From positions 1-51,481 of the forward strand of contig CAJXMH010000022.1 in assembly GCA_913056345.1 (NCBI GenBank): DNA of 51,481 nt, given 5' to 3'. The notes under the pieces are model-generated. The model was given only the letters and a program-made list of their open reading frames with translations. It did not search any database and was not told where the DNA came from. Positions 1-51,481 of the stretch are shown piece by piece. The stretch comes from an uncultured Flavobacteriales bacterium (GTDB lineage: Bacteria; Bacteroidota; Bacteroidia; Flavobacteriales_E; Vicingaceae). A program made the translations under genes and the position numbers. Numbering within the stretch: the stretch's first letter is position 1; each line of letters opens with the position of its first letter.

Positions 1-76
1 GTGGGCCCTACTGGATTCGAACCAGTGACCCCCTGCTTGTAAGGCAGGTGCTCTGAACCAACTGAGCTAAGAGCCC
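1..76 (-). tRNA. tRNA-Val (anticodon UAC)
   Basis: On the minus strand the sequence folds as a complete tRNA. The acceptor stem GGGCTCT pairs with AGGGCCC (one G-U), the T arm is ACTGG-TTCGAAT-CCAGT, and the anticodon stem CCTGC/GCAGG encloses the 7-base loop CTTACAA. Loop positions 34-36 read TAC, so the tRNA decodes GUA and other valine codons. The 5' end is at position 76, the discriminator base is at position 2, and the first C of the 3' CCA is at position 1 where the window is cut. No intron is seen. A promoter is called just upstream at 92-121. Confidence 0.96.
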
Positions 77-91
77 TAAAATTTGGGTTGG

Positions 92-121
92 CAAATATAC
101 ATCAAAAGTTTAGTTGAACAA
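92..121 (-). promoter_or_regulatory. Promoter of tRNA-Val
   Basis: Read on the minus strand, TTG (121-119) is followed after 19 bases by TATATTTG (99-92). This fits the Bacteroidota promoter consensus TTG-N(17-23)-TAnnTTTG. Predicted transcription start is near position 86, about 10 bases before the mature tRNA 5' end, as expected for a tRNA gene. Confidence 0.6.
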
Positions 122-138
122 CTTTTTTTTAAAAATAA

Positions 139-1356
139 TTACAGTATTTCAGCCACCACAAAGGTGCTACCACCGACGTAAATGGTATCATCGACTTTAG
201 CTGATTTTTTAGCAGCATTAAAGGCTGCTTTAACAGAATTGTAGACTGTACCTTTTAACTCAAATTTTGCAGCTGTCTCTTTCAGCTTTTCTTCATTCAT
301 GGCACGAGGAACTTCAGCAGCGCAGAAATAATATTTTGCGGTTTTGGGTAGTAGGTTTAATATTTGGTCCAGCTTCTTTTCTTTAACGACTCCAAAAACC
401 ATGTGAAGGCTTCCTTTATTCTCTTTCTTAAGCTGCTTCATCGTATGGGTTAGGCCTTCCGCATTATGAGCCGTGTCTGCAATAATTTTGGGATTGTGAC
501 TGATTACTTGCCATCTGCCTTGAAGCTTGGTCTTTTCTAAAACTGTTTTAAAACCTAATATGAGATGGGGAAAACTAATGTGCCAATTTAGTTTACGTAT
601 TTGCAACCAAGCAGCGTAAGCGGTTTTTAGATTTTCTTTCTGGTAGCTACCCTCTAAAGCAGAGCTCAAAGTAAAGTTCAAGTCAAGGTCTTCAGCGAAA
701 GAAATGGCTGTACCTCTACTCTGGCTGATCTTTTCAAAAAGAGTTCTTTGCCCTGAGGAATTGCCGATCACTACCGGAACTTCTTTTTTGATTATGCCCG
801 CTTTTTCAGTTGCAATCTCTGCTTTTGTTTCTCCCAAGAATTCCGTGTGGTCAAGTCCAATATTAGTGATAATGCTTAGTTGAGGCGTTATAATGTTGGT
901 TGAATCTAATCTACCTCCAAGACCTGTTTCTATGATGGCAATGTCAACTTTTTCTTTAGCGAAGTAATCAAAAGCTAGTGCGACTGTCCATTCAAAAAAT
1001 GAAGGTTTGATCTGCTGAAACGATTCATAGTTATCTTTTACAAACTGAGTAACTGCAATTTCGGGAATCAACTCCCCATCAATTTTGACTCTTTCTCTAA
1101 AGTCTACTAGGTGTGGAGAGGTGTATAATCCGGTTTTGTAACCTGCAGCTTGAAAAACACTCGCTAATAAATGCGCAACTGATCCTTTTCCATTGGTACC
1201 TGCTATGTGTATGCTTTCAAATTGTTTTTCTGGCTCAGCGAGTTTACTGCATAACTTTTCAATATTTCCAAGGTCTTTTTTGAATGCAGTTTTACCTTCC
1301 CTTTGGTACATTGGAAGTTGCCCAAATAAGAAAGAGAGGACTTCTTGGTAGTTCAT
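139..1356 (-). CDS. folC: Bifunctional folylpolyglutamate synthase / dihydrofolate synthase
   Basis: Cytosolic Mur-ligase-family enzyme of folate synthesis. It adds L-glutamate to dihydropteroate and extends the polyglutamate tail using ATP. The ATP-binding loop GTNGKGS lies at residues 53-59, followed by the family's TSPHL segment near residue 79. ETGLGGRLDSTN near residues 142-153 and the C-domain motif DTAHNAEG also fit FolC. The 405-residue length is normal for the Bacteroidota form. The ATG start overlaps by one base the stop of the tonB-like gene (TAATG), so the gene is translationally coupled as the last member of the exbB-exbD-tonB-folC run. Only 62 bases separate it from tRNA-Val downstream. 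Confidence 0.95.
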   Translation of the reverse strand: MNYQEVLSFLFGQLPMYQREGKTAFKKDLGNIEKLCSKLAEPEKQFESIHIAGTNGKGSVAHLLASVFQAAGYKTGLYTSPHLVDFRERVKIDGELIPEIAVTQFVKDNYESFQQIKPSFFEWTVALAFDYFAKEKVDIAIIETGLGGRLDSTNIITPQLSIITNIGLDHTEFLGETKAEIATEKAGIIKKEVPVVIGNSSGQRTLFEKISQSRGTAISFAEDLDLNFTLSSALEGSYQKENLKTAYAAWLQIRKLNWHISFPHLILGFKTVLEKTKLQGRWQVISHNPKIIADTAHNAEGLTHTMKQLKKENKGSLHMVFGVVKEKKLDQILNLLPKTAKYYFCAAEVPRAMNEEKLKETAAKFELKGTVYNSVKAAFNAAKKSAKVDDTIYVGGSTFVVAEIL

Positions 1357-2150
1357 TAATTCAAGATGAAAATAAAGGTCATCGTGCCTTTCTGCTGCTC
1401 CGCTGCATTTGGGTTTGCATTAAAACGGGTTTTAAGTGCTGCTTCTTTAGCTTTCTTATACAAGCCGGCATCAGTGGTTGTAGAGCCCCTTGCTCCCGGA
1501 TTTGCTCTTATAACCTTTCCATATTGGTCAACAATAATGTCTACCACAACGGTACCTTCTTCTTGCGAATTATCCTTGATGGGTGGGCTACTAATCCTTG
1601 TTCTTCCTGCTAAAGAAAAGCTAACGCCGTCTCCTGCGCCTCCACCAATGTAGCGCTTGCTTTCAGGGTCACCATTTAAATCACCTTGGTCTCCGTTTTT
1701 GTTGCTTGTTCCATCACCACTTTGTTCGGCATCTTTATTCTTTTTCCATTTGTCAATTGCGGAGCTTAAGGTCTTGTCTGGTTCGGGTTCTTCTTCGATT
1801 TCCTCTTTAGGTTGTTCTACTTTTGGTTTTTCTTCTTCTTGCTGATCTATCGAAGGTGCCTCTTCAATATCTTGGGTGATCAAATCTTCCTCTACCACCT
1901 CTTCGGGATTTGGTTGTTCGGTGGCTTGCTCACTAATTACTTCCTGACTTTTAGTTTGGGTAGTGGTTGTATTTGGATTCATCATTCCCTCATCTACTGT
2001 ACCAAAATTAATGGTGATTCCTTCTTCTTCAGGAGGTGGAACCATGTAATTCAAACCATAGAACGCAAAGACGAGCAAGAGTAATAGGTGGATTAATACA
2101 CTTGCTATAAGTCCTTTCCGATTGTTTTTATGTTGAACAGCTTCTATCAC
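1356..2150 (-). CDS. TonB-like energy transducer
   Basis: Inner-membrane protein expected to carry proton-motive force from ExbB/ExbD to TonB-dependent outer-membrane receptors. A single transmembrane segment lies at about residues 14-34. A long periplasmic linker rich in Glu and Pro (about residues 38-130, for example EEEPEPDKT) comes next. The C-terminal domain (about residues 195-264) has the TonB-like pattern of a VVVDIIVDQYGKV strand and a KAKEAALKTRFN helix. The start is GTG at 2148-2150, sharing its G with the TAG stop of exbD. Only the TonB/TolA fold class can be argued from sequence; a TolA-like role is possible. Genes for exbD and exbB lie directly upstream in the same transcript. 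Confidence 0.85.
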   Translation of the reverse strand: MIEAVQHKNNRKGLIASVLIHLLLLLVFAFYGLNYMVPPPEEEGITINFGTVDEGMMNPNTTTTQTKSQEVISEQATEQPNPEEVVEEDLITQDIEEAPSIDQQEEEKPKVEQPKEEIEEEPEPDKTLSSAIDKWKKNKDAEQSGDGTSNKNGDQGDLNGDPESKRYIGGGAGDGVSFSLAGRTRISSPPIKDNSQEEGTVVVDIIVDQYGKVIRANPGARGSTTTDAGLYKKAKEAALKTRFNANPNAAEQQKGTMTFIFILN

Positions 2151-2542
2151 TAAGAGGGCTTTGTGGCAAGAACCATTTTAAATTTATTTCTGCTTGCAAG
2201 GTCCATTACTTTCACCGCTTCTTCTACAGGAATGGTCTTGTCAACGTGCAAGATGATCGAGTTTTCAGGATTACCTGCCATTTTTTCAATCAATATTGCT
2301 TCAAGAAAATCAAATTCCACCTGTTGCTCATCTACATAGTAATTAAGCTCTTTCGTAATAGAAACTGAAACTGTTTGCGGTGCAAGGGTCTTACTTGAGC
2401 TACTTGGAAGTAAAAGCTTTAAAGCGTTAGGGCTCACAAGGGTGGAAGTAAGCATGAAAAAGATGAGTAACAAGAAAACTATGTCAGTCATCGACGACAT
2501 ATTAAAATTCGGGCTTACTTTGTTTCTTGATCTAATGGCCAT
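2150..2542 (-). CDS. exbD: Biopolymer transport protein ExbD/TolR family
   Basis: 130-residue inner-membrane protein with one transmembrane segment near residues 17-37 and a C-terminal periplasmic domain. The motif MSSMTDIVFLLLIFFMLTS contains the conserved Asp of ExbD/TolR (D20) that takes part in proton passage through the ExbB-ExbD channel. The RSRNKVSPNFN stretch ahead of the helix is positively charged, consistent with the N terminus facing the cytoplasm. It overlaps by one base both the exbB stop upstream and the tonB-like start downstream, so a coupled complex is likely. TolR is the alternative name; the adjacent TonB-like gene favours ExbD. Confidence 0.93.
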   Translation of the reverse strand: MAIRSRNKVSPNFNMSSMTDIVFLLLIFFMLTSTLVSPNALKLLLPSSSSKTLAPQTVSVSITKELNYYVDEQQVEFDFLEAILIEKMAGNPENSIILHVDKTIPVEEAVKVMDLASRNKFKMVLATKPS

Positions 2543-3270
2543 TATTTCGCAGGTTCGTTTAAAATATCAAGGAATTCAGTGGTTCTAGCTTCCATTTTAA
2601 AAACCACTTTTTCCACTTTTGCTACTAGTAGGTTGTAGCCAATATAAGCTACAATACCAACGATCAAGCCCGCAACAGTAGTTACCATAGCCGTGTAAAT
2701 TCCTTCTGAAAGCATTTCCACATCAATGTTGCCACCTGCTGATGCCATTTGGTGAAAGGCGAGGATCATACCAATTACTGTGCCGAGGAAGCCGATCATT
2801 GGCGCTGCTCCTGAAATGGTTGCAAGCGTAGCGAGGTTTTTTTCTAATTTATAAAGCTCTAGTTTGCCGGTGTTTTCAATTGCTGCTGCTATATCCCCAA
2901 GGGGTTTTCCGATTCGATTGACTCCTTTCTCGATCATACGGGAAATAGGAGTCGGGGTGTTTTTGCACAGAGATCGAGCTGCTTCTAATTTTCCATCATG
3001 AATGAAGTCCTTGATTTCATTCATGAAGTTTTGATCTTCTTCAGCTGCTTTTTTAATGGTCAAATAGCGCTCAATAAAAATATAAACAGCAATAACAGAA
3101 AGTACGAACAGTGTAATCATTACAATGATTCCACCTACACCACCTGAGGTGATGAGTTCTAAAATAGAAAGTGTTTCTTCGGTCCTTTCTATTTCTGCAT
3201 TAGCTAGAGAGTCGGCTGCAGCAGTGCTACCTTCTGCTAACTTTATTTGACTTATGAAATTGACTATCAT
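2542..3270 (-). CDS. exbB: MotA/TolQ/ExbB proton channel family protein
   Basis: 242-residue inner-membrane channel subunit that forms the stator with ExbD. A first hydrophobic helix lies at about residues 45-68 (GGIIVMITLFVLSVIAVYIF). Two more lie at about 150-175 and 195-218 and include the family signature GAAPMIGFLGTVIGMI and the segment AMVTTVAGLIVGIVAYIGYN. An N-terminal hydrophilic extension of about 40 residues precedes the first helix, as in many Bacteroidota homologues. It is the first gene of the exbB-exbD-tonB-folC unit. Its ATG follows three bases after an arm of a predicted RNA structure at 3273-3341. Confidence 0.93.
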   Translation of the reverse strand: MIVNFISQIKLAEGSTAAADSLANAEIERTEETLSILELITSGGVGGIIVMITLFVLSVIAVYIFIERYLTIKKAAEEDQNFMNEIKDFIHDGKLEAARSLCKNTPTPISRMIEKGVNRIGKPLGDIAAAIENTGKLELYKLEKNLATLATISGAAPMIGFLGTVIGMILAFHQMASAGGNIDVEMLSEGIYTAMVTTVAGLIVGIVAYIGYNLLVAKVEKVVFKMEARTTEFLDILNEPAK

Positions 3271-3272
3271 TT

Positions 3273-3341
3273 TTGACGTTTAGAGTTTAATTCCACTAAA
3301 TTAGGTTCTAGCCTAAGCTTAATAGATTAAGTAAACGTCAA
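3273..3341 (-). promoter_or_regulatory. Predicted structured 5' leader of exbB (three-way junction)
   Basis: On the minus strand TTGACGTTTA (3341-3332) is complementary over all 10 bases to TAAACGTCAA (3282-3273), which ends two bases before the exbB ATG. Between the arms sit two smaller perfect hairpins: CTTAAT-CT-ATTAAG (3331-3318), directly next to the outer stem, and TTAGG-CTAGAA-CCTAA (3316-3301). Together they would form a three-way junction that buries the region just before the start codon. No known riboswitch class is recognised. The region is A/T-rich, so chance pairing is possible. No run of U follows, so a simple nhaD terminator is unlikely. Confidence 0.35.
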
Positions 3342-3367
3342 TTTGTAAACAGTAGTGTGTTAGTTGG

Positions 3368-4792
3368 TCAGGCTATTAAAAGAACATAACATATTGCCCC
3401 TGCCGCATAGCCCAAAATAGCCAGTAAACTCATTTTTTTCAAGTACCAAATAAAGTCGATTCTTTCCATTCCCATTACAGCTACTCCAGCAGCAGATCCA
3501 ATGATCAAAGCGCTACCACCAGTACCGGCGCAATAAGCTAAAAATTCCCAAAAATTGCCGTCTTGAACAAAGTGTTGATAGTAGGCAGCGTTTTCAGCTG
3601 AAAATGTTTCAAGCAATTCAGGTGATACTACAGGATACATACCCATAGAGGCAGCAACCAGTGGCACATTGTCGACAATAGCAGAAAGCAAACCGATCAC
3701 AACGTTTACTAAATAAATATTTCCTATTTGTTCATCCAAGAATTTCGCAACGGCAGTCAAGTGCCCTGCAGACTGTAAGCTTGAAATGGCGATTAAAATA
3801 CCCAAGAAGAAAAGTACACTGACAATGTCGATCTTCCTTAAAACGCCAATAACAGATAGTTCAGACTTGATCTCATGATTCTTAGAGCGGTGAATGATCT
3901 CCGTTACTACCCAAAGAACACCTAAGCCAAACATCATTCCCATGTAGGGAGGTAGGTGAGTAAGTGTTTTAAAAACCGGAACAAACAGCAACAAGGCTAC
4001 CCCTAGAAAGAATACCAGGTTTCTTTCAAAGTCTGTAGTTTTATTCATCATGTGCTCTGATTCCTTATTTACTTTGGGTCTTGCGACTTCTCCTTTCTGA
4101 GTAAACGTTAAGATAATCAAGGGTACAAGCATACAAACCAAACTAGGTACAATCAATTCTACGATAATATTTGCTGCGGAAATTTGTTTGCCAATCCAAA
4201 GCATAGTGGTTGTAACGTCACCTATTGGAGACCATGCACCTCCTGCATTGGCTGAAATAATCACAAGACCGGCAAAGAACCATCGTTCTTTCTTATCACC
4301 AATAAGCTTGCGCAGCAGTGAAATCATCACGATGGAGGTCGTTAAATTATCTAAAGCGGCAGAAAAGAAGAATGTAAGCACATTGATGATCCAAAGTAGC
4401 TTGACCTTATTGGTTGTTTTGATCCTGTCGGTAATTACAGCAAAGCCTTCATGGGCATCAATTAATTCTACTATGGTCATTGCTCCAATCAGGAAGAAGA
4501 TGATTTCTGAGTGGTGGGTAAGGTGATGGGATAGCTCATGAACGATGTAATGATTCCCATGCTCTGCAATCAAGGCTTTAAGGTCATAGTCGTCAGCTAA
4601 GCCATAATTGTTGTCAACATAGTTTAAAAATGCACCGCTTTGCGCAAGGATTTCATCCATCCCAATTACGTAGGCGGTCCAGCCCAAAACAGCGATTAAA
4701 AGAGCAGGTGCTGCTTTGTCAATTCTTAAAGGGTGTTCAAAGGCTATCATCACGTAGCCTAGAATAAAAATTACCACCATTAAAGTATACAT
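3368..4792 (-). CDS. nhaD: Na+/H+ antiporter, NhaD type
   Basis: 474-residue polytopic membrane protein of the ion-transporter superfamily containing NhaD, ArsB and CitM. Roughly 11-12 hydrophobic segments are visible. Conserved-looking helix breaks include the DNLTTSIVMISLL region near residues 148-160, SANAGGAWSPIGDVTT near residues 180-195, and the second-repeat counterpart SAIVDNVPLVAASMGM. The two DN motifs (in LDNLTTS and VDNVPL) are the inverted-repeat substrate-site elements expected of this superfamily. It would exchange Na+ (or Li+) for H+ at the inner membrane, fitting a marine or haloalkaline lifestyle. It starts 16 bases after the amino-acid dehydrogenase stop and is followed by exbB, so sodium homeostasis and PMF-driven transport are neighbours. 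Confidence 0.9.
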   Translation of the reverse strand: MYTLMVVIFILGYVMIAFEHPLRIDKAAPALLIAVLGWTAYVIGMDEILAQSGAFLNYVDNNYGLADDYDLKALIAEHGNHYIVHELSHHLTHHSEIIFFLIGAMTIVELIDAHEGFAVITDRIKTTNKVKLLWIINVLTFFFSAALDNLTTSIVMISLLRKLIGDKKERWFFAGLVIISANAGGAWSPIGDVTTTMLWIGKQISAANIIVELIVPSLVCMLVPLIILTFTQKGEVARPKVNKESEHMMNKTTDFERNLVFFLGVALLLFVPVFKTLTHLPPYMGMMFGLGVLWVVTEIIHRSKNHEIKSELSVIGVLRKIDIVSVLFFLGILIAISSLQSAGHLTAVAKFLDEQIGNIYLVNVVIGLLSAIVDNVPLVAASMGMYPVVSPELLETFSAENAAYYQHFVQDGNFWEFLAYCAGTGGSALIIGSAAGVAVMGMERIDFIWYLKKMSLLAILGYAAGAICYVLLIA

Positions 4793-4808
4793 GCTGAGGG
4801 GCTTAGGG

Positions 4809-6035
4809 TTAAATCAATTTATTAAGTGCAATTTCAAAAGCAGTTCGAGAAATTCCGGTTTTAGAAGTTGAAGTAGTGTGAACCTCTTGTAGCGCTTTGC
4901 TAATCGTTTGAGAAGTATCTTCAAAAATACCTGCATCATCCATGCTGATGTCCTTTGACATTAAATAAGCAAATACCCTTGCCATTCCGCAGTTTGAAAT
5001 GAAGTCGGGGATCACACTTACAGCTTTGTCAGTATAATCAGCAATTGGACCAAAGAAAATCTCTTGGTCTGCAAAAGGGACATTGGCTCCTGCTGAGACC
5101 ACTTCTAAACCTGAATTTATCATTTGCTCTACTTGCTCTTTCGTAATCAGGCGAGAGGCTGCGCAGGGAATAAATACTTCGGCTTCTGTTTGCCATATTT
5201 TAGCATTGACCTCATCAAAGCTCATCAATTGATCGGATGCAAGCTGATTGCCTTTTTTGTTTAAAAAGAGCTCCTTGATTGCTTCAAAGCTAAATCCTGC
5301 TTCGTTAACCAATCCGCCATTGCGGTCTATTATACCTACTATCTTGGCTCCATTTTGAGCAAGGTAATATGCTGCAGCTGAACCAACATTGCCCCAACCT
5401 TGAACGATTACCTTTTTACCTGCCAAGTCTCCACCGTAAATAGCATAAAAGTGGCGAATGGATTCGGCTACGCCAAATCCGGTAATCATATCTGCAACTA
5501 CATATTTTCTGCTTACATCAGGGCTGTATTGAGGATCTTCGATAACTTTTAATACACCATGGCGTAATTGTCCGATTCGCTTGATTTTATCTGCTTCAGT
5601 TGGCTGAAAGTGACCATTGAAAACACCTTCCTGTGGATGCCATACCCCACAGTCTTCCGTAATGGGGATAACCTCATGTATTTCATCCACATTAAGATCG
5701 CCTCCTGTGCCATAATAGCTTTTGAGTAAAGGGGCAACTGCTTTATACCACCTTCTTAAAACACCCTCTTTACGTGGATCTTGAGGGTCGAAATTAATGC
5801 CAGATTTCGCTCCTCCAATAGGCGGACCTGAAACGGTAAACTTCACTTCCATGGTTTTAGCAAGAGAAGTAACTTCATGTTTATCAAGACCTTTTCTCAT
5901 TCTTGTTCCACCACCTGCAGCTCCACCCCTTAAGGAGTTTATTACTACCCAGCCTTCAGCTTCTGTCTCAGAGTCTTTCCACTCAAAGACAATTTCAGCT
6001 TTTTTATTTTCGTACTTCTCGAGTAAATCTAGCAT
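4809..6035 (-). CDS. Glu/Leu/Phe/Val dehydrogenase
   Basis: NAD(P)-dependent oxidative deaminase of the amino-acid dehydrogenase family, making 2-oxo acid and ammonia. The N-terminal substrate domain has GGAAGGGTRM and the catalytic-lysine motif PPIGGAKSGINFDP. The C-terminal Rossmann domain has VQGWGNVGSAAAYYLAQNG. The closest fit is the Bacteroidota group that deaminates branched-chain amino acids or glutamate; substrate cannot be fixed from sequence. Start chosen at the ATG at 6033-6035 (408 residues): an in-frame ATG nine codons upstream would place a good -7 promoter element (6051-6058) inside the coding region. With the nearby acyl-CoA dehydrogenase and methylmalonyl-CoA mutase it fits branched-chain amino-acid breakdown. 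Confidence 0.9.
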   Translation of the reverse strand: MLDLLEKYENKKAEIVFEWKDSETEAEGWVVINSLRGGAAGGGTRMRKGLDKHEVTSLAKTMEVKFTVSGPPIGGAKSGINFDPQDPRKEGVLRRWYKAVAPLLKSYYGTGGDLNVDEIHEVIPITEDCGVWHPQEGVFNGHFQPTEADKIKRIGQLRHGVLKVIEDPQYSPDVSRKYVVADMITGFGVAESIRHFYAIYGGDLAGKKVIVQGWGNVGSAAAYYLAQNGAKIVGIIDRNGGLVNEAGFSFEAIKELFLNKKGNQLASDQLMSFDEVNAKIWQTEAEVFIPCAASRLITKEQVEQMINSGLEVVSAGANVPFADQEIFFGPIADYTDKAVSVIPDFISNCGMARVFAYLMSKDISMDDAGIFEDTSQTISKALQEVHTTSTSKTGISRTAFEIALNKLI

Positions 6036-6050
6036 GCGAAAAATTTGTTT

Positions 6051-6058
6051 CAAAAGTA
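6051..6058 (-). promoter_or_regulatory. -7 promoter element of the amino-acid dehydrogenase gene
   Basis: On the minus strand TACTTTTG (6058-6051) matches TAnnTTTG. Transcription would begin near 6045, ten bases before the chosen ATG and downstream of the alternative ATG at 6060-6062, which therefore would not be in the mRNA. No convincing -33 TTG was found. Confidence 0.4.
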
Positions 6059-6098
6059 TCAAAAACTATCGTTTAATACCTTTCGCCTAAGATTGATT

Positions 6099-7160
6099 TT
6101 AGCCCATATAAATCGCTCCCGCTGAATGGTCTTGAGTAGCGCCTGTTACACTACTTAGCACGTTTATCTCATTCAAACTTCTCTTTAGCCCTAAGTAGGC
6201 AAAGATTAAGGCTTCTTTAAAATCAATCAGGTTTTCTTCTGGAAGATGATAGTTTATTTTTTGGTCTAGGCATTCAAGCAAAAATTTATTTTTAGCACCA
6301 CCTCCGGTTATGAGCACATTGTCACTAACTCCTTCTTTGAGCAGAAGTCTGGAGACTTGCTTACCCCAATGTTTACAAAAGGTGTGCATTAGATCAATGG
6401 GAGAATATTGATCACTGTTAAGAAGATTGAAGAAAGCAGGGAAAATATCTTCTTGGCCTAAGGATTTAGGATGCTGCTGCCTGTAATAAGGCCAGGAATC
6501 AAGTTGTTCCATAAGCTTTTGGTGTAGAACTCCTTTTCGGCTCAATTCTCCATCTTTGTCATAGGTCAAGGAAAAAAAGGTTTCGCTTAACTTATTTAGA
6601 ACCAAATTAGAAGGTGCAATATCTAAGGCAATGCGTTTTCCATTGCTTTGAAATGAAACATTTGTTATTCCTCCAATATTTAAACAAGCTTCATGTTGCA
6701 TGAACAAATCCCGATCACCAAGCGGTACCAGCGGTGCTCCTTGTCCACCTAATGCTACGTCTTGGCTTCTGAAATCTGATACAATTAAACAATTTGTTTC
6801 AGCTGCAATTGCTGCTCCATTTCCGATCTGTAAAGTGAAGCCTTTTTTTGGTTGATGATGAACCGTGTGACCATGCGAGGCGATTAAATCTACCTCCTGA
6901 TGATTTTTTTTTAAAAACGCTTTAACTTCTCTTCCGATTAATTTGCCATATTCATGATCAAGTTGACAGAGCTTTGCTGAAGAAAATTTGGTTGCCTTTG
7001 TTAGACGGGCAGTCCATTTTTTGGTGTAGCTGATCGTTTCACAGGCAACAATTTCATATTTCCACTGTTTGCCCTTCTGATTAAACTCAACCAAACATAA
7101 ATCCAATCCATCTAAGGAAGTACCTGACATGATGCCGAGTACTTTATAATGTTGTTTCAA
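6099..7160 (-). CDS. anmK: Anhydro-N-acetylmuramic acid kinase
   Basis: Cytosolic enzyme of cell-wall recycling that opens and phosphorylates 1,6-anhydro-MurNAc to MurNAc-6-phosphate using ATP. The N-terminal phosphate-binding motif GIMSGTSLDGLDLCLVEF (residues 9-26), the DFRSQDVALGGQGAPLVP segment, and LNIGGITNVSF mark the AnmK family of ASKHA-fold kinases. ITGGGAKNKFL near residue 285 and the C-terminal ATQDHSAGAIYMG are also typical. At 353 residues it is slightly shorter than the E. coli enzyme. The start is TTG (7158-7160); the product then begins MKQHYKVLGIMSGTS, the normal family distance. Its leader is shared with the divergent acyl-CoA dehydrogenase gene. Confidence 0.94.
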   Translation of the reverse strand: MKQHYKVLGIMSGTSLDGLDLCLVEFNQKGKQWKYEIVACETISYTKKWTARLTKATKFSSAKLCQLDHEYGKLIGREVKAFLKKNHQEVDLIASHGHTVHHQPKKGFTLQIGNGAAIAAETNCLIVSDFRSQDVALGGQGAPLVPLGDRDLFMQHEACLNIGGITNVSFQSNGKRIALDIAPSNLVLNKLSETFFSLTYDKDGELSRKGVLHQKLMEQLDSWPYYRQQHPKSLGQEDIFPAFFNLLNSDQYSPIDLMHTFCKHWGKQVSRLLLKEGVSDNVLITGGGAKNKFLLECLDQKINYHLPEENLIDFKEALIFAYLGLKRSLNEINVLSSVTGATQDHSAGAIYMG

Positions 7161-7182
7161 ACTAATTAAAGATTTATTTTTG
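7152..7182 (+). promoter_or_regulatory. Promoter of acyl-CoA dehydrogenase gene
   Basis: TTG (7152-7154), a 20-base spacer, then TATTTTTG (7175-7182) fit the Bacteroidota promoter consensus. Transcription should begin near 7188, giving a leader of about 24 bases before the ATG at 7212. The -33 element overlaps the start codon of the divergent anmK. Confidence 0.6.
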
Positions 7183-7211
7183 CAATCTTTTAAGAAAGGT
7201 AAATTTAAGAT

Positions 7212-8354
7212 ATGAATATAGAATTAACAGAAGAGCAGATTGCAGTGAGAGATGCTGCAAGGGATTTTGCACAGAATGTACTTAAACCAGGAGTTATAGA
7301 TCGAGATGAAGAGCAGCGTTTCCCAAAAGAGGAAATGAAGCAACTCGGTGAACTTGGTTTCATGGGAATGATGGTTGATCCAAAATATGGCGGTGGCGGC
7401 ATGGATACCGTGTCTTACGTATTGGCAATGGAAGAGATTTCTAAGGTAGATGCTTCTGCCTCTGTTGCTATGTCAGTTAACAATTCGCTTTATTGCTGGG
7501 GAATTGAAAAGTTTGGTTCTGAAGAGCAGAAAGAAAAATATTTGCGTCCTGCTGCAACAGGCGAAGCGATAGGTGCTTTTTGTCTGTCAGAACCTGAAGC
7601 AGGATCAGATGCCACTTCTCAAAAGACTACTGCCATAGATAAAGGTGATCATTATTTACTGAATGGTACAAAAAATTGGATCACTAATGGAAACTCAGCT
7701 AGCTACTACATTGTTATCGCTCAGACAGATATTGAAAAAGGGCATAGAGGAATAAATGCCTTTATTGTAGATAAAGAGTGGGAAGGCTTTACAGTTGGAG
7801 CGAAAGAGAATAAGTTGGGCATTAGAGGTTCAGACACGCATACTTTGATGTTCACGGATGTGAAAGTGCCAAAAGAAAATCGAATTGGTGAAGATGGTTT
7901 TGGTTTCAAATTTGCCATGAAAGTTCTTTCTGGCGGAAGAATCGGTATTGCTGCTCAAGCTCTTGGGATTGCTTCAGGAGCAATGGAGCTTTCCATTGCT
8001 TATTCGAAAGAAAGAAAAGCATTTGGTAAAGAAATTCACAAGCATCAGGCAATTGCATTTAAATTGGCTGATATGGCTACTGAGGTTGAAGCTGCCAGAC
8101 TTCTTTGTTTGAAGGCGGCAAGCTTGAAAGATCAGGGTAAAAATTTCGATAAGGAATCAGCAATGGCTAAGGTATTTGCCTCTCGAGTTGCAATGGAAAC
8201 CACAGTTGAAGCAGTTCAAGTTCATGGAGGTTACGGATTCGTTAAAGAGTACCACGTAGAACGTTTGATGCGTGATGCAAAAATCACCCAGATTTATGAA
8301 GGTACTACGGAAGTACAAAAAATTGTAATCTCAAGAGCAATTTTGAATGAGTAG
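7212..8354 (+). CDS. Acyl-CoA dehydrogenase
   Basis: FAD-dependent enzyme for the first step of fatty-acid or branched-chain acyl-CoA oxidation, passing electrons to electron-transfer flavoprotein. The 380-residue length is standard for the short/branched-chain class. The FAD/substrate signature GAFCLSEPEAGSDATS lies at about residues 122-137. QVHGGYGFVKEYHVERLMRD and IYEGTTEVQKIVISRAI near the C terminus carry the Glu in IYEGT that acts as catalytic base in butyryl/short-chain enzymes. This supports a short-chain or branched short-chain preference rather than isovaleryl-CoA dehydrogenase, whose base lies elsewhere. It has its own promoter and a terminator at 8377-8408. Confidence 0.93.
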   Translation: MNIELTEEQIAVRDAARDFAQNVLKPGVIDRDEEQRFPKEEMKQLGELGFMGMMVDPKYGGGGMDTVSYVLAMEEISKVDASASVAMSVNNSLYCWGIEKFGSEEQKEKYLRPAATGEAIGAFCLSEPEAGSDATSQKTTAIDKGDHYLLNGTKNWITNGNSASYYIVIAQTDIEKGHRGINAFIVDKEWEGFTVGAKENKLGIRGSDTHTLMFTDVKVPKENRIGEDGFGFKFAMKVLSGGRIGIAAQALGIASGAMELSIAYSKERKAFGKEIHKHQAIAFKLADMATEVEAARLLCLKAASLKDQGKNFDKESAMAKVFASRVAMETTVEAVQVHGGYGFVKEYHVERLMRDAKITQIYEGTTEVQKIVISRAILNE

Positions 8355-8376
8355 GTAACTTCGTCAATAATCATAG

Positions 8377-8408
8377 AAAAGGCTTCAAATTCATTTGAGG
8401 CCTTTTTT
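8377..8408. terminator. Bidirectional intrinsic terminator (acyl-CoA dehydrogenase / murF)
   Basis: AAAAGGCTTCAAA (8377-8389) pairs through a 4-base loop with TTTGAGGCC followed by a T run (8394-8408); one G-U pair interrupts the stem. It lies between convergent genes. Its T run touches the murF stop codon at 8408-8410. Confidence 0.75.
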
Positions 8409-9712
8409 TATAGACGATCTAAGATCTTTTCCAGTACCATTCCCCTTGAACCTTTGATCAGTATTTCTAGGTTGCGTTTAGGATAGCTACTTAGCCAATC
8501 GGCAGCTTCCTCTGTGGTTTCGAAATCGATCAGGTCAGGATCTTGAACTTTTAATTGCGAAAAGTGCTTTCCAACCAATATCACTTTTTCAAATTTTTGA
8601 TTTAAAGCAAGCTGAGCAATTTGCAGGTGTTCCTTTTCACTGCTTTCACCCAGTTCGAACATGTCGCCAAGAATCACTATTTTTTTGTCCCCCAATCTAT
8701 TGGCAAAGTTTGCTATTGAGACTTGCATGCTAGAAGGATTAGCATTATAAGCGTCAAGCAGTACAGTGTAATTTTCTTTCTCAATTAATTGCGAACGATT
8801 ATTGTCAGATTTGTACTCGCCAATTGCTTGGTCGATTTTAGTACCGCTGACTCCAAAGTAGTGACCAATGCAAACAGCAGCCATGATGTTGTAGAAATTA
8901 TATGTACCGTAAATCCCAGCTTCGAACTGACCATTTGCTTTTTCACACTTCCAACTACCTTTAAGATAAGGCTGTTCCTCAAGTATCTTCCCAATGCAGT
9001 ATTGCTTTGAGTCAGTTCCGTAGGTGAGAGACGGTATGCTTTTGGCAAGCTCAATCAAGGTTTTATCGTCTCCATTCAAGAAAACTTTTCCTTCTTTAGC
9101 TTTAAGGTGTTGGTATAATTCTGACTTTCCTTTCTTAACTCCTTCTACTCCTCCAAAGCCCTCTAAATGTGCTTTCCCTACATTAGTGATCAAACCGTAA
9201 TCGGGATCACAAATGGCAGAAAGAAATGCAATCTCTCCTTGATGATTTGCTCCCATTTCAATTACTGCGATTTCGTGGTCTTTGCCTATTTCTAAAAGGC
9301 TTAATGGGACGCCAATGTGGTTATTGTAATTGCCTTTAGTTGCATAGCAATTATGTTGTTTAGAAAGTACGGTAGTGACAAGTTCCTTGGTAGTGGTTTT
9401 GCCATTACTACCTGTTATGCCAATTATTGGGATTTTAAGCTTAGATCTATGAAAACGTGCTAGTTGCTGAAGGCTTTCTAACGCATTTTCTACATAGAGG
9501 TAACGCTCGCTTTTTACTTGGTTTGCTTCATCAACTACTGCGTAGGCTGCTCCTTTTTCTAAAGCTTGACCAGCATATTGGTTGCCATTAAAGTTAGCAC
9601 CTTTAAGAGCAAAGTAAATACAACCTTCGTCAATTTCTCTGCTGTCTTTTGATATTTTAGGGTGTGAAAGGAAAACATCATAAAGCCTTTCAATAGAAAT
9701 GGGTTTCATCAT
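8408..9712 (-). CDS. murF: UDP-N-acetylmuramoyl-tripeptide--D-alanyl-D-alanine ligase
   Basis: Cytosolic ATP-dependent ligase that adds D-Ala-D-Ala to the UDP-MurNAc-tripeptide, completing the peptidoglycan pentapeptide precursor. The N-terminal UMP-binding region has GCIYFALKGANFNGNQYA. The Mur ATP loop GITGSNGKTTTKEL lies at about residues 98-111, followed by the EMGANHQGEI segment and the central-domain NVGKAHLEGFG. LLDAYNANPSSM and ILGDMFELG mark the third domain. The 434-residue length is usual for Bacteroidota. Its start (MMKPIS) lies only 12 bases after a strong terminator hairpin following gldJ, so expression may depend on readthrough or on an unrecognised promoter. Confidence 0.94.
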   Translation of the reverse strand: MMKPISIERLYDVFLSHPKISKDSREIDEGCIYFALKGANFNGNQYAGQALEKGAAYAVVDEANQVKSERYLYVENALESLQQLARFHRSKLKIPIIGITGSNGKTTTKELVTTVLSKQHNCYATKGNYNNHIGVPLSLLEIGKDHEIAVIEMGANHQGEIAFLSAICDPDYGLITNVGKAHLEGFGGVEGVKKGKSELYQHLKAKEGKVFLNGDDKTLIELAKSIPSLTYGTDSKQYCIGKILEEQPYLKGSWKCEKANGQFEAGIYGTYNFYNIMAAVCIGHYFGVSGTKIDQAIGEYKSDNNRSQLIEKENYTVLLDAYNANPSSMQVSIANFANRLGDKKIVILGDMFELGESSEKEHLQIAQLALNQKFEKVILVGKHFSQLKVQDPDLIDFETTEEAADWLSSYPKRNLEILIKGSRGMVLEKILDRL

Positions 9713-9724
9713 GGGAGCTAAAAT

Positions 9725-9754
9725 AAAAAAGCCCCTTAATTAAGGGGCTTTTTT
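9725..9754. terminator. Intrinsic terminator after gldJ
   Basis: A perfect 30-base palindrome: six A, GCCCCTTAATTAAGGGGC, six T. On the minus strand it follows the gldJ stop (9781) by 26 bases. It ends only 12 bases before the murF ATG, so the stem occupies almost the whole murF leader. Confidence 0.85.
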
Positions 9755-9780
9755 AATGTTTTTCTTTCAACAATTCAATA

Positions 9781-11259
9781 CTAGTAAACTAGACCCGTTG
9801 GACTACCAACTCGAATCATGGCACATCTGAAACCGATCTGAGGTGAAGACTTATCTTCTGTTAAAAATCTTCTTGTACCCGGTGTCATCCAGTAAGCACG
9901 ATCATTCCATGACCCACCTTTGTATACTCTTGCTCTGTCGCTGATTAATGTGGTTTTTCCAAACTCATACATTGAAGCATCACCTAATTCTTGAAACTGC
10001 TGTGAATTGTTAAAATATTTAGAAGACTCTAAATCCCCATCTTCATAATTGATTACGTCTGCTTTTTTGTAATTTCTTCTTTCCGAAAGGTTATCATCTT
10101 CTGGATTTACCTCTCGGTATTTCATTTTACCTAGACTGTCTTTTTCAGCAAGGTAACCTTCCTCATCTCTAACAAGGGTTTTAAACACATTACCTCTAAA
10201 AGGTCTGAAGTCGTCAGCATCTTGTCCAGTCATTGGACGGTATACATCCATTACCCACTCACTAACATTTCCAGCCATATTGTAAAGCCCATAATCATTA
10301 GGCCAATAAGAATAAACAGGTGCTGTAATTTCTGCATTGTCGTTCAGCTGTCCTGCTACTCCCATCATATCTCCTCTTCCTCTTCTAAAGTTAGCAAGCA
10401 TTTGACCTAAGTAATTGTCATCTGCATTTCTAACTCCATGTCCGTTCCATGGATAGAATTTACGCTCAACAATTAATTCGCCATAAGTATTTCCAATCAG
10501 TCCAAGTGCAGCGTATTCCCATTCTGCTTCAGTAGGTAATCTATACTCAGGAAGCAAAATACCGTCTTCTATTCTAACATTTCTTGTCTCTTTGTTCGGA
10601 TCAAGATCAATTAATCCATCAACTCTTTTACCACTTTCATACTGGCCGCTTAAATAAGCCCTAGTGTTGAAGTTGTCTTCATTAAATTGATTGGGGTTGT
10701 GCTCAAAAAGGCCTTCTCTAATCAAAATTAATTCATTTACACGATCTGTTCTCCAAGCAGCATAGTCAGTTGCTTGAAGCCAACTAACATTTACCACAGG
10801 ATAGTCGTTATATGCGGGGTGTCTTAAGTAATATTCTACATAAGGCTCATTGAAAGCAAGTCTGCTTCTCCATCCTAATGTGTCCGGCAGGGCTTTTTTG
10901 TATACTTCTGGGTAGTCAGCCCCAAATACTCGTTTTAACCAATATAAATACTCTCTGTAATCAACGTTCTTAACCTCCGTTTCATCCATATAAAAAGATG
11001 AAACCGTAACAGTACGTTGCACATTATTCCAGTCATAAAAGATGTCTTGTTCAGTTCTACCCATAGTAAAACGTCCACCTTCGATTAGTATCAAGCCTGG
11101 ACCTGTTTCTTGTTCGATGTAGGGTAAGTTTTCAAAACCTCCGTTGTTTGAATCATTGTAAGCCCATCCTGTAGTACTTGATCTTTCTCCACTGCATGAA
11201 GCAAGAATTAAAAGGCTTGTAAATACCGCTAAAAGCGGGAAAATAGTTTTATTTTTCAT
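9781..11259 (-). CDS. gldJ: Gliding motility lipoprotein GldJ
   Basis: Lipoprotein of the Bacteroidota gliding and type IX secretion machinery. The signal peptide KNKTIFPLLAVFTSLLILASC ends in the lipobox LASC, so it should be lipidated and envelope-anchored. The mature part is a formylglycine-generating-enzyme (SUMF1-like) domain: GGRFTMGRTEQDIFYDWN near residue 60, SSFYMDETEVKN, PVVNVSWLQATDYAAWR, YRLPTEAEWEYAALG, and YKGGSWNDRAYWM with IGFRCAM at the end. GldJ and GldK share this fold; GldJ is preferred because porU and porV are neighbours and gldLMN are absent. A GTG lies just before the chosen ATG (11257-11259). About 492 residues, normal length. Confidence 0.88.
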   Translation of the reverse strand: MKNKTIFPLLAVFTSLLILASCSGERSSTTGWAYNDSNNGGFENLPYIEQETGPGLILIEGGRFTMGRTEQDIFYDWNNVQRTVTVSSFYMDETEVKNVDYREYLYWLKRVFGADYPEVYKKALPDTLGWRSRLAFNEPYVEYYLRHPAYNDYPVVNVSWLQATDYAAWRTDRVNELILIREGLFEHNPNQFNEDNFNTRAYLSGQYESGKRVDGLIDLDPNKETRNVRIEDGILLPEYRLPTEAEWEYAALGLIGNTYGELIVERKFYPWNGHGVRNADDNYLGQMLANFRRGRGDMMGVAGQLNDNAEITAPVYSYWPNDYGLYNMAGNVSEWVMDVYRPMTGQDADDFRPFRGNVFKTLVRDEEGYLAEKDSLGKMKYREVNPEDDNLSERRNYKKADVINYEDGDLESSKYFNNSQQFQELGDASMYEFGKTTLISDRARVYKGGSWNDRAYWMTPGTRRFLTEDKSSPQIGFRCAMIRVGSPTGLVY

Positions 11260-11283
11260 CACATTAGATGTTTAAACGACTTC

Positions 11284-11291
11284 CAAAAATA
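11284..11291 (-). promoter_or_regulatory. -7 promoter element of gldJ
   Basis: TATTTTTG (11291-11284, minus strand) lies 24 bases before the gldJ ATG, with a predicted start near 11278. No clear -33 TTG. It suggests that gldJ can be transcribed independently of the upstream porP-like gene. Confidence 0.4.
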
Positions 11292-11309
11292 GGGAAATTA
11301 ACTTATTAA

Positions 11310-12257
11310 CTAAAAAGAGGGACAGCTTATTGTTTCGAATTTCACTTTTTTAGGTCTACATGGTAAGATGTAGCTAAAGGATATTTCATGAGAACCTGCA
11401 GTACGATCTGATAAGACAGAGGTGGTTAAATCATAACTATAACCAATCTTAAAATCGTCTTTTTCTATTCCCACAAGAGCGATAAAGGAATCCGCTAATC
11501 TGTGCCATAAACCTAATACTATGGGACCTTTGGAGACGTAAACTCCAAGGTTTAATTCAGTGAACTCTCCTTGTTGTTGATAGATTACATTGGGTGACCA
11601 ACTCATGTCTTCATTTTTTAGACCAAAAGGAAGTTTTGCTCCAAAATGACCGGTAAAACGCCTTGGCAAAACAGAAAGGTCAATAAATCCTTCATCAGGA
11701 GCTGTGAGGTGGTGAACGGCAAATCCAAAATAGAGTTTCTCGCTAAAGCCTAGAATACCTGCAGAAAAATCAGGATAGAGAACTCTATCATTGTTTATCT
11801 GCTCTTGAGATTGATAAACAAACCCTCTTCTTGAGTCGATCATATCACCAAATCGGAGGTTGCTGACATCAATTGACTTCTGCACGAAACTTGCTTGAAA
11901 GCCGGAACGAATAGAAAACTTTCGGTTGACAGAAAATTGATAAGAATATTGAAAATGTGCGGAAGTAGAACTTAATACACCTTCTCCAGCTTGATCTCTC
12001 ATGATCAAGACACCTAATCCGCCGTTTATTGCGTCTACTTGTTGGTCATAACTCGCAGTATAGGTTACAAAACTGTTATCTATTCCTGGCCATTGATTGC
12101 GGTAGTTTAATGAAACTCTAGGGCAGTTGGCCGTTCCCGCAAAAGCCGGATTAAGGTATAGCTTATTTGCATAGAATTGCGAGAACATGGGATCTTGACC
12201 ATATCCTGAGAGCGCAATAAAAATAAGTATGATTATTAAAAAAGATTGTCTACACAC
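11310..12257 (-). CDS. Type IX secretion system membrane protein, PorP/SprF family
   Basis: About 315-residue outer-membrane barrel of the PorP/SprF family. In T9SS members act either in the core machine (PorP) or as delivery partners for particular secreted adhesins (SprF). Signal peptide: CRQSFLIIILIFIALSGYGQ. The family hallmark DPMFSQFYANKLYLNPAFAG follows immediately, then repeated amphipathic strands to the C terminus. The longer frame opens with TTG at 12302, but a -7 promoter element lies inside that extension (12281-12288). I therefore chose the GTG at 12255-12257, which also gives a normal signal peptide. It lies between gldJ and the divergent porU, so a core role is plausible. Family certain; PorP versus SprF not resolved. 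Confidence 0.85.
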   Translation of the reverse strand: MCRQSFLIIILIFIALSGYGQDPMFSQFYANKLYLNPAFAGTANCPRVSLNYRNQWPGIDNSFVTYTASYDQQVDAINGGLGVLIMRDQAGEGVLSSTSAHFQYSYQFSVNRKFSIRSGFQASFVQKSIDVSNLRFGDMIDSRRGFVYQSQEQINNDRVLYPDFSAGILGFSEKLYFGFAVHHLTAPDEGFIDLSVLPRRFTGHFGAKLPFGLKNEDMSWSPNVIYQQQGEFTELNLGVYVSKGPIVLGLWHRLADSFIALVGIEKDDFKIGYSYDLTTSVLSDRTAGSHEISFSYILPCRPKKVKFETISCPSF

Positions 12258-12280
12258 ACCACATAACTTCAGCTCGGTCG

Positions 12281-12288
12281 CAAATATA
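12281..12288 (-). promoter_or_regulatory. -7 promoter element of the porP/sprF-like gene
   Basis: TATATTTG (12288-12281, minus strand) lies 23 bases ahead of the chosen GTG start, with transcription expected near 12275. It decides against the upstream TTG start. No -33 TTG at the usual distance. Confidence 0.45.
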
Positions 12289-12313
12289 AATAAACTTAGC
12301 AATTGTTACTTTG

Positions 12314-12346
12314 TTGTGTATGAGTGCATGTTCGTAGTTAAGTTTG
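12314..12346 (+). promoter_or_regulatory. Promoter of porU
   Basis: TTG (12314-12316) and TAAGTTTG (12339-12346) with a 22-base spacer fit the Bacteroidota consensus. Predicted start is near 12352 with a leader of about 43 bases. It is back-to-back with the porP/sprF-like promoter. Confidence 0.5.
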
Positions 12347-12394
12347 TTGGAAAAACAATAATTTCGAAATAATATAGTTTGTTGAGGAACTTAG

Positions 12395-15300
12395 ATGAGA
12401 ATGAATAGAAAAATAGCTTTAATAATTAGTCTGTTGGGATTAAATGTCTCACTTTTTGCACAGCAAAACTCAACCTTTGAATTGAGTTGGGGTGAGCCTA
12501 TTCCTTACGGTTTGGAAGGAAATTACAATCAATATGCCCCCTTTTTTGAAGAGGCACAGTATGATTTTGCAGTTTCCAATCTTCCCTTTATTTACCTGCC
12601 CGTAGAGCTTAATTCGAATAGTTTGCTAGACAAGGTTGAGTTTTTAAATCTTGTGACCGAGCCGCTTAGCGAGGAAGAAAGGAAAATAGTTGATAGTGAA
12701 GAGGTTCCAACGACGTTAAGAGCGCTAGTAGAAAACTCTGTTGAGCGGAAGCAAAGAAAGGCTTATATGAAAGTTATTCCCATTTACAGAGCTGGGAATG
12801 GAGAAATTTTAAAAGTCACTCAGTTTGATTTTCAACCTACTTATAGCAAAGCTCCTTTGAGAAGAAGCAAGTCATCGAGGTATGCTACAAGTTCGCTTAT
12901 GGCTAATGGCGAATGGTACAAAATTGGGGTCACTCAAAAGGGAGTGTTTAAGTTAAATTACCAGTTCCTTACTTCCTTAGGGCTTGACTTGGAGTCTTTG
13001 GATCCTCGAAATTTAAAGGTTTATGGTTATGGAGGTGTTAGATTGCCTGAAGCGAATTCGGAAAGCAGACCAGATGATATGTTAGAAAATCCGATAGTTG
13101 CTGTGGGTCAAGATGATGGCTCTTTTGATCCAGGTGATTACTTTTTATTCTACGGTGATGATCAAGTTGAGTGGATATATGACAGTACTAGTCAACATTT
13201 CAGACATCGTTTAAACATTTACTCAGATACTACTTTCTACTTTGTAGCCATTAGTCCTGGCGCAGGTAAGAGAATTCAGACTAAGTCTACTTCATCATTA
13301 GTGCCCAATCAAACGGTCAATAGCTATGATTTTAGAGCTTATCACGAAATTGACCGTACTAATCTTCTAAAGTCAGGTAGACAATGGATGGGGGAGATTT
13401 TTGATACGCGTTTGTCTTATTCATTTAGTTGGGATGTACCCAATATAGATTTAAACAGTCAAGGTAGTCTAGAATTTAATGCGGTAGCTCGAGCAGGGGT
13501 TGGGAGCACCTTTACAATTAATGCAGGAAGCAATACTTTCTCTTCTTCAGCTAGTTCAACTAACTTAAATCGTTATGAAGTTGCTTTTGGTAAACTAAGC
13601 AGAGGAATATTTGACTTTCAGCCAACCAATAGTCTTGTAAATATCACAGTATCTTACAACAAGCCACAAGCTGTTGCAAAAGCTTGGTTGAATTTTGTCA
13701 ATTTTAATGTGCGTCGTGGCTTGGTGATGTATGGCAATCAAATGAATTTCCGTGACAAAAATTCAGTGGCTGCTGGTGCGGTAAGTGAGTTTGTATTGCA
13801 GAGTAATCGCAGACCGACTGTTTGGGACGTTACCAAAGTAGATCAAATAGCTGCTATGAGTTTGCAGCAGACGGGAAATAGCTTCAGATTCGTTGACGAA
13901 AGTAATTCCTTGAAAGAGTATGTAGCATTTACCGCCACTGACTCGATAAATTTGATTCCTTTGGGAAGGGTTCAAAATCAGAACCTACATGCCCTTGCGC
14001 AAACAGATATGGTTATTGTGAGCAACCCAAAGTTTTTAGCTGCTGCTGAAGCGTTAGCTGTGCACCATCGGAGTGAAGGGTTAACTGTTCATGTGGTTAC
14101 AACCCAGCAGGTTTACAATGAATTTTCATCAGGCGCTCAGGATGCGATTGCCATTCGAAGCTTAATGAAGATGTTTTATGAAAGGGCAACTAATAATGAA
14201 GAAATGCCTGACTATCTGCTATTGGTTGGAGATGCTTCTTATGATTTAAAAAATAGACTTAATGGCAATACAAATTATGTGGTGAGCTATCAATCACCAA
14301 ACTTCTTGCAGCCTGTTTTCTCATACATATCAGATGATTTTCTTGGTTTGCTTGATGATAGTGAAGGTACATGGCCTAATACTTCTATTAATCCTGAAAA
14401 ATTGGATATTGCTGTTGGCAGGTTGCCTGTAAAAACAGTTGATGAAGCTAGTGGTGTGGTTGAGAAAATAAAAGTTTACAATACCTCGAACACTCAAGCC
14501 GATTGGCGTAATAAAATCATGTTTGTTGGAGATGATGAAGATGGCGTGACACACATGTCACAGGCCAATCAACTTGCTCGAGCTATAGAGATTAGACATC
14601 CCGATATGGAGGTAGAAAAAGTCTTCTTAGACGCTTTTCAGCAAGAGTCTACCTCAGGAGGTGATCGATATCCTGAAGTTAACCGGGCAATTAGCAGAGG
14701 AGTGCAAGATGGGGTTTTATTGGTTAATTACACTGGGCATGGTGGAGAAACAGGTTGGGCAGGAGAGCGTATCCTTTCCATAGAAGATATTACTTCGTGG
14801 GATACAAAGTCGAATATGCCAGTGTTTATGACAGCAACCTGCGAGTTCAGTCGTTTTGATGATCCTTTTAGGACTTCTGCTGGAGAGTTGGTTTTGTTAA
14901 ATTCAAAAGGAGGAGGAGTTGCCTTGCTTACAACCACACGTTTAGTTTATTCCAGTCCAAACTTTACATTAAATAGGGCTTTTTATGACTTTGTTTTCTT
15001 GCGTAATTCAGAAGGCAACTTTAAACGGCTTGGTGATGTTTTCAGAGAAACTAAAAATGCAAATGCAGCAAGTTCAAATTCAAGAAACTTCTCTTTACTA
15101 GGTGATCCGGCTTTAAGAATTGCAATTCCTCATTACCAAGTAGTGACGACTTCAATTAATGGCAAGCCGCTTAGTCAAGGAGATACACTAAAGGCATTAT
15201 CCAAGGTGACTATTTCAGGCTATGTGGCTGACCCTGATGGAAATAAACTCACCAACTACACAGGAACAATCTACCCGACTGTTTTTGATAAAAGTAGAAG

Positions 15301-16204
15301 AGTAAAAAGTTTAAATAATGACGGTGCAGGAGTATTCGAATTTACCCAAAGAGATAGTCGTATATTCAAGGGTAGGGCTTCTGTCAATCAAGGCGACTTT
15401 ACTTTTTCTTTTATCGTTCCTAAAGACATTAATTACTCTTTTGGACAAGGTAAAATCAATTATTACACCGAGAATGGTCAAAAAGACGGTAATGGGTATA
15501 CCCAATCAATAGTAGTTGGAGGAAGTAACGACTCTGCCTTAGCTGATCAAACAGGACCTCAAATTGACCTATTTATGAATGATGAGTCGTTTATTTATGG
15601 TGGAATAACAAATTCCAATCCAACCTTTCTGGCTAAACTATTTGATGAGCAAGGAGTAAACACGGTTGGCAGTGGCTTAGGTCATGACCTAGTAGCTACT
15701 TTAGACGGAAATACTGAGGAAGCATTCATTTTAAATGATTACTACGAAGCTGAAACAGATGACTATCAAAGAGGAGTGATTCGATTTCCTTTCGAAGAAC
15801 TTAGTCCGGGAAAGCATACTATAACCTTAAAGGCATGGGACGTGGCTAATAATTCTAGTGAGAAAACCATCGAATTTACGGTAGTTGAGGAAAAGGATGT
15901 GGAAATTCAAAATCTGGTCAATTATCCTAATCCTTTTACAACCAATACAGAGTTTATTTTTCAGCATAATCAGGCAGGAGTGCCGATGGATGTGAGACTA
16001 GAAGTTTTTACCGTATCAGGTAAACTCGTAAAATCGATCAATCGAACCATTGTAAATCAAGGTTATTTATCGCGTGATCTTCGATGGGATGGTCGAGATG
16101 ATTATGGAGATCGAATCGGGAAAGGAGTTTATGTTTATAAATTGTCAATACGCTCGAGAAACGGATCTTCAACTGAGAAATTTGAAAAATTAGTAATCCT
16201 GTAA
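12395..16204 (+). CDS. porU: Type IX secretion system sortase PorU
   Basis: 1269-residue outer-membrane cysteine protease (peptidase C25, gingipain family). It removes the C-terminal signal of T9SS cargo and attaches the product to the cell surface. Signal peptide: residues 1-23 (MNRKIALIISLLGLNVSLFAQ). The catalytic domain spans about residues 530-910. The catalytic His is H782 in NYTGHGGETGW and the nucleophile is C816 in MTATCEFSRFDDP. An Ig-like region follows. The C-terminal sorting-type domain (about 1177-1269) begins NYPNPFTTNTEFIF and ends with a KGVYVYKLSIRS strand pair. In known PorU this domain is retained, not cleaved. Start ATG at 12395 or 12401. It heads the porU-porV-ispF-cdd run. 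Confidence 0.95.
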   Translation: MRMNRKIALIISLLGLNVSLFAQQNSTFELSWGEPIPYGLEGNYNQYAPFFEEAQYDFAVSNLPFIYLPVELNSNSLLDKVEFLNLVTEPLSEEERKIVDSEEVPTTLRALVENSVERKQRKAYMKVIPIYRAGNGEILKVTQFDFQPTYSKAPLRRSKSSRYATSSLMANGEWYKIGVTQKGVFKLNYQFLTSLGLDLESLDPRNLKVYGYGGVRLPEANSESRPDDMLENPIVAVGQDDGSFDPGDYFLFYGDDQVEWIYDSTSQHFRHRLNIYSDTTFYFVAISPGAGKRIQTKSTSSLVPNQTVNSYDFRAYHEIDRTNLLKSGRQWMGEIFDTRLSYSFSWDVPNIDLNSQGSLEFNAVARAGVGSTFTINAGSNTFSSSASSTNLNRYEVAFGKLSRGIFDFQPTNSLVNITVSYNKPQAVAKAWLNFVNFNVRRGLVMYGNQMNFRDKNSVAAGAVSEFVLQSNRRPTVWDVTKVDQIAAMSLQQTGNSFRFVDESNSLKEYVAFTATDSINLIPLGRVQNQNLHALAQTDMVIVSNPKFLAAAEALAVHHRSEGLTVHVVTTQQVYNEFSSGAQDAIAIRSLMKMFYERATNNEEMPDYLLLVGDASYDLKNRLNGNTNYVVSYQSPNFLQPVFSYISDDFLGLLDDSEGTWPNTSINPEKLDIAVGRLPVKTVDEASGVVEKIKVYNTSNTQADWRNKIMFVGDDEDGVTHMSQANQLARAIEIRHPDMEVEKVFLDAFQQESTSGGDRYPEVNRAISRGVQDGVLLVNYTGHGGETGWAGERILSIEDITSWDTKSNMPVFMTATCEFSRFDDPFRTSAGELVLLNSKGGGVALLTTTRLVYSSPNFTLNRAFYDFVFLRNSEGNFKRLGDVFRETKNANAASSNSRNFSLLGDPALRIAIPHYQVVTTSINGKPLSQGDTLKALSKVTISGYVADPDGNKLTNYTGTIYPTVFDKSRRVKSLNNDGAGVFEFTQRDSRIFKGRASVNQGDFTFSFIVPKDINYSFGQGKINYYTENGQKDGNGYTQSIVVGGSNDSALADQTGPQIDLFMNDESFIYGGITNSNPTFLAKLFDEQGVNTVGSGLGHDLVATLDGNTEEAFILNDYYEAETDDYQRGVIRFPFEELSPGKHTITLKAWDVANNSSEKTIEFTVVEEKDVEIQNLVNYPNPFTTNTEFIFQHNQAGVPMDVRLEVFTVSGKLVKSINRTIVNQGYLSRDLRWDGRDDYGDRIGKGVYVYKLSIRSRNGSSTEKFEKLVIL

Positions 16205-16234
16205 GTCAAACTATTAGCGGCCATCGAAGTTTAC

Positions 16235-16242
16235 TATATTTG
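16235..16242 (+). promoter_or_regulatory. -7 promoter element of porV
   Basis: TATATTTG at 16235-16242 lies between the porU stop and the porV GTG (16262). Transcription would begin near 16248. No obvious -33 TTG. It suggests a promoter additional to the porU one. Confidence 0.4.
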
Positions 16243-16261
16243 CACACCTTAAAAAAATATT

Positions 16262-17548
16262 GTGATTCACAACCACATCAAAAAAGCATTTTTATTAATT
16301 GGTATTGCTTCTTTTCATTTAATCACTGAAGCGCAAAATGTCGTTACGCCAGGAAATGTTCCTGACGAACTTCAGTTGAATACTATTACTACAGCGGTGC
16401 CTTTTCTTATGATTAGTCCTGATTCAAGGTCTGGTGCTATGGGTGATGTAGGGGTTGCAACTTCTCCTGACGCTAACAGTATACATTGGAACCCATCTAA
16501 GCTTGCTTTTATTGAAGGCGAAGGAGGTGTTTCCTTAACCTACAGTCCTTGGTTGAGGAATTTAGTTGGTGACATAAACTTGTCTTACCTTTCTGGCTAT
16601 AAACGAATTAACCGCATATCTACTGTTGGTGGTTCTTTGCGTTACTTTTCTTTAGGTGAGATAACCTTTACAGACGATCAAGGCAACACGATCGGAAACT
16701 TTACCCCTAATGAGTGGGCCTTAGATGTAGCATATGGAATGCAGCTTAACTCACAGTTTTCTTTTGGAATGGCGCTTCGTTACATTCATTCTAATTTAAC
16801 CAATGGAATTACCGTTCAAGGTCAAGACACTCGGCCCGGTAGGTCAGTTGCAGCAGATGTTTCGGCCTATTATCGTAATGAAGATATTCAAGTGGGAGAC
16901 TATGATGCGGTTCTATCTGCAGGAATTAGCATTAGCAATATTGGAGCAAAGATGTCATATACGGATAATGACCAAAGTGATTTTTTACCAACCAATCTTC
17001 GTATTGGTCCGTCTTTAGATCTTCAGCTCGATGAGTATAATAGTTTGATGTTTACAGTAGAAGCGAGTAAATTATTAGTGCCAACTCCTCCTATTTATGA
17101 AAGAGATTCAACTGGAACTATAGTAACCAATGATGCAGGTGAGCCGCAAATACTCGCAGGAAGTGATCCTGATGCAAGTGTAACAAGCGGTATTTTTCAA
17201 TCCTTTGGTGATGCTCCGGGAAGAGTTGAGGGATTTGATGCTTCTGGTAATCCCCTTATCGAACCTGGAAGTGTAATGCGCGAAGAATTGAACGAAATAA
17301 CACTTTCTGCCGGATTAGAGTACTGGTATGATAAGCAGTTCGCAGTTAGAATGGGCTATTTTTACGAAAACCCAACCAAAGGTAATCGACGCTACTTTAC
17401 TATGGGTTTGGGACTGAAACTTACCGTATTTGCCTTTGATGTTTCTTACCTAGTTGGCAATGTACAGCAGAATCCCTTAGCTAATACTGTTCGTTTTTCC
17501 TTAAAATTCAATTTTGATGACTTCGGGGCACAAAATGAAGAACCATAA
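16262..17548 (+). CDS. porV: Type IX secretion system outer membrane channel protein PorV
   Basis: 428-residue outer-membrane beta-barrel of the FadL-like PorV/LptO family. In T9SS it shuttles cargo from the translocon to the PorU attachment complex. A signal peptide of about 25 residues (KKAFLLIGIASFHLITEAQ) is followed by the family N terminus NVVTPGNVPDELQLNTITTA and PFLMISPDSRSGAMGDVGVATSPD. The WNPSKLAF turn, repeated barrel strands and the terminal strand VRFSLKFNFDDFG are typical. The only reasonable start is GTG at 16262, because no ATG occurs before the signal peptide. It is in the same frame as ispF, separated from it by a single TAA and one codon. Confidence 0.95.
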   Translation: MIHNHIKKAFLLIGIASFHLITEAQNVVTPGNVPDELQLNTITTAVPFLMISPDSRSGAMGDVGVATSPDANSIHWNPSKLAFIEGEGGVSLTYSPWLRNLVGDINLSYLSGYKRINRISTVGGSLRYFSLGEITFTDDQGNTIGNFTPNEWALDVAYGMQLNSQFSFGMALRYIHSNLTNGITVQGQDTRPGRSVAADVSAYYRNEDIQVGDYDAVLSAGISISNIGAKMSYTDNDQSDFLPTNLRIGPSLDLQLDEYNSLMFTVEASKLLVPTPPIYERDSTGTIVTNDAGEPQILAGSDPDASVTSGIFQSFGDAPGRVEGFDASGNPLIEPGSVMREELNEITLSAGLEYWYDKQFAVRMGYFYENPTKGNRRYFTMGLGLKLTVFAFDVSYLVGNVQQNPLANTVRFSLKFNFDDFGAQNEEP

Positions 17549-17551
17549 GTT

Positions 17552-18031
17552 TTGAATATACGGGTTGGATTTGGTTACGATGTACATCAGCTTAAAGCGG
17601 GTGAAGATTTCTTTTTAGGAGGAATTAAACTAGAACATCATAAAGGAGCAACCGGTCATTCCGATGCAGATGTGCTTATTCACACCATATGTGACGCTAT
17701 ATTGGGTGCGGCAAACCTCAGAGATATTGGTTTTCATTTTCCACCAACAGACCCACAGTATAAAGGTATAGACAGTAAGGAACTGCTTCTAGAGGTTATG
17801 CAACTGGTAAGAAGTAAAAAGTACGAGCTTTCTAATATTGATTGTACGGTGGTTCTTCAGGAGCCAAAGGTAAATCCTGTTATTCCTAAAATGATTCACG
17901 TTCTAGCGGAATGCATGAGTATTGACGAAGATCAAATCTCGATCAAGGCTACAACATCTGAAAAGCTTGGTTTTGAAGGAAGGGAAGAAGGGGTTTCTGC
18001 GTACGCAACCGTTTTGATCTACCAGTCTTAA
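17552..18031 (+). CDS. ispF: 2-C-methyl-D-erythritol 2,4-cyclodiphosphate synthase
   Basis: Cytosolic trimeric, divalent-metal enzyme of the MEP isoprenoid pathway. It cyclises CDP-ME 2-phosphate to ME-2,4-cyclodiphosphate with release of CMP. Metal ligands are visible in the N-terminal GFGYDVHQL (Asp and His) and in GHSDADVLIHTICDAILGA. KATTSEKLGFEGREEG is the conserved C-terminal signature. Length 159 residues is standard. The start is TTG at 17552-17554, giving MNIRVGFGYDVHQL at the usual family distance; no ATG exists nearby. The preceding in-frame codons are the porV TAA and GTT, so initiation probably relies on ribosomes finishing porV. Confidence 0.95.
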   Translation: MNIRVGFGYDVHQLKAGEDFFLGGIKLEHHKGATGHSDADVLIHTICDAILGAANLRDIGFHFPPTDPQYKGIDSKELLLEVMQLVRSKKYELSNIDCTVVLQEPKVNPVIPKMIHVLAECMSIDEDQISIKATTSEKLGFEGREEGVSAYATVLIYQS

Positions 18032-18092
18032 ATAGCCTGAAAAACTTTAATTTTCCCTCTATGTTCATTACTTTTCCAAAGAGACAGGAAAA

Positions 18093-18584
18093 ATGAAAAA
18101 GCAGCAAAGCATAAAGCTTCAATACAATGAGTATACCTCATTAAACTCCTTGTTAAAGGTTGATCAAAAATTACTTTACAAAGCAATAGAAGCCGCTAAG
18201 AATGCCTACGCCCCATATTCAGATTTTAAAGTAGGTTCTGCTATTCAAATGATGAATGGATCTGTTGTGATCGGTTCTAACCAAGAAAATGCTGCCTACC
18301 CATCAGGTCTTTGTGCTGAAAGAGTTGCTCTTTTTTCCGCCTCTGCAAATCATCCAGAAGAGGAGATGCACACCATAGCAGTTTTTGCGGAGAAGGATCT
18401 TGGGTATGATGAGCCTGTTTCTCCTTGCGGTGCATGTCGTCAAGTGATGATGGAATATGAACTTAAGCAAGCGAGAAAGTTGAGGGTTTTGTTAATGGGT
18501 TCAAGTGGTAAGGTATGGGAATTTGAAAGTGTTTCATCCCTTTTGCCTTTTGCTTTTATTTTTAAGCCCCAAAAATCATCATAG
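18093..18584 (+). CDS. cdd: Cytidine deaminase
   Basis: Zinc enzyme of pyrimidine salvage that deaminates cytidine and deoxycytidine to uridine and deoxyuridine. The motif CAERVALFSA carries the first Zn-binding Cys and the proton-shuttle Glu. SPCGACRQVMME carries the other two Cys ligands, so this is the all-cysteine tetrameric type. The segment YAPYSDFKVGSA and NQENAAYPSGLCAER are further family landmarks. The 163-residue length includes about 30 extra N-terminal residues compared with the shortest homologues. The gene follows ispF by 61 bases and precedes pdhA, the standard flavobacterial order after porV. Confidence 0.95.
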   Translation: MKKQQSIKLQYNEYTSLNSLLKVDQKLLYKAIEAAKNAYAPYSDFKVGSAIQMMNGSVVIGSNQENAAYPSGLCAERVALFSASANHPEEEMHTIAVFAEKDLGYDEPVSPCGACRQVMMEYELKQARKLRVLLMGSSGKVWEFESVSSLLPFAFIFKPQKSS

Positions 18585-18610
18585 AGAAACGCTTTCTCAT
18601 TAGTTTATTA

Positions 18611-18618
18611 TAAATTTG
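18611..18618 (+). promoter_or_regulatory. -7 promoter element of pdhA
   Basis: TAAATTTG at 18611-18618 lies 23 bases before the pdhA ATG. A small hairpin GAGAAA-CGC-TTTCTC (18584-18598) just upstream begins at the cdd stop and may mark a transcript boundary, although it has no T run. Confidence 0.4.
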
Positions 18619-18641
18619 TTTACTTCTAAAAAAGGGACAAT

Positions 18642-19670
18642 ATGGCCAAGAAAAAAACATCAACAAAGGCTAAATCAAGCCATTCAAAGCATAGCAAAGA
18701 AACCTATTTGGAGTGGTATGAGTCAATGCTTTTAATGAGAAAGTTCGAAGAAAAAGCAGGTCAACTTTACATACAGCAAAAAATTAGAGGGTTTTGTCAC
18801 TTGTACATTGGACAAGAGGCTTTAGTTGCTGCTGCAGTTTCTGCTATTAAGCCAACTGATCGCATGATCACAGCTTATAGAGACCACGCACACCCAATTG
18901 GTTTGGGTATGGACCCTAAGTACGTAATGGCAGAACTTTTCGGAAAGAAAACCGGCTGCAGTAAAGGAAAGGGTGGCTCAATGCATATGTTTGACAAGGA
19001 ACTTAACTTCTATGGAGGACATGGAATTGTTGGTGGTCAAATTCCGCTTGGAGCAGGTATTGCTTTTGCAGATAAGTATAAAGGAAATGATAGCGTTACA
19101 CTCTGTTACATGGGTGATGGCGCAGTTCGTCAGGGAGCGTTTCATGAAGCCTTGAACATGGCTATGACTTGGAAGTTACCTGTTATTTTCATCATAGAAA
19201 ATAACAATTATGCAATGGGAACTTCAGTAGAAAGGGTTTCTAATGTAACAGAGCTTCACAATTTAGCAGATGGATATAACATGCCAAACGAGCAAATTGA
19301 TGGTATGGCTTGTGAGCCTGTATATGATGCTATTGCTAAAGCAGCCGAAAGAGCTAGAAAGGGAGAGGGTCCGACTTTGTTAGAAATGAGAACTTACAGG
19401 TACAAAGGACATTCAATGTCAGATCCAGCTAAGTATAGAACTAAGGAAGAATTAGAAGAGTACAAATCATTGGACCCAATCGATAATGTGCTCCAGACAA
19501 TTAAGAAAAAGAAGTACGCGACTGATAGTGATCTTAGTGAAATTCAAGATCGAGTGAAACAAAAAGTTCAGGAATCTATAGACTTTGCAGAAGAGTCAGA
19601 TTATCCTGATGTTTCTGAGTTATACGACGATGTTTACGTACAAGAAGATTATCCTTTTATAAAAGAATAA
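18642..19670 (+). CDS. pdhA: Pyruvate dehydrogenase E1 component, alpha subunit
   Basis: 342-residue alpha subunit of the heterotetrameric (alpha2-beta2) thiamine-diphosphate E1. It decarboxylates pyruvate and acetylates the lipoyl group of E2. The ThDP motif begins GDGAVRQGAFHEALNMA and continues to the ENNNYAMGTS loop. YRDHAHPIGLGM, KGKGGSMHMF and the RYKGHSMSDPAKYR loop with phosphorylation-loop-like Ser are typical of PdhA. The N terminus is lysine-rich (KKKTSTKAKSSHSKHSK). The E1 beta gene is not adjacent and must lie elsewhere. The E2 gene follows after 9 bases. Confidence 0.95.
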   Translation: MAKKKTSTKAKSSHSKHSKETYLEWYESMLLMRKFEEKAGQLYIQQKIRGFCHLYIGQEALVAAAVSAIKPTDRMITAYRDHAHPIGLGMDPKYVMAELFGKKTGCSKGKGGSMHMFDKELNFYGGHGIVGGQIPLGAGIAFADKYKGNDSVTLCYMGDGAVRQGAFHEALNMAMTWKLPVIFIIENNNYAMGTSVERVSNVTELHNLADGYNMPNEQIDGMACEPVYDAIAKAAERARKGEGPTLLEMRTYRYKGHSMSDPAKYRTKEELEEYKSLDPIDNVLQTIKKKKYATDSDLSEIQDRVKQKVQESIDFAEESDYPDVSELYDDVYVQEDYPFIKE

Positions 19671-19679
19671 GAAAGAGTT

Positions 19680-21314
19680 ATGGCTGAAATTATTAAAATG
19701 CCAAAGCTAAGTGACACCATGGAAGAAGGTGTGGTAGCAAAATGGCATAAGCAGGTGGGAGATAAAGTTGAAGATGGTGAGCTACTAGCTGACATTGAGA
19801 CGGATAAGGCAACAATGGAGTTTGAGTCCTTTCAATCAGGTACCATCTTACACCATGGAGTTGATGAAGGTGCTTCTGCTAAAGTAGATGCTATTTTGGC
19901 TATCGTAGGAGAAGAGGGGGAAGATATTTCTTCTTTATTGGAAAGTAAGGATGATGCAGTAGAAGATGAATCTGATGAGAAAGAAGATTCAAAGGACGAT
20001 GCTAAAAAAGAAATGACTGATTCAGCTGAGAAAATTGATACTTCTGCTATCAAGGCGAAAATCATAAAGATGCCAAAGCTGAGCGATACTATGAAAGAAG
20101 GTACGGTAGCTAGTTGGGCCAAACAAGTTGGCGATCAGGTTGAATCAGGTGAGCTCTTAGCGGAGATTGAAACAGATAAGGCCACCATGGAGTTTGAATC
20201 ATTTGAAGATGGGGAATTGCTTTACCATGGTGTAGAAGAAGGAAGCTCAGCTCCAGTTGATTCTGTGCTTGCTGTGGTTGGAGAGAAAGGTGCAGATTAT
20301 GAAAGTTTGATTAAGGCATACGAGCAAGAGAGTGATGCGGAGTCAGGTAGCAGCGACAAAGATTCCGCTAGGGATGAGGCCAAATCAGCTACTAATGAGC
20401 AGCAAATTGAAACTGAGTCAAAAGAGACACAGACAAAAGCACGCTCTACAAGCCACTCAGACGGTAGATTAAAAATTTCTCCCTTAGCTAATAAGATGGC
20501 GGAGGAAAAAGGCATCGATCCAAGTAACATAGAAGGTTCTGGAACAGATGGAAGAATCATTAAACGCGATATAGAGAACTACAAAGAGCCTGCTAGTTCT
20601 GCCACTTCTTCTGCTAGTGCAGTATCTGCCGAAGAAAGCTATGAGGAAGTGCCCGTAAGTCAAATGCGAAAAACCATTGCCAAACGATTGGGTGAAAGCA
20701 AGTTTTCAGCACCTCATTTCTACCTCACTATTGATTTGAATATGGATCAGGCGATTGAAGCACGTAAAGCGATAAATGCAATGCCTGACACCAAAGTTTC
20801 TTACAATGATATGGTGATTCGTGCAGCTGCTGAAGCACTTACAAAGCATCCTGCCGTAAACTCTTCTTGGCAGGGTGATACGATTAGAAAGAACAAGCAC
20901 GTGCACCTTGGTGTGGCAGTAGCCGTTGATGAAGGTCTTTTAGTACCGGTGGTAAGGCATGCAAATACTAAGAAACTAAGTGCTATTTCAGCTGAGGTGA
21001 AAGACTATGCGCAGAGAGCACGTGACAAGAAGTTGCAGCCCGAGGATTGGGAAGGAAGTACTTTTTCGATTTCTAATCTAGGCATGTTTGGAATAGAGGA
21101 GTTTACTGCAATCGTAAATCCACCCAATTCATGTATAATGGCAGTTGGTGCAATTAGACAAGAACCTGTTGTAGAAAATGGTGAAATTAAAATCGGTAAT
21201 CGGATGAAGGTTACACTTTCATGCGATCACCGCGTAGTAGATGGAGCGACCGGATCTGAATTCTTAAAGACCTTCAGAACCTTTATAGAAAATCCGATCA
21301 CCATTCTGGGTTAA
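19680..21314 (+). CDS. pdhC: Pyruvate dehydrogenase complex E2, dihydrolipoamide acetyltransferase
   Basis: 544-residue core protein that moves acetyl groups from E1 to CoA. Two N-terminal lipoyl domains occupy about residues 1-85 and 126-208, each with IETDKATMEFESF; the lipoylated lysines are K43 and K167. Acidic/Ser-rich linkers separate them. The peripheral-subunit-binding domain is at about 263-301 (KISPLANKMAEEKGIDPSNI). The catalytic acyltransferase domain runs from about 322 to the end with the active-site motif HRVVDG (His517, Asp521). The lipoyl domains are unusually alike. Start ATG at 19680 is 9 bases after pdhA. A long inverted repeat terminates the gene. Confidence 0.95.
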   Translation: MAEIIKMPKLSDTMEEGVVAKWHKQVGDKVEDGELLADIETDKATMEFESFQSGTILHHGVDEGASAKVDAILAIVGEEGEDISSLLESKDDAVEDESDEKEDSKDDAKKEMTDSAEKIDTSAIKAKIIKMPKLSDTMKEGTVASWAKQVGDQVESGELLAEIETDKATMEFESFEDGELLYHGVEEGSSAPVDSVLAVVGEKGADYESLIKAYEQESDAESGSSDKDSARDEAKSATNEQQIETESKETQTKARSTSHSDGRLKISPLANKMAEEKGIDPSNIEGSGTDGRIIKRDIENYKEPASSATSSASAVSAEESYEEVPVSQMRKTIAKRLGESKFSAPHFYLTIDLNMDQAIEARKAINAMPDTKVSYNDMVIRAAAEALTKHPAVNSSWQGDTIRKNKHVHLGVAVAVDEGLLVPVVRHANTKKLSAISAEVKDYAQRARDKKLQPEDWEGSTFSISNLGMFGIEEFTAIVNPPNSCIMAVGAIRQEPVVENGEIKIGNRMKVTLSCDHRVVDGATGSEFLKTFRTFIENPITILG

Positions 21315-21330
21315 TAAAAGTTCAAACTAA

Positions 21331-21380
21331 AATTAATGCAAAAAAAATCCCGCCTTGGCGGGATTTTTTTTGCATTAATT
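21331..21380. terminator. Very long inverted-repeat terminator between convergent genes
   Basis: A 50-base inverted repeat with 24-base perfect arms and a 2-base TT centre. The core is ATCCCGCC/GGCGGGAT flanked by eight A and eight T, then GC and AATTAAT/ATTAATT on the outside. It lies 16 bases after the pdhC stop and 4 bases before the stop of the convergent cupredoxin gene, and would terminate from both sides. Confidence 0.88.
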
Positions 21381-21384
21381 GATA

Positions 21385-21930
21385 TTATTCTACATTCAAT
21401 CTTCCAATCATATTTGGGTAATGTCCGGGAAAGGTGCAGATGTAATGATAACTTCCTTTAGCAGGGGCATCAAATTCTACTACCACAGTTTCTCCAATGT
21501 CTGAAACTTCTGTGTAAGCAATTACACGATCATCATCTGGTACAAATGCATTGTCTTTACCTGCAGAAATTCCTGCAGTGGCAATTTCTTGACCTGATCC
21601 AAGCTCAACTAAAACAAAATTATGCAGCATACCTTCCATGCTACTTTTGTTGTTCAATGTCAGTTTAACCCTAGAATTGGCAGGAATAGTTAATGTTTTA
21701 GGCTCAAAAGCAATCTCAGTCATCGTTTCACCTGTAGCAGCTAGCGTGATTTCAACTAATTCTTTTTCTGCAGGCTCTTCTGCTTCAGTTTTTGCTTCTT
21801 CTACTTTTTCAGTTTTCTTAGGACTTGTTTTTGCTTCTGAATCTGCTTTTTTTGCTTTCTGTTCTCCGCCACCGCAGGCTACTAAAAATAAGGCTGCAAC
21901 AATGGGAATAATGAGTTTAATCTTTTTCAT
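21385..21930 (-). CDS. Azurin-like cupredoxin lipoprotein
   Basis: Envelope electron carrier. The signal peptide KKIKLIIPIVAALFLVAC ends in the lipobox LVAC (Cys19), so it is a lipoprotein. A linker rich in Lys/Glu/Ala (about residues 23-58) leads to a cupredoxin domain. The type-1 copper ligands are all visible: His103 in MLHNFVLVELG, then Cys165, His170 and Met174 in YICTFPGHYPNMIG. The C-x4-H-x3-M spacing is identical to azurin. Auracyanin-like proteins are the closest alternatives. The start is ATG at 21928-21930 because the longer frame adds an unlikely stretch ahead of the signal peptide. 181 residues. Likely partner oxidases are not in the window. Confidence 0.88.
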   Translation of the reverse strand: MKKIKLIIPIVAALFLVACGGGEQKAKKADSEAKTSPKKTEKVEEAKTEAEEPAEKELVEITLAATGETMTEIAFEPKTLTIPANSRVKLTLNNKSSMEGMLHNFVLVELGSGQEIATAGISAGKDNAFVPDDDRVIAYTEVSDIGETVVVEFDAPAKGSYHYICTFPGHYPNMIGRLNVE

Positions 21931-21997
21931 GGTTTTTGTTTTGTTTAAATAACACCTTTTCTCAACAGTTGTTTTAAAATTACTTTCAATTAAAATA

Positions 21998-22600
21998 TTA
22001 AATACCGAATCCAAAATTTACCCTAACTACAGGATTTGTATAAGGCGTGTTAGCATCTTCTGTTAAGTTGAACAATACAAGGATACTGGCAAAAGAACGG
22101 TCACTGATCATTGAGCGGTAGCCACCACCTACAAAAAAGCTGTTTACGTTCACACGCTCATCTGGAATAAATCGGTCGTCAAGGTTCAGCACTTCGAACT
22201 CTGTATGGGCAATAAAGTTTTCCATAAAGAAATACTGGGCGAAGGTATTAGCTCCGTAAATGTTGGTCGTGTACCTTGTGAAGCGAAAACGTTCTTCAAA
22301 GTACATATACCTTCCACCAAGACCAACCATGAATTGGTCAGTAAGCAGATAACCCACGGTAGGGGAAATTTCAACAAAGGTAATATCGCCAAAAGTTGCT
22401 CCGAAACTACCACCATAGCGAAGCCTTGATGCATCGAACTTTCCTGAACGACTTGGCTTTTCTCTACTTTGTTTTACTGCTTCAAATTCTCGGGCCTGGG
22501 CACTTATCTCAGTAGTAAACAGAACGGCGAAAGAAAACAGCAGCCAAGTCCCTACATGATTCAACTGCTGTAGAGCCCGATTGTAATGAATTTTCTCCAT
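21998..22600 (-). CDS. Outer-membrane beta-barrel protein
   Basis: About 200 residues. Signal peptide with LLFSFAVLFTTEISAQA ends around residue 36. The rest is a small barrel of alternating strands: LRYGGSFGATFGDITFVEIS, PTVGYLLTDQFMVGLGGRYM, TTNIYGANTFAQYFFMENF, and the terminal strand VRVNFGFGI ending in an aromatic/hydrophobic pattern. It resembles 8-strand OmpW/OmpA-like barrels but no specific family can be named. Start chosen at the ATG at 22598-22600; nine extra codons upstream do not add to the signal. It lies 67 bases upstream of the cupredoxin gene on the same strand; co-transcription is possible. Confidence 0.75.
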   Translation of the reverse strand: MEKIHYNRALQQLNHVGTWLLFSFAVLFTTEISAQAREFEAVKQSREKPSRSGKFDASRLRYGGSFGATFGDITFVEISPTVGYLLTDQFMVGLGGRYMYFEERFRFTRYTTNIYGANTFAQYFFMENFIAHTEFEVLNLDDRFIPDERVNVNSFFVGGGYRSMISDRSFASILVLFNLTEDANTPYTNPVVRVNFGFGI

Positions 22601-22688
22601 TGATGTAATCTTTATGGTAATAAGCACTTTAGTTTGTAATTTAGTAGGGAATAACTATAGTAGCATTAGTTGTTTTATGTTAAACAGT

Positions 22689-22717
22689 AAAGAAAGGAGG
22701 TTATGCCTCCTTTCTTT
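22689..22717. terminator. Hairpin between divergent genes
   Basis: AAAGAAAGGAGG (22689-22700), loop TTATG, then CCTCCTTTCTTT (22706-22717): a perfect 12-base stem with weak T tails. It resembles an intrinsic terminator but lies between two divergently transcribed genes, so it ends no visible gene. It could be a leader hairpin, the remnant of a lost gene's terminator, or an insulator. Confidence 0.5.
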
Positions 22718-22769
22718 GATTTAAAGCCTCTAAGATAAGAAAGCAGTTTCATATCACTTTAGTAAGCAG

Positions 22770-23837
22770 ATGACAAGCTCTAAAACAAAATTATATTGGC
22801 TTTCCCAACTAAGTGGATGGTTTATCTATGTGCTTTTAATGGGATTATTAAACAAGCTTGATGGCGTTTCTTTTGATCGAGCGGTTCTTTTAAAACTCTT
22901 TTTAACCTTTTTTATTGGTGTTTTAAGCTCGCACCTTTATCGAAAACTGATCTTAAGTTTGGATTGGTTGCGCTTGAAAATTGCAGAACTCATACCAAGG
23001 GTTATTGGGGCTTCAATTGTCTTCGGAGCAATATTTATTCTTACCCATACTTTCATTTCTGAAACGCTTATTTCTTCTACAAAGTTTCAATTTGATCTAA
23101 GGGAATTGTTGCTACTCACGCTGAATTTAGCAGTCATCTTTATTTTATGGTCTTTACTGTATTTTTTATATCACTTTATCAGAAACTACAGAAAGGAAGA
23201 AATCAAGAACTTAAAGTGGCAAGCTTTACAAAATGAGATTGAGCTCAATAAGTTAAAATCTCAGCTAAACCCGCACTTTATTTTCAATAGCATGAACACT
23301 ATACGAGCTTTAGTTGATGAAGATCCTAAGAAGTCGAAAGCATCGATCACGCAGTTGGCAAATATTTTAAGAACCTCCTTGTTAATGGGAAGGAAAAAGG
23401 TCATTAGTTTGAAAGAAGAACTCAATTTGGTAAACGATTATTTGAGTTTAGAAAAGAATCGCTTTGAAGAAAGGTTAAGTCTGCATTTTGAAATAGAACA
23501 AGGAACCGAGGACCATTTGGTGCCACCCATGCTTTTGCAGACGCTCGTAGAAAATGGGATTAAGCATGGTATTAGCAAATTACCTGAAGGAGGAGAGGTG
23601 AAGGTTGTGGCAAAAAAAGATGGAGACTTTCTAAAAATAAAGGTTTTCAATACCGGTCAACTTAATCAGGAACAAATGGATACTAGCGAAGGCTTTGGAG
23701 TTGCCAATACCATAGAACGCTTGAATCTACTTTATGGTAAACAGGCTTTTTTTGATCTCAAAAATCTAGATGCTAGTAGAGTCCAAGCTGAAGTATGGAT
23801 TCCTAATTCGCTTAGAATAACTAAACTTAAAACATAA
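22770..23837 (+). CDS. LytS-type sensor histidine kinase
   Basis: 355-residue membrane sensor kinase of the LytS/YehU family. Four hydrophobic segments lie in residues 10-135 (for example GWFIYVLLMGLL and VIGASIVFGAIFILTHTF). A short coiled coil (about 140-165) follows, then the His_kinase domain with LKSQLNPHFIFNSMNTIR; phospho-acceptor H169. The ATPase domain has the N-box VENGIKHGI and the G motif EGFGVANTIERLNLLYG. There is no extracellular sensor domain of note, so the stimulus is unknown and is probably membrane-linked. Its TAA overlaps the ATG of the response regulator by one base, so the two form a pair. Confidence 0.92.
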   Translation: MTSSKTKLYWLSQLSGWFIYVLLMGLLNKLDGVSFDRAVLLKLFLTFFIGVLSSHLYRKLILSLDWLRLKIAELIPRVIGASIVFGAIFILTHTFISETLISSTKFQFDLRELLLLTLNLAVIFILWSLLYFLYHFIRNYRKEEIKNLKWQALQNEIELNKLKSQLNPHFIFNSMNTIRALVDEDPKKSKASITQLANILRTSLLMGRKKVISLKEELNLVNDYLSLEKNRFEERLSLHFEIEQGTEDHLVPPMLLQTLVENGIKHGISKLPEGGEVKVVAKKDGDFLKIKVFNTGQLNQEQMDTSEGFGVANTIERLNLLYGKQAFFDLKNLDASRVQAEVWIPNSLRITKLKT

Positions 23838-24577
23838 TGAAAGCAATCATAGTAGATGATGAACGCCTAGCTCGCCAAGAACTCAAGAATTTGTTGGCTG
23901 AATACCCTCAGTTACAAATTGTGGCAGAATGCAACAATGCTGAAAGTGCCAAAAAAAAAATAGAGGTTTTGAAACCTGATCTTGTTTTTTTAGACATTCA
24001 AATGCCCGGTAAAAATGGGTTCGAACTTTTAGAAGATCTCGAGGTGATACCACGTGTTGTATTTACTACAGCATACGACGAATATGCGCTGAAGGCTTTT
24101 GAAGTAAGTGCCTTTGATTACCTCTTAAAACCGATTGAAACCGAAAGACTGAAAGAGACAGTTGCTAAATTGGAAGAAGAAATCAAGGAGGATCAGGAAG
24201 AGGGCGAAACTTCCTCAGAGCCTAAGCTTGGCAATGGTAAATTGACAGCTGAAGATCGCGTTTTTCTGAAAGACGGAAATCGATGTTGGTTTGTAAAATT
24301 AAGTGAGGTAAGTGTTTTTGAGTCGGAAGGGAATTATGTAAAGGTCTTTTTTGAACAAAACAAACCACTCATATTGAGGTCGCTAAATAATCTAGAAGAG
24401 CGTCTAGACGAACGAACCTTCTTTAGAGCAAATCGAAAGTTTATTGTAAATCTTGCGTGGGTTGAGGGTATAGAGGAATGGTTTAATGGTGGCTTTAGAC
24501 TTAGTTTGCGAGATGGGAAACAAATTGAAGTTTCAAGACGTCAAGCTTCTAAATTTAAAGAAATGATGAGTCTATAA
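23837..24577 (+). CDS. LytTR-family response regulator
   Basis: 246-residue transcription regulator. The receiver domain (about 1-120) starts MKAIIVDDERLARQELKNLL and has phospho-acceptor D53 in VFLDIQMPGKNGFELL, plus the FTTAYDEYALKAFEVSAFDYL and LLKPIE switch region with conserved Lys. A linker rich in Glu (about 128-150) precedes the LytTR DNA-binding domain (about 152-246; VSVFESEGNYVKVFFE, FFRANRKFIVNLAWVEGI, and GGFRLSLRDGKQIEVSRRQ). It should be phosphorylated by the adjacent LytS-type kinase. Targets are unknown; the divergent outer-membrane barrel gene is a natural candidate by position only. Confidence 0.93.
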   Translation: MKAIIVDDERLARQELKNLLAEYPQLQIVAECNNAESAKKKIEVLKPDLVFLDIQMPGKNGFELLEDLEVIPRVVFTTAYDEYALKAFEVSAFDYLLKPIETERLKETVAKLEEEIKEDQEEGETSSEPKLGNGKLTAEDRVFLKDGNRCWFVKLSEVSVFESEGNYVKVFFEQNKPLILRSLNNLEERLDERTFFRANRKFIVNLAWVEGIEEWFNGGFRLSLRDGKQIEVSRRQASKFKEMMSL

Positions 24578-24659
24578 ACCTTAATCGAAACCCAGCTGCT
24601 TTTGGTCTTTAGTATACGACTGTCAGTATAAAATATATTAAATGAAAACCTCTAAGGAT

Positions 24660-24667
24660 TACATTTG
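24660..24667 (+). promoter_or_regulatory. -7 promoter element of the SiaC-like gene
   Basis: TACATTTG at 24660-24667 lies 16 bases before the ATG at 24684. No -33 TTG at normal spacing is seen. Confidence 0.35.
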
Positions 24668-24683
24668 AGTATAAATTTAAACT

Positions 24684-25097
24684 ATGCAATACTTAGAAAT
24701 AGAACCGACCTATAAGTCTCCAAGAGTAGTTTTCAATCCTGCCGAAGGCAAGTTGATCATTGAGGGGCGCTCAGTATTGGAAAAAGTGGAAGAGTTTTAC
24801 AATCCGCTCTTAAACTGGTTAGATGAATACATTGAGAAGAGAAATCAAAATGCTACCGAGTTTATTTTTGATCTCGAATATGTTAATCTAGCTTCCACTA
24901 AACGCTTGTTGTTTTGCTTTTATAAGCTTCAAAAATTAAAAGAAAATGGTGTTGAGGTTAAGGTTATTTGGCGCCACCTTAACAATGATAGAGAAACCGT
25001 TGAGTTAGGGAAAGATCTAGCTCAAATGTTTTCCTTTCCCATTGATTTTGTTGGTTACGAAAAGCTCCATTCTAGAGAGTGGCTTGCATCAGCCTAA
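24684..25097 (+). CDS. SiaC-like regulatory phosphoprotein (DUF1987)
   Basis: 137-residue soluble protein. In Pseudomonas SiaC binds and activates the diguanylate cyclase SiaD and is controlled by phosphorylation through the SiaB kinase and SiaA phosphatase. The fold resembles STAS-like proteins. The family core is seen: YKSPRVVFNPAEGKLIIEGRS near the N terminus, FIFDLEYVNLASTKRLLF (residues 60-77), KVIWRHLNNDRETVELG and FPIDFVGYE. The family's usual N-T-S/A-S motif reads NLAS here (68-71), so the expected phospho-threonine is replaced by leucine. Ser71 and Thr72 remain. No siaA, siaB or siaD homologue is nearby. The stop overlaps the convergent DUF1853 stop. Confidence 0.82.
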   Translation: MQYLEIEPTYKSPRVVFNPAEGKLIIEGRSVLEKVEEFYNPLLNWLDEYIEKRNQNATEFIFDLEYVNLASTKRLLFCFYKLQKLKENGVEVKVIWRHLNNDRETVELGKDLAQMFSFPIDFVGYEKLHSREWLASA

Positions 25098-25978
25098 TTA
25101 GGCCAATGGTTGCGAACAACAAAGCCGTGATCCATTACTTTCCCATTTTCGTCATACCTTACCAACATTAGCTCGTTTCTTCCTTCTGCAAAAAGTGATT
25201 TCAATTGCTCCATAACTGATTGATGGGGAAGTAATTTATCTGCTTTAAAGGGAAATATCCAATCCTTTTTATCCGTAATAAGTTTACCGTAAGCACTCAA
25301 GGGTAGTTTTTCAAATTCCTCGAATGAGCACCACCATGCTGAAGAGAATGATTTATGATCCATTTTGCTAAGCAATTCTCTCCACGGATAGAATAATGAA
25401 CCTTTGATAAGGTGTTTCGGCTTAAATTCCAGATGAGCCCAAGAACTTTTCATCAGTTCGGGATAAGTGCTGAGCAATTGCAATTGATGCTCTTGCAGCT
25501 TCTTGATTTTTCTCGAAAACCAATCCTTTGTGCTTGGGCCTAGAAAAATCACTTTACGGTTTAGTTTTGTTTTTAGGTAGTATTTCAAGGCTAATTCTAA
25601 GTGAATGTATGTTTTTTCCTTTCTATGGTAGAGCAAAAAATCAATTTCCCCTTTGCTGATGCCCTCTTGGTTGAGTTGCATGTTTTCAGCTAAAAGTTCC
25701 CAATCTGGGTGGTGGAGAAAATAAAAGTGCAAAAGTGATTCCGCATACTTACCCAAAGGTTGCCTTTCATACTCGCCTTTATCCGGAATATCAGTGGCTC
25801 GCTCAAGAAGAAGCCTGATTGTTTCTAGTTTTGCTTTGAGGTCAAACTTTTGATTTTGCTTCAGTGCTGTATGATCTAAAGGTGTCGATAAGGCAAGAAA
25901 GGCAAGGTCTTGGAAGAAGCTATTTCCCAATTGAGTAATTTCTTCTACGATCTCGCGGTTTAGCTTGTCGTATTTCAT
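25094..25978 (-). CDS. DUF1853 family protein
   Basis: 294-residue cytosolic protein of unknown function. The DUF1853 signature appears as PLGKYAESLLHFYFLHHP (residues 74-91), DWELLAENMQLNQ, and KGEIDFLLYHRKEKTYIHLE leading to LALKYYL. The arrangement of Glu80, Asp113 and E128-x3-K132 on successive predicted strands resembles a PD-(D/E)xK nuclease core, which is my inference. Near the C terminus are a Trp-rich WWCSFEEFEKLP patch and a basic/aromatic tail. The gene is convergent with the SiaC-like gene, sharing four bases at the stops, and divergent from the OmpH-like gene. It is mostly known from Proteobacteria, so its presence here may indicate transfer, though composition looks ordinary. 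Confidence 0.75.
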   Translation of the reverse strand: MKYDKLNREIVEEITQLGNSFFQDLAFLALSTPLDHTALKQNQKFDLKAKLETIRLLLERATDIPDKGEYERQPLGKYAESLLHFYFLHHPDWELLAENMQLNQEGISKGEIDFLLYHRKEKTYIHLELALKYYLKTKLNRKVIFLGPSTKDWFSRKIKKLQEHQLQLLSTYPELMKSSWAHLEFKPKHLIKGSLFYPWRELLSKMDHKSFSSAWWCSFEEFEKLPLSAYGKLITDKKDWIFPFKADKLLPHQSVMEQLKSLFAEGRNELMLVRYDENGKVMDHGFVVRNHWPN

Positions 25979-26022
25979 GAATAAATCGACTTTTGCGAAA
26001 GATAAGGATAATTAAACCAAAG

Positions 26023-26628
26023 ATGATGCAGAAGAGTATACAGTGGATTTTAAATGGAGTGTTTGCAATTGCCTTGATCGGGCTTTGGATGCAGGGCAAT
26101 AATCAGCAAGAAGAAAGTAAAACAAATATAGAACCACTTAAGCAGGAGGAGTCTGCTGAAATGGAGCAGGATTTTGAGGTGCGTTACATCAATACTGATA
26201 CCGTTTGGGCTCAGTATGAATTGGTTGAGGAGATGAGAAAGAATCTTGAAAGGAGAAAAGATGAGTATGAAGCCGACTTAGAAAAAAGCTTGCGATCATT
26301 TGAAAAGGAAGTGATGGACTTTCAAGAGGCTGCACCTAAAATGAGTCGATTTGAGGGAGAACAAAAGCAAAAGAGCCTGATGCAAAAGGAACAAGAGCTA
26401 GCCAAAAAGCAGGAAGAACTTTCTATGAGGCTGATGGATATGGAAGACCAAATGAAACGAGATGTAAGGAATCGTATTCTAAAGGGGTTACGCAAATATC
26501 AAGACGATAAAGTAGATATGGTATTAGACTTTTCGGCGAATAGCTCTTTATTAATGATCGAAGATTCATTAGATATTACCCAAGAATTCATTCAGCAACT
26601 CAATGCTGATTTGGAGAAGAAAAATTAG
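26023..26628 (+). CDS. OmpH/Skp-family periplasmic protein
   Basis: About 201 residues. Skp-type proteins hold unfolded outer-membrane proteins in the periplasm. One N-terminal hydrophobic segment (WILNGVFAIALIGLWMQG) is either a signal peptide or a membrane anchor; no clear cleavage motif is present, so anchoring is likely. The rest fits OmpH: INTDTVWAQYELVEEMRKNL, then long charged coiled coil (EYEADLEKSLRSFEKEVMDF; QKEQELAKKQEELSMRLMDM) and DMVLDFSANSSLLMIEDSLD at the end. The frame opens at a TTG at 25993, but the ATG at 26023 (or 26026) is preferred because it leaves a short basic N-region. The DUF4924 gene follows after 5 bases. Confidence 0.83.
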   Translation: MMQKSIQWILNGVFAIALIGLWMQGNNQQEESKTNIEPLKQEESAEMEQDFEVRYINTDTVWAQYELVEEMRKNLERRKDEYEADLEKSLRSFEKEVMDFQEAAPKMSRFEGEQKQKSLMQKEQELAKKQEELSMRLMDMEDQMKRDVRNRILKGLRKYQDDKVDMVLDFSANSSLLMIEDSLDITQEFIQQLNADLEKKN

Positions 26629-26633
26629 ACAAT

Positions 26634-27197
26634 ATGCTTGTTGCTAGAGTAAAGAAGGAAACCAATATTGTAGAGTATGTGCTTTACATGTATCAGATTG
26701 AGGACATTATTCGATCTTTTCAATTTGATTTAAAAGCCATTGAACGATCAATCGTTTCACAGTACGATCAGCCCGATGATGTTAAGGCAGAAATCAAGGC
26801 TTGGTATGCTGATTTGATTAAACAAATGAAAGAGCAGGGAATCCAGCAGTCAGGCCACTTGGAAAGTTTAGATGAGATTGTTACCGGGCTACAAGTGTTG
26901 CACAAAAGTTTAATCACTGCTTTTCAAGATAAAGCCTATAAAGAACTCTATCAAGAAGCCAAGCCGGCTCTAGACGATCTGAGAAAAAAATCTGACCTAG
27001 TCTTAAGGGGAAATGAAGTGGCTGTTGCTTTAAATGGCCTTTATGGCTTGTTGGTGTTAAGGTTGAAAAAAGAAAAAATTGCGGCCGGCACAGAAGAGGC
27101 AATGGCTACTATTTCGAAAGTAATGGCAAGGCTCGCTTTTCAATACAATGAAATGAAAATGGGTAAGCTACGTTTTCCTGATCAGCAGCGTAATTAA
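26634..27197 (+). CDS. DUF4924 family protein
   Basis: 187-residue cytosolic, all-helical protein. The family is common in Bacteroidota and has no known function. Recognisable segments are KKETNIVEYVLYMYQIEDII near the N terminus, LESLDEIVTGLQVLHKSL in the middle, and EVAVALNGLYGLLVLRLKKE toward the end. No catalytic motif or membrane segment is seen. It starts 5 bases after the OmpH-like gene, so the two are probably co-transcribed, and it ends 6 bases from a convergent gene. Confidence 0.8.
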   Translation: MLVARVKKETNIVEYVLYMYQIEDIIRSFQFDLKAIERSIVSQYDQPDDVKAEIKAWYADLIKQMKEQGIQQSGHLESLDEIVTGLQVLHKSLITAFQDKAYKELYQEAKPALDDLRKKSDLVLRGNEVAVALNGLYGLLVLRLKKEKIAAGTEEAMATISKVMARLAFQYNEMKMGKLRFPDQQRN

Positions 27198-27203
27198 TTA
27201 GGC

Positions 27204-27692
27204 CTATTGATCACATACACCCATGATAAAACTTTTAAGTTCGAGCATTTCTTCTTTTGCAAGGCTTTTACCAAATTGAGCTACGAAAAAAAGTATTATC
27301 CCAAGTAGAAAGCTAGCAGCAGCTAGCCAAAAGCCCCATGGATTGGTATCTAAAGTGAGTTGTGAGCTTCCAATCATTAAGCCAATCAAGGTGCCAAAAC
27401 CTGCTACCACGTAAAAAAACATGAACATGGTCCAAATAGAGGCTTCAGGTGCAACCAAACAACGTACTTCTACTTTCTGATTTTCGTTTATTTCCCAACT
27501 AACATCCAGTGTTGGCGACCAAAAATGTTTCTGCTTAGGATCAACACGAATCAAAAAATGTTCATGCCGGGTTTTTCCTCTAAAACCATGAGGGTTGTTG
27601 AGCCTTAATTGAACTTTTATGCGCTCAGCAAAGGCTTCCTTACCACAACCTACTTCAAATTTAAATCTTGGCCTAAAATCAAGTTCAGACAT
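27204..27692 (-). CDS. Two-helix membrane protein of unknown function
   Basis: Not recognised. 162 residues with start at the ATG at 27690-27692; seven upstream codons appear unneeded. The first 80 residues are soluble and mixed alpha/beta, with the conserved-looking HGFRGKTRHEHFLIRVDPKQ and several basic residues. Two transmembrane helices follow at about 84-108 (SIWTMFMFFYVVAGFGTLIG) and 119-141. A short tail (KEEMLELKSFIMGVCDQ) ends the protein. The gene lies 42 bases downstream of the epimerase gene on the same strand and is probably expressed with it. Confidence 0.65.
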   Translation of the reverse strand: MSELDFRPRFKFEVGCGKEAFAERIKVQLRLNNPHGFRGKTRHEHFLIRVDPKQKHFWSPTLDVSWEINENQKVEVRCLVAPEASIWTMFMFFYVVAGFGTLIGLMIGSSQLTLDTNPWGFWLAAASFLLGIILFFVAQFGKSLAKEEMLELKSFIMGVCDQ

Positions 27693-27734
27693 ACTTACTG
27701 CTAAAAGCAGCAAGATAGCAAAATTTCAGAAATG

Positions 27735-28784
27735 CTATTTTTTGAATATTCCTGCATCAATAAGTGCTTGAAAGCTGTCTTCCATCGTTTCTTGCATCGG
27801 TCTGAATTTAATGCCAAGCTCTTTTTTTATTTTAGAGTTGTCCGCCTTCCATTCTATGTTCACATTCTTCTTAATGAAGTTTCTGCTCAATAGTTTGTTT
27901 AGCAGAGGTCCGAAAAGGATTAATACCCATTTTTTTATGGCTGATTTTGGGATGGGATATTGCTCCCCATATTTGGGCAATAAGGTCTTTGCCATTTCAA
28001 GCATATTGGTATTATGTGCTGAAGTAATATAGCGTCCTTGCGCTTCCTCAACAAAAGCTGCTTTGTAATGGGCATCTGCAACTTCTCTTACATCTACTAA
28101 GCCAATTCCCATTTTTGGTGCTCCCATTTTAAAAGTGCCATCCCCAATTTGCTTCAAAATGTTGAAACTTTCTGAGGTTGTAGCTTTAGGGTTTAAGGGT
28201 GGGCCCATCACCAAGGAGGGATTGATGGTAACTAAATCCCAACGATCTTGACTGTTGGCTATTTCCCATGCTTTTTTCTCTGCAAGGGTTTTAGAGTATG
28301 AGTAGGGTTGATAGTCAAGCGAAGCAGTAGTATTCCAAAGGTCTTCAGTAAGCATCCTATTTGGAGCCTCTTGACAGTCAATGGCATCGGTATATATTGC
28401 TGCACAACTGCTAGTTAACACTACTCTTTTAACCGAAGAGGTTTCCTTCGCAGAATTTAACACATTGGCAGTTCCTTGCTCTGCAGGCTCAATCAGGTCT
28501 TTTTGAGGGTTTTTTACATCTGTGCTGAACGGGGAGGCAGTATGAAAAACTATTTCACAGCCTTGCATAGCTTCTTTGTAAGAACCTTCCTCCAATAAGT
28601 CAGATTTAAAATATTTGATCGATCCTTTGGCATTTTCTGCCATTGTATCAAGGTGTTGTGTTTTTTTCTTGTTTTCAGGATTTCTAACCGCAGCGTGCAC
28701 CGTGTGTCCTTCTTCAACTAATTTTTTAACTAACCAACCGGCAACGTATCCGGTGGCTCCTGTAACTAAAACTGTTTTACTCAT
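27735..28784 (-). CDS. NAD(P)-dependent epimerase/dehydratase, dihydroflavonol-reductase-like
   Basis: 349-residue extended short-chain dehydrogenase. It starts MSKTVLVTGATGYVAGWLVK with the Rossmann glycine motif TGATGYVAG. The catalytic Tyr-x3-Lys is YSYSKTLAEK, preceded by the active-site Ser region VVLTSSCAAIY. The NPSLVMGPPLNPKATTS loop and AGRY-like substrate region (EAQGRYITSAHNTNM) suggest the dihydroflavonol-4-reductase/cinnamoyl-CoA-reductase clade that acts on aldehydes or ketones. Natural substrate unknown. Start moved to the ATG at 28782-28784, which overlaps the TetR stop as ATGAGTAA. The gene is therefore coupled to the upstream tetR-like repressor and probably under its control. 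Confidence 0.88.
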   Translation of the reverse strand: MSKTVLVTGATGYVAGWLVKKLVEEGHTVHAAVRNPENKKKTQHLDTMAENAKGSIKYFKSDLLEEGSYKEAMQGCEIVFHTASPFSTDVKNPQKDLIEPAEQGTANVLNSAKETSSVKRVVLTSSCAAIYTDAIDCQEAPNRMLTEDLWNTTASLDYQPYSYSKTLAEKKAWEIANSQDRWDLVTINPSLVMGPPLNPKATTSESFNILKQIGDGTFKMGAPKMGIGLVDVREVADAHYKAAFVEEAQGRYITSAHNTNMLEMAKTLLPKYGEQYPIPKSAIKKWVLILFGPLLNKLLSRNFIKKNVNIEWKADNSKIKKELGIKFRPMQETMEDSFQALIDAGIFKK

Positions 28785-29355
28785 GCTGATCTGATTTTGT
28801 TTTTGTGATTCCGCGCCAAGCAAATTGCATGGCTTCTTTTATATTTAATTCTAGATTATTGATCTTTTCCTTTAGGTGAAGGTTTGCTAAGCTTACTACT
28901 CCTCCATGAACTAATTCTAAGGCTAAATGCAGGTCTATTTGGACAAATTCTCCTTTTTTCATGCCTGCCTCAAAAAAATCGAAGAAAACTTGATAATGGC
29001 TAAGACCTTCTTGTTTCAATTCCTCATCAATATAGTGTGAGTGCGTTACTTGTTGTGAAAAACGGAATTTAAGTGGCTCTCTCAGGTAAAATTCAAAAAC
29101 ACCTCTCCAAATGCTCTCAAATTGTTGATAAAAGCTTTGATCCTGCTTGAAAGAATGGTGAAAGGCCTTGCCTAATTCTTTTTTAAATTCAAGATAAAGT
29201 GCTTCTATGATTTCTTGTTTGCTTTTAAAGTGATGGTAAATGGTCCCGGTAGCAACTCCACTTTCTGCCACGATTAATGACATGGGTGTAGCTTGGATAC
29301 CTCTTTCAGCAAAAAGGTGGAGGCTCTTATTTAAAATTTGTTCTCTTTTTGTCAC
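28777..29355 (-). CDS. TetR/AcrR-family transcriptional regulator
   Basis: 192-residue repressor. The N-terminal helix-turn-helix domain is TKREQILNKSLHLFAERGIQ then LIVAESGVATGTIYHHFKSK, which is the family signature. The C-terminal ligand domain is poorly conserved (for example HSHYIDEELKQEGLSHYQVF). The start is GTG at 29353-29355, giving MTKREQIL. The longer TTG-initiated frame at 29391 would read through a -7 element and an operator palindrome. The operator lies 5 bases before the start, so the gene probably represses itself and the coupled epimerase. No ATG is available. Confidence 0.9.
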   Translation of the reverse strand: MTKREQILNKSLHLFAERGIQATPMSLIVAESGVATGTIYHHFKSKQEIIEALYLEFKKELGKAFHHSFKQDQSFYQQFESIWRGVFEFYLREPLKFRFSQQVTHSHYIDEELKQEGLSHYQVFFDFFEAGMKKGEFVQIDLHLALELVHGGVVSLANLHLKEKINNLELNIKEAMQFAWRGITKTKSDQHE

Positions 29356-29359
29356 ACCG

Positions 29360-29377
29360 ACCGAATATTCATTCGGT
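29360..29377. promoter_or_regulatory. Operator palindrome of the TetR-family regulator
   Basis: ACCGAAT-ATTC-ATTCGGT: perfect 7-base arms with a 4-base spacer, typical in size for TetR-family operators. It lies between the -7 element (29379-29386) and the GTG start (29355) and would cover the predicted transcription start near 29372, so binding would block initiation. Confidence 0.72.
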
Positions 29378-29378
29378 G

Positions 29379-29386
29379 CAAATATA
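29379..29386 (-). promoter_or_regulatory. -7 promoter element of tetR-epimerase operon
   Basis: TATATTTG on the minus strand (29386-29379), one base upstream of the operator. No usual -33 TTG was found. Confidence 0.5.
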
Positions 29387-29512
29387 GACAAATAATTCCC
29401 CCTGTAAAATTTCGATTAACTTTTAGAAGGAAGGTACTAGCAAATGAAAGGGCAGGAGTCAACCTAATAAAATTGAATTATGCCTTTTTTAATTTAGAGG
29501 TGGATCAAGTCT

Positions 29513-30238
29513 TTAATCGACTTCAAACTCTAGTTTCATGGTAATGGTTGCAGTCTTCATTTTGGAAGACGTATTGAAAGTGCCTCCCCAAGAATAGTCC
29601 TCGTTTGAATTTTGACCTATGATCTGGAAAATTCCCATGCGAGCTTGTTTCAATTCACCTATTTCGGCTTTAGCGTTTTCTGCAATTTGCTCTGCTCGCA
29701 AAGTGGCATCTTGTGTAGCTGCGGCAATCATTTCAATTTTAAGATCGGTAAGCTGGGTGTAGTAGTAGCGTGGTGATTCTGAATATAACTCCACTCCTTG
29801 GTTGATCAATTCCGTAATTCTTCTGGATGTTTTTTCTACCTTGTTTACCTCTTTCGATTCAATTTCGATCCTTTGGGTTAAGCGATGCCCAATGAAGGTC
29901 CTTGTCTGTCTTCCACTTTGATCATAGCTGTAATTATACTCTTTATTAATGTTGATAGCCGAAAATAAAATTTCACTTTCCACAATGCCTGCTTCTTTAA
30001 GGTATTCCTGAATCAAAGCCTTGTCGTTTTTTACCTTTTCATAGGCCTTTTGTAAGTCGAGGTTTATTGCAGAAAAGGTACCTTCCCAAACAATAAGGTC
30101 CGAAGTAAAATCTTTTTTACCCAAACCTGTTACTTTAATCAGCTCAGTGGCCTGATTCCGATTAAGGTAGGAACTTGCAAGAATCCCCACTGAAATAATC
30201 AGGCTTAAACCAAGTGAAATGGCTGCATTTGTCTTCAT
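29513..30238 (-). CDS. SIMPL domain protein (DUF541)
   Basis: 241-residue envelope protein. The N-terminal helix AAISLGLSLIISVGILASSY is a signal peptide or anchor. The SIMPL domain begins IKVTGLGKKDFTSDLIVWEG, continues with the characteristic long helix (LQKAYEKVKNDKALIQEYLK), and contains ATLRAEQIAENAKAEIGELK near residues 180-200 and a terminal ATITMKLEFEV strand. The family (E. coli YggE, mammalian SIMPL, Brucella BP26) forms ring-like oligomers in the periplasm and is linked to oxidative stress, but its biochemical role is not settled. 113 bases of leader lie between it and the divergent CrtA-like gene. Confidence 0.87.
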   Translation of the reverse strand: MKTNAAISLGLSLIISVGILASSYLNRNQATELIKVTGLGKKDFTSDLIVWEGTFSAINLDLQKAYEKVKNDKALIQEYLKEAGIVESEILFSAININKEYNYSYDQSGRQTRTFIGHRLTQRIEIESKEVNKVEKTSRRITELINQGVELYSESPRYYYTQLTDLKIEMIAAATQDATLRAEQIAENAKAEIGELKQARMGIFQIIGQNSNEDYSWGGTFNTSSKMKTATITMKLEFEVD

Positions 30239-30354
30239 GAGCTAAGATTTAGAAGTTAAAGGTAAACGAAATTATTAAACATGATTGGGGATTAATAATG
30301 CAGTTTGACTAAAACAAATCTGAGAGAAGCGGCTTACTTTTATCAGTAGAAGCT

Positions 30355-31053
30355 ATGACCAAACAAATCACCACTATTATTTTTTTTCGTTTTCAAAGCT
30401 TAAGCTCTAAATATTGGGCGCTTAAGATGATGCAGTTGGCTCATCAGGATCTACAAGCAGTTGAGGGGCAGCAATTTTACCGTTTAATGGGCAGTGGAAA
30501 GGGTAAAGGTTTTAACCCTTTTCCTGATTGGTCGGTATATTGTTTACTGCAGGTATGGGATAACGAACAAAAGGCAGAGCAATTTTTCACAGAATCTTCT
30601 TTGATCAATGCTTATAAAGAACGAAGTGAGGAGCACCATTTACTTTACATGAAAGGAATTGCAGCACACGGCAGTTGGTTGGGCAAAAATCCCTTTGAAA
30701 AGAGCACGGATATAGAAGCTGATGGACCTGTTGCAGTTGTTACTAGAGCACGAATAAAAATGCGACATCTTATTTCTTTTTGGCGCTATGTGCCTCAGTC
30801 ACAAAAGCCGCTTAGCAGCCAAAATGGCTTGATTTACACCAAGGGAATTGGAGAGTTACCAATTGTGCAAATGGCAACTTTCAGCATTTGGAAAAACGTA
30901 GAAGCGCTAAAAGAGTTTGCCTATAAATCCAAAGAGCATCAGGAAGCCATTCGATTAACTCGAGAGAAGGATTGGTACAGCGAAGAGTTGTTTTCTCGTT
31001 TTATGGTCTACAAATCTTCTGGAAGCTGGAATGGGAAGGATTGGCTTAACTAA
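30355..31053 (+). CDS. CrtA-like (spheroidene monooxygenase family) protein
   Basis: 232-residue cytosolic protein. The family signature MGSGKGKGFNPFPDWSVYCL lies near residues 42-61, together with QVWDNEQKAEQFF and ATFSIWKNVEALKEFAYKS, which suggests a duplicated ferredoxin-like (dimeric alpha-beta barrel) fold. In purple bacteria CrtA is a heme-containing carotenoid 2-monooxygenase. In this organism no carotenoid gene is nearby, so only homology is claimed. The tail LFSRFMVYKSSGSWNGKDW is also conserved in family members I know. Start ATG at 30355. It is divergent from the SIMPL gene. Confidence 0.75.
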   Translation: MTKQITTIIFFRFQSLSSKYWALKMMQLAHQDLQAVEGQQFYRLMGSGKGKGFNPFPDWSVYCLLQVWDNEQKAEQFFTESSLINAYKERSEEHHLLYMKGIAAHGSWLGKNPFEKSTDIEADGPVAVVTRARIKMRHLISFWRYVPQSQKPLSSQNGLIYTKGIGELPIVQMATFSIWKNVEALKEFAYKSKEHQEAIRLTREKDWYSEELFSRFMVYKSSGSWNGKDWLN

Positions 31054-31147
31054 AATTAAATTAACCCATCCGATCTTTCAGCTATGGCCTTTCAAAAAAA
31101 TGTAATTTACTCTTTAATAAAATAAAGTTCAATTAAATCATACAAAG

Positions 31148-31771
31148 ATGTTACTGAAGTTATTTTTAAGCATGCAGCTTTGCACTATTATAGGACAATA
31201 CGATGCTTTAGCTGTGCATTTTAAAGCGAATCAACAGCAAATCCAAATAGACTCTACGGAGCATGGGCAGGATGATTTACCTAAGCTAATGAAGCGTTAT
31301 GCTGCTTACAACCTTTGGGCGAATCAACAAATGGCTGAATGGTTAGAAAAGGCTACCGAAGAGGCTTTTGATAAAGAAATAGAATCAAGTTTTAAAAGTT
31401 TGAAAACCACCCTTAGTCATATATGGAATGCTGAATACCTCTGGTTGCAAATAATGAAAGGTGAGGAAGTGGAAAACTCTCCTGCCAAAGATTTCGAGGG
31501 AAGCAAAGAGGAATTTTTAAAAGCCTGGTTGGTAGAATCAGAAAAGTTCAGTGAATACGTCAGTGGCATGTCTGCAGAGCAGTTTCAAGATAAAATTCCT
31601 CGCTCATCAACTAATGGTATGATGCGAATGGTGGATATGATTCAGCATTGCATGAATCACAGCACTTACCATAGAGGGCAACTAATTACCATGGGGCGTC
31701 AAGCCGGACTCTCAGCTCCACCGAGGACTGATTTTATTTATTACGTTGGTTTGCCCCAAAAGCCGGAGTAG
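31148..31771 (+). CDS. DinB family protein with N-terminal extension
   Basis: 207-residue protein with a C-terminal DinB four-helix bundle (about residues 48-207). The metal-binding triad is His91 (LSHIWNAEYLW), His171 and His175 (HCMNHSTYHRGQLITMGRQ). DinB-fold proteins include thiol-dependent metalloenzymes such as mycothiol- and bacillithiol-dependent transferases; the present activity is unknown. The first 20 residues (MLLKLFLSMQLCTIIGQYDA) look weakly signal-like. An ATG at 31289 would give the standard family length of 160 residues, and the choice between starts is open. Confidence 0.8.
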   Translation: MLLKLFLSMQLCTIIGQYDALAVHFKANQQQIQIDSTEHGQDDLPKLMKRYAAYNLWANQQMAEWLEKATEEAFDKEIESSFKSLKTTLSHIWNAEYLWLQIMKGEEVENSPAKDFEGSKEEFLKAWLVESEKFSEYVSGMSAEQFQDKIPRSSTNGMMRMVDMIQHCMNHSTYHRGQLITMGRQAGLSAPPRTDFIYYVGLPQKPE

Positions 31772-31800
31772 GAGCTTCCAGTATTTGCAGTTTCAGTCTG

Positions 31801-32898
31801 CTATTTTAAGTAATTAAAATCCTCGCCGCTCTTAAGTTTTAAGATACTTTCGTAGATCAAGCGAATAACGTTTTCTACATCATCCTTATGTACCATTTCT
31901 ACCGTGGTATGCATGTAGCGCAGGGGCAATGAGATCAAAGCCGATGCCACTCCACCTGTTGCATAAGCAAAAGCATCAGTATCAGTTCCGGTGATGCGAG
32001 AGGCTGCTAGCCGTTGAAAAGGGATTTTTTTCTCTTCAGCGGTTTCAATGATTAGTTCTCTCAAATTATTTTGGACTGCAGGAGCATAAGTTACAACAGG
32101 GCCATCGCCACTTTTAAAGTCTCCTTGTTCAATCTTATTGATCATCGGGGTTTGGGTATCATGGCAAACGTCGGTGATTATGGCTACGTCAGGTTTAATA
32201 CGTTCAACAACCATTTGTGCGCCGCGTAAGCCAACTTCTTCTTGCACTGCATTTGTAATATAAAGGCCAAAAGGGAGTTTTTTCTTATTCTCCTTTAACA
32301 AACGTGCTACTTCTGCAATCATAAAACCACCCATGCGGTTATCAAGTGCCCTTCCGACGTAGTAACTCTTGTTTAGCAAAATTGCTTCATCTTCATAGGT
32401 GATTACACAGCCTACATGTACTCCAAGCTTTTCTACCTCTTCTTTGCTGGTGCAGCCACAATCTAAAAAGATGTTGTTCATCTTAGGGGTTTGTTCACCC
32501 TTTTCTCTACCCAAGCGCGTGTGAATGGCAGGCCATCCAAAAACGGCTTTTACTACTCCTTTTTTTGTGTGAATGTTAACCCTTTTAGAAGGGGCAATCA
32601 TGTGATCAGATCCACCATTTCTACGAACGTAAATGAATCCGTCTTTTGTAATGTAGTGCACATACCAAGAAATTTCATCTGCATGGGCTTCAATTACAAC
32701 CTTATACTTTGCTTCAGGATTAATAACACCTACTACAGTTCCGTAGGTATCAACAAAATGATCATCAATGTAAGGTTTTAGGTAGTTTAACCACTTTTTT
32801 TGCCCTTCGCTTTCATAGCCTGTAGGTGCAGTTTGGTTTAAATAGTCGAATAAAAACTGTTCTGACTTTTTTGTAATCAGTGATTTCTTTTTTCCCAT
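31801..32898 (-). CDS. M42 family metallopeptidase
   Basis: 365-residue dinuclear zinc aminopeptidase (glutamyl/deblocking aminopeptidase class, forming TET-like dodecamers). Ligands and catalytic residues are visible in EAHADEISWYV (first His/Asp), GRALDNRMGGFM (bridging Asp), QEEVGLRGA (catalytic Glu pair), ITDVCHDTQTP and near the C-terminal PLRYMHTTVEM (last His). It should remove N-terminal residues from short peptides in the cytosol. It is convergent with the DinB gene (29 bases between stops). Start ATG at 32896-32898 begins MGKKKSLITKKSEQFL. Confidence 0.93.
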   Translation of the reverse strand: MGKKKSLITKKSEQFLFDYLNQTAPTGYESEGQKKWLNYLKPYIDDHFVDTYGTVVGVINPEAKYKVVIEAHADEISWYVHYITKDGFIYVRRNGGSDHMIAPSKRVNIHTKKGVVKAVFGWPAIHTRLGREKGEQTPKMNNIFLDCGCTSKEEVEKLGVHVGCVITYEDEAILLNKSYYVGRALDNRMGGFMIAEVARLLKENKKKLPFGLYITNAVQEEVGLRGAQMVVERIKPDVAIITDVCHDTQTPMINKIEQGDFKSGDGPVVTYAPAVQNNLRELIIETAEEKKIPFQRLAASRITGTDTDAFAYATGGVASALISLPLRYMHTTVEMVHKDDVENVIRLIYESILKLKSGEDFNYLK

Positions 32899-33127
32899 GA
32901 GTATGTTTGTATAGTTTTCAGCTAATTTTAATCTAGCAAGGTCGAAATTAAACCTTTGAGATTCAAATTTTGTTTCTTTTGCTTTTTTAATCTATTCTCT
33001 TTTGATTAGTGAGGTCAAAATTCAAATTTGGTTCAAACAAAGAAATGTTAAATTAAAGATGGAATATGTTCAAAGCTTAGATGAAAAACTTCCTTTTCAA
33101 TAAGCTGTTATAACTAAAAACCACACC

Positions 33128-33733
33128 ATGAGTTTAATTGATCGTTTATTAAAAGACCTTTTTCCCGACAGGGAAACTACCACCAAGACTTCTCCTATAA
33201 AGGAGGTTTTGGTAAAGGAAATGATCAAGCGTAATCAAGTTTTCTTGGATGGTTATGAAGCGTGGAAAGCTGCTGAAATGCAAATGGGTGTATTGGCACA
33301 TCTTAAAGAAGCTTCTGAAATTAAATATTCCAACCCTGATGCTGAGGTAAATTTCTTTCACTATCGAGATGTGCAGTCAAATGGATTTTATTTTCACGGC
33401 GAAGCTCCTTGGACAGCAGAGGATTACTCTTATTTGATTCATCACTTTATTGATGTATTGAAAAAGGAAGAGTACTATTTGAATAATGCTAAAAGAGAAG
33501 TAGTTGAGGAAGAAAAGCAATTAAAAACAGTTGAGCACTTTTATTTAAAACCAAAGCTTAAGTACAGAAGGGAAGTACCTTACGAGCAACTGTATGGGAA
33601 CGTTGAGATTGAACACCGTTTAGTAGAGGATAAAACCAATTTGGTTAAGGTAATGGTTAATGTATATAACGACCGAAACTTTAAAAAGGCTGCCAATTTC
33701 GAAGAGCTCTTGCCAAAATTTTGGCTACCTTAA
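33128..33733 (+). CDS. Unknown protein, first gene of a two-gene unit
   Basis: Not recognised. 201 residues, soluble, no signal peptide or membrane segment. The N-terminal helix reads MSLIDRLLKDLFPDRETTTK. A mixed central region has FFHYRDVQSNGFYFHGEAPW, and a highly charged helix (DVLKKEEYYLNNAKREVVEE) leads to a beta-rich C terminus (VEHFYLKPKLKYRREVPYEQ). It starts after a 229-base A/T-rich gap (32899-33127) in which I see no gene or strong terminator. Only 4 bases separate it from the kinase-like gene, so the products probably act together. Confidence 0.7.
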   Translation: MSLIDRLLKDLFPDRETTTKTSPIKEVLVKEMIKRNQVFLDGYEAWKAAEMQMGVLAHLKEASEIKYSNPDAEVNFFHYRDVQSNGFYFHGEAPWTAEDYSYLIHHFIDVLKKEEYYLNNAKREVVEEEKQLKTVEHFYLKPKLKYRREVPYEQLYGNVEIEHRLVEDKTNLVKVMVNVYNDRNFKKAANFEELLPKFWLP

Positions 33734-33737
33734 CTTT

Positions 33738-34787
33738 ATGAATACTATTTCTAAGAAGAAAGAGCATTTTCCGGTAAAGTTGCCTCTGCGAAAATATTTG
33801 AAGAAGTATTCGAGGGAGCATAAATTACCTATCGGTTATAATGATCTAGATCATTATCAACATGCTGTTTCGCTTTACGATAAGGCAGGTAAAGATACCC
33901 TTTGGGAAACGGTCTATTACAGTCCGTCTGAGATGGAGGAGGTTAACCAAAAATTATGCAAGGTATACTCACAGCTCAAAACCGAAGGTGATACAACTGT
34001 AATGGAACACCTTTTTGTTGACCGCATTGATTATTGCCCTTTTGGAAATTCCAAGCCATTTAGGGTTCGGATTACCAATCGCTTCAATGATAACTACGAT
34101 TACTTCTATGTAAAGAAAGCAGATGCTTCAAGGATTTATGGTTTGGAGTTAGAGCACATACTTTCTCCTAATAGGATTAGTTACATTGTAGATGGTAATA
34201 CAATCATTGAAGACCACATTGCAGGGATTCCCGGCGATGTTTTTATAAAAAATTGGTTAGATGATCCGCAATTAAATAGGACCCGCTTAGCTAAAGAGTT
34301 TGTGAAATTTAATGAGCGCTGTTTTGTTCGCCTGCTAGGCGATATGAGGTCTTATAACTATGTTGTGGACATCACTCCTGACTTTGATGATATTCAATAT
34401 CGAATTAGAGCCATTGACTTTGATCAACAATGTTATGAAGGGATGAAAAGCATGTACCTTCCTCAATTCTTTAAAGACAACAATCCCATTGTAGAGTTTT
34501 GCATGGAATTGTTGAATCCCGAGACCATCAGACAGTACCAAAAAGAAGAACGGGCATTAATTGCTAATCGGATAAAAGTTTCACGTTATCGCTTAAAAGA
34601 CCTTTCAGACTGCATGGAAGAAGAGACCTTAAGTCAACCAGACAAGGTTGAGCACTTAAAAAAAGAGCTTGCAGATCACTTTGAAGACGTCAGTTTTTTA
34701 GAATGTGAGAATATGGGAGAAATACTGCGAACGCGCTTATTCATATTACTCTACAACAACAAGGATATTCTAATTGACGGGATTTAA
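33738..34787 (+). CDS. Unknown protein with kinase-fold hallmarks
   Basis: 349 residues, no signal peptide. No family is recognised by name. In order, the sequence shows possible elements of a protein-kinase/aminoglycoside-phosphotransferase fold. A lysine strand lies at about 121-130 (DYFYVKKADA) and an acidic helix at 134-141 (YGLELEHI). The hinge-like EDHIAGIPGD is at 158-167. A catalytic-loop-like LLGDMRSYNYVVD with Asp202 and Asn207 comes next, followed by a metal-site-like RAIDFDQQ with Asp227. The tail is helical. The start is ATG at 33738; the longer open frame overlaps the upstream gene and is unlikely. This assignment is inference; the spacing D202-x4-N207 and the later DFD are the strongest points. 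Confidence 0.7.
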   Translation: MNTISKKKEHFPVKLPLRKYLKKYSREHKLPIGYNDLDHYQHAVSLYDKAGKDTLWETVYYSPSEMEEVNQKLCKVYSQLKTEGDTTVMEHLFVDRIDYCPFGNSKPFRVRITNRFNDNYDYFYVKKADASRIYGLELEHILSPNRISYIVDGNTIIEDHIAGIPGDVFIKNWLDDPQLNRTRLAKEFVKFNERCFVRLLGDMRSYNYVVDITPDFDDIQYRIRAIDFDQQCYEGMKSMYLPQFFKDNNPIVEFCMELLNPETIRQYQKEERALIANRIKVSRYRLKDLSDCMEEETLSQPDKVEHLKKELADHFEDVSFLECENMGEILRTRLFILLYNNKDILIDGI

Positions 34788-34858
34788 TTGGAACAAAGTA
34801 ATCAGTAATAATACCTTAAGGATTTGGTTTAATGTAAGATGATTAGGTCAACTCTTCT

Positions 34859-36373
34859 TTAGTAAAAAACAGCTTCTTTGCTCAATGGTCTTTCTTCAAT
34901 TAGCCATTTAAAACCACGGTAACGTAAATCCTTAACTGGATCAAGCTCTCCCATAGGATGCATAGTTGCATCAGGCTGGTTAATAAAGGAGATGGATTGA
35001 ATCGCCTCATTTGCCAACTTAATATCAATGTCACTGCTCTCTGCTACATTAACGCCAATGAATTTGTCCTCTTCGTCCTGCCCCCAATAAGTTGTTTCGC
35101 CATTACCACGCACTTGAATCAGGTTTAGTTTGCCCTCCTTAAAATAACCTGTCATTTCCTTGCCTTTTATTTGGTTGAAACGAATGCTATCAACTTCTGA
35201 AATGATGAAAGCGTTGGTTTGTAGAAAGAGTGAATGAATTTTGCTGTTTGCTGTTCTAATGTCAATCCGCTCAGCTGTAAGTTGATTTTGTTCTGACCAT
35301 AATACAGGTGAGCCATGCAGCTCAATGGTGCTGTCGCTCAAAGCGTATGAAATTGAATCACATTTTCCTTGCAGGTCTTGCTTGTATATTTTAACGCCAT
35401 AATAGGCCAATAAAGAACGTTCATTCTCCTTATTGGTGAAGACTTTGAAAGTGTCGGCATGCATAAATAAAGAGTCTGAGTCAAATATTTGAGTAAGCAA
35501 GGCTTGCCCATGAACAATTGCACTATCTTTTTTTTCAAATATTTCACCGTATAGACCATTTACAAGAACCTGCTCAGCAGTATCCGTAATTTGAATTGAG
35601 CCAATAGCTCTACCATAGCCAATATTTCGGTCGTAGTAAAGGGTGTCTCCTTCCAACTTTCGGCCATCAGAGATCAAGTAAGCATTTTCGTAGTATTGCG
35701 AAATGTCCTTTGGTGTATCATACCAACCTGTTTCACAATAAATAAGGTTACTATCTCCTTCAATGATTGTAGGTCCTAAAAAGTTGACCATTTCATTTTT
35801 ACTGAAATACTTCAAAGTGTCCGACCGCATGATAAAGTCAGGATTACTAAGGGTAACAGAATCTTTGAAAAAGAACAAGGACTGGTTGGCTAGGAAATAT
35901 CCAATTTCGCTAACAAGCAGGTTACTGTCATTCTTACTTTCAATTACACCACCAGTATTATACTGAGCCACATTTGTTAGTCGATTGTAAAGAATTGCAT
36001 CAGTAATTAAGGTAAAGTCGCTATTTTCTAGTTTAACTACTTTACCTTCAACTTCTGCCAAACGGCTGTTACCATTGTAATGTAGAACATCGCCGTATAA
36101 GTTCAGCGTGTCGCCTTGATTGATCCTTATATTGCCGTAGGCATCAATTAGATTTTCATCTCGGTAAAAAAGGGCGCTGTCGCAGTACATTAAGGCTTTT
36201 TGGTGTCTAAACTTAACGTTGCCTCTTAACTTTTGAGCTTTTTTTCCGTCTACAGTTAATCCAATTAGCTCACTAGCATCAATGATCTCGATCTGCTCTT
36301 TTTTTTGAGCCCATAATGCTGAGAAAAGCAAAGAAAGTAGCAGCAGTAAACCGCTTTTTAAGCTACTGTCCAT
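34859..36373 (-). CDS. OstA-like protein (LptA/LptD N-domain family)
   Basis: 504-residue periplasmic or secreted protein of the OstA/LptA fold, thought to help carry lipopolysaccharide to the outer membrane. Signal peptide KSGLLLLLSLLFSALWAQ. The repeating beta-jellyroll pattern is clear: AQKLRGNVKFRHQKALMYCD, NLIDAYGNIRINQGDTLNLY, GDVLHYNGNSRLAEVEGKV, and later TYWGQDEEDKFIGVNVAESS. Lengths near 500-600 are typical in Bacteroidota. The ATG overlaps purA by 16 bases, so translation is coupled. It is the last gene of the fur-STAS-purA run. Confidence 0.87.
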   Translation of the reverse strand: MDSSLKSGLLLLLSLLFSALWAQKKEQIEIIDASELIGLTVDGKKAQKLRGNVKFRHQKALMYCDSALFYRDENLIDAYGNIRINQGDTLNLYGDVLHYNGNSRLAEVEGKVVKLENSDFTLITDAILYNRLTNVAQYNTGGVIESKNDSNLLVSEIGYFLANQSLFFFKDSVTLSNPDFIMRSDTLKYFSKNEMVNFLGPTIIEGDSNLIYCETGWYDTPKDISQYYENAYLISDGRKLEGDTLYYDRNIGYGRAIGSIQITDTAEQVLVNGLYGEIFEKKDSAIVHGQALLTQIFDSDSLFMHADTFKVFTNKENERSLLAYYGVKIYKQDLQGKCDSISYALSDSTIELHGSPVLWSEQNQLTAERIDIRTANSKIHSLFLQTNAFIISEVDSIRFNQIKGKEMTGYFKEGKLNLIQVRGNGETTYWGQDEEDKFIGVNVAESSDIDIKLANEAIQSISFINQPDATMHPMGELDPVKDLRYRGFKWLIEERPLSKEAVFY

Positions 36374-37644
36374 TTGCTTTTGCGAACTAAGGTTTGACTT
36401 CGATCAGGGCCAACAGAGACTATGCTTATAGGGGTCTCTAGCACTTTCTCTAGGTATTCGATGTAGTCATTTAAGTTTTTTGGAATATTGGAGATATCCT
36501 TTAGATCCGTCAAATCTTCTGACCATCCGTTTAGTTCTTCATAAACAGGCGTCAATTCCTCTCCAACTACATCAAAAGGTAAATAGTCAATGGTTTCTCC
36601 CCTGTAGACATAAGCTGTGCAGACTTTTATTTTCTCAAAGTAACTCAACACATCTGCTTTGGTCATGATCAATTCGGTTACACCGTTAATCATGATGGCA
36701 TATTTCAACGCAGGAAGATCTATCCAGCCGCATCTTCTTGGGCGACCAGTAGTAGCACCAAATTCGTTTCCTGCCTTTCGTATATTTTCACCTGTGCTGT
36801 CGTTTAATTCAGTAGGGAAGGGGCCGCTACCCACTCTTGTGCAATAAGCCTTAAAAATTCCATATACTGACCCAATCTGATTGGGGGCCACACCAAGCCC
36901 TGTGCAAGCACCTGCAGTTATAGTGTTAGAGGAAGTAACAAAAGGGTAGGAGCCAAAATCAATATCAAGCAGGGTTCCTTGTGCTCCTTCTGCAAGTACT
37001 TTTTTCCCTTCTTTGCGGTAATCGTTTATGGTGTGCTCGCTATCAACTAGTTTGTAGTTTTTAAATTCGTTCATGGCTTCAAACCACAAGGCTTCCAATT
37101 CTTCAAGCTCATACTCAAAATCATATTGAGCTAAAATTTGAAGGTGTTTGTTTTTCAAAGCCTCATACTTCTCGTTAAAGTTTGGACTTTCAAAATCACC
37201 TATTCGCAATCCATTTCTTCCTGTCTTATCCATGTAGGTAGGGCCTATTCCCTTGAGGGTGGATCCGATTTTTTCTTTACCCTTTGCCTTCTCAGATGCT
37301 GCGTCTAGTAAGCGATGTGTTGGTAAGATCAAATGCGCCTTTCTTGAAATAGACAAGCGTTTGTTTATGGGAAGGTCATACTGTTTTAAGGCTTCTATTT
37401 CTTTTACAAAAATGATTGGATCAATTACAACTCCATTGCCCACCACATTACTTTTATCCCCATGAAAAATACCTGAGGGGATGGTATGTAAAACATGTTT
37501 TATACCGTCAAACTCTAAGGTGTGCCCTGCATTAGGCCCTCCTTGAAAACGAGCAATTACATCATATTTGGGTGTGAGTACGTCTACAACTTTACCTTTG
37601 CCTTCATCGCCCCACTGTAGGCCCAATAATACATCTACTTTCAT
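36358..37644 (-). CDS. purA: Adenylosuccinate synthetase
   Basis: 428-residue cytosolic enzyme that joins IMP and aspartate with GTP to adenylosuccinate, the committed step to AMP. The GTP loop and catalytic residues are in LLGLQWGDEGKGKVVDVL (Asp and Lys) and RFQGGPNAGHTLEF (catalytic His). KIGSTLKGIGPTYMDK, EGAQGTLLDIDFGSYPFVTS and TTGRPRRCGWIDL are the other family motifs. It begins directly after the STAS stop, with no spacer, and overlaps the OstA-like gene by 16 bases. PurA in several bacteria is inhibited by (p)ppGpp, which the upstream RSH enzyme makes. Confidence 0.97.
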   Translation of the reverse strand: MKVDVLLGLQWGDEGKGKVVDVLTPKYDVIARFQGGPNAGHTLEFDGIKHVLHTIPSGIFHGDKSNVVGNGVVIDPIIFVKEIEALKQYDLPINKRLSISRKAHLILPTHRLLDAASEKAKGKEKIGSTLKGIGPTYMDKTGRNGLRIGDFESPNFNEKYEALKNKHLQILAQYDFEYELEELEALWFEAMNEFKNYKLVDSEHTINDYRKEGKKVLAEGAQGTLLDIDFGSYPFVTSSNTITAGACTGLGVAPNQIGSVYGIFKAYCTRVGSGPFPTELNDSTGENIRKAGNEFGATTGRPRRCGWIDLPALKYAIMINGVTELIMTKADVLSYFEKIKVCTAYVYRGETIDYLPFDVVGEELTPVYEELNGWSEDLTDLKDISNIPKNLNDYIEYLEKVLETPISIVSVGPDRSQTLVRKSKWTVA

Positions 37645-37992
37645 TTATTCTGCTAATTTATTAATCGCTTCTTCTTTAGTTGCGCAAATGGTAAAAAGGT
37701 TAAATAATTTACTGGTTTTCAATATGGATTCAACAGTGTTTGGTACCCCAAAGATGATGAGTTTTCCATAATGATCTCGGTTCATGTTTAATAAGCTAAT
37801 GAGAACGTTTAAACCTGAACTGTTCATGTAATCTATTTTACTTAAGTCAATAATAAAGTTCTGAGAACCTGCTTTAATCAAAGCTTCGTATTCGTCCATC
37901 AACGGATCAGCTTCACTGCGGTCTAAGATTCTGCCTTCAAAACTAAAAATAACCGTTTTGTCAATTTTTTCTACATCGTAAGAAAACCTCAT
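37645..37992 (-). CDS. STAS-domain protein, anti-sigma-factor antagonist type
   Basis: 115-residue single STAS domain. The switch region is IDLSKIDYMNSSGLNVLISL (residues 48-67): the phosphorylatable serine of SpoIIAA-type proteins corresponds to Ser58 (with Ser59 next to it), but the usual preceding Asp is Asn57. By analogy it would be phosphorylated by an anti-sigma kinase and dephosphorylated by a PP2C phosphatase; neither partner is in the window. The start ATG overlaps the fur stop (ATGA), and the stop abuts the purA ATG. Confidence 0.88.
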   Translation of the reverse strand: MRFSYDVEKIDKTVIFSFEGRILDRSEADPLMDEYEALIKAGSQNFIIDLSKIDYMNSSGLNVLISLLNMNRDHYGKLIIFGVPNTVESILKTSKLFNLFTICATKEEAINKLAE

Positions 37993-38474
37993 TTTTCTAC
38001 TTTTTTGTCAGGTGCGGTGTCTTCCCTTCCTTGGCAAGAATTACAAATGCCATATAAATTTAAAGAGTGGTGAAGAATTTGAAAGTCTAACAGTTCACCA
38101 ACAGTTGATTTGATGTGTTGAATTCTAGGGTCACAAAACTCAATGACTTTATTGCAATTGGTACATACCAAATGGTCATGTTGCTTGTATGCGTAAGAGC
38201 GCTCATATTGAGCGATGTTGTTACCAAACTGGTGCTTTCTTACAAGGTTGCAGGCTAATAGCAAGTCAATGGTATTGTAAAGTGTAGCCCTGCTAACCCG
38301 ATAATTCTTTTCTTTCATTGAAAGGTAAAGCTTTTCAATGTCAAAGTGCCCTTCCTGATCGTAAATTTCGTTTAGTATAGCGAATCGTTCCGGAGTTTTT
38401 CGATGCCCATTTTTTTCTAAATAGGCAGAAAAGATAGAGTTTACTTTCTCAAGATGTTCAGGCTTAGATGACAT
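37989..38474 (-). CDS. Fur-family transcriptional regulator
   Basis: 161-residue metal- or peroxide-sensing repressor. The winged-helix DNA-binding domain (about 20-85) has GHRKTPERFAILNEIYDQEG and YRVSRATLYNTIDLLLA. The dimerisation domain contains HDHLVCTNCNKVIEFCD (with one CxxC) and LYGICNSCQG (second CxxC) for structural zinc. The regulatory His/Glu residues (QHDHLVCTNC, EFCDP) are retained, so metal sensing is likely; Fur versus PerR or Zur cannot be decided. It sits directly downstream of the RSH gene but has its own -7 element (38491-38498). Confidence 0.92.
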   Translation of the reverse strand: MSSKPEHLEKVNSIFSAYLEKNGHRKTPERFAILNEIYDQEGHFDIEKLYLSMKEKNYRVSRATLYNTIDLLLACNLVRKHQFGNNIAQYERSYAYKQHDHLVCTNCNKVIEFCDPRIQHIKSTVGELLDFQILHHSLNLYGICNSCQGREDTAPDKKVEK

Positions 38475-38490
38475 AGTAAAGCTTAAAGGT

Positions 38491-38498
38491 CAAAAGTA
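38491..38498 (-). promoter_or_regulatory. -7 promoter element of the fur-STAS-purA operon
   Basis: TACTTTTG on the minus strand (38498-38491), with transcription expected near 38484, ten bases before the fur ATG (38474). It lies between the RSH stop (38526) and fur. No clear -33 TTG. Confidence 0.42.
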
Positions 38499-38525
38499 AG
38501 CACAATTCAGCATTTTGAGAGTTTA

Positions 38526-40736
38526 CTAAGCGTCTATTCTAGATACGTTAATCACCCCTTCTATGCCTTTAATTTGGTTGGCTAATTTATGCAAGTGTTT
38601 AGTATCGTGAACATAAAGCATAATGGTGCCTTCAAAAATTCCGTCATTAGAGTCAAAACTTATAGAGCGCATATTTACATTGAGCTGCTCTGAGATAAGT
38701 TGGGTAATCTTATTAACTAGACCTAAGTCGTCAATCCCTGTAACTTTTATACCTGCTAAAAAGGCAATTTGTTGTTGACTAGTCCACCGGGCTTTTACTA
38801 TGCGGTAAGCATAATTAGACATAAGTTGCACTGCATTAGGGCAATTCGTTTTATGGATCTTGATGCCTTCATTGATCGAGATGAAACCGAAGACTTCATC
38901 TCCCGGTATAGGGTTGCAGCAAGGAGCAATTTTATAGTCGAAGTGGTCCATTTCCTCCCCAATAACCAGCATCTCTTCAGTCTTACCCTTTTGTATAAGC
39001 TGTTTTTCAAACTCGCTTTGTTTTACTGGGGCACTTTCTTTACCTACAATTTGCCCTTTTTCAACGATTAGGCTATCCAGGCGTTTAATGTTGATGCGAT
39101 CAATCGAGAAACGGTAAAAAAGTTCATGATCATTAGGTAAGCGGTAAAGCTTCAATATTTCTTTCATATTGGCTTCATTTAGTTTAATGCCGCTTTTCTT
39201 TAACCATTTTTGAACTTTCGGTTTCCCTTCTTCCGCTAAGCGTTTTTTATCTTCTCTTAAGGCTGATTTAATTTTTGACTTTGCTTTGCCGGTAATTACA
39301 TAGTCCAACCAACTTTCATTCGGTTTTTGTTTCTTAGAGGTAATGATCTCAACTTGATCACCGCTTTTTAATTGAGTGCTTAGGGGTACTAATTTGTGGT
39401 TTACCTTCGCGCCCATGCAGTGGTAGCCAACTTCAGAATGAATTTCAAAAGCAAAGTCTAGAGCAGAAGCTCTTTTTGGTAGGTTTCTAATTTCTCCTTT
39501 AGGTGTAAAGATGAATATTTCTTCTGCAAATAGATTCAGTTTGAAATCATCGATAAACTCAATGGCATCTTTCTCCGGGTTTTCTAAAAGTTCTCGAATC
39601 TTATTGATCCATAGGTCAAAACTGGATTCATTAGCACCCTCTTTGTATTTCCAATGTGCAGCATAGCCTTTTTCTGCAATTTCGTCCATGCGGCTACTTC
39701 TTATTTGCACTTCTACCCATTTACCTCCGGGGCTCATAACTGTTGTATGCAAAGATTCATAACCATTTGCCTTAGGCGTAGAAATCCAGTCCCTTAATCG
39801 ATCAGGATTTGGCTGATAGAAATCGGTTACTACTGAGTAGGTGTTCCAACAGAGGGCCTTTTCATTTTGAGGCTGTGTTTCAAGGATAATGCGAATAGCA
39901 AAAACGTCATAGATCTCTTCGAAGTTGACGTTTTTTTTCTTCATCTTTTGGAAGATAGAATAGACAGACTTGGTTCTTCCTTTAAGCTCAAACTTGATTT
40001 TTTGCTTTTTGAGTTCCCTTACAATCGGTACACTAAACTGGTTAACAAAACGTGTTCTAACAGCTTTGGTCTTTTTGAGTTTAGTTGTGATTTCATCATA
40101 CACTTCAGGTTCAGTGTATTTTAGTGAAAGGTCTTCTAATTCAGTCTTTAAGGCGTAAAGTCCCAAACGATGTGCAAGAGGTGAGAAGAGGTATAAGGTC
40201 TCTGAGGCAATCTTAAGTTGCTTATCTCTGCGCATTGAATCTAGGGTGCGCATATTGTGCAGGCGGTCTGCCAATTTGATCAAGATCACCCTTACATCGT
40301 CAGAAAGCGTAAGTAATATCTTTCTAAAGTTTTCAGCTTGCATGGAAACGGTATAATCCACTACTTCTGAAAGCTTAGTTAGGCCGTCTATAATGGTACG
40401 CTCCTTTGGGCCAAATAAACGCTCAATGTCTTCCAGACTGATTTCTGTGTCCTCAACAGTGTCGTGCAAGAGTGCACAAATAATTGAAGTTGTACCCAAA
40501 CCGATCTCTTCAGCTACAATACGAGCCACTTCTAGCGGATGGTAAATGTAAGGCTCACCTGATTTTCTGCGCATATCTTTATGAGCCTCAAGTGCAATAT
40601 CAAAGGCCTTACGCAATTTCTCCTTGTCTTTCTTTGTGCGCACATTCTTGCTCACTTTTAATAAGGCTCTATACCGTCTTTTTATGGCTCGCTTTTCGGC
40701 TTCCTCTTGGCCAATGCCTATTCCCTTTTCACTCAT
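38526..40736 (-). CDS. RSH (p)ppGpp synthetase/hydrolase
   Basis: 736-residue long RSH enzyme of the stringent response. Order of domains: HD hydrolase (about 50-200; IYHPLEVARIVAEEIGLG, ALLHDTVEDTEIS with H91/D92, LADRLHNMRTLDSM); synthetase (about 240-350; GRTKSVYSIFQKMKKKN, ANGYESLHTTVMSPGG); TGS (about 405-465; EIFIFTPKGEIRNLPKRASA); a zinc-finger/ACT-type C terminus (APCCNPIPGDEVFGFI, HKTNCPNA). Both catalytic halves keep key residues, so it is bifunctional (SpoT/Rel type). A -7 element lies only four bases ahead of the ATG, suggesting almost no leader. Confidence 0.95.
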   Translation of the reverse strand: MSEKGIGIGQEEAEKRAIKRRYRALLKVSKNVRTKKDKEKLRKAFDIALEAHKDMRRKSGEPYIYHPLEVARIVAEEIGLGTTSIICALLHDTVEDTEISLEDIERLFGPKERTIIDGLTKLSEVVDYTVSMQAENFRKILLTLSDDVRVILIKLADRLHNMRTLDSMRRDKQLKIASETLYLFSPLAHRLGLYALKTELEDLSLKYTEPEVYDEITTKLKKTKAVRTRFVNQFSVPIVRELKKQKIKFELKGRTKSVYSIFQKMKKKNVNFEEIYDVFAIRIILETQPQNEKALCWNTYSVVTDFYQPNPDRLRDWISTPKANGYESLHTTVMSPGGKWVEVQIRSSRMDEIAEKGYAAHWKYKEGANESSFDLWINKIRELLENPEKDAIEFIDDFKLNLFAEEIFIFTPKGEIRNLPKRASALDFAFEIHSEVGYHCMGAKVNHKLVPLSTQLKSGDQVEIITSKKQKPNESWLDYVITGKAKSKIKSALREDKKRLAEEGKPKVQKWLKKSGIKLNEANMKEILKLYRLPNDHELFYRFSIDRINIKRLDSLIVEKGQIVGKESAPVKQSEFEKQLIQKGKTEEMLVIGEEMDHFDYKIAPCCNPIPGDEVFGFISINEGIKIHKTNCPNAVQLMSNYAYRIVKARWTSQQQIAFLAGIKVTGIDDLGLVNKITQLISEQLNVNMRSISFDSNDGIFEGTIMLYVHDTKHLHKLANQIKGIEGVINVSRIDA

Positions 40737-40740
40737 GATT

Positions 40741-40748
40741 CAAAGTTA
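40741..40748 (-). promoter_or_regulatory. -7 promoter element of RSH gene, very short leader
   Basis: TAACTTTG on the minus strand (40748-40741). The ATG is at 40736-40734, four bases after the element, so normal start-site spacing would put transcription start at or inside the start codon. No TTG at the usual -33 distance is seen. Confidence 0.35.
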
Positions 40749-40839
40749 ATCAAAAGCCCTGCTTTGGCCTTTTTCAACCTCAATATTTACCGCTATTTTC
40801 GAGATATAATAGTACTTTCGTGAAACCCAATTGATAAAA

Positions 40840-42141
40840 ATGAGTGATACAAAGTATTTGTTTTCCGAATTTGAATCCATTAGTGATCAAGTCTGGCACG
40901 AGCGTTTGTTGAAAGACCTAAGAGGCAAAGATTATGAAGAAACACTCATCTGGGAAGATGAATGTGGGATCAAGCATAAACCCTATTATCGGGAAACTGA
41001 TCTAGAGGAGAATAGACTGGCTGAATTACAAGCTTGCCAGCCGTTAGAGCATGATTGGAAAATCATACAAAGTTTTGATTTACAAAATGATAAAATAAAA
41101 GCTCAGGTGCAAAACGCTCTTGAATTTGGAGTAGATCAAGTTATTGTTAATGGAGTAAATCAACTCAAAGAAGTTCCTGAAAAACTTGGAAACAAGCATA
41201 AAGGCAAAACTCAAGTAAAGGCGCGACTCAACTTTTTACCTACAGAACATTTACTGAATCATTTTTATGTAGACCCTATAGGTCGCGAGCTGGAAAGCGG
41301 TAAAACCCAAGACTACATGCCTCAGCTTTCTGCTTTGTTCAAAGAGCGTTTGAATCAATTAGAGCCAGATCGATTTTTATTGGTAGATGCAAGTCCCTAC
41401 AAAAATGCAGGAGCAACCATAGTACAAGAAATGGCACTCAGCTTAGCGCATGCTTTAGAGTACTTTGATCTATTGACTGATGCAGGCTTCACAGCCGGAG
41501 CTATTGCTCGGAATATGGAGTTTAAACTAAGCTACAGTAGTTCCTTCTTTCCTGAAGTTGCTAAAGGTCGAGCGATGCATTATTTGATTAAAAAGCTATA
41601 CCAAGCATACGAAGTGGAAGAGGAGCCATCTATTTGGGGAGAAGGAAGTGCCTATTACCTAACACCTCAAGATCCTTATAATAATTTGCTTCGTGCCACC
41701 ACCATGAGTATGGCCGCAATACTTGGTAATTGTCAAAAAGTAAGTACACCGGCCTTTGACGAACTCGCTGAACCATCTGTTTTGGGCATTAGAATGGCTA
41801 AGAACGTACAATTGATCTTGAAAGAAGAAGCCTATTTTGCTCAGGTAAAAGATATGGCTGCAGGGTCCTATTACCTTGAAAGCTTGAGTGTGCAATTAGC
41901 AGAAACAGCTTGGGATATGTTTCGTTCTGCTCAGAAAACAGGGAGTTTGAGTGAACGTTTTAAAAATGGTAGCTTAAAAACAGAGTTGGATGCATCCCAT
42001 GAAAAGCGGAAGCAGACCTACAAAAATGGTAAGCTATTTTTAGGTGTAAACCTGTATCAAAATGATATGGCAGAGGATCTGAAAATAGCACAGAATAAAG
42101 AGAAAGGCTTGCCCAAGCGAAATTTAGCTAACGAAATTTAA
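40840..42141 (+). CDS. mutA: Methylmalonyl-CoA mutase small subunit
   Basis: 433-residue partner of MutB. Mutase large and small subunits share a TIM-barrel; only the large one binds coenzyme B12. Family segments are seen: [55 protein letters not shown]-type region ([19 protein letters not shown]), [20 protein letters not shown], and [18 protein letters not shown]. The C-terminal pseudo-cobalamin domain of the Propionibacterium form is absent. The ATG at 40840 is chosen because the frame's TTG at 40831 adds three codons without benefit. The mutB gene follows after 8 bases. Confidence 0.9.
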
Positions 42142-42149
42142 AAAGGATT

Positions 42150-44276
42150 ATGAAGCCTGAATTAAATGCTTTAAGCGAATTAGGTCAACTACAAAAAAAG
42201 AAAGAAGCTCACCATATTCCACATGCGTGGCATACGGCAGAGCAAATTGATCTGAAGTCGGCATACAGTAAGGAGGATTACAAAAGACTAAGGCATGTTG
42301 ATTATGCTGCCGGCTTGCCACCTTATTTAAGAGGACCTTACTCAAGTATGTATGTTATGAGGCCTTGGACCATACGTCAGTATGCAGGCTTTTCTACAGC
42401 AGAAGAATCCAATGCTTTTTATAGAAGAAATTTAAAAGCAGGGCAAAAGGGGCTTTCAGTAGCGTTTGATCTAGCTACACATCGTGGATACGATTCAGAT
42501 CATCCGAGAGTGCAGGGCGATGTTGGAAAAGCCGGAGTCGCTATTGATAGCGTTGAAGACATGAAAGTCTTGTTTGATCAAATTCCGCTTGACCAGATGT
42601 CTGTTTCAATGACGATGAACGGAGCTGTTATACCTATCATGGCATTTTATATTGTAGCTGCTGAGGAGCAAGGAGTCCAGACTGAGCAGTTGAGTGGAAC
42701 TATCCAGAATGATGTATTGAAGGAGTTTATGGTGCGGAACACTTATATCTACCCACCTCAGCCCTCCATGCGATTGATTGCTGATATATTCAAGTATACA
42801 GCAGAGAAAATGCCTAGATTCAATTCGATCAGTATTTCAGGCTACCACATGCACGAGGCAGGCGCTTCGGCAGATATTGAGCTGGCTTACACCTTAGCAG
42901 ACGGTTTAGAATACATCAGGACTGGCATTAAGGCAGGCTTGAATATTGATGATTTTGCACCTCGTTTGTCCTTCTTTTGGGCGATTGGAATGAACCATTT
43001 CATGGAAATTGCCAAAATGAGAGCAGGAAGAATGCTTTGGGCTAAGCTAGTCAAGCAGTTTGACCCTAAAAATCCAAAGTCTATGGCATTGCGCACGCAT
43101 TGTCAAACCTCAGGTTACAGTCTTACAGAGCAAGATCCTTTTAATAATGTTGCTAGAACTTGTATAGAAGCAATGGCTGCAGCTTTTGGTGGTACGCAAT
43201 CTTTGCATACCAATGCACTTGATGAAGCTATTGCACTGCCAACAGATTTTTCAGCAAGAATTGCTCGAAACACCCAGCTTTATTTGCAAGGTGAAACAGA
43301 CCTAACCAGAGTAGCAGATCCTTGGGCAGGCTCTTACTATGTGGAAAGTTTAACGCAAGAAATAGCTCAAAAAGCATGGCAATTAATTGAGGAAGTAGAA
43401 GAAATGGGCGGCATGGCAAAGGCTATTGAGGAAGGTTTACCTAAACTTCGTATAGAAGAGGCTGCAGCCCGTAAACAAGCTCGAATTGATTCAGGAAAAG
43501 ATATAATTGTGGGGGTAAACCGTTACCAGACAAGTGAGAAAGATGCGATTGAGGTTTTAGATATTGATAATGATAAAGTAAGAGAAGGGCAGGTAAAAGC
43601 GCTAAAGCGAATTCGCGAAAACCGAAATGAAGAAGAGGTTCAAGAAAAACTCAAAGCAATTACTGAAGGCGCTAAAGGAAACGATAATTTATTAGCTCTT
43701 GCTATTGAAGCTGCAAGAGCACGAGCCACATTAGGGGAAATTTCAAGCGCAATGGAAGAAGTCTTTGGTCGTTATCAAGCGCAGATCAAGTCTGTTTCAG
43801 GAGTATATTCACAAGAGGCTATGGAAGATATTGATTTTACAAAAGCACGGCAGTTAGCAGATAAGTTTGCCGAACAAGAAGGAAGAAGACCAAGGATCAT
43901 GGTAGCCAAAATGGGTCAAGATGGACATGATCGAGGAGCAAAAGTAATTTCCACTTCATTTGCTGATATTGGATTCGATGTTGATATTGGGCCGCTTTTT
44001 CAAACACCTGCCGAAGCTGTAAAACAAGCAATTGAAAATGATGTACACCTGATAGGCGTTTCTTCATTAGCAGCAGGTCATAAGACGCTTGTGCCGCAAG
44101 TAATGGAGGAATTAAAGCGCTATGGTCGTGAAGATATTCTGCTAATTGTAGGAGGTGTTATTCCAGAACAAGACTATGACTTTTTATGGAATACAGGGGT
44201 AGCAGGCATATTTGGCCCCGGGACCAAAATTCCTAAGGCTGCACAAGAAGTGCTTAAATTGTTAATGGAAGATTAG
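42150..44276 (+). CDS. mutB: Methylmalonyl-CoA mutase large subunit
   Basis: 708-residue catalytic subunit that interconverts (R)-methylmalonyl-CoA and succinyl-CoA with adenosylcobalamin. The TIM-barrel half has [41 protein letters not shown] and [20 protein letters not shown] linker leads to the cobalamin domain (about 575-700) with the base-on-breaking motif [13 protein letters not shown]; His593 is the lower cobalt ligand. [20 protein letters not shown] and [15 protein letters not shown] are further markers. It serves propionate, odd-chain and branched-chain (Val, Ile) breakdown, linked in function to the two dehydrogenases at 4.8-8.4 kb. No meaB or epimerase is adjacent. Confidence 0.96.
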
Positions 44277-44383
44277 CCTTTCGGAAAACGAACCTGAACT
44301 CCTTTCATTTAGGAAGGACTCTAATTGCCTTTGGAGAGTTGATTGAAACAAATTAAAGGTCAAGCTAAGAGTATTCAATAATG

Positions 44384-45298
44384 CTAATGATCGGGGAAAA
44401 GAAGGGTTCTGTAAGTGCTGTCAGCAGGCTTGTTTTGATTCCAATAAGCTGTTCGTATTCGCTTTTTTAAGCTAGCTGTTGAACGTTCCTTTTTTCCATT
44501 TCTTATATAGGTTTCCTCCCATCTTTGGATGCTATGCGGAAAACTAGTCTGGTAAAAGATCTTTAAACTGCGTCCTAAAGACGGATAATCGATCTTCAAA
44601 ATAGATATATCCTTACTACTATCAGAATTAATCGTCAAATTAGCTTGGTAGGCTTGAATTGGTTTTCTGTATAACTTAAAAAAAGTACTGCTTGGCACCA
44701 TTGACTGCTCACCCAACGGTATTTCATTAGGGTTCAAGCGAAGTTGGTTCCAGAGTCCATCTTCTAGTAAAGGTGCTTGAATGACCATTTTTAAATCGCC
44801 AGGATCTTGAAAGTATGAGAAGTTGGCAAGTTCATAGCCCGTGGATCGTTCATTAAGCTGCATCCAACTGTGGCCGCACCATTCTTGCATAGAGCCTGTA
44901 ACCTTTAAGGGCATGCTTAGCTTATTTTGTCTTACAGGAGTAAAAGCAGAGGTCATGATGGAGTAATCGTAAATACCTGTTGTGAACTTCCTTAATGCAT
45001 TTAGTTTTAAAACTGTTGTTGAGGGACGTTCACTTTCTTGCTCTTTCTTCACCTGCGCTTGGGTTAAGAAATCTTCTGTTACAAAAACTAAAACTGCTTC
45101 TCCCTCTCTTTTCTCCCCATAGCGATATTGGTTTAGTTCATAGCTACTCAATTCTGCCTTGCCTTGGTACCAATAATCATTAAAGGCTTCATTAGACTGA
45201 TTTTGATATTGCATTTGCTGCTTCCACGGATCATGCTGGTTGTAACATGAACTAAGTAAAAAAGAAATCAAAAAAAGTGGCGTAACTAATCGAATCAT
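44384..45298 (-). CDS. Lipoprotein of the Bacteroidota group often labelled 'septum formation inhibitor Maf'
   Basis: 304-residue lipoprotein. Signal peptide MIRLVTPLFLISFLLSSC with lipobox LSSC. The N-terminal part has NDYWYQGKAELSSYELNQYR and RYGEKREGEAVLVFVTEDF, a pattern I recall from Bacteroidota proteins carrying a Maf label, but no nucleotide-pyrophosphatase motif of real Maf is present. MKVTGSMQEW-type and WCGHSWMQLNERSTGYELAN regions are mid-protein. No catalytic residues can be proposed. It lies 63 bases downstream of the SRPBCC/GyrI start on the opposite direction of mutB, ending 107 bases from the mutB stop. No clear terminator is seen in that gap. Confidence 0.7.
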   Translation of the reverse strand: MIRLVTPLFLISFLLSSCYNQHDPWKQQMQYQNQSNEAFNDYWYQGKAELSSYELNQYRYGEKREGEAVLVFVTEDFLTQAQVKKEQESERPSTTVLKLNALRKFTTGIYDYSIMTSAFTPVRQNKLSMPLKVTGSMQEWCGHSWMQLNERSTGYELANFSYFQDPGDLKMVIQAPLLEDGLWNQLRLNPNEIPLGEQSMVPSSTFFKLYRKPIQAYQANLTINSDSSKDISILKIDYPSLGRSLKIFYQTSFPHSIQRWEETYIRNGKKERSTASLKKRIRTAYWNQNKPADSTYRTLLFPDH

Positions 45299-45361
45299 AA
45301 GAATAGGACAAACAGAAGGGAAAAGCGTTCTGTAAAGATTACTTTATCTAGAAAGCGAATT

Positions 45362-46387
45362 TTATTTAATAGGGTAATAAATGTGCGTTTCTACTAGTGC
45401 GCTGTCAACTTCTGCAGGGTCGTTGGCATAAATTTCCCAAGGAGAACCCTTGATGCTTAAAGCTTTTATATCCGCATATTTGGCAATATTCTCATGGGTT
45501 GTAGCAGATTGAGCATAATCTCCATAATGCACTCCTTTTAACACTTTACCGCCGCTGATTATTTTTGCTTTAACTCTACCTTCAGGGGTCAAGTTGCCTT
45601 TGTAGGGCAAGGCAGCTTCAACTACTACCTTTTCAGGACTAAAGTTATGGTATATGGCCAAGGGCATTCCATTAGGCCCCGCTTCCGCTGAGGTTTCTAA
45701 ATAAATACTAAGTTCGGTATACAATTCAGCGAGCTTTTTACTTAAACCAGCTTCATTGCTTGAGTCTAAAATGCTGATTACGGCCAGATCATCAATTTCC
45801 ATAAGCTCAACACCCTTTGGTGCTGCTGTTATAGATTCAAGATCCATTGATTCTATATACACCTTCAAGTCTTCAAGGCTTTGGGTGTAATTTTCCTCAA
45901 GAGTTGGCTGCATAAAAGTATTCATGAAGTTCATGTAAAAAGGGGTTTTAGCACCCAAATAGGTCCACTTTACCTCTGTGCCCCCCTCTGTTTCACTCAA
46001 TATGAATTCAGCGTAGTTTGTGGCATCCCATCCTTCGAATTTCATGGCCATTTTCATGTATTCATTTTTTCTTATTTCAACTACTTCTTGGCTGCCTTTT
46101 CCTACCATTTGATGGTTACTCTTCCATTTGTTGAAAGAACCAATTTCTCCCATTTTTTCAGAGTATACTTGTTCCATGTCAGGATCCATCTTATCCCAGG
46201 CAGACCAATTACCCCAATTTCTAAAGTTGGCTATTTCTTTATAAATAATATTTTTTGGAGCTTCTATCACAACATTTTTTTCAATTAACAATCTGTCAGC
46301 TTGTAAACTTGAATAAATTAAAAAAGTGGCAATGAATAAAACAATAATTGACAGGAAGACAATGGCAATCCATTTTAAGATTTTCAT
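45362..46387 (-). CDS. Membrane-anchored SRPBCC plus GyrI-like domain protein
   Basis: 341 residues. N-terminal helix LKWIAIVFLSIIVLFIATFL anchors it in the membrane. Next comes an SRPBCC/polyketide-cyclase fold (about 30-170): EKNVVIEAPKNIIYKEIANF, NWGNWSAWDKMDPDMEQVY and EVKWTYLGAKTPFYMNFMNT. The C-terminal half (about 185-341) is GyrI/AraC-effector-like: LAVISILDSSNEAGLSKKLA and SIKGSPWEIYANDPAEVDSA. Both folds bind small hydrophobic ligands; function unknown. It is divergent from the AIM24-like gene. Confidence 0.82.
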   Translation of the reverse strand: MKILKWIAIVFLSIIVLFIATFLIYSSLQADRLLIEKNVVIEAPKNIIYKEIANFRNWGNWSAWDKMDPDMEQVYSEKMGEIGSFNKWKSNHQMVGKGSQEVVEIRKNEYMKMAMKFEGWDATNYAEFILSETEGGTEVKWTYLGAKTPFYMNFMNTFMQPTLEENYTQSLEDLKVYIESMDLESITAAPKGVELMEIDDLAVISILDSSNEAGLSKKLAELYTELSIYLETSAEAGPNGMPLAIYHNFSPEKVVVEAALPYKGNLTPEGRVKAKIISGGKVLKGVHYGDYAQSATTHENIAKYADIKALSIKGSPWEIYANDPAEVDSALVETHIYYPIK

Positions 46388-46481
46388 AGGTTTAGGGTTA
46401 GGTTAAGTGTTTGGTTATTTAGTTCTTGAAGCTAATGTATAATAAAAATTCGTTTTTTTGAAAAAACTAAAACAACTGTAG

Positions 46482-47279
46482 ATGAATGCTCACGAAATAG
46501 ATTACACCATAATAGGAGACGACCTCCAGTGTGTAGAGATTGAATTAGATCCACAAGAAACCGTAATTGCCGAGGCTGGTGGCATGATGACCATGGATGA
46601 CCAAATTGAAATGAACACCATTTTTGGAGATGGGTCCAAGAATGACAAAGGCTTGATGAATAAATTATTTTCAGCCGGTAAAAGAGTGCTAACGGGCGAA
46701 AGTTTATTTATGACAACATACACGCATAGGGGCATGGGCAAAGCCAAAGTAAGTTTTGCAGCACCATATCCCGGTCAGATCATTCCAATGGACCTTAGCG
46801 AAATGGGGGGTAAGGTGATTTGTCAGAAAGAAGCCTTTTTATGCGCAGCTAAGGGAGTATCAGTTGGAATTGCCTTTCAGAAACGCTTAGGAGTTGGTTT
46901 TTTTGGTGGCGAGGGATTTATCATGCAAAAGCTTGAAGGAGATGGATTATCCTTTCTTCACGCTGGAGGAACGGTAGTTAAACGCAGTTTGAAGGCAGGA
47001 GAAGTTTTAAATGTTGATACAGGTTGCTTGGTAGCAATAAGTCAAACAGTTGATTATAATGTGCGTCTACAAAAAGGGATTAAAAACTCTTTATTTGGAG
47101 GAGAGGGTTTGTTTCTGGTAAAACTCACAGGACCAGGAGATGTGTGGATTCAGTCCATGCCCTTAAGCAGGTTAGCTGACCGAATTTATGCACACTCACC
47201 TAAAGCCGGTGGAAAGCAAAAGGGAGAAGGAAGTGTTTTAGGCGGGATTGGTAGGATGATTGACGGTGACAATTTTTAA
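46482..47279 (+). CDS. AIM24 / TIGR00266 family protein
   Basis: 265-residue cytosolic beta-helix-like protein. Family motifs are clear: VIAEAGGMMTMDDQIEMNTI, SLFMTTYTHRGMGKAKVSFA, FGGEGFIMQKLEGDGLSFLH and LFGGEGLFLVKLTGPGDVWI. The Gly-rich FGG(E)G repeats are typical. Mitochondrial AIM24 has a similar domain; bacterial function is unknown. Start ATG at 46482, after an 94-base leader shared with the divergent SRPBCC gene. A -7 element for the next gene overlaps its stop codon. Confidence 0.85.
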   Translation: MNAHEIDYTIIGDDLQCVEIELDPQETVIAEAGGMMTMDDQIEMNTIFGDGSKNDKGLMNKLFSAGKRVLTGESLFMTTYTHRGMGKAKVSFAAPYPGQIIPMDLSEMGGKVICQKEAFLCAAKGVSVGIAFQKRLGVGFFGGEGFIMQKLEGDGLSFLHAGGTVVKRSLKAGEVLNVDTGCLVAISQTVDYNVRLQKGIKNSLFGGEGLFLVKLTGPGDVWIQSMPLSRLADRIYAHSPKAGGKQKGEGSVLGGIGRMIDGDNF

Positions 47280-47284
47280 CTTTG
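47277..47284 (+). promoter_or_regulatory. -7 promoter element of the M23 peptidase gene
   Basis: TAACTTTG (47277-47284) includes the stop codon TAA of the AIM24-like gene at 47277-47279. The ATG is 22 bases after the element. No well-spaced -33 TTG. Confidence 0.4.
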
Positions 47285-47305
47285 CAATCCGTTAGGCCTT
47301 CAAAT

Positions 47306-48298
47306 ATGAATAAAATACTCAGTCTTTTCTTTCTTTTACTAAGTCTACAGCTATTCGCAGGTGGTGGAGAGAAGAAAGATACTGTTCAAGCTTTAGTGGT
47401 CAGTGTCCAAAAAGATGACCCTTTTGATCTTGACAGTATGAGTGGGAAGGACATTATTAGTTTAATAGACTCTTTGCTAGACTTAGATGCGGTGCCCGCT
47501 AATTTAGCGAAAGAGATAAATGCTTATGCTGAAGAAAAGCTGTTAAAACATGATTTCTACATTTCACTCACAGGCTTTTATGATAGCAGTATATATCCCT
47601 CAAATTCGCTTTATCAAAAATGGGATACTTACAACCTTTATCCCTACAGAGAAAGCCTGCGTGAGAAGGATGATGAGGTTAAACTCATTATTGCAGATTC
47701 GCTAAACCATTGCAATTTTGTGCCTCCTATAAAAGGTTTGATTACTTCTAACTTTGGTTGGCGAGATGGCAGAAGCCACAATGGTATGGACATTGACCTA
47801 CAGGTTTGGGATCCTGTAAAAGCTTCTTTTGACGGAATGGTGAGGATTTCGCGCTATCATCCTGGTTATGGAAGAGTTGTTGTGATTCGGCATTACAACG
47901 GTTTAGAGACGCTTTATGCACACCTTCATCGTTTAAAAGTAGAGCCCGGTGATGTGGTAGAAGCAGGCCAAGTAATTGGACTTGGTGGAAGCTCAGGACG
48001 CTCAACAGGAAGTCACCTTCATTTTGAAGTAAGGTTCAAAGGCAAGGCATTGAATCCAAGGCATTTGATCGACTTTAATAACAATTGTTTAGTGAGCGAC
48101 TCAATAAAATTAATTAAAACTAAGTGGTCATATACCGCTGTGCCTCTGGGAATAGATTACCATACGGTTGAAAGTGGAGAACACCTGTATGGGATCGCCA
48201 AGAAATATGGCACTACTATTACTAATTTATGTCAGATGAATGGCATAAGAAGAAATAGGCCTCTAAGGGTTGGACAAAAGCTTAGAATAGGAGGTTGA
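47306..48298 (+). CDS. M23 peptidase with C-terminal LysM domain
   Basis: 330-residue secreted zinc endopeptidase acting on peptidoglycan cross-links. Signal peptide NKILSLFFLLLSLQLFAGGG. The M23 domain has GLITSNFGWRDGRSHNGMDI (first His and Asp ligands), ETLYAHLHRLKVEPGDVVEA and STGSHLHFEVRFKG (HLH, last ligand and general base). The LysM domain (about 285-330), which binds glycan, reads HTVESGEHLYGIAKKYGTTI and ends RPLRVGQKLRI. The LysM is C-terminal here. The ATG at 47306 is used because the TTG at 47282 would put eight codons ahead of the signal peptide. Confidence 0.92.
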   Translation: MNKILSLFFLLLSLQLFAGGGEKKDTVQALVVSVQKDDPFDLDSMSGKDIISLIDSLLDLDAVPANLAKEINAYAEEKLLKHDFYISLTGFYDSSIYPSNSLYQKWDTYNLYPYRESLREKDDEVKLIIADSLNHCNFVPPIKGLITSNFGWRDGRSHNGMDIDLQVWDPVKASFDGMVRISRYHPGYGRVVVIRHYNGLETLYAHLHRLKVEPGDVVEAGQVIGLGGSSGRSTGSHLHFEVRFKGKALNPRHLIDFNNNCLVSDSIKLIKTKWSYTAVPLGIDYHTVESGEHLYGIAKKYGTTITNLCQMNGIRRNRPLRVGQKLRIGG

Positions 48299-48299
48299 G

Positions 48300-48635
48300 A
48301 TGGATCGTTTTTCTTACGTCAACATCAGTGATCACCCTACAAATAGAAACAAGAAGGTTTTCTATTTTAAAAACCACTTACACGCCAATTATTTTGAAAA
48401 CTTATTGATCGAAGAAAAACTGTGGTATGAAAAGCAAGTAGATGAAGAAGGAGATCAAAAAATTTACTTTGGCGTGAAAAAGCAAGATTATAAAAGAGCA
48501 ATGAAGCTGAATTATCTTACTATGGGACAATATAGGAAACCCTTTATCCCAGATGCTTTTTTTCGCTATCTGCTAATTTCCATTTCGTTGATTATTTTAG
48601 GATTAGCCGTTACCGGTGCCCTCTTGTCTAATTAA
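48300..48635 (+). CDS. Small C-terminally anchored membrane protein, unknown
   Basis: 111 residues, start ATG one base after the M23 gene stop, so co-translation is likely. The soluble part is charged (NRNKKVFYFKNHLHANYFEN, LIEEKLWYEKQVDEEGDQK) and a single transmembrane helix lies at about 88-109 (YLLISISLIILGLAVTGALL) with a very short tail. The family is not recognised. Position suggests a role in the envelope with the M23/LysM peptidase or the downstream barrel. Confidence 0.7.
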   Translation: MDRFSYVNISDHPTNRNKKVFYFKNHLHANYFENLLIEEKLWYEKQVDEEGDQKIYFGVKKQDYKRAMKLNYLTMGQYRKPFIPDAFFRYLLISISLIILGLAVTGALLSN

Positions 48636-48675
48636 GTTGTCTTTCTTTTTTCTTCCCTTAACTTTACCTCCAACT

Positions 48676-49407
48676 ATGAGGCAGTTTATCTTTTTTATTA
48701 TTGCTTTATTTTGCTTGTCAAGCCTAAAGGCGCAGCAAGAGATTACCACCTTTGGACTGCAATTTAAACCTATTTTAAGCTCAGAGTTGATCAACACCGG
48801 TCCGCAAACGCAAAAAGTAGGTCAGATAGGGTTTACGATTGAACCTCGCTCTGGATATGCATTTGGTATGGTAATTCGTAAAGGCTTGAATCAGCAATTT
48901 TCTTTAGAGACTGGTATCAATTATACAGAGCGAAACTACGGACTAATAATTACTGAGGATTCTACAGCTTTCAGAGGTGAGTCAGATTTCAAATATGTTA
49001 TCTATGAAATTCCTCTTTTAGCTTTAATTTACATTAGATTGAGTGAAAGGGCTTACATGAATACAGCCTTTGGTGCCTCTTTGAATTTTCTACCCACAGA
49101 TTGGCAGACACTTGGGGATTACTGGCAGCATTTTTCTCAAAGAGAATCATGGATTCAACCGAGCTTGTTAGCAAACGTAGGTTTTGAATACCGCACTTAC
49201 GATAGCGGCTACCTTTATTTAGGGCTTTCCTTACACAGACCTTTTAATAATATCACTACAGCAGGTGTTGGCTATGTTGAAGAAACTGTTTCTGGAGTTC
49301 GGTTTGAAAAGGAAAGTGCTTTTTTTGACATACTCGGAAATTATTTGACCTTAGATTTTCGCTATTTCTTTCATGAAAAACCACAGTATAAACAAAGACT
49401 ACAATAA
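48676..49407 (+). CDS. Outer-membrane beta-barrel protein
   Basis: 243 residues. Signal peptide RQFIFFIIALFCLSSLKAQ. Barrel strands follow: TTFGLQFKPILSSELINTG, GFTIEPRSGYAFGMVIRKGL, FSLETGINYTERNYGLIIT, YEIPLLALIYIRLSERAYM, and LTLDFRYFFHEK at the end. The N-terminal FGLQFKPI and the IEPRSGYAFGMVIRKGL strand resemble PorT-like barrels, but I do not claim PorT itself. Start taken at the ATG at 48676; the longer frame has 20 codons without a signal. It ends just before the MscS gene (2 bases). Confidence 0.75.
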   Translation: MRQFIFFIIALFCLSSLKAQQEITTFGLQFKPILSSELINTGPQTQKVGQIGFTIEPRSGYAFGMVIRKGLNQQFSLETGINYTERNYGLIITEDSTAFRGESDFKYVIYEIPLLALIYIRLSERAYMNTAFGASLNFLPTDWQTLGDYWQHFSQRESWIQPSLLANVGFEYRTYDSGYLYLGLSLHRPFNNITTAGVGYVEETVSGVRFEKESAFFDILGNYLTLDFRYFFHEKPQYKQRLQ

Positions 49408-49409
49408 TT

Positions 49410-50666
49410 ATGATGACAGCAATTAGAAAAAGCCTGATCGAATGGCTAGTGAGTGGCGGCTTGGATGAGTTTTACAGTGAATTGATCGTTACAGGTGCAC
49501 TTTTACTCTTGATCATCTTGGTTGGTTTTATTGTAGACCGCATAAGCCGGCAAATTATGCTAAGTAGCATCAGTGCCCTCGCCAAGAAGAGTAAAACAAA
49601 ATGGGATGACCTATTGGTTGAGAACAAAGTGTTTTCTGCCATTGCACACATCGCTCCTGTTATTGTGATCTTTTATTTTTTACCGGCAATTTTTGGTGGA
49701 CATCCAACAATTATTGATTATTCAAATCGCTTAAGCGAAGTGGTAATTATCCTAACAGGGATGGTAGTGGTTTTCCGCTTTTTTAATACAGTAAGAGATA
49801 TACTAAGCGGTTATGAAACGCTTAGAGACAAGCCCCTGCAGAGTTATTTTCAGCTAGCAAAGATCATCGTTGGTCTTATTCTTGGAATTTTAATTCTTTC
49901 TGTTGTTGCCGATAAGAGCATCATGTATTTCTTTGGTGCTTTTGGAGCAGTATCGGCGGTTTTGATCTTGGTATTTAAAGATACCATTTTAGGTTTTATT
50001 GCTAGCATCCAATTGGCGGCCAATGATATGATTCGAGTAGGAGATTGGGTGCAAATGGATAAGTTTGGTGCCGATGGAGATGTAATTGAAATCAATTTAG
50101 CAACAGTAAAGGTGAAAAACTGGGATAAAACCATTACCACAGTTCCCACCTATTCTTTTATTTCTGACTCCTTCAAAAATTGGCGAGGTATGGCCGAAAC
50201 AGGCTCAAGGCGAATAGCTCGTTCAATTTATGTTAATCAGCACTCAATTAAGTTTTGCAATGACGAGATGATCAATCGCTTTAAGAATATTCATATTTTG
50301 AAGCCTTACGTGGAAGAGCGCTTGGCTGAGATCGAAAAGTACAATAAAGAGAAACAGATTGACACCACTCAAGTTTCTAATGGTCGACGTATGACCAATT
50401 TAGGCACCTTTAGAGCTTATCTTCTAAAGTATTTGCACAACCATCCCAAGATCAATCAAGAGCTTACTGTAATAGTGCGACAGTTAGCACCGACTAAACA
50501 CGGTATTCCTATTCAACTTTATGCTTTCTGTAACGACATTGCCTGGGCTAATTATGAAGAAGTACAGTCAGATATTTTTGATCACACTTTAGCGGTTGTT
50601 CACCAATTTGATCTAGAGATTTTCCAAGATCCTTCGGGGGGCGATTTTAAGAAGCTTATTGATTAA
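49410..50666 (+). CDS. Mechanosensitive ion channel, MscS family (YbdG-like)
   Basis: 418-residue inner-membrane channel, close in length to E. coli YbdG (415). Helices lie at about 22-43, 70-90, 106-125, 150-172 and the pore helix at about 178-205. The pore/MscS signature is FGAFGAVSAVLILVFKDTIL and FIASIQLAANDMIRVGDWVQ. The beta-domain contains DGDVIEINLATVKVKNWDKT and TTVPTYSFISDSFKNWRGM, characteristic of YbdG-like members. It would release solutes under hypo-osmotic shock. Start ATG ATG at 49410; the second one is equally usable. Confidence 0.92.
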   Translation: MMTAIRKSLIEWLVSGGLDEFYSELIVTGALLLLIILVGFIVDRISRQIMLSSISALAKKSKTKWDDLLVENKVFSAIAHIAPVIVIFYFLPAIFGGHPTIIDYSNRLSEVVIILTGMVVVFRFFNTVRDILSGYETLRDKPLQSYFQLAKIIVGLILGILILSVVADKSIMYFFGAFGAVSAVLILVFKDTILGFIASIQLAANDMIRVGDWVQMDKFGADGDVIEINLATVKVKNWDKTITTVPTYSFISDSFKNWRGMAETGSRRIARSIYVNQHSIKFCNDEMINRFKNIHILKPYVEERLAEIEKYNKEKQIDTTQVSNGRRMTNLGTFRAYLLKYLHNHPKINQELTVIVRQLAPTKHGIPIQLYAFCNDIAWANYEEVQSDIFDHTLAVVHQFDLEIFQDPSGGDFKKLID

Positions 50667-50689
50667 CTTTATTAGGATTCATATCTTTG
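50659..50689 (+). promoter_or_regulatory. Promoter of the Kelch-repeat gene
   Basis: TTG (50659-50661), 20-base spacer and TATCTTTG (50682-50689) give one of the best promoter matches here. The ATG lies at 50696, six bases after the element, so the mRNA would have at most one or two leader bases. The -33 element overlaps the end of the MscS coding region. Confidence 0.55.
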
Positions 50690-50695
50690 GAATTA

Positions 50696-51481
50696 ATGAA
50701 GCTCATTAATAACCGGCTTATATTAATTCTATTTTTAATTACCTGCCAAACTTCATTAGCCCAGCGCTGGACACCTAAAAGTAATCTGCCTGCTTCAGCA
50801 AGAAGAAATGTTAGTTTGTTTGAGCTCAACAACCGATTATATTGCGTTTTTGGATTTGATGCCGCATTAAATGATGATCTTTGGGAGTATAACCCTTTAA
50901 CAGATACATGGACAAGTAAAGCCACTTTCCCCGGTACACCAAGAGAAAGTGGAATTGCAGTTTCTTCAGGCGCTTTTGCTTTTGCAGGATTAGGTTGGTC
51001 GCTTAATATGACAAGTTCTTTGAGTGATTTTTATCGTTATGATCCCCTTAATAATTCTTGGATTGTTAGAGCTAGTTATCCTGGTACAGGAGGTAGAAAC
51101 TCTTTTTTTACGGAATTGAACGGTAAAATTTATGTTGGAGCAGGTTCCACAGGTTCCACTCAGCCTTATTCGAATCAATTTTGGGAATACGATGTGGCAA
51201 CAAATACTTGGACCCAATTGGCTAATCTACCTTTCGGTTCTCGAGCAGGAGGAATTGCTGTTACCCATCAAAATTTTATATACTTTGGTTTTGGACATGA
51301 TGGTTCAGTAACATCAAGGGATCTTTGGCGCTACAATCCGGCTAATTCTTCATGGACCCAAATGGCAACTTTTCCCGGACCCGCTCGCTTACAGCCAAGT
51401 GCTTTCGTAATAGGGGATAGCTTAATTCTTGGAGGGGGGCACGTATTAGGCACGCCTGCGCCACTTTCACACTATTATGCT
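50696..51481 (+). CDS. Secreted Kelch-repeat beta-propeller protein (3' end outside window)
   Basis: The reading frame is open from ATG 50696 to the last base (262 codons). Signal peptide KLINNRLILILFLITCQTSLAQ. Kelch repeats of about 50 residues follow: LNNRLYCVFGFDAALNDDLW then EYNPLTDTWTSKATFPG; SLSDFYRYDPLNNSWIVRAS; NQFWEYDVATNTWTQLANLP; SRDLWRYNPANSSWTQMATF. Each has the YxxxxNxW pattern, so a beta-propeller is nearly certain. Many such Bacteroidota proteins end in a T9SS sorting domain, but the C terminus is not visible. Binding target unknown. Confidence 0.88.
   Translation, partial: MKLINNRLILILFLITCQTSLAQRWTPKSNLPASARRNVSLFELNNRLYCVFGFDAALNDDLWEYNPLTDTWTSKATFPGTPRESGIAVSSGAFAFAGLGWSLNMTSSLSDFYRYDPLNNSWIVRASYPGTGGRNSFFTELNGKIYVGAGSTGSTQPYSNQFWEYDVATNTWTQLANLPFGSRAGGIAVTHQNFIYFGFGHDGSVTSRDLWRYNPANSSWTQMATFPGPARLQPSAFVIGDSLILGGGHVLGTPAPLSHYYA

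Follow-up and report, generated by a model that had tools for sequence, protein, structure and literature searches.

An unnamed kinase-like protein family conserved across the Bacteroidota, with a predicted fold closest to PI3/PI4 kinases

We identified two neighbouring genes, both on the forward strand and 4 bases apart, in the window analysed here (a 51,481-nucleotide stretch from a genome of 2.92 Mb). The upstream open reading frame, P1 (positions 33128–33733), encodes a protein of 201 amino acids predicted to be of alpha/beta type, which belongs to a family without a name and is a lineage-specific neighbour of the second gene. The second gene, Q (positions 33738–34787), encodes a putative kinase of 349 amino acids with a PI3/PI4-kinase-like fold. 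The layout agrees with that given in a preliminary description of this DNA. We place the start of Q at the ATG at 33738, as in its homologues; the start of the longest open reading frame, at 33660, falls within P1. The next gene downstream of Q (34859–36373) is on the opposite strand.

Q was aligned with 106 homologues, and then with 136 including sequences from other classes of the phylum (about 47–100% identical to Q). Across the 136 homologues the lysine, acidic helix, catalytic aspartate, asparagine five residues on and metal-binding aspartate keep the order found in kinases. K126, D129, R132, E137, E139, D202, N207, D227 and D229 are invariant, as are Y134, E158, H160, G163, P165, G201, M203, I226, F228 and Q230. 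The preliminary description had picked out K126, E137, E139, D202, N207 and D227; these are at the places it gave, and all are invariant. We do not ascribe the invariance of six preselected positions to chance because only 52 of the 349 columns are invariant; a random spread of such columns would give this result with a probability of about 1e-5. The kinase reading had been made to depend in particular on conservation of Asp202, Asn207 and Asp227, and none of the 136 homologues departs from them.

The predicted ATP-binding lysine strand passes directly into a helix in the segment K126-x-A-D129-x-S-R132-x-Y134-G-L-E137-L-E139 (34113–34154, forward strand), where K, D, S, R, Y, G, E and E are invariant, most of them also across the 136 homologues. 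The lysine had been left as residue 126 or 127; in the 106-homologue alignment residue 127 varies among R, K, N, Q, I and T, and the conserved lysine is therefore K126. The hinge-like segment, EDHIAGIPGD (residues 158–167; 34209–34238, forward strand), was likewise proposed earlier, and its E158, H160, I161, G163 and P165 are invariant, all but I161 being among the residues listed above for the 136 homologues. The catalytic loop, LLGD202MRSYN207YVV (34332–34367, forward strand), contains the proposed catalytic base, D202, and a proposed Mg ligand, N207. Residue 204 is R in 97 and H in 39 of the 136 homologues, and the loop therefore reads GDM(R/H)xxN. A glycine had been said to replace the histidine of the HxDx4N arrangement; by HxD numbering that position is held by Leu200, whereas Gly201 is indeed present one place on, immediately before D202. 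The predicted metal-binding motif, I-D227-F-D229-Q (34413–34427, forward strand), lies at the DFG position with Asp replacing Gly, and I226 to Q230 are invariant. It opens a strongly conserved stretch, residues 227–248 (IDFDQQ...YEG...YLPQ..K.N), many residues of which are invariant or nearly so.

Homologues of Q are encoded by 27 of 60 close relatives, 127 of the 395 sampled genomes of the class and, over the phylum as a whole, 80 of 296 genomes, and they also occur in other Bacteroidota classes. There is almost always one copy per genome. In a scan that took a single genome from each species, at least 586 stretches encoding Q homologues were returned; 80 were kept, all from Bacteroidota. A tree of 80 named Q sequences groups them by bacterial family with 11 label changes, the minimum possible. 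Searches of plasmids, phages and viral contigs gave no match, and we rejected the idea of a mobile element or defence gene. Q is thus a chromosomal, mostly vertically inherited gene. Among 77 named Bacteroidota loci no neighbour of Q is conserved beyond the genus or close family, and the gene neighbourhood gave no hint to function.

Several local variants were seen. In Chitinophaga, and in this group only, MlaE/MlaF-like (phospholipid transporter) genes begin within about 60 bases after Q (L086, L088, L098, L106 and L123). A second, divergent Q subfamily (47–52% identity) replaces the typical form in some genomes of the same bacterial family; its catalytic residues are kept at loci L021–L027 (genomes G044, G029, G014, G024, G017, G027 and G034). 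Genome G147 has two copies of different type, one of them L277 on G147:C3. In G305, all that is found of Q is a pair of short fragments interrupted by in-frame stops (G305:C1:3158145-3158407), probably a pseudogene, and the gene can therefore be lost. Long open frames in some genomes had raised the possibility of domain fusions; we rejected these, as the upstream frames contain no plausible fused domain.

The structure of Q was predicted by AlphaFold2 from the alignment of the Q family, with no template. The model is confident (pLDDT 93.1, pTM 0.90) and has a two-lobed kinase fold, with a sheet and a helix in the N-lobe and a helical C-lobe; the absence of these lobes had been named as grounds for abandoning the kinase reading. 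A kinase fold is very likely. Foldseek against the PDB gave Vps34 as the top match (E 2.4e-5), with PI3 kinases as the five best matches; PI3K delta, LegK4, RSK2, Bud32 and titin kinase were among those that followed Vps34. We then realigned Foldseek's best 1000 chains, and only these, with VIA-align 2. In the best 50 matches listed, all 50 are PI3K, PI4K or PIKK (Z 11.6–13.2). Vps34 aligns over 274 residues, spanning model residues 15–345 (Z 13.2, rmsd 4.5), and PI4K-beta, Tel1 and SMG1 score Z 13.2, 12.6 and 12.1, respectively. APH and HipA folds are not among the best 50 listed; with the candidates drawn from Foldseek's best 1000, this is no evidence against them, and an APH, choline-kinase or HipA fold is still conceivable. 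In a library of viral structures the model matched kinases as well as PI3 kinases, most of them from giant viruses. The closest known fold of Q, as modelled, is best called PI3K/PIKK.

At the level of sequence, no usable family was found for Q or P1 in Pfam, NCBIfam, PADLOC or PHROGs. Weak hits to Tmemb_cc2, Topo-VIb and Hemerythrin were rejected as chance because they differ between members. The PI3/PI4-kinase profile (PF00454) matched neither Q nor any other protein of the host genome. Neither it nor APH is among the families listed for 57 aligned Q relatives at E<=1. The APH profile (PF01636) has two hits in the host genome, both at other loci, and none to Q; the sole hit of HipA_C (PF07804) is again another locus. 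No HipB-like neighbour was found, P1 having no family match. A PDB sequence search with Q alone returned nothing, and one with the Q profile returned no kinase, only two unrelated hits (E 0.025 and 0.8). Profile–profile comparison with hhalign was not significant for any set, with P-values of 0.37 for PI3K/PI4K/TOR (six PDB-verified members, shallow profiles), 0.06 for APH, 0.15 for HipA and 0.4 for CotH. The method has little power here, because in the same test known kinase-like families hardly recognised one another. In the comparison with kinase, APH and HipA profiles suggested earlier, no P-value was significant, though the PI3K and APH alignments both placed the Q catalytic loop in register. 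We found no paper on the Q family in a literature search that had most subscription journals outside its coverage.

Because no profile assigns a family and the profile–profile comparisons are not significant, we regard Q as a new family within the kinase-like superfamily rather than a member of PF00454. The invariant catalytic residues, the confident kinase-fold model and the lack of a family match lend good support to the earlier suggestion of a divergent kinase with no named family. Bacteria continue to yield kinase-fold families without a name, as is clear from the atypical kinase families in Legionella, which include LepB, AnkK and MavQ together with 13 new families (PMC9758233). Those are largely effectors of one genus, whereas Q is chromosomal, conserved across the phylum and not found in plasmids or phages.

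The motifs of Q were compared with those of known kinases. The comparison strings were taken from PDB sequences matched by yeast Vps34, Pik1 and Tor sequences; for Vps34, the stretch used and 5dfz chain C show 100% identity, and the PI4KB and TOR strings also come from PDB sequences. In Vps34, PI4KB and TOR the lysine is followed one or two residues on by (D/E)-D-(L/I)-R-Q-(D/E), the catalytic loop reads (V/L)GDRHxxN or VKDRHxxN, and H(I/A)DFG forms the metal motif. The equivalents in Q are the K126 to Y134 part of the lysine segment, LLGD202-M-(R/H)-x-x-N207 and A-I-D227-F-D229. Common to all, in the same order, are K, an acidic residue at +3 and R at +6, then D with N at +5, then DF. With the PF00454 type more generally, Q shares K, acidic +3, R +6, G-D, N +5 and IDF, but the L, Q and D of LRQD and the Gly of DFG are absent. 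The K126–E139 segment is comparable to the KxG(D/E)DLRQD of PI3 kinases and TOR, and Gly201 before D202 corresponds to the glycine preceding Asp in (V/L)GDRHxxN, the form of the loop in Vps34 and TOR. The PI3/PI4 kinases and PIKKs (PF00454; Vps34, PI4K-beta, Tel1, SMG1 and TOR) resemble Q both in fold, along almost the entire model (Z about 12–13), and in having a lysine directly followed by a (D/E)-x-x-R helix, a D-x-(R/H)-x-x-N loop and a D-F motif. Q differs from them in falling below Pfam detection, in standing alone at 349 amino acids without helical, C2 or FAT domains, in having DFD for DFG and in showing no sign of an inositol-lipid context.

Against the PI3K placement, no sequence-level link joins Q to PI3/PI4 kinases, its hinge (E-x-I-x-G-x-P) resembles that of APH-type kinases as much as that of PI3K, and Asp stands in place of the DFG glycine. 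Q might instead belong to the APH/choline-kinase branch (PF01636) as a kinase of small molecules or head groups, with the PI3K ranking a product of superfamily-wide features and of the content of the Foldseek candidate set. APH kinases belong to the same superfamily and have a GD-x-(H/R)-x-x-N loop and a similar E-x-I-x-G hinge; EDHIAGIPGD and the GD-x-(R/H)-x-x-N loop of Q are equally APH-like. Among the profile P-values, none of them significant, that for APH was the lowest, and its alignment had the catalytic loop in register. However, Foldseek's best matches and all 50 VIA-align matches listed are PI3K, PI4K or PIKK, the helix comes immediately after K126 in the style of PI3 kinases, Leu stands in place of the APH His before GD, and PF01636 recognises two other host proteins without recognising Q or being listed for its relatives. 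We consider this alternative unlikely. HipA (PF07804) is another bacterial kinase-like fold, but Q lacks its profile match, its N-terminal domain and a detectable HipB-like neighbour. On balance, kinship of Q with PI3K/PIKK appears probable.

We propose that Q is probably an ATP/Mg-dependent phosphotransferase, a stand-alone catalytic domain of PI3K/PI4K/PIKK type, of about 350 residues and conserved across Bacteroidota. Conservation, predicted fold, distribution and the lack of association with mobile elements were computed; from these we infer catalysis and the role of every residue, and kinase activity is likely. ATP would bind between the two lobes, with K126 holding its phosphates, positioned by the acidic helix that directly follows (D129, E137 and E139), and the 158–167 segment acting as the hinge that holds the adenine. 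As the catalytic base, D202 would activate the hydroxyl of the acceptor; Mg would be bound by N207, D227 and probably D229. Alternatively, Q could keep the kinase fold and carry out a different reaction, as do the kinase-like families of SelO (AMPylation) and SidJ (glutamylation). A different reaction would fit the unusual DFD motif and the very strong conservation of the non-canonical Y134, Q230 and E158/H160. The canonical Lys, Asp, Asn and Asp are nevertheless intact and in their usual order, there is no sign of flipped nucleotide binding, and we judge a change of chemistry improbable.

As a phosphotransferase, Q would have its 227–248 segment at the position of the PI3-kinase activation/substrate loop. 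Conservation of this segment across the phylum suggests one old, constant substrate. The fold match to PI3K and PI4K raises the possibility that Q is a phosphoinositide kinase with inositol lipids of bacteria as its substrates, but PIKKs, which share the PI3K fold, phosphorylate proteins, and Q has no match to a lipid-binding domain family. Some Bacteroidota do make inositol lipids (PMC9246714). Myo-inositol-phosphate synthase, however, was not found in 67 of the 80 Q-bearing genomes, including the host, and its overlap with Q (13 of 80) is that expected by chance (odds ratio 1.0, p = 1.0, 296 genomes), which makes phosphatidylinositol or a phosphoinositide an unlikely substrate. Uptake of inositol from outside by these hosts is possible. 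Overall, a phosphoinositide kinase seems very improbable, and we favour as substrate a conserved housekeeping molecule, either a soluble protein or a small molecule or metabolite.

An intact, near-invariant kinase site is thus present in about one third of the sampled genomes of the class, and in other classes, yet neither Pfam nor NCBIfam has an entry for it; these bacteria therefore probably carry out a basic phosphorylation that has gone unrecorded. Since the closest folds found are PI3K/PIKK and not the bacterial APH or HipA, a solved structure of Q would also bear on the origin of the PI3K/TOR/ATM branch. We tentatively raise the possibility, still doubtful, that the PI3K/PIKK branch includes Q as a native bacterial member passed on by vertical inheritance, a housekeeping kinase throughout the Bacteroidota with a new substrate. 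If true, Q would be the counterpart in bacteria, standing alone, of the catalytic domain of eukaryotic PI3K/TOR/ATM, and it might hint at where that domain came from.

Q and P1 had also been suggested to form a new system of a kinase and its partner, a dedicated pair in which P1 might be partner or substrate; we also considered an antitoxin role for P1. The 4-base spacing favours this, as does the close adjacency in the host's family, where P1 lies directly upstream of Q in 13 of 13 sampled genomes with a typical Q (74–100% identity). That adjacency is, however, confined to the host's own bacterial family. P1 homologues, which form a family separate from Q, occur in 57 of the 395 class genomes; both genes are present in 21, against about 18 expected (Fisher p = 0.44, 395 genomes). 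P1 is unlinked to Q in G014 (which has a divergent Q), G040, G120, G222, G250 and others; it occurs without a detected Q in G018, G038, G052 and G234, and most genomes with Q lack P1. The question of whether the two always occur together is thus answered in the negative, each being found without the other, and P1 matches no antitoxin or other family. With linkage limited to one family and co-occurrence at chance level, the claim of a new system is not supported, and a dedicated two-protein system is unlikely. Q represents a genuine kinase family, spread through the phylum and without a name, and not a novel type of system.

The P1–Q pairing is a local arrangement, and P1 is an occasional neighbour of Q rather than its fixed partner, not needed for the general function of Q. 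Judging from their adjacency, P1 may be co-transcribed with Q in the host lineage, and a lineage-specific regulatory role is possible. The neighbourhood of P1 has no theme. At L278 (G018:C121), P1 stands without Q although G007, the other sampled member of the genus, has both genes adjacent; Q in G018 has been lost, has moved or falls in a region that was not sequenced. For P1, structure prediction gave a confident alpha/beta model (pLDDT 92.7) with no clear fold match (Foldseek E >= 0.012; highest VIA Z 6.9, less than unrelated models reach). The P1 family has a conserved pattern, SNGF...YLKP...QL(F/Y)GN...KxxAN.Y.DR. Weak, non-significant fold matches of P1 recur to DcrB, the EagR chaperones (SciW and EagT6), PsbP and Mog1 (Z about 4.4–6.8), and DcrB, SciW/EagT6, PsbP and Mog1 may constitute one fold group.
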